Positions 1 through 37,910 of a stretch of 37,910 nucleotides of DNA are shown here, one piece after another. The notes under the pieces were generated by a model, which saw only the letters and a program-made list of their open reading frames with translations, had not been told where the DNA came from and made no database searches. The DNA comes from Singulisphaera sp. GP187 (GTDB taxonomy: Bacteria > Planctomycetota > Planctomycetia > Gemmatales > Gemmataceae). Location of the stretch: assembly GCA_945861245.1 (NCBI GenBank), contig CAMAUE010000040.1, positions 1 through 37,910 of the forward strand, in the 5' to 3' direction. Position 1 is the first letter of the stretch, and each line of letters starts with the position of its first letter. A program made the position numbers and the translations under genes.

Positions 1-267
1 GAAGCTGCTCCAGGACCAACATCAAAACGCGACCGCACGCCGTTGTCATACCGCAACCCGTCGCCGACGAATCATCGACCTTGGAATTACCCTTGCCGAA
101 CTCCCTTGTTGTATACCAAGATAGAGATCAAGTAGCGCTGTCGTATTAAAAACTGAGCGATGGTCAATTGGGAACGCCGACGGGTTGTCGAATGTCTTGG
201 CGTGTTACTTCTTCACCTCTTATCGACTGTTTACTTTTTTCGGCGTGCCTCCGCCGCAATGCTGATT
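1..267. other. Non-coding left edge
   Basis: I see no convincing gene here. The plus-strand open frame from 160 onward runs antisense to the M41-like gene and has no family features. No repeat of the families described elsewhere in the window is present. A short GC stem next to a run of T at 234-262 has the T run on the wrong side for a terminator of the minus-strand gene. Confidence 0.5.
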
Positions 268-855
268 TTACTTCTGGGTATCACTCGCACGTTCAAAAAG
301 GTGTCGCGCCGTGCGCCCGCTGATTTCTGTGTGCCGCAGCAACTCCGCCGCGATCAATTCGACGGCGTGCCAGTAATTCTCATTCGCGAGATAGTGTTCC
401 GCTTTGGCGAGCAATCGGCGTTCGAGCTTCTCGGCGCGGCGATCACCGGCCCGTTGCACGGCCAATTCGTGCACGACCTGCTGATCGCGTGCGGCCCCTT
501 GCCAGGCGTAGTTCCCCGTGAAACGCGCCTCAGCCGCGATGCCGCCCAGGGCGATGAGAATCTCGCGTTCCAACCAATCCTCCGACGGCCGAAATACCGA
601 TTTGCCGAACTCGCACAAACCGAGACGTTCATCGTTCGGCACAATGCTGACGCGCGTGACCGGCCGGTCCAGGATCAACGCCAACACCGCATGACCGGCT
701 TCATGGTAAGCGGTGGCTTCAAGGCTGGAGGTTGGTTCCATGATTTCATCATACAAGGCATGGCCGATCCTTGACTCAAGGAGATGATGGATCCTGCCAA
801 GCCGATTTTCGATTTCAAGCGAATGGCCTACGGCGGGTTCAGAGAACTCGTGCAT
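268..855 (-). CDS. Stand-alone M41 (FtsH-type) peptidase-like protein
   Basis: 195 residues. The zinc-protease motif HEAGH lies at residues 51-55. About 50 residues later comes GGIAAEA (104-110), followed by an Asp (D124) in GAARDQ, which matches the position of the third zinc ligand in FtsH-family peptidase domains. There is no AAA ATPase domain and no transmembrane segment, so this is only the protease half of an FtsH-like protein. Known family role: membrane-protein quality control by FtsH; a free M41-like domain without an ATPase would be expected to act on small or unfolded substrates or need a partner, which is inference. The first Met at 855 is not preceded by a clear ribosome binding site; an internal Met at 741 (residue 39) would still keep HEAGH. 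It lies downstream of the enolase gene in the opposite sense of reading order on the same strand, separated by 145 bp that hold nothing I recognise. Confidence 0.75.
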   Translation of the reverse strand: MHEFSEPAVGHSLEIENRLGRIHHLLESRIGHALYDEIMEPTSSLEATAYHEAGHAVLALILDRPVTRVSIVPNDERLGLCEFGKSVFRPSEDWLEREILIALGGIAAEARFTGNYAWQGAARDQQVVHELAVQRAGDRRAEKLERRLLAKAEHYLANENYWHAVELIAAELLRHTEISGRTARHLFERASDTQK

Positions 856-1000
856 GCGTAAAAGTATCTGCGCTCCATCATTCCCTCCGAATCAGGACAT
901 AGGCGTGCCAAAGATCTCAGGTCGGGATTCGGGGCCGGGAGGCGACAAACCGGCCCGTTCCGCTTTCATTCAATCCGTGATCACCGCCAACTCTACCCGC

Positions 1001-2266
1001 CTATACCGAAAACTTCGCGTAGGGTGCGCCCGGTCCCATTTGTTCCTCGATGCGCAGGAGTTGGTTGTACTTCGCGAGGCGTTCGCTGCGGGCGATTGAG
1101 CCAATTTTGATTTGGCCCATGCCGACGGCGACGGCGAGGTCGGCGATGGTGCTATCCTCGGTTTCGCCACTGCGTGCGGAGATGACGCAGCGATAGCCGG
1201 CCTGGCGGGCTTGCGCGATGACAGCGAAGGTTTCGCTCAGAGTTCCTATCTGATTCACTTTTACAAGCACGCCGTTGGCCACACCGCGCTGGACGCCCTC
1301 GGCCAAGCGCAACGGATTGGTAACGAAAAGGTCGTCGCCGATGAGTTGGATGCGTTTGCCGAGCGCCTCGGTCAACATGCTCCAGCCGTTCCAATCATCC
1401 TCGGCCATGCCGTCTTCGATACTGAGGATGGGGTAGCGCTCGACCCAATCGGTGAGCAAGGCCGCCAAGGAACGGGATGAATGCAGTTGATCGCCGAGCC
1501 GATACAGGCCGCCTTCAAAGAAGTGGGTGCTGGCGACATCGAGAGCGATGCCGACGTCGATGCCCGGTTTCAATTTGACGCGATGGAATGCCTGAAGGAT
1601 CATTTCGATGGCCTGTTCGTTACTTTGCAAACGCGGGCCAAACCCGCCTTCATCGCCGACGAGGACGCCTTCGTAGCCATGCCCGATCAGAACTTCATTT
1701 AGGGCGCGATAGACGCGCACCGTCATGTGCAGAGCTTCGGAGTACGAGTTGGCGCCAATCGGCAACAGCAGAAAATCTTGCATGTCAAGGTGGCGCCCGG
1801 CATGCAGGCCGCCGGAGATGAGGTTGACCATCGGCATCGGCATGCGAGCCTGGTCAGTGCGGTCGAGGTGGCGCCAAAGCGGGATACGTTTGACGGCGGC
1901 GGCGGCGTGAGCGCATGCCAACGACACACCGAGAATAGCATTGGCGCCGAGCCGAGACTTATCGGGTGTGCCGTCGAGTTCGCACATCATACGATCGATG
2001 CCTTCCTGATCGTCCGCCGACACGCCGATAATAACCGGTGCGATGGTCTCGAGCACATTCGCGACGGCCTTTCGCACGCCTCGGCCTGCGTATTCGTCGG
2101 GATTCCCATCGCGCAATTCGAGCGCCTCGTGTTTGCCCGTGCTTGCCCCCGATGGCACAATCGCTCGGCCCATGGTTTCGCCGCAGTGGACGTCGACTTC
2201 CACGGTCGGATGGCCTCGACTGTCGAGCACCTGGCGGGCGCGGATAGCGGTAATTCGATCGGACAT
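1001..2266 (-). CDS. eno: Enolase-like protein with two altered active-site residues
   Basis: 421 residues, close to the usual enolase length. Enolase interconverts 2-phosphoglycerate and phosphoenolpyruvate in glycolysis. Visible conserved residues: H155 (GGLHAG), E206 in GDEGGF, the three magnesium ligands D243, E284 (SIEDG) and D311 (GDDLF), K336 (VKVNQIG), R365-S366 in the RSGETED loop, and K387. Two positions differ from canonical enolases. The glutamate of the QEF motif (E. coli E167) is Asp (D164, MQDF), and the histidine of the SHRSG loop (E. coli H369) is Ala (A364, SARSG). The start at 2266 was chosen because a GGAG lies 6 nt upstream; an upstream in-frame Met exists at 2359 but has no family homology behind it. 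It is transcribed divergently from the Uma2 gene, with a TATACT box (2315-2320, minus) as a possible -10. It may be a second, divergent enolase rather than the main glycolytic one. Confidence 0.85.
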   Translation of the reverse strand: MSDRITAIRARQVLDSRGHPTVEVDVHCGETMGRAIVPSGASTGKHEALELRDGNPDEYAGRGVRKAVANVLETIAPVIIGVSADDQEGIDRMMCELDGTPDKSRLGANAILGVSLACAHAAAAVKRIPLWRHLDRTDQARMPMPMVNLISGGLHAGRHLDMQDFLLLPIGANSYSEALHMTVRVYRALNEVLIGHGYEGVLVGDEGGFGPRLQSNEQAIEMILQAFHRVKLKPGIDVGIALDVASTHFFEGGLYRLGDQLHSSRSLAALLTDWVERYPILSIEDGMAEDDWNGWSMLTEALGKRIQLIGDDLFVTNPLRLAEGVQRGVANGVLVKVNQIGTLSETFAVIAQARQAGYRCVISARSGETEDSTIADLAVAVGMGQIKIGSIARSERLAKYNQLLRIEEQMGPGAPYAKFSV

Positions 2267-2282
2267 CATCGGCTCCAGTGCA

Positions 2283-2311
2283 TTGAAACTCGCGGTCATC
2301 GCCACGATAAT
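2283..2311 (+). promoter_or_regulatory. Sigma70-like promoter of the Uma2 gene
   Basis: TTGAAA at 2283-2288 and GATAAT at 2306-2311 are separated by exactly 17 nt, each matching the consensus at five of six positions. The predicted start would give a leader of about 30 nt before the ATG at 2347, which has GGAG upstream. The -35 box overlaps the region just upstream of the enolase start, so the two divergent promoters would be close together. Confidence 0.5.
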
Positions 2312-2346
2312 GATAGTATACGCCTGAGGTATCGGAGAAAGAGACG

Positions 2347-2943
2347 ATGAGTGCCGCACTGAGTTGGAACCTGATCTCCGTCGATGACTACCTGAACGGC
2401 GAGTTGATCTCGCCGATCAAACACGAGTACATCGGCGGCGTTGTCTATGCGATGGCCAGCGCACGCAATCGGCACAATGATATTACCGACAATATTCATG
2501 GATCACTTTTCGTCCGGTTGCGAGGCAAACGCTGCCGCCCGCACACGTCCGATACAAAGGTGCGAATTCGGACCGTCTCGCCTCTGCGCTTCTATTATCC
2601 GGACATATCGGTCGTGTGCGATCCGAATCCGCCTGGCGACTCCTTCCACGACAATCCCGTCGCGATCTTCGAGGTACTGTCTCGCAGCACTCGGCGAATC
2701 GACGAAGGCGAGAAGAAGGAGGCTTATCTCACAATCCCAAGTTTGCGGATTTACGCGCTCGTCGATCAAGAGTCGGCTACGGTCGTCGTGTTTCGCCGGA
2801 CGGAAGACGGATTCGTCCGCGAAGTGCATCATGGCCACGACGCGATCCTGAGCCTCGCAGAGCTCGGCATCGAGTTGTCGTTGGCGGAGATTTACGACGG
2901 CGTCGAACTTAGCCCGGAACCAAATCCCGAAGCGATGGCGTAA
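2347..2943 (+). CDS. Uma2 family (DUF820) restriction-endonuclease-fold protein
   Basis: 198 residues, the usual length for Uma2/DUF820 proteins, which are greatly expanded in planctomycetes and cyanobacteria and adopt the PD-(D/E)XK nuclease fold. Visible family features: YYPDISVV with D86, then IFEVLSRST with E109, followed by a lysine-rich helix (EGEKKEAY, 121-127) and the strand IYALVDQ. The N-terminus SVDDYL is also typical. The biological role of the family is not settled; nuclease activity is presumed from the fold. GGAG lies about 9 nt before the ATG, and a good promoter is at 2283-2311. The last 35 bp overlap the convergent phosphotransferase gene. Confidence 0.85.
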   Translation: MSAALSWNLISVDDYLNGELISPIKHEYIGGVVYAMASARNRHNDITDNIHGSLFVRLRGKRCRPHTSDTKVRIRTVSPLRFYYPDISVVCDPNPPGDSFHDNPVAIFEVLSRSTRRIDEGEKKEAYLTIPSLRIYALVDQESATVVVFRRTEDGFVREVHHGHDAILSLAELGIELSLAEIYDGVELSPEPNPEAMA

Positions 2944-3934
2944 GCGTGGCTTCGCACCATTCCCATACGCCATTCCACGAATCCAATCCGTCGAGCAGTA
3001 TCGCGCTGCCAAGTCGGCGTACGATATCGCGCTGGGCGTCACTCGGCAGATAATCAATAGGACTCGTACCGTCAACGCGAGCCAAGAGACAAACGCCGAG
3101 GTGGCGCACGCCGCGACGTTCGAGGTCGGCATGCGGTTGAAACGAGACACACTCGCAGTAGCCTCGCCAGAACGCTCGCATCAAGGCAAGAAATTCTGCG
3201 AGCCGATCAGGAGCACGCACGGCTTTGAGCGTCAAGTGGGCGAGGAATAGGCCCAGGTCCATCGTCGGATCGCCGAGGTGGGCCGTCTCGTAATCGACGA
3301 GCGTGAAGCCGCTGGCATCGACGAGGATATTCTTCGGCGTGTAGTCGCCGTGGCAAAGGGCGTCTTGCCGCGTCATCATTTCTTCGATGATTGGCTCAAT
3401 GGCGTGCGCGACCTTTGGCCTACGCTCCTGCACCCGGCGATAGAACGGATCGACGCGCAACTGCACGTAGACAGCACGGTCCGCGAAGCCCGCAAAGTCC
3501 GCACGCCGATCGGCCGAGACCTGATGCATCTGGCCCAGCACCTTCCCGATCGCACCGCCGAGTCGAACGTCCATCCATCCCGCGAGAAGGTCCGCCTTCC
3601 ACACCGTCGCATCAAGCGGGGCATGGCTCATGGTGTATACGAAATTATCTCTGTCGACTTGCAACACCTTCGGCATTACATCGGGCAGGTAGGAATGCAA
3701 CGCTTGCATGACCTCTTGCTCGCGATGGATGCGGTTAAGATCGCTGAACCAGGCATCGCGCGTGCGCAACTGAGGGCGTGATTGCTTGACAACGATCAGC
3801 CCGGCGGGAGTCGTGACACGAAGCACTTGATTGGAGACGCCGCCGCTGAGCAGCTCCGCCGACGCGGGGCCGTCGCCGATCCAGCCGCGTTCGCGGAGGT
3901 AGAGAATCACGTTGTCGGGAGTGAGTTCGAGCAT
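2909..3934 (-). CDS. APH/choline-kinase-fold phosphotransferase
   Basis: 341 residues. The protein has the aminoglycoside-phosphotransferase/kinase fold: an N-terminal lobe with GGVSNQVLRV (31-40) and the ATP-binding Lys in VVKQ (K50), the catalytic loop HGDYTPKN (195-202, D197, N202) and the magnesium-binding D214 in LVDYE. The N-lobe reading VVKQSRPQLRTRDAW recalls methylthioribose kinases, which phosphorylate methylthioribose in methionine salvage, but neighbouring salvage genes are absent, so the substrate is left open. Cytoplasmic; no signal peptide. The start at 3934 has only a weak GAG upstream. The 3' end overlaps the convergent Uma2 gene by 35 bp. Confidence 0.8.
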   Translation of the reverse strand: MLELTPDNVILYLRERGWIGDGPASAELLSGGVSNQVLRVTTPAGLIVVKQSRPQLRTRDAWFSDLNRIHREQEVMQALHSYLPDVMPKVLQVDRDNFVYTMSHAPLDATVWKADLLAGWMDVRLGGAIGKVLGQMHQVSADRRADFAGFADRAVYVQLRVDPFYRRVQERRPKVAHAIEPIIEEMMTRQDALCHGDYTPKNILVDASGFTLVDYETAHLGDPTMDLGLFLAHLTLKAVRAPDRLAEFLALMRAFWRGYCECVSFQPHADLERRGVRHLGVCLLARVDGTSPIDYLPSDAQRDIVRRLGSAILLDGLDSWNGVWEWCEATLTPSLRDLVPG

Positions 3935-3964
3935 GCATCGGCTCGGATTATGCAGTCAAAAATC

Positions 3965-4098
3965 AACCACAGAGGCACAGAGAACACAGAGAAATTCAAT
4001 ATAAGCAAAATAGACTATTCGTCATTTTTTGGATTGATAATGCTTCAGTGATTTTTCTACGCATTGCATTTCTCTGTGTCCTCTGTGCCTCTGTGGTT
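3965..4098. repeat. Long inverted repeat, family D
   Basis: The arms 3965-3995 and 4068-4098 are 31 nt each and match at 30 of 31 positions when one is reverse-complemented. The arm begins AACCACAGAGGCACAGAG and has a short CACAGAG period. The 72-nt spacer is AT-rich. It fills the gap between the SDR gene end and the phosphotransferase start. A single degraded arm of the same family lies at 17359-17397. Confidence 0.9.
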
Positions 4099-4109
4099 AA
4101 CTTCTGAAA

Positions 4110-4868
4110 TCACCGCATGAAGCGGCCGCCGTTGATGTCGAGGATTGCGCCGGTCATGAAGCTCGACGCATCCGAGGCGAGGAACAGCACCGCCTCGGCA
4201 ACTTCGTCGGCATGGCCGTTGCGAGCGAGCGGCGTTTGGGTTTTGTATGCCTCCATCTTTGCGGGCGTGCTGAAGGTTTCGTGGTGTTGGGTGGCGATGA
4301 CGCCAGGCATAATGGCGTTGACGCGCACGTGCGGCGCGAGTTCCTTGGCGAGGGTGCGCGTCATGACTTGCAGTGCGCCTTTGGCAGCCGCATAGACTCC
4401 GCCACCGCCTGACCCGCCGGTCTGCACGGAAAGCGAAAGGTTGTTGATGATGCTGCCATTTTTGTTTGCACGCAGATGCGGAATCGCCCGGCGTGTGACG
4501 AGGAAGGCCGAAGTGACATTGACATCGAACACGCGATGCCAGTGTTCCAGACTACACGATTCAATCGGCGTCATATGAATCGGCGAGCCGGCGTTGTTGA
4601 AGAGTATGTCGAGCCGGCCGGTTTCCTGTATTAGCGTGTCGACGACGCGATGAGTATCGGCTTCGAGCGTGAGGTCGCCGGGGAGCAGAATCGCTTTGCC
4701 GCCGAGATCGTGGATATCGCGTGCGGTTTGCTCCGCGCTGGTTTTGCTGGTGTGGTAGTGCAACCCGATAACGGCGCCCGCCCGCGCGAGCGCAAGCGCC
4801 GCCGAGCGACCGATGCCAACGCCGGCCCCGGTGATGAGGGCGACGCGGGAAGTAAGATTAGTGTCCAT
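4110..4868 (-). CDS. SDR family NAD(P)-dependent oxidoreductase (FabG-like)
   Basis: 252 residues, the classical short-chain dehydrogenase/reductase size. The cofactor-binding TGAGVGIG is at 13-20, NNAG at 91-94, the catalytic Ser within NLSLS (143-147), and YAAAK gives Y159 and K163. The C-terminal part DEVAEAVLFLASDASSFMTG and the final GG are FabG-like. Acts as a cytoplasmic NAD(P)(H)-dependent carbonyl reductase or alcohol dehydrogenase; the substrate cannot be read from sequence. A glycine-rich stretch (GGSGGGG, 151-157) just before the catalytic Tyr is slightly unusual. No strong ribosome binding site is visible before the ATG at 4868. It follows galE on the same strand with a 174-bp gap. 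Confidence 0.88.
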   Translation of the reverse strand: MDTNLTSRVALITGAGVGIGRSAALALARAGAVIGLHYHTSKTSAEQTARDIHDLGGKAILLPGDLTLEADTHRVVDTLIQETGRLDILFNNAGSPIHMTPIESCSLEHWHRVFDVNVTSAFLVTRRAIPHLRANKNGSIINNLSLSVQTGGSGGGGVYAAAKGALQVMTRTLAKELAPHVRVNAIMPGVIATQHHETFSTPAKMEAYKTQTPLARNGHADEVAEAVLFLASDASSFMTGAILDINGGRFMR

Positions 4869-5042
4869 GGTTTTCTTGAGGGGTCATTATTTTTCGGGCA
4901 TGATCGTGGGGACCGAGTTTTGTTTTTTTCAGCATCTTATCCGGCAATTCCCTGACGCGTGGAGTATTCGTGAACTATATAGCGCCTACTGAATCGCCGC
5001 AAGGTTGCGGTGGAGCACGCGGTATCGGCCGCCCAACAATCT
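4869..5042. other. Gap between galE and SDR genes
   Basis: This 174-bp stretch has no gene and, unlike most gaps in the window, no inverted-repeat element that I can see. It may hold the promoter of the SDR gene. Confidence 0.4.
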
Positions 5043-6029
5043 TTATTTCGACCTATATCCCTTCGGATGAGTGCGGTGCCAATTCCACGCGGTTTCGATG
5101 ATTGCCGTGATATCGGTGTAGCACGGCGTCCAGCCCAGCTCTCGCTGAATCTTCTCGGACGATGCCACCAGGACCGGTGGGTCGCCGGCGCGGCGTGGAC
5201 CTTCCTTGACGGGGACTTTCTTACCCGTCACCGCTTCCACCGCGCTGATGACTTCGCGAACGCTATACCCACGGCCGATGCCCAGGTTGTAGTGCATCTG
5301 TTGGCCTGGCTGCAATTTTTCGAGCGTCAGCAGATGCGCCTCGGCGAGATCATCGACATGGATGTAGTCGCGAATACATGTGCCGTCGGGTGTCGGGTAG
5401 TCGGTGCCGAAGATTTCGATATGCGGACGTTTACCTTGAGCCGCGTAGATAATGAGCGGGATCAGGTGCGTTTCCGGCGTGTGATCCTCGCCGATCGTGC
5501 CACCAGCGTTGGCACCGGACGCGTTGAAGTAGCGCAGGGCGGCGAAGCCCCATCGATAGGCGTGCGAATAGTCCGCCAGTGCCTTTTCGACGGCGAGTTT
5601 GCTGGCGCCATAGGGATTGATCGGGTGTTGTGGCGTGTCCTCGGTGATCGGCATTTTTTCGGGCATGCCGAACGTGGCCGCAGTGCTCGAGAAAACGAAG
5701 CGTGCGACGCCATGCCGGCGCAGGCATTCCATGAGGTTGAGCGTGTTGACGAGATTGTTGTGCCAATACTTCGCGGGATTCGTCACCGATTCGCCGACGT
5801 AGGTGTAGGCGGCAAAGTGCACGACCGCATCGATACGCTTTTCGACCAGAATCTGATCGAGCCGATGCGTCTCGCTGAGATCGCCGACGATCAACCGCTC
5901 GGCTGGCACAGCCGCGCGATGGCCGTAGACAAGGTTGTCGTAAACCCAGACCTCATGCCCGCGTTCGAGGAATAAACGAACTGCATGGGAGCCAATGTAT
6001 CCGGCGCCGCCGGTGACGAGTATGTGCAT
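5043..6029 (-). CDS. galE: UDP-glucose 4-epimerase
   Basis: 328 residues, the expected GalE length. The NAD-binding GGAGYIG is at residues 7-13, SSTAATFG at 114-121 supplies the catalytic Ser/Thr, and YGASK gives Y140 and K144. Further GalE signatures are YFNASGAN, and DYIHVDDLAEAHLLTL in the C-terminal part. It interconverts UDP-glucose and UDP-galactose for exopolysaccharide and galactose metabolism, in the cytoplasm. The ATG abuts the family I repeat directly: no Shine-Dalgarno is visible, the leader ending in CCACTCCCT before the ATG. The gene stands alone; no other sugar-nucleotide genes are adjacent. Confidence 0.95.
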   Translation of the reverse strand: MHILVTGGAGYIGSHAVRLFLERGHEVWVYDNLVYGHRAAVPAERLIVGDLSETHRLDQILVEKRIDAVVHFAAYTYVGESVTNPAKYWHNNLVNTLNLMECLRRHGVARFVFSSTAATFGMPEKMPITEDTPQHPINPYGASKLAVEKALADYSHAYRWGFAALRYFNASGANAGGTIGEDHTPETHLIPLIIYAAQGKRPHIEIFGTDYPTPDGTCIRDYIHVDDLAEAHLLTLEKLQPGQQMHYNLGIGRGYSVREVISAVEAVTGKKVPVKEGPRRAGDPPVLVASSEKIQRELGWTPCYTDITAIIETAWNWHRTHPKGYRSK

Positions 6030-6030
6030 A

Positions 6031-6158
6031 GGGAGTGGTTAGTGGTTAGTGGTTAGTGATTAGTGACAAGCGTCATTGCAGTTTCTATCCACGGAATGGC
6101 GGGTGGTCAGAGTATCCGCAATAACTCGTTAAATAGCCACTGACCACTCACCACTAAT
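6031..6158. repeat. Inverted TTAGTGG repeat, family I
   Basis: Left arm 6031-6065 is a run of short units reading GTGGTTAGTG in tandem; the right arm 6136-6158 reads CACTGACCACTCACCACTAATT, roughly its reverse complement. The left arm touches the galE start codon, and the right arm overlaps the stop codon of the ABC ATPase gene, whose TAG is part of ATTAGTGG. Confidence 0.7.
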
Positions 6159-7089
6159 TCGTAATACCTTTCGTGATTCCCATGAACACGTCTTCGAGGT
6201 TGACGGCTTCCTCCTTGAGCATCTTGAGGCGGAACCCATTGCGTAGTAGTGCGTCGGCGATGAAGCTGCCGTCCTCGATGCCTTCGCGCAGCGTGACGAG
6301 GAGGTAGTCTTCCTGATCTTTGTATTCGATCTCGTCAATGTTGGGTTCTTTTTCGAGGAGGACTTTCGCCTCGGTGTTGCGGCCATCGCCGACACATACG
6401 TCGATGCGCGTGCGCTGGCGCACCTTCTGGATCGCGGATTGCACGTCGCCGTTGAACAGCAGTTTGCCGCGTTCGATGATGCCGATCTTGTTGCAGATAT
6501 CAGCGAGTTCGGGCAGGATGTGGCTGGAAAGCATGATCGTCTTGCCCATGTTGCGGAGCTCTTTGATGAGGCCGCGCATCTCGATACGGGCGCGTGGATC
6601 GAGGCCGCTGGCGGGTTCGTCGAGCAATAGGACCTGCGGTTCGTGGAGGAGCACGCGCGCCAGGCCGAGGCGTTGCGTCATGCCGCGCGACAGGCTGGTG
6701 ACGAGCGCATCGCGTTTGTAGCCGAGATCGACGAGTTCCAGCACCTGCTCGCATTTCTTTCGGCGTTCCGGGCCTTTGATGCGATAAGCGGCGGCGAAGA
6801 ATTCGAGATACTCGATGACCTTCATGTCGTCATAGACGCCGAAGAAATCGGGCATGTAACCCATAATGCGGCGGATGTCTTTGGCGCCGTTGTAGATGGA
6901 ATAACCGCATACCGTCGCTTCGCCCCAGGTGGGGGTGAGCAGCGTGGCGAGGATGCGCATCGTGGTGGTTTTGCCGGCGCCGTTTGGGCCGATGAAGCCG
7001 TAGACATCGCCCTTGTCGAGTTGAAGGGTGAGGCGATCGAGGGCGTAGAGTTCGCCGTACATTTTGGTGAGGTCGCGTGTTTCGAGCAT
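6154..7089 (-). CDS. ABC transporter ATP-binding protein
   Basis: 311 residues from the chosen start. Walker A GPNGAGKTT is at 34-42, the signature LSRGM at 133-137, Walker B VLLLDEP at 153-159, the D-loop SGLD at 161-164, and the switch His at H190 (SSH). The C-terminal 90 residues resemble the accessory domain of CcmA/NatA/GldA-type ATPases of ABC-2 exporters. It should energise export or membrane remodelling together with a permease, which is not encoded here. The open frame extends to 7191, but the extra 34 codons are translated from a family A repeat, so I start at MLETRDL (7089). The stop codon lies inside the family I repeat. The upstream gene (7204-9666) is a likely partner because similar membrane proteins accompany such ATPases. 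Confidence 0.9.
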   Translation of the reverse strand: MLETRDLTKMYGELYALDRLTLQLDKGDVYGFIGPNGAGKTTTMRILATLLTPTWGEATVCGYSIYNGAKDIRRIMGYMPDFFGVYDDMKVIEYLEFFAAAYRIKGPERRKKCEQVLELVDLGYKRDALVTSLSRGMTQRLGLARVLLHEPQVLLLDEPASGLDPRARIEMRGLIKELRNMGKTIMLSSHILPELADICNKIGIIERGKLLFNGDVQSAIQKVRQRTRIDVCVGDGRNTEAKVLLEKEPNIDEIEYKDQEDYLLVTLREGIEDGSFIADALLRNGFRLKMLKEEAVNLEDVFMGITKGITN

Positions 7090-7125
7090 GGATGGAAGAC
7101 TCGTGGGGGATATTGCAATGTTCCG

Positions 7126-7189
7126 GTATTCCGCTTGCGGCTTAGCGCTCGCGTGAGATATTCCGAGCGCTAAGCCGCAAGCGGAATAC
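7126..7189. repeat. Nested inverted repeat A1
   Basis: Two 26-nt arms (7126-7151 and 7164-7189) are exact reverse complements around a 12-nt loop. The core of the arm is CCGCTTGCGGCTTAGCGCTC, itself containing the small palindrome CCGC-TT-GCGG. It lies between the 820-residue protein and the ABC ATPase, and creates a false upstream extension of the latter. Confidence 0.95.
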
Positions 7190-7203
7190 ATGAATTTTCC
7201 TTT

Positions 7204-9666
7204 TTACTCCGCGGGCTTGACGCGAAGCAGGATGCGGAGGTAGGTGTCTTGACTGAGGTCACCGGTTAGGCTTAGGCGCGATTGCCTTGGGTCGCCCTTT
7301 GGATAATCGCCTAGCCAAAGTTTGGTCGGCAGCGGATTTCGCACGCTACTGGTAAGCGACTCGGCGTTGCCTGACAAATACTGCACGCGGGCGAACAGGA
7401 TCGCCTCGCGCAACCCGCGATCGGATTTTTTTGCCGCGTGATCCTCGCCAACGCGCCAGCTGAAGTCGAGCGGGCGCAGCAGATGGTTGCGGAAATTATG
7501 AGCCGCGTCAATCTTTTCGTGAAAGAGAATCTGCTTGACGACTGCCGTCGGCGTGTGCGATTTGCGATTTTCGGGGGCCGGGTCTTTGTCCGCATTGCCG
7601 TTGAACCAGTTCCTGACGTCCATGCCCTCGTTGAATTTGATGGCGATGGGAGTGGCCTCGCCGCCGCCGCGGATGCTTTTCAATCCCGAATCGAGCGGGA
7701 AGAATTGGTCGTTGTAGATTAGCCAAACGTCGGAGAGATCGACTCCCATGTTGTTGCCGATCTTGCCCGTGAGTCGCAGGTCTTTCTCGATGTGATAGGT
7801 CAACTCCGCAGTCACTGGCGGCGCGGTGAGCGGTTGCTCCCACGAGGCTGTGAATGCCTTCGTTGTCCAAACCGGGATCGGCACGCCGCTGAGACCGATT
7901 AGGCCTGCCTGTCCTTCGTGAAATTCGTAGGGCCGTTTGAAGAATCCGGACGAACTCGAGCGCCCCATCGCGTCCGGCCCGCCGGTCGGTCGGCCGTACC
8001 ACTGCATCAGGTCGGCGGTACGCGGTATCGGGGCCGCCTGCTCGCCCCAGAACTCCGGGTTTGGCTCGATGCCAATCGTGTAATTTTGAATGCGCGGACT
8101 CAGGATCGTGAAAAACGTTTGACCATAGATCTTATTGTGCAGCGGGTTCTCACTCGTGCGCAGGTCGATATCGACGATGTCAACCTTGTTGATCTTCATA
8201 TCGCGCCCTTTGAGGGCGTAGGCGGCGAAGTAGGCGATGACGCTGATGCCGACCACGACGGTCGGAAACGTGATCCACGTCCACTCCAGACGCTTGAAGA
8301 CGTATTTCAACAGAAAGAAATCGAGCGGTCCGACGACGATGATGTAAAGAATAATGAACAACGCGACCCAGTGGAACGGGATCACGGTAACGTCAAAATT
8401 GTCGAGCACGTTGGTGAGATTGCTGGCGAGGTCGTCGTGCCTGCCTTTGTGATGCTGGCCGAAGCCGCCGCCGTCGAATTCATTAATGTTCGCCGGGGCC
8501 CGCGGGGCGAGCTTTCGCATCATGCTTTGGAGAAATTGGTCACGGCCCCCCCAGACACTGAAGGCGGGATCCTCGATCGAGACAGCCATGTAGGTGATCT
8601 GCCCTAGCCCGTAGCGGACGCGAGTGATCAACGGACGCCGGTCGCTGTTCTCGGTGTCGTCGCGCACGAGCACATCCCATTCGCCCGGCGCGACCCTGCC
8701 GTTGTCGAGCGAAGCGACGGGGATCGGCACTTTGCGTCCGGGGTTCTTCGGATCGAGTCGTTCGAACGGATTTTCCTTGATATCGGCCCAGTTCTCAAAG
8801 GCGGAGAGGCGGATGATCCCGTTCTCCTCGGCTTTGCCAGTCGTGTCGGGCGGGACGACGGGGATCGGTGGATGCCAGCCGACTTCGGATTTCAACAGCG
8901 CGGTGATGATCGACTGCTTCTGCCAACCGATTGGCACGATCAGCCGACCGCCGCGGCGCACCCACTGGGCCAGCGCCTTCAATTTTGTGGCATCGTTGCG
9001 CAATTCGTTGAGGAATCGGTCGTTATCCGTAGTGAGAAGGATCAGATCCACGGAATTGTATCCGAACCAGCGGTCGGGCAGGCGGCGAACGTTGTCCTCG
9101 TATACGACGTTGCGGAGCTTGGTAACATCCCAGTCCTCTTTTTGCTTGCCCCCGCGATTGATCTTCTCCGCAGCCGCGAAGAGATCGGGCAGACGCGAGC
9201 CGAGAACGAGATACAAATGGGCGTCGATCGGCAAAGGCGAAGGTGAGGGTGGATCTTGAAGTCGATAGTCACGTCCATTAGCACGAAGCGTAATTTTCAC
9301 TTCGTCGGAATGCGTGCGATGGCCGATCTTGACGTAAGTAACGTAGCTCCGCGTTTCATTTTCCTTGAGTTTGACGGGTACGCGGAGTTGCGTTTTTACG
9401 TCCTCATTATCGTCGGTTTCAATGAGCAGGTAGGGAGGATTTCCGCTCGAGTCGACGTCAACGCCGTCGGTTCCGCCGAAGACTTCGATGTGGAGCGGAA
9501 CCCAAAGGCCGATCTTGTAGGCCGATTCTTCGTCCTTGCGAATTTGCTGAAAGCCGACGTGGGCTTTGCGGATTTCAGGCGGGAGCCTTTTGGGCGGCTG
9601 AGCGTCGGCGACGGTGGGGATGCTGAACAGCGCCAAAGCGATCCAGGGAGCGAGGGTTGTACGCAT
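7204..9666 (-). CDS. Large secreted/membrane-anchored protein, ABC-exporter associated
   Basis: 820 residues. The N-terminus (1-22) is a signal peptide ending AxA-like at VADAQ. Residues 25-430 form a large periplasmic region with a Rossmann-like section around 195-260 (VDLILLTTDNDRF, then WVRRGGRLIVPIG), resembling the glutamine-amidotransferase-like domains found in GldG/DUF4350-type proteins. Two transmembrane helices follow at about 432-452 and 464-484, joined by a short basic loop; the pattern FIILYIIVVGPLDFFLLK is seen in membrane proteins of many bacteria near ABC-2 systems. The remaining 330 residues are periplasmic. It is upstream of the ABC ATPase on the same strand with 115 bp between, so co-transcription is plausible. 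AGGA lies 9 nt before the ATG. The exact function is unknown. Confidence 0.75.
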   Translation of the reverse strand: MRTTLAPWIALALFSIPTVADAQPPKRLPPEIRKAHVGFQQIRKDEESAYKIGLWVPLHIEVFGGTDGVDVDSSGNPPYLLIETDDNEDVKTQLRVPVKLKENETRSYVTYVKIGHRTHSDEVKITLRANGRDYRLQDPPSPSPLPIDAHLYLVLGSRLPDLFAAAEKINRGGKQKEDWDVTKLRNVVYEDNVRRLPDRWFGYNSVDLILLTTDNDRFLNELRNDATKLKALAQWVRRGGRLIVPIGWQKQSIITALLKSEVGWHPPIPVVPPDTTGKAEENGIIRLSAFENWADIKENPFERLDPKNPGRKVPIPVASLDNGRVAPGEWDVLVRDDTENSDRRPLITRVRYGLGQITYMAVSIEDPAFSVWGGRDQFLQSMMRKLAPRAPANINEFDGGGFGQHHKGRHDDLASNLTNVLDNFDVTVIPFHWVALFIILYIIVVGPLDFFLLKYVFKRLEWTWITFPTVVVGISVIAYFAAYALKGRDMKINKVDIVDIDLRTSENPLHNKIYGQTFFTILSPRIQNYTIGIEPNPEFWGEQAAPIPRTADLMQWYGRPTGGPDAMGRSSSSGFFKRPYEFHEGQAGLIGLSGVPIPVWTTKAFTASWEQPLTAPPVTAELTYHIEKDLRLTGKIGNNMGVDLSDVWLIYNDQFFPLDSGLKSIRGGGEATPIAIKFNEGMDVRNWFNGNADKDPAPENRKSHTPTAVVKQILFHEKIDAAHNFRNHLLRPLDFSWRVGEDHAAKKSDRGLREAILFARVQYLSGNAESLTSSVRNPLPTKLWLGDYPKGDPRQSRLSLTGDLSQDTYLRILLRVKPAE

Positions 9667-9701
9667 GAGCCATCGTCCTGTCGTTAGAGGGGGCCTGTTT
9701 T

Positions 9702-9753
9702 CCGCTTGCGGCTTAGCGCTCGCACGGGATCATCTGAGCGCTAAGCCGCAAGC
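9702..9753. repeat. Nested inverted repeat A2
   Basis: A family A element: TCCGCTTGCGGCTTAGCGCT on the left and its reverse complement on the right, ending CCGCAAGC. It lies between mazG-like and the 820-residue protein gene, 13 nt beyond the mazG-like stop codon. Confidence 0.92.
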
Positions 9754-9766
9754 AGCAAAGTAAATC

Positions 9767-10078
9767 TTACGGTTTCTCCGCCACGGAGCACACACAGGGA
9801 CTGCGTCGGCAACTGGGGCAGCCGATGCCGTACTTTTCCGCCATTGCCTTTTCGAGATCGACGCCTTTGATATTGGCAAGCGTCGCCAACCAGGCAAGCA
9901 CGTCAGCGAATTCATGCGCGGTTTCGGTCGGCGTGCCGCTGCGCAATGCCGTCGCCAATTCGCCGACCTCTTGCATGAACCACATGAACGTTCCTTCGGC
10001 TCCGCGTGCTGCGTCCTTGGCGCCGAACGTTTCGCGGATCATCGTTTGCAGCTCGGAGAGTGTCATCAATTTGTCCAT
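9767..10078 (-). CDS. MazG-type nucleotide pyrophosphohydrolase with C-terminal Cys cluster
   Basis: 103 residues. The all-alpha NTP pyrophosphohydrolase (MazG) metal-binding motif EXXE...EXXD is seen as EVGE (37-40) and EFAD (56-59), followed by the helix VLAWLATLANIKGVDLEKAM typical of the family. Such enzymes hydrolyse NTPs or dNTPs to NMP and pyrophosphate, for housecleaning. The C-terminus carries four cysteines (C87, C90, C95, C97) in CPSC-x4-CVC, a likely zinc or metal site that is not part of the minimal fold. The ATG is directly preceded by repeat B1, with no Shine-Dalgarno; a Met at residue 5 lacks one as well. Confidence 0.85.
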   Translation of the reverse strand: MDKLMTLSELQTMIRETFGAKDAARGAEGTFMWFMQEVGELATALRSGTPTETAHEFADVLAWLATLANIKGVDLEKAMAEKYGIGCPSCRRSPCVCSVAEKP

Positions 10079-10150
10079 GTTTAGCCGCTCGTCTCTGGCG
10101 AGCGCGACCTGCGTGTTCTATTCGCGCTCGCCAAAGGCGAGCGGCTAAAC
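10079..10150. repeat. Nested inverted repeat B1
   Basis: The ends GTTTAGCCGCT and AGCGGCTAAAC are perfect reverse complements. Each arm contains its own small hairpin, the right one being GCTCGCC-AAA-GGCGAGC. The element fills 72 of the 79 nt between the TPR gene stop and the mazG-like ATG. Confidence 0.95.
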
Positions 10151-10157
10151 GAATAAT

Positions 10158-12800
10158 TTAACGCCCCAGCAGCTTGCGCCAGCGTGCCGCGTCGGCGTTT
10201 TTATTCTGAGCCGTCAACGCATCAAGCAGCACGCTTTGGACTGCGCCATCGGTCACATCCACTTCGAGCGCTAGGCGAGCATATTTCTCCGCCTCGGCAT
10301 GATTTCCCTTATCACCATAATGCTGCGCCAGCAGTTTGCGTGCCTCGAAGTCGTCGGGATCGATGCGTGCGACTTCCTCAAAGATTTCCAAAAGCTTCTC
10401 TTTCTGTTCGGTCTGCACGTAGATCTTGGCAAGCGCTTTGATCCAGTTCGGGTCATGCGGATCGATTTTCCGCGCTCGCTCCGCCGTGCGTGCCGCCTGA
10501 GTGAATTTCTTGCCCGCGACCTGGATTTTCGCAAGGAGTGCAAGCGGCTTGGTGTCCTTGAGTTCGTCATTGTTGACGGAATCGAGCAACTGATAGGCGA
10601 TATCGCTGCTGCCTTCGTCCATGAGAAGTTTCGCCTTGACGACGACGGCCTCGACGTGCCTGGGTTGCTTTCGCAATACCTTGTCAGCCAATTCCTTCGC
10701 GTCGCGCTTTTTGCCGATCTGGTAGTTCTTGTCGGCCAGCTGGGCGGCGATGTCGAGATCGTCCGGGTTCTTTTCATGGGCGTCGCGCAGCTGGCGTAGC
10801 GTCAACTCTTTCCTCGCCGCACCACCTGGCAGGTCCTTGACCTTGTCCTTCAGAAAATCGAGATAGCCTTTCTCGAACTTCTCCTTGGTGACGCCGACCG
10901 CTTTCTCGAGCGCCGGCCCGGTGTCGAGTCCGTCGGCGAAGGCCGCGAGCATCTTGCCTACTGATTTCTCGCCGTGCGTTTTCGTCAAGTATTCAACATA
11001 CATCAAACTCTGCAAATACGCCTGCTGCCATTGCAACGGCGAACGCGGACGGATGAAGCCGAGCAGAATGTTATCCAGGTTCAGCAAATCGTCGGTCCGC
11101 ACCTTGTCGGCGAGCAAGCCATGCCAGCTGGGTGGAATGTTCGGGCCTTCATAACGCACGGCCAGGCCTTCGGTCAGCCAGTGCGGCACCTTCGATTGCG
11201 TTTGCTCCAAATTGAACACATGGACGATTTCGTGGCGAAGCACGCGGTTCCAGTTGAACGGCTTCGCAATCACTTTCGACGTGTCTTTCGGCGACACCAT
11301 CGCAACGAGCGGCCCGGTGCAGGCGCCAATCGTGTGCAAGTCGGGAACCGCGACGACTCGCCCCGAGAACATCTCGTGGCGGTTGAATATTTGGATCTGA
11401 AACGGCCCCTTCGGACTGTAATCGAACTGTTTCGCCAGCTCCTTGTATATGTCTTCGAGATAGACCGCCATAACGTTCGCCAAAATCTCGTCATTTTTTT
11501 CGTCGTAGCGAATAATGAAGTGCTCCGTCTTGATGGTCTGATAACGGAAGAGGTGCTTGAGCACCTTCAGCGAGTTATCGACCCGCACGTTAAACGGGTC
11601 GGCCTTGGCGGCTTCTTGCAGCACTTCCTCGGCTTCGATTTCCTTGGCCATGCGCATGTACAGCATGCCCAGCCCGACCTGAGCGTCGGCGAATTTGGGC
11701 TGAATCTTGATCGCGAGGCGATAGTATTTCTCCGCTTCATTCTGCAACTTGCGCTGATCGAGCAAAGAACCGAGATCGGTGTAGAACGTGTAACACGCAG
11801 GGTTGTTCTTTTTGGCCAGCGTGACGAGGGCGTCGAAATCGTCTTTCTTGCCCTGGGCGAATCGGCAGGCGGCCTCGCGCGCCAGGGCGGCCTCATCGCG
11901 CGGATTGACTTTGCGCGCGATGTTGATCGCCTTGAGCACGGCATCGAATTCGCCTGTGAAAAGATGAACGTCTGCCAGCAAACACAAGGCCGGCACATAC
12001 GACGGATTCGCTCGCAGGGCCTGCTCGGCATAGCGCTCGGCGTCTTTGAACTCGAAGTGGCTGGCCGCCATTTGGCCCTTGCAAACGAGCACTTCGGGCG
12101 CACGCGGATTGATCGTCAACGCGCGTTCAAACGCCCTGAACGCCGCCGGCTTGTTGTGTTTCTCCATGAACACACGGCCTGCCTCATAAGCGGCTTGCCA
12201 GTACAGCTTGTCTTGCTTCTCCGCGTCACCAAAGAAATTGGAGATGATCTCCGAATACTGATCGGCGAGGTGATGGTAGCGTGCCCGCTCCAACCCCGCG
12301 AGTCCGACGAGGCGCAGATGCTCGGGGTCATTAATCGCCTTCATGTTGCCGGCGCGGACGAACCAAAGAAACTCTTCGTCGGCTTTTTTGAAATCGCCAC
12401 GATCGCGGAAGCATTGGCCAAGCACCCAGCGGGCGAGATAGGAATCCTTCGATAGGTCCAGCGCAACTTTCGCGGATTTCTCGGCTTCGTCGAGTCGGCC
12501 ACGCAAGTAGTGCAACTCCGCCAGGCGAGCGTTCAGTTCGACATCCTTCGGCAACTCCTTCAACAGTGCTTCGATGACGCTCTGAGCCTTGTCGTAGGCG
12601 CCCTGGCTTTCCAGCGCCCGGCTCAAACCGAGCGTCGCGGCGTAGCGCGTCTTGGCGTTCTTGACGAGGTCTTCATAGATTTCACGGGCCTCGGCGTAGT
12701 TGCCTTCTTGCAATTCACGACGCCCGTCGGCGAGCGTACCACCGGCGTGCGCGACGGAGCCGACGACAAATAGTAGAATGACAGCTATGGCGTGTTTCAT
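10158..12800 (-). CDS. Secreted TPR protein with gluzincin (peptidase MA) domain
   Basis: 880 residues. A signal peptide (1-19, ending VAHA) is followed by many tetratricopeptide repeats from about 25 to 415, then a metalloprotease-like domain at about 420-650, then more TPRs to the C-terminus. The zinc motif HEIVH is at 523-527 and the third ligand is likely E545 in LTEGLA, 18 residues on, as in gluzincins of the peptidase MA clan. Expected location is the periplasm or cell surface. TPR-flanked MA-like domains are common in planctomycetes and their substrates are unknown. GAGG lies 7 nt before the ATG. It is the most upstream gene of the minus-strand run and is divergent from fabI. Confidence 0.85.
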   Translation of the reverse strand: MKHAIAVILLFVVGSVAHAGGTLADGRRELQEGNYAEAREIYEDLVKNAKTRYAATLGLSRALESQGAYDKAQSVIEALLKELPKDVELNARLAELHYLRGRLDEAEKSAKVALDLSKDSYLARWVLGQCFRDRGDFKKADEEFLWFVRAGNMKAINDPEHLRLVGLAGLERARYHHLADQYSEIISNFFGDAEKQDKLYWQAAYEAGRVFMEKHNKPAAFRAFERALTINPRAPEVLVCKGQMAASHFEFKDAERYAEQALRANPSYVPALCLLADVHLFTGEFDAVLKAINIARKVNPRDEAALAREAACRFAQGKKDDFDALVTLAKKNNPACYTFYTDLGSLLDQRKLQNEAEKYYRLAIKIQPKFADAQVGLGMLYMRMAKEIEAEEVLQEAAKADPFNVRVDNSLKVLKHLFRYQTIKTEHFIIRYDEKNDEILANVMAVYLEDIYKELAKQFDYSPKGPFQIQIFNRHEMFSGRVVAVPDLHTIGACTGPLVAMVSPKDTSKVIAKPFNWNRVLRHEIVHVFNLEQTQSKVPHWLTEGLAVRYEGPNIPPSWHGLLADKVRTDDLLNLDNILLGFIRPRSPLQWQQAYLQSLMYVEYLTKTHGEKSVGKMLAAFADGLDTGPALEKAVGVTKEKFEKGYLDFLKDKVKDLPGGAARKELTLRQLRDAHEKNPDDLDIAAQLADKNYQIGKKRDAKELADKVLRKQPRHVEAVVVKAKLLMDEGSSDIAYQLLDSVNNDELKDTKPLALLAKIQVAGKKFTQAARTAERARKIDPHDPNWIKALAKIYVQTEQKEKLLEIFEEVARIDPDDFEARKLLAQHYGDKGNHAEAEKYARLALEVDVTDGAVQSVLLDALTAQNKNADAARWRKLLGR

Positions 12801-12831
12801 TGATTAGCCTCGGTTAGCCCCGCAGTACCTC

Positions 12832-12909
12832 GGCGAGCCTAGCCGCGTGAGCGGCAGGTTGAACACGCGAATGCCGATTCAACCTGCCGCTTACGCGGCT
12901 AGGCTCGCC
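12832..12909. repeat. Nested inverted repeat G
   Basis: Arms 12832-12863 and 12878-12909 are 32 nt long. Each arm includes its own hairpin: GCCGC-GTGA-GCGGC on the left and GCCGC-TTAC-GCGGC on the right. This is the only copy seen here; it lies in the divergent promoter region between the TPR gene and fabI. Confidence 0.9.
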
Positions 12910-13053
12910 ATCACTATTACCGCGTCGAGCTATCATCTACCTTAGCCATCTCACGGGCGAAACGCAAGAATCGGCTCGCTTCCCTTGCCCGAATTTTCCG
13001 CTTTCGCTAGATCATTCGCTGGAAGACGAATTCCATTTAACTGCGAGACGAAC

Positions 13054-13947
13054 ATGATTCCAATCGATTTACGTGGCAAGGTAGCGTTGGTGACCGGCGT
13101 GGGCGACGACCGCGGGTTCGCCTGGCATATCAGCAAGGCGCTCGCTGCAGCCGGGGCACGACTCGTATTCGCCAGCCATCCCCGTCTCGTCAATATCGTC
13201 GCCAATATCCTCGAGCGCGATCTCGACCGCGAGTCACGCCTCCTGCCGTTCGGCGCGGGCGAACTCAAGGTCGAAAAGGTGCTGCCCTGCGATGTCGCCT
13301 TCGACAGCATGGCTGACGTTGACGAAAAGACGCTCAACGACAAACGCTACACCAAGCATGGCGACTATACGATCCAGGGCCTGGCGAACACCATGACGAA
13401 GGAGTTCGGCGCCGTCGATATCCTGATTCACGCCGTCGCCTTCAGCCCCGAAATCAAGAACAAGATGGTAGACACCTCGCGCAAAGCCTACCTCACGGCA
13501 CTGAGCATCAGCGCCTTCTCCTTGACTGCATTGCTCAAGGCGTTGCAACCGCTCATGGAAAACCGCCCCGAAGGCGCCTCGGCTGTCGCGCTCAGCTATC
13601 TGGGCGGCGATCGCGTCGTGCCCCATTATGGTGGCGGTATGTCCACGGCCAAGGCGGCCTTGCAGATCGACGCCAAGCAACTCGCCAGCAACCTCGGCCC
13701 GAAGAATATCCGCGTCAATATCATCTCCGCCGGCCCCTATGCGTCACGAGCGGCCTCGGCGATCGGCGACATCGACGAAATGGTCAACCACGCCGCCGCC
13801 TGTTCCCCCCTGCCCCGCGCGATCACGGCGCAAGAAGTGGGCAACACCACGGCGTTCTTGTGCAGCCCGCTCGCGTCGGCGATCACGGGCCACGTGCTCT
13901 ACGTCGATTGTGGGTACAACGTCATGGGCGTCTTCCCGAAGGTTTAA
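13054..13947 (+). CDS. fabI: Enoyl-ACP reductase, plant/chlamydial type
   Basis: 297 residues. It reduces enoyl-ACP with NAD(P)H in the last step of each fatty-acid elongation cycle. Cofactor loop TGVGDDRGFAWHISKAL is at 14-30. The catalytic pair is Y192 and K200 in HYGGGMSTAK, with a second Tyr at Y182. Eight residues from Tyr to Lys, and an extended segment at 84-112 (containing KRYTKHGDYTIQ), match chloroplast and chlamydial ENR rather than E. coli FabI, where the spacing is seven. C-terminal SPLASAITGHVLYVD is characteristic. I chose the start at MIPIDLRGK because the upstream 23 codons lack family similarity. It is followed after 3 nt by repeat C1, which could act as a terminator. Confidence 0.93.
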   Translation: MIPIDLRGKVALVTGVGDDRGFAWHISKALAAAGARLVFASHPRLVNIVANILERDLDRESRLLPFGAGELKVEKVLPCDVAFDSMADVDEKTLNDKRYTKHGDYTIQGLANTMTKEFGAVDILIHAVAFSPEIKNKMVDTSRKAYLTALSISAFSLTALLKALQPLMENRPEGASAVALSYLGGDRVVPHYGGGMSTAKAALQIDAKQLASNLGPKNIRVNIISAGPYASRAASAIGDIDEMVNHAAACSPLPRAITAQEVGNTTAFLCSPLASAITGHVLYVDCGYNVMGVFPKV

Positions 13948-13950
13948 GGC

Positions 13951-14031
13951 AAGCCCAACGGTGAGGTACTCCGAACCGTTGGGATCGCATTTATCATCCC
14001 AGAGGTTCGGCGTACCTCACCTCTGGGCTTT
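13951..14031. repeat. Nested inverted repeat C1 (double hairpin)
   Basis: Two facing hairpins. The left has stem CCCAACGGT/ACCGTTGGG around GAGGTACTCCGA; the right has stem CCCAGAGGT/ACCTCTGGG around the complementary loop. It starts 3 nt after the fabI stop codon and ends in a short T run, so a role in termination is possible. Confidence 0.95.
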
Positions 14032-14062
14032 TCTTGCTATACGTGAACAACGGATGCAGATA

Positions 14063-15118
14063 ATGCCAAAAGCCCGCGTAATGATCCTGTACAATCAGCC
14101 GGTGCTGCCGCTCGATCATGTCGATGCGGAGTCGGAGCATTCGGTCATTGCGATTGCCGAGGAACTGAAGAAAATCCTCGTCGCTGCCGCCTACGACGTC
14201 GAAATGTTTGGCCTCGGCGCCGACCCGACGGTTCTCTGGCGCGAACTGCAGTCATGGCAGCCGGACGTTGTCTTTAATCTCTTTGAAGGCAACCTGCACA
14301 ACCCCGAAACGGAGTCGTATGTCGCCGGTTTGCTGGAATGGTACGGCGTGCCCTACACCGGGTCGCCATTCGCCACGCTGACGTTGGCGCGGATCAAACA
14401 CACGGCAAAACAGTTATTGAAAGGTGCCGGCATAGCGACGGCGGATTTTTTCGTCGTCGATGCGCTGCCCGTACCCAATTCGCCTCTCGATTTCCCCGTC
14501 ATCGTCAAGCCGGCAAAACAGGACGCCAGCGTTGGCGTCGATCAGAGCAGCGTCTGCACGAATCAGCAGCAGCTCAGCGATCGCGTCGAGTTCATCTTGG
14601 CCACCTACGGAGCGCCCGTAATTGTCGAGGAATACATCGCCGGACGCGAGTTCAATTTGGCAGTCATCAGCCTGCCGGAAGTGCAAGCAATGCCGCCGTC
14701 GGAGATATTGTTCCGCGAAGAAAAGCCCGGCATGTGGGGGATTCTGACCTACGATTCCAAGTGGAACCCAGGCACTGCCGACTACGAAACCGAGCAACCG
14801 ACGTTCCCCGCCGATGTGCCCAAGCCGACGGCTAAGCGTTTGATGCGTTTGGCGGAGAAGGTGTTTCGAGTCATGGGTTGCCGAGATTATGCCCGCATCG
14901 ATTTCCGCATGAACGCCGCGGGCAAAGCCTACGTGCTTGAGGTCAACCCGAATCCCGAAATCAGCGGCGACGCCTGCTTCGCACGCTGCCTGCACACGGG
15001 CAAAATCACCCACGACGAATTCATCGTGCGCATCGTCGAGCAAGCGCGGGGCCGAAAGAACACGCCGATCCCAACCTTCGATCCCGCGCGAACTCGCACG
15101 CTCAACGCCTCCGTTTAG
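14063..15118 (+). CDS. D-alanine-D-alanine ligase-like ATP-grasp protein
   Basis: 351 residues. The N-terminal third begins with ARVMILYNQPV and includes VVFNLFEG, as in Ddl enzymes. The central ATP-grasp region includes DFPVIVKPAKQDASVGV and VEEYIAGREF; the C-terminal metal site is RIDFRM and LEVNPNPEIS, corresponding to the usual EVNTLPG motif but with PNP in place of the TLPG sequence. It likely ligates amino acids in an ATP-dependent reaction; whether it makes D-Ala-D-Ala for peptidoglycan is unproven, and planctomycetes often have several such paralogues. The start at 14063 keeps a GGA about 8 nt upstream; an ATG at 14054 in the same frame is an alternative. Confidence 0.85.
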   Translation: MPKARVMILYNQPVLPLDHVDAESEHSVIAIAEELKKILVAAAYDVEMFGLGADPTVLWRELQSWQPDVVFNLFEGNLHNPETESYVAGLLEWYGVPYTGSPFATLTLARIKHTAKQLLKGAGIATADFFVVDALPVPNSPLDFPVIVKPAKQDASVGVDQSSVCTNQQQLSDRVEFILATYGAPVIVEEYIAGREFNLAVISLPEVQAMPPSEILFREEKPGMWGILTYDSKWNPGTADYETEQPTFPADVPKPTAKRLMRLAEKVFRVMGCRDYARIDFRMNAAGKAYVLEVNPNPEISGDACFARCLHTGKITHDEFIVRIVEQARGRKNTPIPTFDPARTRTLNASV

Positions 15119-15195
15119 CCGCAATACCTTTGGGTACACGACAGCACTTGCAGGCATTTAACCACGAAACACATGGCGTGGTCAAGCCGCAATCC

Positions 15196-15294
15196 AATAC
15201 GAATCACGAAAACACGAAAGCATGAAATCACGAAAAAAAACTTTAGTGTTCCTCTTTCGTGTTTTCATGCTTTCGTGTTTTCGTGATTCGTATT
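15196..15294. repeat. Long inverted repeat, family H (first)
   Basis: Arms 15196-15236 and 15254-15294 are about 41 nt each and nearly exact reverse complements. They consist of short related units such as CACGAAAACACGAAAGCATG. The 17-nt loop includes a run of A. Confidence 0.9.
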
Positions 15295-15348
15295 TTGAAT
15301 CTTCTCAAATTGAATTTGCGCTGCTCGCAAAGATTTTGGAGGTAGGTG

Positions 15349-15430
15349 ACACGAAATACACGAAAAAGAGGTAAGAGAAGGCATTCCCTAATTTCCAGGT
15401 ATTTTTCGTGTTATTCGTGTGTTTCGTGGT
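15349..15430. repeat. Long inverted repeat, family H (second)
   Basis: The left arm ACACGAAATACACGAAAAA (15349-15367) faces the right arm 15402-15430, which reads TTTTTCGTGTTATTCGTGTG and then TTTCGTGG. It is related to, but not identical with, the first H element 54 nt upstream. Confidence 0.75.
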
Positions 15431-15493
15431 CAATGCATTTGATATGCAAGCGTTGTCGTGCACACCGAACCACTCGATGTTTGCCAGGTCTCC

Positions 15494-17194
15494 TTACCGC
15501 ACGGGTCTGTGAATCTGTCGTGTGCGGTCCTCCGATTTCGCCTTGGCAATCGGCGAGGCCAAACGCCGCAGCGCGAGCAGCGTCAGGTCGTCTTGCATTT
15601 CTTTCATGCCGGTGAAACGGTCGATCGCATCCTTGGCGGCGGTCGTGCCGTCGGCGAGCGTTCGCCCAGGTCCGCATTCCTGAAACACCGCGCGAACACG
15701 TTCCAGGCCGAACATCCCTTGCCCGATGTTGGAGCGTGCCTCGAAGAAGCCGTCCGTGAAGAAGTGCAACGCCTCACCCGGCGCCAGTGTGAAATTAGCC
15801 TCGGCACAAAGCGTCCCTTCGCCCTCGTAACCAAGAAGTCGCCCGGGTTTGATTGCGACGGGGTCGATCGAGCCGTCGGCTTTACGCAAGAATGGCGGCG
15901 GATGCCCCGCGGAAGCCATCACGACCTGCCCCGTCGCCGGTTCGTAGATGCCGTGCGCCAGCGTCACGAACATGCAGCTCGGATTATCCTCCGCGAGTTC
16001 CACGTTCAGCTTGGCCAGCAGCTGCGCCGGGCGATTCGTCTCCTTCACAAGATACCGGCAAAGCGTCCGCACAGCGATCATGTAGAGTGCGGCCGGCATG
16101 CCTTTGCCAGACACATCGCCGATGAAGAACGCTAACTTTCCAGCCGGGGTTTTCACGAAATCGTAGAAATCGCCCGCCACCTGTCGGGCTGGATAGACGC
16201 GGCCAAATATTTCGAAGTCGGCATCGGGAAAGCCCTCCAGATCGTCAGGCAGGTAGCCCTCCTGAATGTCATGGGCAAAGGCCAACTCTTGCATGAGCCG
16301 TTGTTCGCGAAGCTTCTCCACGTGTAACGCGGCATTGTCAAGGACGATGCTGACTTCCATCGCGATGGCTGCGAGCAGGTGCAGATCGTCTATGCGAAAC
16401 CCGTATCCTTTGCAAAAGCGATCGACCTGGATAACGCCCAAACGACGTTTGTCCTGAGTGATCATCGGCGCGCAGATGACGGAGTGCAGCTCGAGCGACG
16501 TGATCGTATGGCTCGCCTGGAAACGCTCATCGCTTCGAATATCCTCGCTGATAATGCCGATGCCTTCGTCGAGAGCGCGACGGACGATGGTTCGACTGTA
16601 CGGCTGAGGCGGCTGGTTGCCCAACCGGCGTACGCGCTGGGCGCGAATCTGAAGTTGATCACCTTCGCACAAAATCACCATCACGCGGTCGGCGTGAGCA
16701 AACAGCTTCAGCAACTGTTCGACGACTTTTTCCAGCAACGGCTCTACTTCGAGCGTTCGCGCCAGATGCTGGTTGATCTCCAGCACAACCTGAAGTTTCG
16801 TCGCGGGGTCTTGCGCAAAAAGCGTCTGCGTTGGGCTGAGAACGTCAACCGTTTCACGGACGATTAACGATGGCTCTTCCCGTGTCGGCACAATCGGCAC
16901 AGGCTGCCTAATTACCAACAGGTAGGGACCGATCTGGAAAGTATCCTGATCGGTAAGCTTCATTGCCGCGTTCGGCACAATGCGTTCGCCGTTGAGAAAC
17001 GTACCGTTTGCGCTGCCGAGGTCCTCCAAGAAATATTGGCCATCGCGGCGGAAAATCTGCGCATGCTGTCGGCTGACCAGTTTGCCGGCAAGGGAAACGG
17101 CGCAGTCGGCGTTTCGGCCGAGGATTGCACGCTCCTTTTGCAGCGGAAAATTCCGCCCGATATCGGGGCCTCGCAATATGACGATCTCGCTCAT
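15494..17194 (-). CDS. FHA-GAF-SpoIIE (PP2C-type) phosphatase
   Basis: 566 residues. The N-terminal FHA domain (about 20-95) has GR (26-27), the SRQH (41-44) and the NG loop (SANGTFLNG, 61-69), which bind phosphothreonine. A GAF domain follows at about 140-295. The C-terminal part (about 325-555) is a SpoIIE/RsbU-type serine/threonine phosphatase with GDFYD (341-345), GDVSGKG (359-365), SAGHPPP and the final DDLTLLAL. No transmembrane segment is seen. Known family members dephosphorylate anti-anti-sigma factors or FHA-bound partners; here the partner is unknown and no kinase or STAS gene is adjacent. The start at 17194 has a weak AGAAG upstream. Confidence 0.92.
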   Translation of the reverse strand: MSEIVILRGPDIGRNFPLQKERAILGRNADCAVSLAGKLVSRQHAQIFRRDGQYFLEDLGSANGTFLNGERIVPNAAMKLTDQDTFQIGPYLLVIRQPVPIVPTREEPSLIVRETVDVLSPTQTLFAQDPATKLQVVLEINQHLARTLEVEPLLEKVVEQLLKLFAHADRVMVILCEGDQLQIRAQRVRRLGNQPPQPYSRTIVRRALDEGIGIISEDIRSDERFQASHTITSLELHSVICAPMITQDKRRLGVIQVDRFCKGYGFRIDDLHLLAAIAMEVSIVLDNAALHVEKLREQRLMQELAFAHDIQEGYLPDDLEGFPDADFEIFGRVYPARQVAGDFYDFVKTPAGKLAFFIGDVSGKGMPAALYMIAVRTLCRYLVKETNRPAQLLAKLNVELAEDNPSCMFVTLAHGIYEPATGQVVMASAGHPPPFLRKADGSIDPVAIKPGRLLGYEGEGTLCAEANFTLAPGEALHFFTDGFFEARSNIGQGMFGLERVRAVFQECGPGRTLADGTTAAKDAIDRFTGMKEMQDDLTLLALRRLASPIAKAKSEDRTRQIHRPVR

Positions 17195-17263
17195 ACTTCT
17201 GTTTTACTTGATTGCGCTAGGCGGTTGCAAGCACCAAGTGAAAAAAAAGAGTGGCGAGTGACC

Positions 17264-17325
17264 TATGCCGCTTGCGGCTTAGCGCTCGAAAGCGCCACAC
17301 GAGCGCTAAGCCGCAAGCGGCTATA
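17264..17325. repeat. Nested inverted repeat A3
   Basis: A complete family A element, left arm TATGCCGCTTGCGGCTTAGC, right arm its reverse complement. It lies in the divergent region between the phosphatase and M3 peptidase genes. Confidence 0.93.
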
Positions 17326-17358
17326 CGAAACCGTGAGGTTATTGTTTCGGTATTCCTT

Positions 17359-17397
17359 ATCATTTCTCTGTGCCCTTTGTGCACTCTGTGGCTGGTT
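17359..17397. repeat. Single degraded arm of repeat family D
   Basis: Reads TTTCTCTGTGCCCTTTGTGC and on to CTCTGTGGC, resembling the right arm of the element at 3965-4098 with several changes. No partner arm is found nearby. Confidence 0.6.
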
Positions 17398-17421
17398 TTC
17401 TGAGTTCATGAGGTATCAGAC

Positions 17422-19230
17422 GTGTCCGAATCAAAATCGAACAGTGCAGCGGGCGTTTCTTGGGACTTGCGCGACCTATACAAGGATGCCGACGATCCCG
17501 CCATCGAGCGCGATTTGGCCGCCGCCCTCGCTCTCGCCAAGGCGTTCGAGTCGGCCTATCGCGGCAAGATCAGCGCACTTCAACCAAGCCAGAGCGATGT
17601 CGTCCTCACGGCTGTATGCGAGCTTGAAAGCCTGTATGAGCAGATGGATCGGCCCGCCGTCTTCGCGATGCTCCTGCATGCCGGCAAGACCGACAACCCA
17701 CGGCGAGGCGCGCTGTTAGCTCGCACGCAGGAACAACGGACCGAAATCAACAAACACCTCATCTTCTTCGATCTCGAATGGGTCGCCGTCGCTCAAGACA
17801 TCGCGCAGACCATCGCCGCCGATTCGCGTTTGGCGAAGTATCAGCACTGGTTGAAGCAGAAGCGCGTCTGGAAGCCGTACTTCCTTTCGGAACCGGAGGA
17901 GAAGCTGCTTGACGCTAAATCGCTAACCGGGCGTTCGGCGTTTGGCCGACTGTTCGAGGAAACCACTGCGACCCTGATGTGCACGTTCACGCACGCCGAG
18001 ACGACGACGGAAATTAGCTTACAAGAGATTCTCGCGAAACTCTACGATTCCGATCGTACCGTGCGCAAGGCCGCCGCTGAGGGTTTGTCGAAGGGATTGC
18101 AGGGCCAGACGCGCCTGCTGACGTTCATCTTCAACACCGTCGTCTTCGACCATCAGACCGACTGCCAGCTGCGCAGCTACCCGAACGTCATGTCGCAACG
18201 CAACCTCGCCAACGAAATCAGCGACAGCGTCGTCGAAGCCCTCATGAGCGCGACGGAAAAGCACTACTCGCTCGTGCAACGCTACTATCGTCTCAAGGCG
18301 AACCTGCTCAATCTTGACAAGCTTTACGACTATGATCGCTACGCGCCGATTTCCACCGAGACGCCGAAGTGCGATTGGCCGACCGCCCGCGAAATCGTGC
18401 AAGAAAGCTACGACGCCTTTAGCAAGGAAGGCGGCGCCATCATCCGCCAGTTCTTCGAGAAAAACTGGATCGACGCCGAGCTTCGGCCCGGCAAGCGCGG
18501 CGGCGCATTCTCATCCAGCGCGGTGCCGAGCGTGCATCCCTATATCCTGATGAACTTCACGGAACGCCTGCGCGACGTGATGACGCTCGCTCACGAACTC
18601 GGCCATGGCATGCACCAGTATCTCTCGCGCGGCCAAGGCTATCTGCAATGCGATACGCCGTTGACGACTGCGGAAATGGCGAGCGTGTTCGGCGAGATGC
18701 TGACCTTCCGCCGACTGCAAGAACGCTACGCCGAGCCGAAACAACGCCTGGCGATGCTGTGCAGCAAAATCGAAGACGCCTTTGCAACGGTGTTCCGCCA
18801 GGTTGTGCTGACGCGCTTCGAGCAAAGCCTGCACGCTGCCCGCGCGACCGTCGGCGAACTCAGCGCCGACGCCATCGGCTCGCTCTGGATGCAAGCGAAC
18901 CAGCGGATGTTCGGCGACGTCGTCACGCTCACCGACGGCTACTCCGCGTGGTGGTCGTACATCGGCCATTTCATCCGCAGCCCGTTCTATTGCTATGCCT
19001 ATTCGTTTGGCGAATTGCTCGTCCTCGCGCTCTACCAAAAGTACCGGCAGGACGGCGACCGCTTCGTGCCACGCTATTTGGAGTTACTGGCGTCCGGCGG
19101 TTCCGACGCCCCGCACGTTCTGCTTGCGAAACTGGATGTCGATGTCAACGACCCGCAGTTCTGGGAACTGGGCCTGCGTTTGTTAAGCGAGATGGTCGCG
19201 GAAGCCGAGAAGCTGGCGGGGGTGGCGTAA
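17422..19230 (+). CDS. M3 family oligoendopeptidase
   Basis: 602 residues, the normal size of PepF-type oligopeptidases. The zinc motif HELGH is at 391-395 (LAHELGHGMHQYL), and E418 in TAEMASVFGE fits the third zinc ligand. The N-terminal part (SWDLRDLYKDADDP) is typical for the PepF clade. Cytoplasmic; cleaves short peptides, with a role in peptide turnover. The start is a GTG at 17422, preceded by TGAGG with about 8 nt spacing, so I prefer it to later ATG codons. Repeat C2 begins 4 nt after the stop codon. Confidence 0.93.
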   Translation: MSESKSNSAAGVSWDLRDLYKDADDPAIERDLAAALALAKAFESAYRGKISALQPSQSDVVLTAVCELESLYEQMDRPAVFAMLLHAGKTDNPRRGALLARTQEQRTEINKHLIFFDLEWVAVAQDIAQTIAADSRLAKYQHWLKQKRVWKPYFLSEPEEKLLDAKSLTGRSAFGRLFEETTATLMCTFTHAETTTEISLQEILAKLYDSDRTVRKAAAEGLSKGLQGQTRLLTFIFNTVVFDHQTDCQLRSYPNVMSQRNLANEISDSVVEALMSATEKHYSLVQRYYRLKANLLNLDKLYDYDRYAPISTETPKCDWPTAREIVQESYDAFSKEGGAIIRQFFEKNWIDAELRPGKRGGAFSSSAVPSVHPYILMNFTERLRDVMTLAHELGHGMHQYLSRGQGYLQCDTPLTTAEMASVFGEMLTFRRLQERYAEPKQRLAMLCSKIEDAFATVFRQVVLTRFEQSLHAARATVGELSADAIGSLWMQANQRMFGDVVTLTDGYSAWWSYIGHFIRSPFYCYAYSFGELLVLALYQKYRQDGDRFVPRYLELLASGGSDAPHVLLAKLDVDVNDPQFWELGLRLLSEMVAEAEKLAGVA

Positions 19231-19234
19231 CCTG

Positions 19235-19317
19235 CAAGCCCAGAGGTGAGGTACTCCAAACCTCTGGGATATTACCGGCTCATCCCAAGGGTTCGGAGTA
19301 CCTCACCCTTGGGCTTG
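19235..19317. repeat. Nested inverted repeat C2 (double hairpin)
   Basis: The left hairpin has stem CCCAGAGGT/ACCTCTGGG and the right hairpin CCCAAGGGT/ACCCTTGGG, with complementary conserved loops (GAGGTACTCCAA and its partner). Starts 4 nt after the peptidase stop codon. Confidence 0.95.
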
Positions 19318-19398
19318 CCTGGTCATCTTTTCGCATCGGGATATTCTGAGAACAGATAAATTTCTAGTCCTCTCCCTTTCTCGTTGGAGGATTGCGTC

Positions 19399-20787
19399 AT
19401 GTCATTTCCGCGTCTGCTTCTCACGGCGAGTCTCGTTTGCGCGAGCTTGGCTGTGCCGTCGCTTGCTCGAGCGGCGTGTTGTTACTTCTCGGCCAAGAAC
19501 GCCGACATTTTGCAACCTTCTCAAAAAGCGTTCATCACGTGGGATCCCGAGCGCAAGTTCGAGACCTTCACGGTCCAGCCCAAGTTCGAGGGCAACGCGC
19601 TCGACTTCGGCATGGTCATTCCCACGCCCACGCAACCCAAACTGGCCGAGATGCCACGCGATTTCTTCAAGCATCTCGCCGTCTACAGCATCATGAAACG
19701 GCGCGAGTACCCGCATTCGGCGTTGTTGGCGACACTCTATCCGCCACCAGTGATGAAATCCTTCGCGGCCGGTTCCGGCGACAAGAGCAAGAAGGAGGAG
19801 ACAAAATCCGAGGCGCCGCGCCCGAAGGTCATCGTGCTCGAGGCCGGCGTCGTCGGTTCGCTCGATTACAAGATCATCACCGCGGAGCGTGCCGACGATC
19901 TGTTTCAGTGGCTCAAGGACAACAAGTACAACTACTCCGGGGATGAGGCATCGCTGAACCATTACGTGCAGAAGAAATGGATCTTCACGGTAATGAAGAT
20001 CGACACGGCTCAGATGAAGCGCTCGAAGGACGGCACATTCGCCGGCGAAGTGACGCCGACGCGTTTTAGCTTTGCGTCGGAGAAGTTGATCTACCCGCTC
20101 AAGATCACGCAGATCTCGGTGCGCGACAAGACCGAGGCGTTGTTCTACGTGCAGGCGCCGTACAAGGTCGATCTGCCGGGCGATATGACGTATCAATTCA
20201 TGTGGGCGCCACTGTTGCAGAATGCCGTCGGCTGCACGCCACAGGGAATTCCCGGCGGCGGAGATGATTGGCTGAAGCGGTTCGGCCCCCAGATGCCGCC
20301 GCTGTTTGCGAAGGCCAATATGCTGGGCTTCCGCTTCCTCCCCGGTCAACGTCCCGCGCCAGGCAAAGACGGCAAGATTCCGACGACGATGGAATGGGCA
20401 CGCAGACTAAACAAGGCCGACATCGGCCTGCTCACCGGTAAATCGCCCTACAGCGACACCGTGCCCAACCCGGATGAGGGCTTCACCCTTGCCGACATCC
20501 GCGATCCGAAGAAAGGCCCGGCAATCGCCAAGGTGATCCAGGAACGCCTGAACAAATCGCAGCGCGAACGGCCATCGGGTTACCATGTTCGCCACGCACC
20601 CGCTGACGACGTGAAGAACTTGCAACAACTCACCGGTCATTTACAAGACGGCTGGTTCATCACCAAGTTCCGCAAGATCTTCACGCGCGGCGAGATGAAC
20701 GACGACTTGCTGATCGTGCCGGCCCGCTACAACGACATCGAAGACCGCTCCGAATACGAGGAGATTCTGCCGTCCTCGCCGCCATAA
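19399..20787 (+). CDS. DUF2330 domain secreted protein
   Basis: 462 residues. Signal peptide at 1-24 (LASLAVPSLARA type) followed by the DUF2330 hallmark: CCYFSAKN close to the mature N-terminus, then FITWDPERKFETFTVQPKFEG and VIPTPTQP. Function is unknown; DUF2330 proteins occur in planctomycetes, actinobacteria and others and are exported. The N-terminal double Cys after cleavage could be an anchor or a disulfide partner. A perfect GGAGG lies 8 nt before the ATG, which is why the upstream TTG in the same frame was not used. It stands alone between repeats C2 and A4. Confidence 0.85.
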   Translation: MSFPRLLLTASLVCASLAVPSLARAACCYFSAKNADILQPSQKAFITWDPERKFETFTVQPKFEGNALDFGMVIPTPTQPKLAEMPRDFFKHLAVYSIMKRREYPHSALLATLYPPPVMKSFAAGSGDKSKKEETKSEAPRPKVIVLEAGVVGSLDYKIITAERADDLFQWLKDNKYNYSGDEASLNHYVQKKWIFTVMKIDTAQMKRSKDGTFAGEVTPTRFSFASEKLIYPLKITQISVRDKTEALFYVQAPYKVDLPGDMTYQFMWAPLLQNAVGCTPQGIPGGGDDWLKRFGPQMPPLFAKANMLGFRFLPGQRPAPGKDGKIPTTMEWARRLNKADIGLLTGKSPYSDTVPNPDEGFTLADIRDPKKGPAIAKVIQERLNKSQRERPSGYHVRHAPADDVKNLQQLTGHLQDGWFITKFRKIFTRGEMNDDLLIVPARYNDIEDRSEYEEILPSSPP

Positions 20788-20832
20788 GCCGGCCGGTTGG
20801 CCCGCGTGGTCCTTGCCTTTTGCAACCGTGTT

Positions 20833-20892
20833 TTCCGCTTGCGGTTTATCGCTAAAATCATCCCACGCGAGCGCTACGCCGCAAGCGCAGGA
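20833..20892. repeat. Degenerate nested inverted repeat A4
   Basis: The left arm TTCCGCTTGCGGTTTATCGC and the right arm GCGAGCGCTACGCCGCAAGC each carry substitutions relative to the other A copies, so pairing between them is partly lost. It lies between the DUF2330 and DUF374 genes. Confidence 0.85.
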
Positions 20893-20918
20893 AAGCTGCG
20901 TTTCCAGGAATGCTGTGC

Positions 20919-21578
20919 ATGAAAATTCGCAGTCCCATGTTCGCCAAATGGATCGGGTTACTCGGTGCCGTAATTATCCGTGCCTGGATTGGCACGCTTA
21001 GCTATCGATTCTATCACTTAGGGCCCGTGCTCGATCCGACGCGGCTCCAGGCGAAAGACCGATACATCTACGTCGCTTGGCATGAGAACATCTTGGTGCC
21101 GTGCTATGAATTCGCTGGTGTGGGAATCCAGGTTCTCATCAGTCAACACCACGACGGCGAGATGATTGCCCAGATTTGCCAGCGGATCGGCTTTGGCACG
21201 ATTCGCGGGTCATCGACGCGCGGCGGGCTCAAGGCGATGCGTGAAATGATTCGAGCATCCGATGGCGCACACATCGCTGTCGCTCCCGACGGACCGCGCG
21301 GGCCACGCAGGCAGATGGAGCTTGGGTTCGTCTATTTGGCAGCGAAAACCGGGCTGCCGATCGTGCTCCTTGGCATCGGTCATGATCGCCCCTGGCGGCT
21401 CAACACGTGGGACCGCTTCGTTTTGCCTCGACCGTTCAGCCAGGCCGTCATCGTCTCGACTGAGCCGATCACGATCCCCGCCGATGTCAACCGCGAGCAG
21501 TTGGAGGCGTATCGAGCCGACCTGGAACGCAGGCTGAGCGAATTGACCGACTATGCCGAACGCCTGGCGATGCGGTAG
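20919..21578 (+). CDS. DUF374 family lysophospholipid acyltransferase-like protein
   Basis: 219 residues. Family features: an N-terminal hydrophobic stretch with the positive start MKIRSPMFAKWIG, then VAWHENIL, SQHHDGEMIAQ, GFGTIRGSSTRGGLKAM and PDGPRGPRRQ. These match DUF374, a branch of the acyltransferases that includes enzymes of lipid A or phospholipid assembly; WHEN replaces the HxxxxD usual of PlsC. Expected at the inner membrane face. The start at 20919 was chosen because AGGA sits 9 nt upstream; an ATG at 20910 would leave almost no spacing. Confidence 0.88.
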   Translation: MKIRSPMFAKWIGLLGAVIIRAWIGTLSYRFYHLGPVLDPTRLQAKDRYIYVAWHENILVPCYEFAGVGIQVLISQHHDGEMIAQICQRIGFGTIRGSSTRGGLKAMREMIRASDGAHIAVAPDGPRGPRRQMELGFVYLAAKTGLPIVLLGIGHDRPWRLNTWDRFVLPRPFSQAVIVSTEPITIPADVNREQLEAYRADLERRLSELTDYAERLAMR

Positions 21579-21594
21579 AATGATCGTACGACTT

Positions 21595-21653
21595 TTCCGC
21601 TTGCGGCTTAGCGCTCGGAGTATCCCACGCGAACGCTAGGCCGCAAGCGGAAT
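21595..21653. repeat. Nested inverted repeat A5
   Basis: A family A element: TTCCGCTTGCGGCTTAGCGC on the left, GCGAACGCTAGGCCGCAAGC on the right, with two differences in the right arm. It lies between the DUF374 and DUF1501 genes. Confidence 0.92.
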
Positions 21654-21670
21654 ACAGTGGAAAAACCTTG

Positions 21671-23131
21671 ATGAACACGCTTCACGAAATAATGCACTTC
21701 CAAACCCGCCGTCAGTTCTTCGCGCGCGGCGCAACCGGCCTCGGCGTTGCCGCGTTGGCGTCGCTACTTGATCGAGATGCGGGCCGGGCCGATGAACCGA
21801 CGGCACGCCCGGGCATTTTGCGAACTCTGCATCATGCTCCGAAGGCGAAGCGCGTCATCTATCTGTTCATGTCAGGCGGACCGTCGCACATCGATCTCTA
21901 TGATCACAAGCCACAGCTTCGCCGGCATCACGGTGAACAGCTTCCGGCGTCGATCCGCATGGGGCAGCGCATCACCGGCATGACGGCGGGGCAGAGTTCG
22001 TTTCCCTGCGTCGCGCCGATGTTTCGCTTCAATCAACATGGCCAATGCGGGCGTTTCCTGAGCGAGCTTTTACCTAACATCGGGACCATCGCCGACGACA
22101 TCGCCGTCGTCAAATCGGTCCACACCGAAGCGATCAACCACGACCCTGCCATCACCTACATCCAGACCGGCCATCAGCAACCCGGTCGGCCGAGCATGGG
22201 TTCCTGGCTGAGCTATGGCCTGGGCACGGAGAACGCCAACCTACCCGCGTTCGTCGTGATGACCTCGCAAGGTTCAGGCAACCGCACCGATCAGCCGCTC
22301 TTCTCACGACTATGGGGTTCCGGCTTCGTGCCGAGCGAACACCAGGGCGTGCGGTTTCGCTCCGGGGCCGATCCCGTGCTCTACCTCTCGAATCCGCCAG
22401 GCATTGATGCCGAAACGCGCCGCCGTATGCTCGATGCCACACGCGAATTGAACGAGCTATCCGCCCAGTCGGTCGGCGATCCGGAGATCAACACGCGCAT
22501 CGCCCAGTACGAGATGGCGTTTCGCATGCAAACGTCAGTCCCCGATCTCACTGACCTTTCGCGCGAGCCACGCCAAATTCTCGACATGTACGGCGTCGAT
22601 CGCGGCTACGACGACGGCGGTTTCGCACGCAACTGCCTACTCGCTCGCCGAATGGTCGAACGCGGCGTTCGCTTCGTACAGCTCTTTCACCGAGGCTGGG
22701 ATCAGCATTCCAGTCTGCCGAATCAAATCCGTGGCCAGGCGCGCGACGTCGATCAACCCAGTGCCGCACTCATCAAAGATTTGAAACAGCGCGGCCTGCT
22801 CGAAGATACGCTCGTCATCTGGGGCGGCGAATTCGGTCGCACGGTCTATAGCCAGGGCGCGCTCACGGCGAACAACCACGGCCGCGATCATCATGGCCGA
22901 TGCTTCAGCATCTGGATGGCGGGCGGCGGCATCCGACCAGGCATCACGCACGGCGAGACCGACGACTACTGCTACAACATCGTCCGCGATCCGGTTCACA
23001 TCCACGATCTCAACGCCACGATCCTGCACTGCCTTGGCCTCGATCACACGCGATTGACCTACCGCTTCCAGGGCCGCGATTATCGCTTGACGGACGTGCA
23101 CGGCGAAGTGGTGCGAGGAATATTGCAGTGA
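21671..23131 (+). CDS. DUF1501 domain protein with Tat-like leader
   Basis: 486 residues. The leader (about 1-36) carries [18 protein letters not shown], a twin-arginine-like signal. The body shows DUF1501 features: [41 protein letters not shown] and [11 protein letters not shown]1501 belongs to the alkaline-phosphatase/sulfatase clan and is abundant in planctomycetes, often next to DUF1549/DUF1553 cytochrome genes; no such partner is adjacent here. Likely exported; the substrate is unknown. A TTG at 21668 is in frame, but the ATG is preferred. Confidence 0.92.
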
Positions 23132-23143
23132 TCGGATAATTTC

Positions 23144-23232
23144 GTTTAGCCGCTTGCCTTCGGCGAGCGCGGACAGGAAAAATCGCCGAACATTGGATTG
23201 CGCCCGCGCTCGCCGAAGGCGAGCGGCTAAAC
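23144..23232. repeat. Nested inverted repeat B2
   Basis: A family B element. Ends GTTTAGCCGC and GCGGCTAAAC; each arm has a hairpin (GCTTGCC-TTC-GGCGAGC with one wobble pair, and GCTCGCC-GAA-GGCGAGC). Sits between the DUF1501 and PPC-TlpA-like genes. Confidence 0.93.
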
Positions 23233-23339
23233 GGTGCCGTTTGATTCGTTGCCACGTAAACCCACCTCCCCTCATTCGTCCGCTCTCATACAACGACATT
23301 GGCCCCGTTCATACGCACGAAATCAGAGGAGACCTCACC

Positions 23340-24287
23340 ATGCTTCGGATATTGGCTATCGCGACACTCGCCTTTCTACCCGCCGCTTTGACGCTGGCGC
23401 AGGCCGGCGCGGAGAAAGAGAAGGAGTTCAACGTCAAGGGCACGTTCACAAAGGACGATCCGCGCGATGCGGCTCGCAAAGGCCCAAGCCAGGTGCATAC
23501 CGTCGCGATGAAAGCAGGCAAGGTATACGTCGTTGATATGGTCAGCACGGATGTCGATTCGTATCTCCGCCTGCTTGATCCGAAAGGCAATCAGCTTGAT
23601 GAGGATGACGATGGTGGCGGCGCTCTCAACTCGCGCATCGTCTTTAATTGCAACAAAGACGGCGAATACAAAATCCTTTGCACAACCCTTGGAGCTGAAG
23701 CCAAAGGCTCCTACCAACTCACAGTAAAAACGGCCGGCGGCGTGCAGAAACCCTCGACGGGCCACACGCAGTTGATCGGCAAGCCAGCGCCGGACTTCAC
23801 CAGCGACTTCGCCGTCAACGGCAAAGCGGGCAAGCTGTCCGGCCTCAAAGGCAAGATCGTGCTCCTCAATTTCTGGGATCTCCGCGCCAGCTCCTCAGTC
23901 GCGATTCTTCCGAAACTCGCGGAATGGCATAAGGCCCACAAGGACGCTGGCCTGGTCATCGTCGGCATGTCGTTCTACATGCACGAGATCGGCCAACGAC
24001 TCGCCTTTGACGCCAAGACTGGTGGCGTGATCACCGCCAAGCAAGCTGACCGCACCTCGGACCAGGAGTTGTTTACCGCCTTCGCGAAACATCACAAACT
24101 TGAATATCCGCTCTGGTCGATTCCCAAGCAAGACGCATTCGCCGCCTACGACAATTACGTCGTCAACGGCACGCCGCAACTCGTGCTCATCGACCGCCAG
24201 GGTGTGGTGCGCATGATCGACATCAACGGCGACAAAGGCACCGCCGGCGTCGAGACGGAGATGAAAAAGCTGTTGGGGGAGAAGTGA
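23340..24287 (+). CDS. Secreted PPC-like domain fused to thioredoxin-fold domain lacking CxxC
   Basis: 315 residues. Signal peptide 1-22; residues 28-132 form a beta-rich PPC-like domain (VYVVDMVSTDVDSYLRLLD, then SYQLTV). Residues 145-315 match the AhpC/TlpA thioredoxin fold: IGKPAPDF, then LKGKIVLLNFWDLRASS and the conserved cis-Pro segment NGTPQLVLIDRQG. The redox motif FWA-x-WC-x-x-C is replaced by FWDLRASSSV (178-187), so no active-site cysteines are present. It may be a structural or binding module. The RBS is a strong GAGGAG 8 nt before the ATG. Confidence 0.85.
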   Translation: MLRILAIATLAFLPAALTLAQAGAEKEKEFNVKGTFTKDDPRDAARKGPSQVHTVAMKAGKVYVVDMVSTDVDSYLRLLDPKGNQLDEDDDGGGALNSRIVFNCNKDGEYKILCTTLGAEAKGSYQLTVKTAGGVQKPSTGHTQLIGKPAPDFTSDFAVNGKAGKLSGLKGKIVLLNFWDLRASSSVAILPKLAEWHKAHKDAGLVIVGMSFYMHEIGQRLAFDAKTGGVITAKQADRTSDQELFTAFAKHHKLEYPLWSIPKQDAFAAYDNYVVNGTPQLVLIDRQGVVRMIDINGDKGTAGVETEMKKLLGEK

Positions 24288-24299
24288 AATAGAAACCCC

Positions 24300-24374
24300 G
24301 TTTAGCCGCTCGCCTATGGTGAGCGTGACCGGCGTGTCGTGTGGTTCTCGCTCGCCAAAGGCGAGCGGCTAAAC
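24300..24374. repeat. Nested inverted repeat B3
   Basis: A family B element (GTTTAGCCGCTCGCC left, GGCGAGCGGCTAAAC right). It ends exactly at the stop codon of the convergent gene at 24375 and fills 75 of the 87 nt between the two convergent genes. Confidence 0.95.
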
Positions 24375-25568
24375 TTACCGCTTCACCAGCCGCGGCAACG
24401 CATCGGTCGCGAAGCCCCATTCGCTGGGCTGGTAGCGAATATCGAGGTGCGGCGTCTCCACACGGCGGTTCTTTTCCGTCTTGCTAATCATCACGGCGTC
24501 GAGGATGCCCGTCGTTAGCAACGTGCGTTCGACAGGGTAGACCGCGTGGCCGGTCTGGATCATCGCGTCAATGGCACGCAGCAAGCCCGCGAAATGCCCG
24601 AATGGGTCCGGCTGCTGTAAATAGAACTGGCACGACGCTATGCGATCCTCGCCGCGCACTCGGCCTGCGAACGTGAACGCCCCGCCGTCGCCTTCGTAGA
24701 CCCAGCCGTTGAGCATCGCGACGGCTGCCTTGAAACCATCGCGATATTCGATGATGATGACGCCGGCCTCGTTATTCTTCACCGTCAACTTTCGATAATC
24801 GCCCTTGGCGTAGGCCGGCACGTGGGCCATCGCGGCTTCAAGCAGGTCGCGCGAGAAGACGCCGCGATCCATCGCTGCCCACATCGCCTCGCCTTGCAAA
24901 CAGGTGACGGCCCGGACGCCGGTCTCGCCGCCGCGACGGCGCTCGGCCATGCATTGCAGGCTCTCGAGAGCGTGAAAGCCATAACCTTCAAACGGGCCAT
25001 AGCCGACCTGCACCGCTTCGACAAGTTCGCAGCCACGGCTGAGCCGAAGCGACGGCCGACGCCACGTCACAGGCAGCGACGAGCCCGACATGAATGGAAA
25101 CATCAACTCACGCGATCGATCAACCATCCACCGCGCGTTCGCCCAGTTGTACGAAAGATGCTTGTCGTTGAACACCGGCACGCTGCGGCGATGCTTCGCG
25201 AAAACGTCGGTCACGCTTTCGAAAAAACGCCGGCGCGGATACAGAATCTGCCCACGCTCGTTGCGATCATAGCGGCCATGCTCGCCGATGAGCAGCACGC
25301 CATCGACAGCGACTTCCTTGCGGCCCAGCGTCACCGCGTCGGCAATGTTGTCGTAGATCGTGAAATTGTGCTGTTTCGCGAGCGCCCGGCTCATGTCGTT
25401 CTTGGGAAACTGATCGACAAACATCGACACGAGCCGAAGGTTCGGGAACGCCGCGCGGTCGTGGCCGAAGCCTTCGAGAATCTTGCCAATGATGAGATCC
25501 GCATGCGACCACCGACGATATTCGGTGATGACGGCGGCAACACGTTTGGGTTCGGTGCGTGCTTGCAT
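24375..25568 (-). CDS. Conserved protein of unknown function (possible Rossmann fold)
   Basis: 397 residues from the chosen Met. I do not recognise the family securely. The N-terminus RVAAVITEYRRWSHADLIIG, then LRLVSMFVDQ and DGVLLIGEHG suggest an NAD-binding or nucleotide-binding fold of the Gfo/Idh/MocA kind, with a long C-terminal region. Known dehydrogenase catalytic residues are not evident. No signal peptide or transmembrane segment is seen. The open frame extends upstream to 25619 but that extension is translated from repeat A6; the start at 25568 has GGGG about 8 nt upstream. Repeat B3 abuts the stop codon. Confidence 0.6.
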   Translation of the reverse strand: MQARTEPKRVAAVITEYRRWSHADLIIGKILEGFGHDRAAFPNLRLVSMFVDQFPKNDMSRALAKQHNFTIYDNIADAVTLGRKEVAVDGVLLIGEHGRYDRNERGQILYPRRRFFESVTDVFAKHRRSVPVFNDKHLSYNWANARWMVDRSRELMFPFMSGSSLPVTWRRPSLRLSRGCELVEAVQVGYGPFEGYGFHALESLQCMAERRRGGETGVRAVTCLQGEAMWAAMDRGVFSRDLLEAAMAHVPAYAKGDYRKLTVKNNEAGVIIIEYRDGFKAAVAMLNGWVYEGDGGAFTFAGRVRGEDRIASCQFYLQQPDPFGHFAGLLRAIDAMIQTGHAVYPVERTLLTTGILDAVMISKTEKNRRVETPHLDIRYQPSEWGFATDALPRLVKR

Positions 25569-25580
25569 GGCAATCCCCAC

Positions 25581-25645
25581 GATTGCCGCTTGCGGCTTAG
25601 CGCTCGATAGGCACCACATGAGCGCTAAGCCGCAAGCGGCAAATC
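25581..25645. repeat. Nested inverted repeat A6
   Basis: A complete family A element: GATTGCCGCTTGCGGCTTAG on the left (25581 on) and its reverse complement ending GCGGCAAATC on the right (to 25645). It lies between the anti-sigma-like gene and the unknown gene downstream of it. Confidence 0.95.
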
Positions 25646-25689
25646 GAAATCGGAAAGTTGTTTATTCGATTTTCCTAAATAGCTCTCCG

Positions 25690-26112
25690 TCACTTCTTTT
25701 TCTTGTCCGCGGGCAATAATCCCGCGCTGCTCTGGAACAAGCGTTTGCGGCGTTGCTTGGCTTGGTCGTCGGCGCCGGCCTGATGCTGGGCTTGCAGGTC
25801 TGCCAGATTCGCCAGGCAGTAGGCGCAGCCGATCGTTTGCATGTGGAACTGGATGTAATCGTGGGCGTCGTCCTCCAGCACGCCGAGGAGGAAGCTGCCG
25901 ACCTGCTGGCGCGATGGGCAACTCAAGCGGTTGCGACGCCAAATCGCGCCGACGGAGTGCTCGCCGCGATCGCGGTCGCGCAGCATCAGCGTGAGTTGTT
26001 GGCGGATCACGTCGGAGTCGCGCAGGGCCTGCTCGATGCGGGCGATCTCGGTTTCGCCGAGCGCGTCGTCGACGTATGCTGAAAGAAGTTCGCGCGTGAT
26101 CGGGGCGGTCAT
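25690..26112 (-). CDS. Soluble zinc-type anti-sigma-like protein
   Basis: 140 residues. The N-terminal half starts with LLSAYVDDALGETEIARIEQAL, as in zf-HC2-type anti-sigma factors. Candidate metal ligands are H84, H90, C96 and C99 (HMQTIGCAYC). No transmembrane helix is seen, so it would be cytoplasmic, unlike many membrane-bound anti-sigma factors. Its ATG overlaps the sigma-factor TGA (ATGA), so translation is coupled. A function as the partner of the sigma factor is inferred from position and fold. The C-terminus is lysine-rich (DKKKK). Confidence 0.75.
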   Translation of the reverse strand: MTAPITRELLSAYVDDALGETEIARIEQALRDSDVIRQQLTLMLRDRDRGEHSVGAIWRRNRLSCPSRQQVGSFLLGVLEDDAHDYIQFHMQTIGCAYCLANLADLQAQHQAGADDQAKQRRKRLFQSSAGLLPADKKKK

Positions 26113-26750
26113 GGCTGGCCCTCCGCGTTCAGTTCGGGGAACACGTCGTCGGACAGCCCGGCGTTTTTGATATGCTCGCTGATTTTCTTGACGCCCGCGA
26201 AGCGAATGTTCGCCACCTGTTGCTCGCTGATTCGCAAGAAAGCCGCCACGTCGCGATTGGCCCAGCCTTTGACGAGGAGCAACTCCAGCACTTTGATGCG
26301 AACGAATTCGCCATGCTCACGCCAATTGGCGAGCAGCGTCGTCAGGCTACGAGCGATCGCGTCGGATTCGAGGCCTTGGCGTTCACGTCCGCGAGCCACG
26401 CTTGAGGCGGGCTTGTTGGAATCGGGCCTGCGATGCAACACATCGCTGGAGCTATCGGAGATGTACTGCACGGGATGTCGGCTTTGCTTTCGCAGATAAT
26501 CCGTGAGCTTGTATGAGGCAATCGTGAACAGATACGTTTGCAGTTCGCGGTTCTCGTCAAAGTTGGGCAGGCTGTGCAAGAAGCCGATCAGCGTTTCCTG
26601 CACGACATCTTCGCTGGCCGCGCGATCGCGCAAACGACGGTTAATGAAGGCGAGCAGCCGGCCTTCGTAACGGGCGATGAGATGCTCCCACGCCCGCGGA
26701 TCGCCTTGGCGTATCTGCTCGATCAGAATGCGGTCACTCTCGGAGAACAT
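26109..26750 (-). CDS. ECF-type RNA polymerase sigma factor
   Basis: 213 residues. Sigma region 2 spans about 8-80 (LIARYEGRLLAFINRRL, then SEDVVQETLIGFLHSL and LFTIASYKLTDYLRK); region 4 lies at about 150-195, with the helix-turn-helix ANRDVAAFLRISEQQVANIR. A linker of about 60 residues between them is Ser/Arg-rich and longer than usual for ECF factors. It would direct RNA polymerase to a small regulon under control of the coupled zinc protein downstream. The DUF1080 gene upstream is on the same strand but repeat E1 and 127 bp intervene. Confidence 0.88.
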   Translation of the reverse strand: MFSESDRILIEQIRQGDPRAWEHLIARYEGRLLAFINRRLRDRAASEDVVQETLIGFLHSLPNFDENRELQTYLFTIASYKLTDYLRKQSRHPVQYISDSSSDVLHRRPDSNKPASSVARGRERQGLESDAIARSLTTLLANWREHGEFVRIKVLELLLVKGWANRDVAAFLRISEQQVANIRFAGVKKISEHIKNAGLSDDVFPELNAEGQP

Positions 26751-26804
26751 ACCCTCAGTCTACCGAACGATGTGCGTGGATGCAATCGAACACCTTTCCA
26801 AATT

Positions 26805-26871
26805 GTTTAGCCGCGACGCGCCAGCGGAGCGCGGAAAACGGTTCGCGCTCCGCTGCGCGTCGCGGCTAAAC
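26805..26871. repeat. Nested inverted repeat E1
   Basis: Ends GTTTAGCCGCGACGCG and CGCGTCGCGGCTAAAC. Each arm includes a small hairpin (GCGC-CAGCGGA-GCGC, and GCGC-TCCGCT-GCGC). It resembles family B only in the outer GTTTAGCCGC. It lies 6 nt beyond the DUF1080 stop codon. Confidence 0.92.
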
Positions 26872-26877
26872 TCCCGA

Positions 26878-27681
26878 TTACTTCTTCAACGGCAGCAAAT
26901 CGATTCGCCGAAAGTGCACCTCCGCGCCTTCGGACTGGAACAGAATCTTGCCCTTCGTGTGCGATGCTTTCGTGCCGGCGTTGACGACGATGCCGTTGAG
27001 GATGTTGATGATCTTGTCGCCGTCGCAAACGCATTCGAGCGTGTTCCACTCGCCGGCTACTTTTTCAACGTCCAGCTTGCCGCGAAAGCCTTTGACGTCT
27101 TTCCAATCCGGATCGCGGCCAAACCAGTTGATGCGGCCGCCGGTGAATTCCTTGGCCTCGCCCTTGGGGTCGTAGTGCCACTGCTTGCCGATCTGCTTGA
27201 CGTTGGCCGTGATTTTCGGTTTTCCTTTACCGCCGACGAGAATGAAATCGCCGGTCCCGCCTTCGATCATTTGGCACTCGATCGATTCCATCCAGGCGCC
27301 GGTGGGCTTGCCGTCTTTGCCAAACCCGGTGCCCCCGTCTTCACCGACGCAATGCAGGAGGATGCCGGAGTCCATCGTCGCCTTGACGCGGGGCGGCCAG
27401 GTTTTCGTGCCCCATTTGAATTCGACGACGAGGTGATAGTTGTCGAATTCCTTCTCGGTCGTGAAGCAGCCAAAGATTTCGCCCGAGACGACGATGGCCC
27501 CGTCCTTGACGGTGAAGACGCCCTTCTCGTCCTTGTTTTTGCCGACGCCCTTGAGGTAGGTGTAGAAGTTGGTGAGGTCCTTGCCGTTGAACAGCTTGAT
27601 CGGCTTGGTCACCGGCTCAGCGGAAGCGGGCGCAAAAGCGAGCGCGAGGATCGCCGTCGCGCAGAGGATGTTGCGTAGCAT
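26878..27681 (-). CDS. DUF1080 (3-keto-disaccharide hydrolase-like) secreted protein
   Basis: 267 residues. Signal peptide 1-22 (LALAFAPASA). The body has the DUF1080 concanavalin-like features: KLFNGKDLTNFYTYLKG, VFTVKDGAIVVSGE, FDNYHLVVEFKWG, DSGILLHC, and the ending GKILFQSEGAEVHFRRIDLLP. DUF1080 is abundant in planctomycetes and is associated with carbohydrate degradation; 3-ketoglycoside hydrolase activity is reported for some members. Periplasmic or secreted. AGGAG lies 8 nt before the ATG at 27681. Confidence 0.93.
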   Translation of the reverse strand: MLRNILCATAILALAFAPASAEPVTKPIKLFNGKDLTNFYTYLKGVGKNKDEKGVFTVKDGAIVVSGEIFGCFTTEKEFDNYHLVVEFKWGTKTWPPRVKATMDSGILLHCVGEDGGTGFGKDGKPTGAWMESIECQMIEGGTGDFILVGGKGKPKITANVKQIGKQWHYDPKGEAKEFTGGRINWFGRDPDWKDVKGFRGKLDVEKVAGEWNTLECVCDGDKIINILNGIVVNAGTKASHTKGKILFQSEGAEVHFRRIDLLPLKK

Positions 27682-27801
27682 AGAGAGTGCTCCTGACAAT
27701 GTCGTGATGGGTTCCCAGAGAGGAGATTGTATTCACCGCTTCCTACTCGCGACCGTAGAATGCGAATGTTCGATTCCCACGCACTACGTAGAGGTGTGGA
27801 A

Positions 27802-28518
27802 ATGCTGGTGATTCTTGGCCTCGTGCTTGTCGCCTTCCTGGTCGTCCTTTCTTATGTACTGACGTTGCAAAGAGCCCTCAGCAGGGTTTCGCCACACAAT
27901 CGCTTGATGGAACCGGAACTGGTTTGGCTTCTGATCGTGCCGTGCGTCCAGGTCCTCTGGCAATTTATCGTTGCAATAAGGCTCCCTGGGTCATTGCAGA
28001 AAGAGTTTCGTGAGCGCGGCCGAGATGACGGCAGCAATTATGGCAAATCGCTCGCCTTTTCTCAAGCGGTCCTGAGCATCGCTCCAGTGTTGCTGATCAT
28101 ATGTTTAATTGCCACGCAAATAAGGTTTCAGAATACCACGATTTCTTTTCATCCAATTCCCTTCGCCATCCTGCTTATGCTGAACATGATCTTCCTGGTC
28201 ATATTTCTCCGCTTCTGGAGCAAAATCGCAAGCTACAGCAATCAGCTTACATTGACATTCCGTGAAAACCGCGATTGGGAAAGCAAATTCGATGAGCCTG
28301 ATGACGACGACTACGGCTCCGGGCGGCGCGGCAGTTCCTCAGACGGCATCAAAGAAGGCGATCCGGGGCGGCATAGGAAAACAGACCGGGGGTCGGGAGC
28401 CGATATAAGATTATTTTCTTATATTAATTCCCGACCCTTTTTTATCGCTCGCACGTTGCCTATCGCCGACAATCAATGTGCGTGGCAAGCATCGCCTCGC
28501 CTTCGAGATCGTAGGTGA
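27802..28518 (+). CDS. Four-helix membrane protein, unknown function
   Basis: Up to 238 residues. Four hydrophobic segments are visible at about 1-20, 40-61, 86-108 and 118-138. The tail is acidic and then glycine/serine-rich (DEPDDDDYGSG, RRGSSSDG). The start at 27802 was chosen because GAGG lies 7 nt upstream. The reading frame continues 40 codons past a strong intrinsic terminator at 28390-28443 and overlaps the convergent gene, so the true protein may end earlier: a stop codon (TAG at 28371) is in another frame just before the terminator. A frameshift or sequence error near 28300-28370 would explain this. No family recognised. Confidence 0.6.
   Translation: MLVILGLVLVAFLVVLSYVLTLQRALSRVSPHNRLMEPELVWLLIVPCVQVLWQFIVAIRLPGSLQKEFRERGRDDGSNYGKSLAFSQAVLSIAPVLLIICLIATQIRFQNTTISFHPIPFAILLMLNMIFLVIFLRFWSKIASYSNQLTLTFRENRDWESKFDEPDDDDYGSGRRGSSSDGIKEGDPGRHRKTDRGSGADIRLFSYINSRPFFIARTLPIADNQCAWQASPRLRDRR
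28390..28443 (+). terminator. Strong intrinsic terminator
   Basis: GGGTCGGGA (28390-28398) pairs with TCCCGACCC (28429-28437), with an inner second stem ATATAAG/CTTATAT, followed by six T (28438-28443). The T run is on the plus-strand side, so it terminates transcription of the 27802 gene. The open frame of that gene runs through it. Confidence 0.85.
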
Positions 28519-28768
28519 CGGTGACCCGATCACCGGGTTCCAGATCCCAGATGGTCATTTCTTCATCGTTAATGAACACTTGCCCGCCGACGAGGAAGCG
28601 GACCGACAGGACATTGTTCTCGTCATCCACAAGAATGAGGAAATGGTCGTTGGGCTCGATGGTGGCGATAGTGCCTTGGACTTCGTCGGCCAAAGTGAGC
28701 GATGCCGCATTCGTGAGGAGCGTAAAGGCCAGCACTCCCACACAGCACAGACTTAGTATGCGGAACAT
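28460..28768 (-). CDS. Small secreted beta-barrel-like protein
   Basis: 102 residues. Signal peptide at 1-27 (ALLTNAASLTLA region), then about 75 residues of alternating strands: VQGTIATIEPNDHFLILVD, SVRFLVGGQVFINDEEMTIW, and DLEPGDRVTVTYDLEGEAML. The pattern recalls the DUF5666/OB-like small exported domains common in planctomycetes; assignment is tentative. GGAG lies 7 nt before the ATG at 28768. It is convergent with the membrane-protein gene and overlaps its reading frame at 28460-28518. Confidence 0.75.
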   Translation of the reverse strand: MFRILSLCCVGVLAFTLLTNAASLTLADEVQGTIATIEPNDHFLILVDDENNVLSVRFLVGGQVFINDEEMTIWDLEPGDRVTVTYDLEGEAMLATHIDCRR

Positions 28769-28881
28769 GGAAAATCTCCTTCTGCGGTTGAACCAGAAGC
28801 CGCCGAACACTCAACGTGAGCACCGGCGACCGCTAGTGTTATTGAGCATTATCGAGATGGGCGATGGGCATTGGATTTGCG

Positions 28882-29598
28882 CTAATCGCATTCGCATACG
28901 TTCAGCCGAAACGTGCCGACTGCATACGGCGTTGCGCTCGTGGCGACGAGGCGAACCACCTCCGTGGCCGGAGCCGTGAAGACGATGCGAGCGCCACGCA
29001 CCGAATCGCACGCATATTCCACAGCGACGATATCGTTCTCGATAGTCATCACCTTCAGGCAAGCATCGAAATCGCGGCTACTCATGTCGATCACATAACG
29101 CAACCCGGCGATGAGCGGCACATCGTAGAAGCGCTCATGACTATCGTCGTTCAGCGGATCGGTGGGCGTAAGCTCCGCGACCAAGGCGAACAGGCTGGGC
29201 AATTCATACATGGTTATCCGGTAGTAGCTTTCCCTAATGGGCAACGACACCGAGGCGATGAGGCGATAGCTTGCGGTGGCCGGCACCCGAAAGACGATGC
29301 AACCAGGCGAGATACTGGAGTCGTGCGTGTCCATTGCCAGGAAATTGCCTTCCAGGTCTTCTATCAGCATGGATGTATTGAATTCGGTGCTTTCCAAGCC
29401 AATGCAATAGGTTATTCCCTCAATCAAATCAACATGGTGAAGTCGAGACAGGCTTGTGCTATTGCCGAGTTCTTTGTCCGAATAAGCAAAGAACCCGCTG
29501 ACAACGGTGTCACGTGTGGGTGTCACGTTCTGCCCGGAAACAACCGTCGCCACAAGGAACAGGCAGACGATAGCGACGACGTAGGAAATGCGGTTCAT
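28882..29598 (-). CDS. Secreted protein with two PPC-like domains
   Basis: 238 residues. Signal peptide 1-22 (VCLFLVATVVSG). Two similar halves follow, each with the pattern of a short beta-sandwich such as the bacterial pre-peptidase C-terminal domain: RLHHVDLIEGITYCIGLES ... SYRLIASVS in the first, and ERFYDVPLIAGLRYVIDMSS ... EVVRLVATSA in the second. Function unknown; expected outside the cytoplasm. A strong GGAGG lies 7 nt before the ATG at 29598; upstream in-frame Mets (to 29808) lack a ribosome site. Confidence 0.75.
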   Translation of the reverse strand: MNRISYVVAIVCLFLVATVVSGQNVTPTRDTVVSGFFAYSDKELGNSTSLSRLHHVDLIEGITYCIGLESTEFNTSMLIEDLEGNFLAMDTHDSSISPGCIVFRVPATASYRLIASVSLPIRESYYRITMYELPSLFALVAELTPTDPLNDDSHERFYDVPLIAGLRYVIDMSSRDFDACLKVMTIENDIVAVEYACDSVRGARIVFTAPATEVVRLVATSATPYAVGTFRLNVCECD

Positions 29599-29821
29599 GA
29601 TCGTCCCTCCCGATATAAACGCAGCGATGTGATTGGAGGAGGGGAAGCATTTCCGATGCCGTTCGCACGCAATCGAATGAGTTACTGCAAGTGACGGCTT
29701 ACAAATAGCTTGTGAAAAAGGTCGCGTTTTGCTTGGTTTAACGAGCGTCATCCTAATGGGCAGACGCAGCGCATTAGTGTGCGGAGTCGTACCACTCAGC
29801 GCGGCCAAGCCGCAACAAATG

Positions 29822-29859
29822 CAAAATCACGAAAGGACGAAAGGACGAAATCACGAAAG
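29822..29859. repeat. Unpaired family H-like arm
   Basis: Reads CAAAATCACGAAAGGACGAA and on as AGGACGAAATCACGAAAG. The unit GAAAGGACGAAAGGACG is a short tandem repeat. It resembles one arm of the elements at 15196-15430; I see no partner arm. Confidence 0.7.
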
Positions 29860-29899
29860 AATGCGATGGTGTTCTCGATTTCAGATTGTTTCCCAGATT

Positions 29900-29969
29900 G
29901 CCGTAGGTCAGGCTTTCCAGCCTGACTCTTATTGCGGAAGCTGTCAGCCTAGAAAGGCTGACCTACGGC
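29900..29969. repeat. Nested inverted repeat F
   Basis: Arms 29900-29926 and 29943-29969. The left arm has a hairpin with stem GTCAGGCT/AGCCTGAC, the right arm a hairpin with stem GTCAGCCT/AGGCTGAC. The outer parts GCCGTAG and CTACGGC also pair. Confidence 0.93.
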
Positions 29970-29991
29970 AAACAGCGACACTGGCTTCATA

Positions 29992-30354
29992 CTAAATCCC
30001 CACGTTCGACAGCATCTCCGCGACACGGCGGGCCAGGCTGGCGAGGCCCGGCGATTCGATTTCGATACTGACAATGGCATGCTCCAGGCGATTCTGCGCC
30101 GCTTCCACCAGGCCAAAGTCATGTTGCTCGTGGACGGCCGTCACCAGCAAGGCAGCGGATTCCGTGAGCCGGGCGACCTTGGCGTTATCGACCTCGGTCG
30201 CTTCGAGCGTGTTGCTCACCTCATCGATCAGGTCGGCCAGGGCGGCTTGCGTCGACGGATCGAGGCGATGGGCTTCGCGCAGTATCTGCGAAATCGTGTG
30301 CAGTTGGGCGCTCACCGGAGAAGGTACACCAGAATGGACGGGTTGGTCGGACAT
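29992..30354 (-). CDS. DUF4404 family protein
   Basis: 120 residues. The family pattern is visible: an N-terminal helix HTISQILREAHRLD, then ALADLIDEVSNTLE, the central region LVEAAQNRLEHAIVSIE, and the ending SLARRVAEMLSNVGI, which matches the DUF4404 C-terminus (family members end near MGI). It is a small helical cytoplasmic protein of unknown role. The start at 30354 is preferred since GGGAG lies 9 nt upstream. The next gene on this strand, the methyltransferase, ends 78 bp upstream. Confidence 0.8.
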   Translation of the reverse strand: MSDQPVHSGVPSPVSAQLHTISQILREAHRLDPSTQAALADLIDEVSNTLEATEVDNAKVARLTESAALLVTAVHEQHDFGLVEAAQNRLEHAIVSIEIESPGLASLARRVAEMLSNVGI

Positions 30355-30432
30355 AGTCGCACTCCCTTCGGAAACAGCGGGTGGGATCGATGCGTTGCCA
30401 TTTATTATCATACACGACAGCGCTAATAGCGA

Positions 30433-31236
30433 TCATGCCTTGCCAAGAGAAGCGGGTGCGCCTCGTTTGCCTGCCAAGGCCACCAGCGAGGATCCGAACG
30501 GCAGTCGCCGTCGGCCTCGGATGAACGGCAATTCCCAGGCCAAGGACCATGATAAGATTGTGTTGGAGATGGTACCGACGCGCAAATCTTGGCGGGCAAG
30601 CTCGCTGACTTGAGCAGGGTTGTTTCCCTTGCGAAAACCAGCCAAACGCCGGCCCAGCCAAAGTATCGGATAGAGCGCCACCATGAACGGCGACAAATAC
30701 TCGATCTCGAACCCTGCCGAATCCAGCGCGGCACGCAGGTCGGTTGTTTCATAGCGTCGGCAGTGATGGGCGGCCACGTCGAAATAGCTCCACAGGCTTC
30801 GCGAGGCCGGGACCGTCAGAAGCAGTTTCCCCGTCGGCGCCAGCAAATCCGAAAGGGCACGCAACACGCGCACATCGTCCGGCAGATGCTCCAGCACATC
30901 GAAAAGGCAAATCAAATCGAAGCCGGGAGCGAAAGGCAAACGGAGAACATCGGCACGTATCAAGGGACAGGAAACGCGTTGCCGAGCGAGATCGAGCCCT
31001 TCCTGATACAGGTCCACACCAACGACCATTCCGCGCGTGCAAACGGATTCGAGCACGCGCAGCGTGTTGCCCGTGCCGCAGCCGACTTCCAACACGCGAT
31101 AGCCCGAAGGCAGCGGAGCAGTGATCTGCGTAACGAGCGTCTCGATCACCTTGTTGCGAGTGCGGAACCAGAAGTGCCGATCTTCGACCGCGCACAGGGT
31201 GGGGAAAAAATCAGGATCATAAGTCGATGTTGTCAT
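30433..31236 (-). CDS. Class I SAM-dependent methyltransferase
   Basis: 267 residues. It starts with the region EDRHFWFRTRNKVI, then motif I VLEVGCGTGN (48-57), an acidic motif II (VVGVDLYQEG), motif IV LICLFDVLEHLP and the LLLTVPAS strand. The C-terminal segment (PFMVALYPILWLGRRLAG) is hydrophobic and could be a membrane-proximal helix. HxWF-type methyltransferases of this kind are often found near surface-glycan or lipid genes. The ATG overlaps the stop codon of the acetyltransferase gene (ATGA), so the two are coupled. No substrate is identified. Confidence 0.88.
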   Translation of the reverse strand: MTTSTYDPDFFPTLCAVEDRHFWFRTRNKVIETLVTQITAPLPSGYRVLEVGCGTGNTLRVLESVCTRGMVVGVDLYQEGLDLARQRVSCPLIRADVLRLPFAPGFDLICLFDVLEHLPDDVRVLRALSDLLAPTGKLLLTVPASRSLWSYFDVAAHHCRRYETTDLRAALDSAGFEIEYLSPFMVALYPILWLGRRLAGFRKGNNPAQVSELARQDLRVGTISNTILSWSLAWELPFIRGRRRLPFGSSLVALAGKRGAPASLGKA

Positions 31237-32030
31237 GATGGTGATGGCACTCCTGGATTCGGATCGTACCACTTGTGCAATGTATAGAACGCATGGCTCG
31301 GCTCGAATCCAACCCGTACCCAAACCTTTTGCGAGGCGATATTGTGAATCTGCGTGGAGATCACCATCTTTTCGAGGTCCTTCGCACGACACCAATCAAG
31401 TGCACGGCACATAAGCGCCGGGGCGATTCCCGATCCGCGAACTGGAGTGCTGACTCCGAACAATCCGCCTTCGGCTTCAGTTGAGCTATTCATTTTCAAG
31501 GTGATGAAACCTTGCAGACGACCATCAACATCCGCCACGAGCACTTCATCCGCTACGTCGCGGAACATGCACGCGCGATAAGCCCATGATTGATAAATCT
31601 GCTCACACTTAAATGGATTGAGTTTCTTGTCCGCCTGGTAATGTCCCTGATATCCTCGAAAGATGTCGGCAGCCAGTGCTTTCACTTGGTTCTCTTCGCC
31701 GGGCACGATAGAGCGGACGTGGACATCCTCCCGAGTAAGCCTCTGCGGAATCCTTGCTAAATCATGGACGTAATAAACCAGGGTATCCATCAGTTCAAAG
31801 CCAGCACGAAGGAGGCTTTGAAGTAGCTCCAATTGGGCGACAGAGCATCGGGCGATGAGTAGGCCTACTGCTTCTTTTTCGCAGAAGCTATTGATGTCAG
31901 GCAGGGTGTCCAGGGTTAGGTGGGACGTCCGTGCCACGCGAAACCCAAAGCGTTCCGTGTCGATGGCGGACAATGAGACAACAGGCCGCTCTGAAGGTGT
32001 CACGGTGCGCACTTCCTGAATCGGTTTCAT
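31233..32030 (-). CDS. GNAT family acetyltransferase
   Basis: 265 residues. C-terminal GNAT domain (about 100-255) with the acetyl-CoA pyrophosphate loop RGSGIA (198-203) preceded by EGGLFGVSTPV, and the ending QKVWVRVGFEPSHAFYTLHKW. The N-terminal half resembles the N-domain of WecD/FdtC-type sugar-amine acetyltransferases (DTERFGFRVA). It may acylate an amino sugar or a peptide amine. Coupled to the methyltransferase by a 4-nt overlap (ATGA). The ATG at 32030 abuts repeat E2 and no Shine-Dalgarno is seen. Confidence 0.85.
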   Translation of the reverse strand: MKPIQEVRTVTPSERPVVSLSAIDTERFGFRVARTSHLTLDTLPDINSFCEKEAVGLLIARCSVAQLELLQSLLRAGFELMDTLVYYVHDLARIPQRLTREDVHVRSIVPGEENQVKALAADIFRGYQGHYQADKKLNPFKCEQIYQSWAYRACMFRDVADEVLVADVDGRLQGFITLKMNSSTEAEGGLFGVSTPVRGSGIAPALMCRALDWCRAKDLEKMVISTQIHNIASQKVWVRVGFEPSHAFYTLHKWYDPNPGVPSPS

Positions 32031-32032
32031 GG

Positions 32033-32098
32033 GATTAGCCGCGACGCGCAACGGAGCGCGAGTATCTGATCCTCGCTGCGCTGCCCGTCGCGGCTAAC
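32033..32098. repeat. Nested inverted repeat E2
   Basis: A family E element: GGATTAGCCGCGACGCG left, and CGTCGCGGCTAACC right. It fills 66 of the 75 nt between the aspS stop codon and the acetyltransferase ATG, ending 2 nt from that ATG. Confidence 0.93.
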
Positions 32099-32105
32099 CC
32101 TTTCA

Positions 32106-33911
32106 TTATAACCCAAGTTCCTTCTTCTGCTTCGCATCAACCGGGGCCGGGGCGCCGGTCATGAGATCGCGAGCTTTCTGGTTCTTCGGGAAGGCGATCA
32201 CGTCGCGGATGTTCGTCGTGCGAGCCAGCATCATCGCCCAGCGGTCGAGGCCCAGCGCGATGCCACCGTGAGGCGGAGCGCCGAATTTCAAGGCGTCGAG
32301 GAGAAAGCCGAATCGGCTCTTCGCTTGCTCTTCACTCATGCCGAGCACTTTGAAGAGCCGCGATTGCACGTCGGGGTTGTGGATACGGATGCTCCCGCCG
32401 CCGCACTCGTACCCGTTGATGATGAGATCGTAGGCCTTGGCTTTCACGCTGCCGGGATCGGATTCGAGCTTGTCGAGATCCTCGTCCATCGGCGCGGTGA
32501 ACGGATGATGGTTGGCGGCCCAGCGCTTTTCCTCGTCGTCCCAAATGAACGACGGAAAATCGCACACCCAGGCAATCTTGTAATCGAGCGCGTTCGGGTC
32601 GTAGAGCTTCAGCACGCTCGCCAGGTGTTGCCGCAGCATGCCGAGCGACTGGCAGACGGTGCCCTCCTTGTCGGCGACGAAGAGGAGCAAGTCGCCTGGT
32701 TTCGCATCGAGTTTCTTGAGCAGCGACTCCTGAACAGCCGCGGGCAGGTGTTTCCAGAACGGGGCTTGCACCTGATCGTCGCGCACCTTGGCCTGGCCCA
32801 GGCCTTTCGCACCGCCTCTTCTCGCGACATCCTCAAGTTCTTTCTGGTCCTTGTTGGAAAGTTTGGCCAGCGCGCCTTTGGCATTCAATGCGCGAACGCG
32901 CCCGCCGGCTTGGATCTGTTCGAAGAAAGCCGTGAACGCAACATCCGGCTGACTGAAATCGTCGGTGACTTCGACAATCTCCAGCCCGTAGCGTAAGTCG
33001 GGCTTGTCGCTGCCATACTTGAGCATCACGTCCGCATATTTCAAACGCGGCAGCGGCAGCGGAATATCGATGCCCAGGCAACGCTTGAAGATGTCCACCG
33101 TCAGATTCTCGATAACGCGAAAAATGTCGTCCTGCTCGACGAACGACATTTCCACGTCAAGCTGCGTAAACTCCGGCTGGCGATCGGCTCGCAAATCCTC
33201 GTCACGCAAGCATCGCGCGATCTGAAAATACTTGTCGTAACCCGCGACCATCAAGATCTGCTTGTAGAGCTGAGGCGACTGCGGCAGCGCATACCAGCTG
33301 CCGATCGACACCCGGCTCGGCACGAGATAATCGCGCGCGCCTTCCGGCGAGCTTCGGCCCAAGAGAGGCGTCTCCATCTCCAGAAAACCTTGCACATCCA
33401 GGTTGTCGCGGATCACTTTGTTCAACCGGTGCCGCATCATCAGCATGCGCTGCAACGTCGGGCGACGCAAGTCGAGGAAACGATATTGCAGCCGCAAATC
33501 CTCGTTGGCCAGCTCGGCATCGACGAACACCTGATTCTCTTGCGGAACCCAATTCACCTCGAACGGCGGCGTGGGGCAGCGGTTGAGGACGCGCACCTCC
33601 GACGCGAGTATCTCGATCGCACCGGTGGAGAGTTTCGTGTTGTGCTTCTGCTTGCCGTCAATGATGCGCTCGCGCACCTGGCCCGAGATCGAAAGCACCC
33701 ATTCGCTACGAGCCTCGGCGGCCAGCTTAAATATCTCCGGCTGATCGGCTTCGACTACGACCTGCGTGATGCCGTAGCGGTCGCGAAGATCGAGAAATAT
33801 CTGATCGTTGTAAGCACGAAACGTATTGACCCAGCCATTAAGGGTCACGGTCTGCCCGATGTGCGTTTCACGAAGTGAACCGCAAGTATGCGTGCGCTGC
33901 CAGGATGCCAT
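32106..33911 (-). CDS. aspS: Aspartyl-tRNA synthetase
   Basis: 601 residues, class II bacterial-type AspRS. OB-fold anticodon domain at 1-110, class II motif 2 as RCLRDEDLRADRQPEFTQLD (near residue 230), the bacterial GAD insertion in the middle, and motif 3 GIALGLDRW (near 555). It charges tRNA-Asp. In the anticodon-binding loop the usual RDHGG or RDLGS is replaced by RAYND (R32-D36), so the position of E. coli L30 is Tyr (Y34). The start at 33911 follows GGGAAAA; an upstream ATG at 33923 is possible. It is divergent from asnS with repeat B4 between them. Confidence 0.96.
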   Translation of the reverse strand: MASWQRTHTCGSLRETHIGQTVTLNGWVNTFRAYNDQIFLDLRDRYGITQVVVEADQPEIFKLAAEARSEWVLSISGQVRERIIDGKQKHNTKLSTGAIEILASEVRVLNRCPTPPFEVNWVPQENQVFVDAELANEDLRLQYRFLDLRRPTLQRMLMMRHRLNKVIRDNLDVQGFLEMETPLLGRSSPEGARDYLVPSRVSIGSWYALPQSPQLYKQILMVAGYDKYFQIARCLRDEDLRADRQPEFTQLDVEMSFVEQDDIFRVIENLTVDIFKRCLGIDIPLPLPRLKYADVMLKYGSDKPDLRYGLEIVEVTDDFSQPDVAFTAFFEQIQAGGRVRALNAKGALAKLSNKDQKELEDVARRGGAKGLGQAKVRDDQVQAPFWKHLPAAVQESLLKKLDAKPGDLLLFVADKEGTVCQSLGMLRQHLASVLKLYDPNALDYKIAWVCDFPSFIWDDEEKRWAANHHPFTAPMDEDLDKLESDPGSVKAKAYDLIINGYECGGGSIRIHNPDVQSRLFKVLGMSEEQAKSRFGFLLDALKFGAPPHGGIALGLDRWAMMLARTTNIRDVIAFPKNQKARDLMTGAPAPVDAKQKKELGL

Positions 33912-33927
33912 GTGTTTTCCCATGCGT

Positions 33928-34031
33928 GTTTAGCCACTCGCCTATGGCGAGCGCAGACGGAATGCCGTGCAACAAAACGGACGCGATCGCACGGGATCAT
34001 GTTCGCGCTCGCCCAAGGCGAGCGGCTAAAC
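33928..34031. repeat. Nested inverted repeat B4 in a divergent promoter region
   Basis: The longest family B copy (104 bp) with ends GTTTAGCC and GGCTAAAC. The left arm contains CTCGCC-TAT-GGCGAG and the right arm GCTCGCC-CAA-GGCGAGC. It lies between the start codons of divergent aspS and asnS. Confidence 0.94.
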
Positions 34032-34091
34032 GGAGTAGCGTTTAATATAAAATCGTCATCATTCGTATCGCAGTTACGTTAGGAGAATCCC

Positions 34092-35483
34092 ATGGTCCGG
34101 ACAACCGTCGCACAGGCTCGCCTGGAAGAATCCGTCGGCAAACAGGTCCGCTTGCAAGGCTGGGTCCGCACTCGCCGCGATTCCAAGGGCGGCTTCAGCT
34201 TCATCGAACTCAACGACGGCTCGTGCTTTGGCAACGTGCAGATCGTCGCCGAGGGGACGCTGCCGAACTACGAAAGCGAAATCAAAAGGCTCAACGTCGG
34301 CTGCAGCGTGACCATCGAAGGCGAAGTGCTCAAATCCCCCGCCAAGGGCCAGGCGACCGAAGTCAAGGCGTCGAGCGTCATCGTGCACGGCTGGTGCGAT
34401 GCGGAGTCCTATCCGATCCAGAAAAAAGGCGCGACGATGGAGTTTCTCCGCACCGTCGGCCATCTGCGGCCTCGCACCAACACCTTCGGCGCCATGACCC
34501 GCTTGCGCAATCAGGTCAGCTATTCCATCCACCAATTCTTTCAGGAACAGGGCTTTCTCTACCTGCACGCACCGATCATCACCGCCAGCGATTGCGAAGG
34601 CGCCGGCGAGATGTTCCGCGTCTCTACCATCGACCCCGCCAAGCCGCCGATGCTCGACGGCAAAATCGACTACACCCACGACTTCTTCGGCAAGCCGACC
34701 TTCCTCACCGTCAGCGGCCAACTTCAAGGCGAAATCTTCGCCTGCGGCCTGGGCAAAGTCTACACCTTCGGCCCGACGTTCCGCGCGGAGAACTCGAACA
34801 CCTCACGCCATCTCGCTGAGTTCTGGATGATCGAACCCGAGATGGCGTTCTACGACCTGTACGACAACATGGACCTGGCCGAGGCGTTTATCAAACGCCT
34901 CATCACCGACGCCCTCAACAAGTGCGGCGAGGACATGAAATTCTTTCAGGAACGCATCGACAAGGACTGCTTGACGCGGGCCGAGGGGTTACTGAAAAAT
35001 TCGTTCCTAAGAATTACTTATACCGAAGCCATCGACATTCTGCTCAAGTCGGGCAAGACGTTCGAGCATCCGGTGAAGTGGGGCGTCGATCTGCAATCCG
35101 AACACGAGCGATTCTTGACCGAGGAGCATTTCAAGAACACGGTAATCCTGCACGACTATCCGCGCACCTTGAAACCGTTCTACATGCGCGTCAACGACGA
35201 CGGCAAGACGGTCCGCGCGATGGACGTGCTCGTGCCGGGCGTCGGCGAAATCATCGGCGGCAGCCAGCGCGAGGAACGCCTTGATGTGGTGGAGAGCCGA
35301 ATGATCGAGACCGGCCTCGATCCGAAGAGCTACTGGTGGTACCTCGACCTGCGCCGTTACGGTACGGTCCCGCACTCCGGTTTCGGCCTGGGCCTGGAAC
35401 GCGTGCTGCTATTCTTGAGCGGCATGGGCAACATCCGCGACGTCATCCCCTGCCCGCGCACGCCGAAGACGGCGGAGTTTTGA
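34092..35483 (+). CDS. asnS: Asparaginyl-tRNA synthetase
   Basis: 463 residues, class IIb. N-terminal OB-fold ([20 protein letters not shown]), then class II motif 2 [19 protein letters not shown] (near 225-245) and motif 3 [15 protein letters not shown] (near 428-442) followed by [12 protein letters not shown]. It makes Asn-tRNA-Asn directly, so the organism need not rely on the transamidation route for tRNA-Asn. A clear AGGAG precedes the ATG. Repeat C3 begins 3 nt after the stop codon. Confidence 0.96.
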
Positions 35484-35486
35484 ATC

Positions 35487-35569
35487 CAAGCCCAAGGGTG
35501 AGGTACTCCGAACCCTTGGGATGATTCGATATAAGCCCAGAGGTTCGGCGTACCTCACCTCTGGGCTTG
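35487..35569. repeat. Nested inverted repeat C3 (double hairpin)
   Basis: The left hairpin has stem CCCAAGGGT/ACCCTTGGG around GAGGTACTCCGA and the right hairpin has stem CCCAGAGGT/ACCTCTGGG. It starts 3 nt after the asnS stop codon. Confidence 0.95.
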
Positions 35570-35596
35570 AAAAGTTCTACAATCGCGTACGATACC

Positions 35597-35620
35597 TCGA
35601 GCGCTAAGCCGCAAGCGGGA
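35597..35620. repeat. Half copy of repeat A (A7)
   Basis: Only the right arm of a family A element is present, reading TCGAGCGCTAAGCCGCAAGC and GGGA; the left arm is missing, and repeat C3 ends 27 nt upstream. It supplies the GGGA that may serve as ribosome binding site of the following gene. Confidence 0.85.
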
Positions 35621-35629
35621 ATCACATAG

Positions 35630-37729
35630 ATGTTGAACATGCACCGATTCTTGACTCTCGTTTTTCTCCTTATCGCGTCAGCGCCGGCGCACGCCCAGCT
35701 GCCGTTGATTCGGCTCGATCGCATCACGCCCATCGGCGGCAAGGCGGGCGGCGAAGTGATCGTCGATATCGCCGGTCGCGATCTCGATGACGCCAAGTCG
35801 CTGCGTTTCGATCATCCCGGCATCAGGGCGACTTGGCTCAAAGACCGCCAATTCAAAGTCGCCATCGCCGATGACGTGCCCGCCGGCAACTACGAGCTGC
35901 GTGCCGTCGGGCGCTTCGGCATCAGCGGCGCTCGCCTCTTTGCCGTGCAGCATGGCTTGACCGAGGTCGCCGAGAAAGAACCGAACGACGAACCCGAGAA
36001 AGCCCAGATCGTGCCGATGAACTGCGCCATCAACGCCACCAGCGACAACAACGGCGATGACTTCTACCGCATCACCGCGAAGAAAGGCGAGCGCATCACC
36101 ATCGATTGCTTCGCCTATCGGCTCGATTCGCAGATGACGCCGATCCTGCTGGTGACGTCGGCTTCGGGGACCGAGTTGATGCAGTCGAAGCCGTACCATC
36201 ACCGCACCGACCCGTTTCTCGATTTCGTCGCGCCGGCAGATGGCGACTACTTGGTCCGCGTAAATGACATGACTTTTCGCGGCGGCCTGCCCTATCGGCT
36301 CATCATCTCGAATCTGCCGCACATCGAACAGGTCTATCCGATGGCAGTGCAGCCAGGCGTCAAGACGGATTTGACATTGTTCGGGCGGAACCTGCCTGGC
36401 GGGAAGCCCTCGCCGTGGAAGACGCACGATAGCGTGCTGGATCAGCTGGTGCTGCCATTTACTGCCCCGAGCGATCCTACACGGTTTACGTTTTCACTGC
36501 ATCTGCCCTCGTCGAGCTTGAACGCACGCGGGCTTCAGTTTTGGCCGATCAGGAACGCGATCAACCCGATCACGTTGACCTTCGCCGATGCGCCGATCAC
36601 CCTCGATCAGGAGCCGAACGACAGCGCGGAGTCCGCCCAATCGATCATGCTGCCGACGGTCATCTGCGGGCGTTTCGACAAGCCGGGCGATGCCGACTGG
36701 TATCGCTTCACGGCCAAGAAAGGCGACAGCTTCGCCATCGATCTGCTGTGCGAACGGCTCGAACTTCCCGGCGATCCGTTTGTCATCGCGGTCGATAGCA
36801 AGGGTAACGAGATTGCCACGTTCGACGATCATGGCATCAACTTCAACGCGCTCGCGCAGGCGAATCGGGATCCCGTCGGCGTGCTCAAAATTCCCGCAGA
36901 CGGCGAGTACAAGCTGTTCGTGCAGGAGCGTTATCGCAATGGCGGCGCGCGGTATCAGTACGTATTGCGCGTCACGCCCGTGGTGCCTGACTTCTATCCG
37001 GTTGTCGTGCACGAGACACCCAATGAACCGAGCTGCCCATGCGTGCGTGCCGGCGGATCGGCGTACTACGAGGTCTGCTTGAACCGCCGCAATCATACCG
37101 GCCCGGTGGTCATCGAAGCCGCGGGACTGCCGGCGGGCGTGCATTGCGAGCCGGTGCATGTCAGCCCGCAAGGCCAATTCGCGAATGTCGTCATCACCGC
37201 ACAGCCCGGCGCAGCGGAGTGGGAGGGTTCGATCAAGCTCAAGGCCTGGGCGATTGTTGATGGCAAGAAGATCGAACGTGAGGTCAGGCCGTTGCAGCGC
37301 CGTTGGCCGGTCGCGAATATAAACACTTCGGTGATGCTGCGTGACATTTGCCTGGCGGTGCGCGAAACCGCGCCGTACGCCGTGCGACTGCCGACGGACC
37401 CGCAGACCGTCGCTGCCGGTGCCTCGCTCGAAACCTCGGCGAAGGTGACTCGCTATTGGCCTGATTTCAAAGCCAAGGTGCAGCTGATTAATTTGAACCT
37501 GCCGCCGGGCTTTTCGTTTGCGACAATCGACATCGGCGCGGATCAAACCGAGGCCAAGATTAAGCTCACTGTAGCCGCCAACGTCCCGCCCGGCGACTAC
37601 ACGGTCGTCCTCCGCACCGACGCCCAGGTTCCGTATGCCCGCGATCCCAAGGCCACCGCGAGACCCAACGTCCGCGTCGCCGACCCGACCACGCCGATGC
37701 TGGTGCGGGTTACTCAAAAGAGTCCGTAG
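35630..37729 (+). CDS. Large secreted protein with TIG-like and two PPC domains
   Basis: 699 residues. Signal peptide 1-22 (LLIASAPAHA). A TIG/IPT-like beta domain follows at about 25-107 (RITPIGGKAGGEVIVDIAGRDL). Two PPC-type domains start with the acidic motif EPNDE (117-121; domain to about 230) and EPNDS (326-330; domain to about 455). The C-terminal 240 residues are further beta domains (GPVVIEAAGLPAGV). Such proteins are typical secreted products of planctomycetes and are often linked to cytochrome-type DUF1549/DUF1553 genes, not seen here. GGGA about 9 nt upstream comes from repeat A7. A Met at residue 4 is an alternative start. Confidence 0.88.
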   Translation: MLNMHRFLTLVFLLIASAPAHAQLPLIRLDRITPIGGKAGGEVIVDIAGRDLDDAKSLRFDHPGIRATWLKDRQFKVAIADDVPAGNYELRAVGRFGISGARLFAVQHGLTEVAEKEPNDEPEKAQIVPMNCAINATSDNNGDDFYRITAKKGERITIDCFAYRLDSQMTPILLVTSASGTELMQSKPYHHRTDPFLDFVAPADGDYLVRVNDMTFRGGLPYRLIISNLPHIEQVYPMAVQPGVKTDLTLFGRNLPGGKPSPWKTHDSVLDQLVLPFTAPSDPTRFTFSLHLPSSSLNARGLQFWPIRNAINPITLTFADAPITLDQEPNDSAESAQSIMLPTVICGRFDKPGDADWYRFTAKKGDSFAIDLLCERLELPGDPFVIAVDSKGNEIATFDDHGINFNALAQANRDPVGVLKIPADGEYKLFVQERYRNGGARYQYVLRVTPVVPDFYPVVVHETPNEPSCPCVRAGGSAYYEVCLNRRNHTGPVVIEAAGLPAGVHCEPVHVSPQGQFANVVITAQPGAAEWEGSIKLKAWAIVDGKKIEREVRPLQRRWPVANINTSVMLRDICLAVRETAPYAVRLPTDPQTVAAGASLETSAKVTRYWPDFKAKVQLINLNLPPGFSFATIDIGADQTEAKIKLTVAANVPPGDYTVVLRTDAQVPYARDPKATARPNVRVADPTTPMLVRVTQKSP

Positions 37730-37791
37730 CCCGTGGTCCGTGGCAATAACAGGGCACTTACGGGTTCATCCGAAAAACGCGTATTCTGTAA

Positions 37792-37820
37792 TTGAAAAAG
37801 TGGACATGCTTTCATTTCAT
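37792..37820 (+). promoter_or_regulatory. Weak candidate promoter
   Basis: TTGAAA at 37792-37797 and TTTCAT at 37815-37820 are 17 nt apart, but the -10 matches at only four of six positions. It would serve the gene that begins at 37853. Confidence 0.25.
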
Positions 37821-37852
37821 GGGGTTATCACAACAAACCATGAGGAGATCGC

Positions 37853-37910
37853 ATGTCCACCATCCTACTCTATCGACGCTTCGGTATCTTCGGCTACAAC
37901 TTCGTCAAAC
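37853..37910 (+). CDS. Partial gene cut by the window edge
   Basis: An AGGAG about 6 nt upstream of ATG at 37853 and an open frame to the window end (MSTILLYRRFGIFGYNFVK) make this a credible gene start. Only 19 codons are visible, too few to identify it. Confidence 0.6.
   Translation, partial: MSTILLYRRFGIFGYNFVK

Follow-up and report, generated by a model that had tools for sequence, protein, structure and literature searches.

Matched stem changes in the paired family C hairpins of a Singulisphaera genome point to REPINs probably spread by a planctomycete-rich Y1 transposase

The window analysed here, a stretch of 37,910 nucleotides that forms contig 40 of a 6.04-Mb draft genome of Singulisphaera sp. 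GP187 (G000; 289 contigs, 94.66% complete), contains three copies of a palindromic element, family C, whose stems differ in a matched manner. This raises the question of whether pairing is kept by selection on each hairpin in its present place or was inherited from the copying of hairpins, two options left side by side in a preliminary description of this DNA. Element 1 (13950-14031, unstranded) is an inverted pair of REP-like hairpins with stems CCCAACGGT and CCCAGAGGT; its hairpin 1 lies on the plus strand (13954-13983, loop GAGGTACTCCGA at 13963-13974), and hairpin 2 lies on the minus strand (13998-14027, loop GAGGTACGCCGA in the hairpin sense). Element 2 (19235-19317, unstranded) has stems CCCAGAGGT and CCCAAGGGT in hairpins at 19239-19268 (plus, loop GAGGTACTCCAA) and 19284-19313 (minus, loop GAGGTACTCCGA in the hairpin sense), and element 3 (35487-35569, unstranded) has stems CCCAAGGGT and CCCAGAGGT in hairpins at 35491-35520 (plus, loop GAGGTACTCCGA) and 35536-35565 (minus, loop GAGGTACGCCGA in the hairpin sense). 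All these features were read directly, and the three copies, their six hairpins, exactly three stem forms, and the nearly constant loop (GAGGTACTCCGA in three, GAGGTACGCCGA in two, and GAGGTACTCCAA in one of six, in the hairpin sense) were confirmed as first described.

The layout common to the family is a foot, a 9-nt arm, a 12-nt loop, a second 9-nt arm, GGGAT or GGGCT, and a spacer, followed by the reverse copy. The foot is NAAG, often CAAG (CAAG in five and AAAG in one of the six window hairpins), and the hairpins, each with a 9-bp stem, read inward from it. The reported start just past a stop codon also holds: the CAAG foot begins 2 nt after the ORF end at 13947, 4 nt after that at 19230, and 3 nt after that at 35483; the gene names fabI, pepF-like, and asnS used for this DNA are putative labels of the preliminary description. 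The window gave no Rfam match at gathering scores, and the sequences after copies 1, 2, and 3 are GGGCTTTTCTTGC, GGGCTTGCC, and GGGCTTGAAAA, examined for terminator T-runs by reading only. The gaps between genes of G000 contain several palindrome families, of which family C is one. Two further families crowd the gaps of the window, one of the CCGCTTGCGGCTTAGCGCTCG type (7123-7186, 9694-9761, 17264-17320, 20827-20887, 21589-21657, 25578-25649, and 35583-35621) and one of the GTTTAGCCGCTCGCC type (10079-10153, 23141-23233, 24295-24375, and 33928-34036).

A 17-nt loop pattern, allowing at most two mismatches, gave 137 + 139 = 276 matches throughout the genome versus 1 + 0 for the reversed pattern, and family C is therefore far beyond chance. 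Among 59 genomes scanned, the pattern occurs in all seven of the genus (6 to 450 matches each) and eight times in G020 of the same family, the remaining 51 having 0 to 2 matches, like the reversed control. Within 427 kb, 17 of 26 elements are plus-minus pairs. Heterodimers are no more frequent overall than at random (37 of 48 versus 38.4); an excess is seen only for the AG+GA combination, and homodimers are common outside G000 (22 of 39 in other genomes). An element of 198-229 nt with inverted ends GGCACCAACTTAAGGAA was seen between family C half-hairpins, complete in L017, L051, L090, L114, and L149 and elsewhere as single ends; neighbouring loops point either way, and in L017, L051, and L090 it contains CACAGAG-type repeats like those at 3956-4107 of the window.

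Stem covariation in G000 was assessed on 149 hairpins (105 distinct), collected by a score that ignores pairs 5 and 6 and does not demand pairing. Their sources are the window, 20 tiles, and 75 loci retrieved by an exact loop match, the last of which bias the sample to good loops. Watson-Crick pairs are formed at pair 5 in 70 and at pair 6 in 73 of the 105, compared with an average of 45 and a maximum of 61 in 5000 shuffles; no Watson-Crick excess was seen at the remaining seven stem pairs. Controls in which the arms were slid reached up to 53 of 105 at pair 5 and 65-66 at pair 6, so close to the observed value in the latter case that pair 6 leans more on the shuffles. Across eight genomes, 106 elements yielded 205 hairpins after nested ones were dropped, with 82 distinct stems, eleven perfect stem sequences being present in the set; the genus-wide search pattern contains the loop and pairs 7-9, and constancy there is built into the set. 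Pairs 4, 5, and 6 are Watson-Crick in 64, 52, and 61 of the 82 stems versus shuffled means of 44.1, 34.2, and 38.3, above every one of 2000 shuffles (maxima 53, 49, and 51). The claim of matched stem changes in the preliminary description stands in a restricted form: covariation is real but narrow, confined to two of nine pairs (5 and 6) in G000 and to pairs 4-6 across the eight genomes.

The same description held that local pairing is perfect and pairing along the full length of the element imperfect. In G000 local pairing is indeed better kept than long-range pairing (312 versus 221 of 384 cells), on which ground a long-range cruciform was rejected as the kept structure; the difference is small in the other genomes (276 versus 260 of 312 cells). 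The most stable predicted fold of each whole element is nevertheless a single long hairpin, at about -30 kcal/mol as DNA and -55 to -57 as RNA, while one local hairpin folded alone is predicted at -11.4. Since these predicted energies favour the long hairpin, a long-range cruciform could still occur as an intermediate.

Comparison of orthologous places provided direct examples of stem change. Element 1 has a family C counterpart at the orthologous site in G005, and pair 6 of its hairpin 1 is C-G in G000 and G-C in G005. This fabI-side case is the one full pair change among five G000-G005 element pairs aligned in place, and changes in one arm break the pairing in G005 in hairpin 2 of the same element and in hairpin 2 of L300/L023. 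The place of element 2 shows no family C loop in the six genus genomes compared, G005 among them. At the asnS-side place of element 3, G004 carries family C with a different stem; viewed as a whole, the place corresponding to 35484-35580 of the window holds family C in G000 and G004, other palindromes in G001 and G003, and another inverted repeat in G002. Functional replacement of one palindrome by another, considered because different palindromes were seen by eye at the same place in four of four G006 sites compared with G000, was set aside as weak, since a stem of at least 9 bp is present in 75 of 131 tandem gaps.

To describe the decay of resident copies, 21 hairpins interrupted by nested elements and 15 with other arm lengths were removed from the 149 by handwritten exclusion rules, leaving 113 clean copies, of which 50 have fully Watson-Crick stems. 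Deviating cells are as frequent at the constant stem positions (65 of 1582, 4.1%) as in the loop (61 of 1356, 4.5%). Among 64 deviating pairs at the seven constant positions, none is Watson-Crick, 19 are G-T, and 45 are unpaired; before the exclusions the corresponding numbers were 2, 30, and 120 of 152. There is also no sign of RNA-type wobble tolerance in the 105 distinct hairpins, strands being unoriented by transcription, as the G-T and A-C mispairs are equally numerous (49 each). Family C copies thus decay after insertion, and the matched changes sit in the stem types that spread. Deviation of constant pairs at the loop rate, uncompensated, fits copying followed by free decay rather than selection on each resident hairpin. 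Unpaired stem differences at the rate of loop differences, named in advance as counting against the preliminary description, are therefore found in part, namely at the seven constant pairs; of its two options, copying of the local hairpin is the better supported, pairing being kept in the types that spread.

A candidate for the copying enzyme was found in two sister genomes. A weak Y1_Tnp match in G006, with a product of 176 aa, sits between family C pairs, and genes of 176-180 aa are flanked in this way in both G006 and G005 (L177), with hairpins of both orientations on each side. The G000 site matching that of the G005 gene lacks both the gene and a family C hairpin, its flanks aligning at 89% and 96%. 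Similarly, both neighbours of the G006 gene are present with no gene between them in G000, G001, G003, and G005, only the downstream flank being found in G002 and G004. From these alignments, gain at two different sites would be the simplest reading, with precise loss as the alternative; G003 has a worn family C pair at the G006 site, so recombination between existing pairs is possible there. As to the gene ends, the transposase-like ORF of G006 (L167:1282-1812) ends within its own downstream hairpin, where the loop GGTGAGG gives an in-frame TGA, and the upstream neighbour gene in G005 (L192) may, by reading, likewise end at a family C loop TGA.

Relatives of the 176-aa product were detected in six of the seven genus genomes, G004 (74% complete) giving no match. 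A family-C-flanked gene was not found by protein query in the assemblies of G001, G002, G003, and G004, nor in the window's own assembly of 289 contigs at 94.66% completeness. The relatives L178, L180, L181, L182, L183, and L184 adjoin other palindromes. The nearest relative in G000, L181, lies outside the PF01797 matches and was recovered only by protein query; it is flanked by sibling hairpins with foot CAAG and loop TGAGCGCAGCGA, a loop type with 114 matches in G000 versus 2 for the control. The PF01797 loci of G000 (L011-L015) have no family C hairpin in their flanks, a weak loop-like match near L013 not being one; a CCGCTTGCGGCTTAGCGCTCG-type palindrome arm was noticed near L013, which is a Y1_Tnp match with an inner stop. 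A possible hybrid of two REP families, combining a family C stem with the sibling loop TGAGCGCAGCGA, occurs on the minus strand of L119 at about position 15275 (0-based on that strand).

Alignment of nine members revealed a conserved T97-H98-x-H100 motif and Y157, with H98, H100, and Y157 invariant in all nine; the HUH form is THxH, and the tyrosine motif is Y---Q in seven of the nine and Y----Q in L181. One member scanned in detail fell below the curated Pfam and NCBIfam cut-offs, the best RAYT-model match of the protein is distant (2.1e-9), a phmmer search with one protein against PDB sequences returned nothing, and a profile search returned only 2ec2 at an E-value of 0.32. With the sequence profiles this weak, the structural link came from a fold search. 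In Foldseek the model predicted for the protein, which has a mean pLDDT of 80 with low values at residues 20-40, matches the TnpA transposases of ISDra2 and IS608 as well as 4er8, a REP-transposase complex. AAV Rep domains follow at similar E-values (5.9e-4), and the fold match is thus to HUH proteins at large. The 176-180-aa product appears to be a distant Y1/HUH protein and is likely the single-strand DNA transposase of family C.

It is highly probable that the three elements of the window are REPINs, i.e. non-autonomous inverted pairs of REP-type palindromes, spread by a planctomycete-rich Y1 (HUH) transposase that reads the foot and the loop. In such a mechanism each hairpin would fold locally on an exposed strand, and the enzyme would read the constant parts: the NAAGCC foot at the 5' base, the GAG...CGA loop, and the loop-proximal pairs. 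The middle of the stem would need only to be paired, and its bases might change if both arms change. Each successful stem type would then be copied as a whole pair, the copies landing mostly between genes, some just past a stop codon, and decaying freely afterwards. Binding, cleavage, strand specificity, and mobilisation in trans are thus attributed to the transposase by inference. A GTTGTGGA-like motif accompanies 14 of 110 feet (L021, L036, L066, L067, L070, L085, L088, and others), lying no more than 34 nt from the stem on its outer side; a more distant control stretch has it at 1 of 110.

A rather improbable alternative is a role in RNA after insertion, in which 3'-end hairpins would stabilise mRNA or end transcription and selection on the RNA would hold the stem pairing. 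The positions of the elements speak for such a role: of 26 in 427 kb, 18 lie in tandem, 4 in convergent, and 1 in divergent gaps, 3 being scored inside ORFs by a crude gene caller that placed window copy 1 'inside' as an ORF-calling artefact, and 9 of the 26 start within 10 nt of a stop codon by script, window copy 1 being the tenth. Perfect stems of at least 9 bp, of any family, show the same tendency in G000, occurring in 75 of 131 tandem and 29 of 48 convergent gaps versus 13 of 48 divergent ones (1, 1, and 2 after shuffling), and the place after the asnS-like gene holds different palindrome families in different species. However, rarity in divergent gaps is explained equally well by promoter avoidance, and copies 2 and 3 have no T-run after the hairpin. 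With none of the 64 deviating constant pairs compensated in the 113 resident copies and G-T equal to A-C, a standing RNA role is doubtful, and the hairpins are more readily taken as DNA structures that a transposase reads while spreading them. The matched changes are better explained by hairpin copying by such an enzyme than by a present-day RNA function.

Matched changes could also arise mechanically, with no selection, if template switching between palindrome arms copies a change from one arm to the other. In the available text of PMC8794818 and PMC8604942, this process is reported to generate hairpins, to preserve them, and to make the arms of inverted repeats alike, and one case in G005 resembles long-range arm copying, the outer arm of hairpin 2 in L300 being identical to that of hairpin 1, with the local pair lost. 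Template switching is expected to act along the whole stem, but no compensated change occurs at the seven constant pairs in the 113 copies; moreover, a search for an inverted loop gave 33 matches, and among the 25 listed all right ends are like GGGCTT, i.e. these are normal or double-foot units. We therefore regard it as unlikely, if slightly less so than the RNA role. The inverted paired ends, together with the nested element of about 200 bp that has inverted ends of its own between family C hairpins, might instead suggest that the hairpins are the terminal inverted repeats of a miniature inverted-repeat element belonging to a DDE-type insertion sequence. This is very improbable, as no target duplication is evident by eye in the orthologous comparisons and such ends enclose a Y1/HUH-like gene.

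Copying by a Y1 enzyme has close parallels in the REP/REPIN and TnpA-REP (RAYT) systems, the REPtrons of Escherichia coli and Pseudomonas, which likewise comprise inverted palindrome pairs, mostly intergenic and in hundreds of copies, and a Y1/HUH gene flanked by them. The corresponding features found here are high-copy, mostly extragenic inverted pairs, a Y1/HUH gene flanked by the same palindrome (G005 and G006), and the HUH motif, tyrosine, and fold. REPtron heterodimers and complementary stem changes are described in the accessible parts of PMC3733652 and PMC3116915, and the compensatory changes in REPINs (PMC3116915) together with loop reading (PMC8266576) make, as far as these texts were available, a published case close to family C. 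The differences from REPtrons are the foot (NAAGCC, not GT[AG]G), the 12-nt loop with GAG...CGA, and the RAYT-model match, which is only distant; because of its foot, family C is kept out of the GTAG superfamily. The CGTC-tagged REPs (CGTC end, 4-5 nt loop, and CCA tail in the available part of PMC3733652) were rejected as a match, the foot of family C being CAAG and its loop 12 nt long. In contrast to IS200/IS605 elements (IS608, ISDra2), there are many non-autonomous copies per genome, with hairpins of both orientations on each side of the gene. The class 3 TnpA-Y1 proteins, compared by their description in the accessible part of PMC6006769, resemble the present ones in the 155-aa profile, the extended N-terminal conservation, the occurrence mainly in Planctomycetes and Acidobacteria, and the atypical high-copy flanking hairpins. 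They are described there with NHVH, Y----Q, and foot CnGA, whereas the proteins studied here have THxH, Y---Q in seven of nine (Y----Q in L181), and foot NAAGCC. We place family C among the REP/REPIN elements, in a planctomycete REPtron family whose foot is non-canonical; no description of the NAAGCC foot was met in the accessible portions of open-licence PMC articles on planctomycete REPtrons.

A scan of public genomes, which may leave out the window's own record, yielded 82 relatives of the transposase, 80 of which were kept; by their record titles nearly all belong to Planctomycetota, with one from Vicinamibacteraceae and a few named only 'bacterium'. Flanks were compared for 59 of the 80, and one was too short, leaving 58 loci. 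At 47 of the 58 the two flanks have a repeat of 14 nt or more in common, versus 1 of 174 swapped controls, and no such repeat was found at the other 11. Among 6-mers occurring 40 times or more near the relatives' genes, AAGCCC with its complement is the most enriched (110 versus 28.5 expected; 40 of 58 loci), CAAGCC is present at 32 of 58 loci, and the GAG...CGA loop core is, by eye, common to several hairpin families. In L181, L195, L197, and L199 the relative sits between pheS and pheT, and in L193 it adjoins pheT near the contig start; at least three hairpin types occur among these five genomes, so that at this site the place is stable while the repeats change. In the tree L181 pairs with L198 (92/97), which has the same loop type. 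It is possible, and we propose it tentatively, that the Y1 transposases of Planctomycetota include a separate, domesticated-looking line reading the NAAGCC foot and the GAG...CGA loop; its tnpA gene and hairpin pairs could move as a unit, and its stem and loop code would drift from lineage to lineage.

One caution of general use is that a repeat family can show matched stem changes even if its resident copies have no function. REP elements are abundant in bacteria, but their choice by the enzymes has been tested in few systems, three of them in the accessible part of PMC8266576. Because its foot differs, its loop core is common, and its stems change fast, a family spread over a whole phylum supplies many enzyme-hairpin pairs made by nature, in which one can test which parts are read and which need only be paired. 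If the proposal is true, the drifting codes of a separate Y1 line would record naturally how enzyme and hairpin co-evolved, for example in the five genomes with a relative at the pheS/pheT site.
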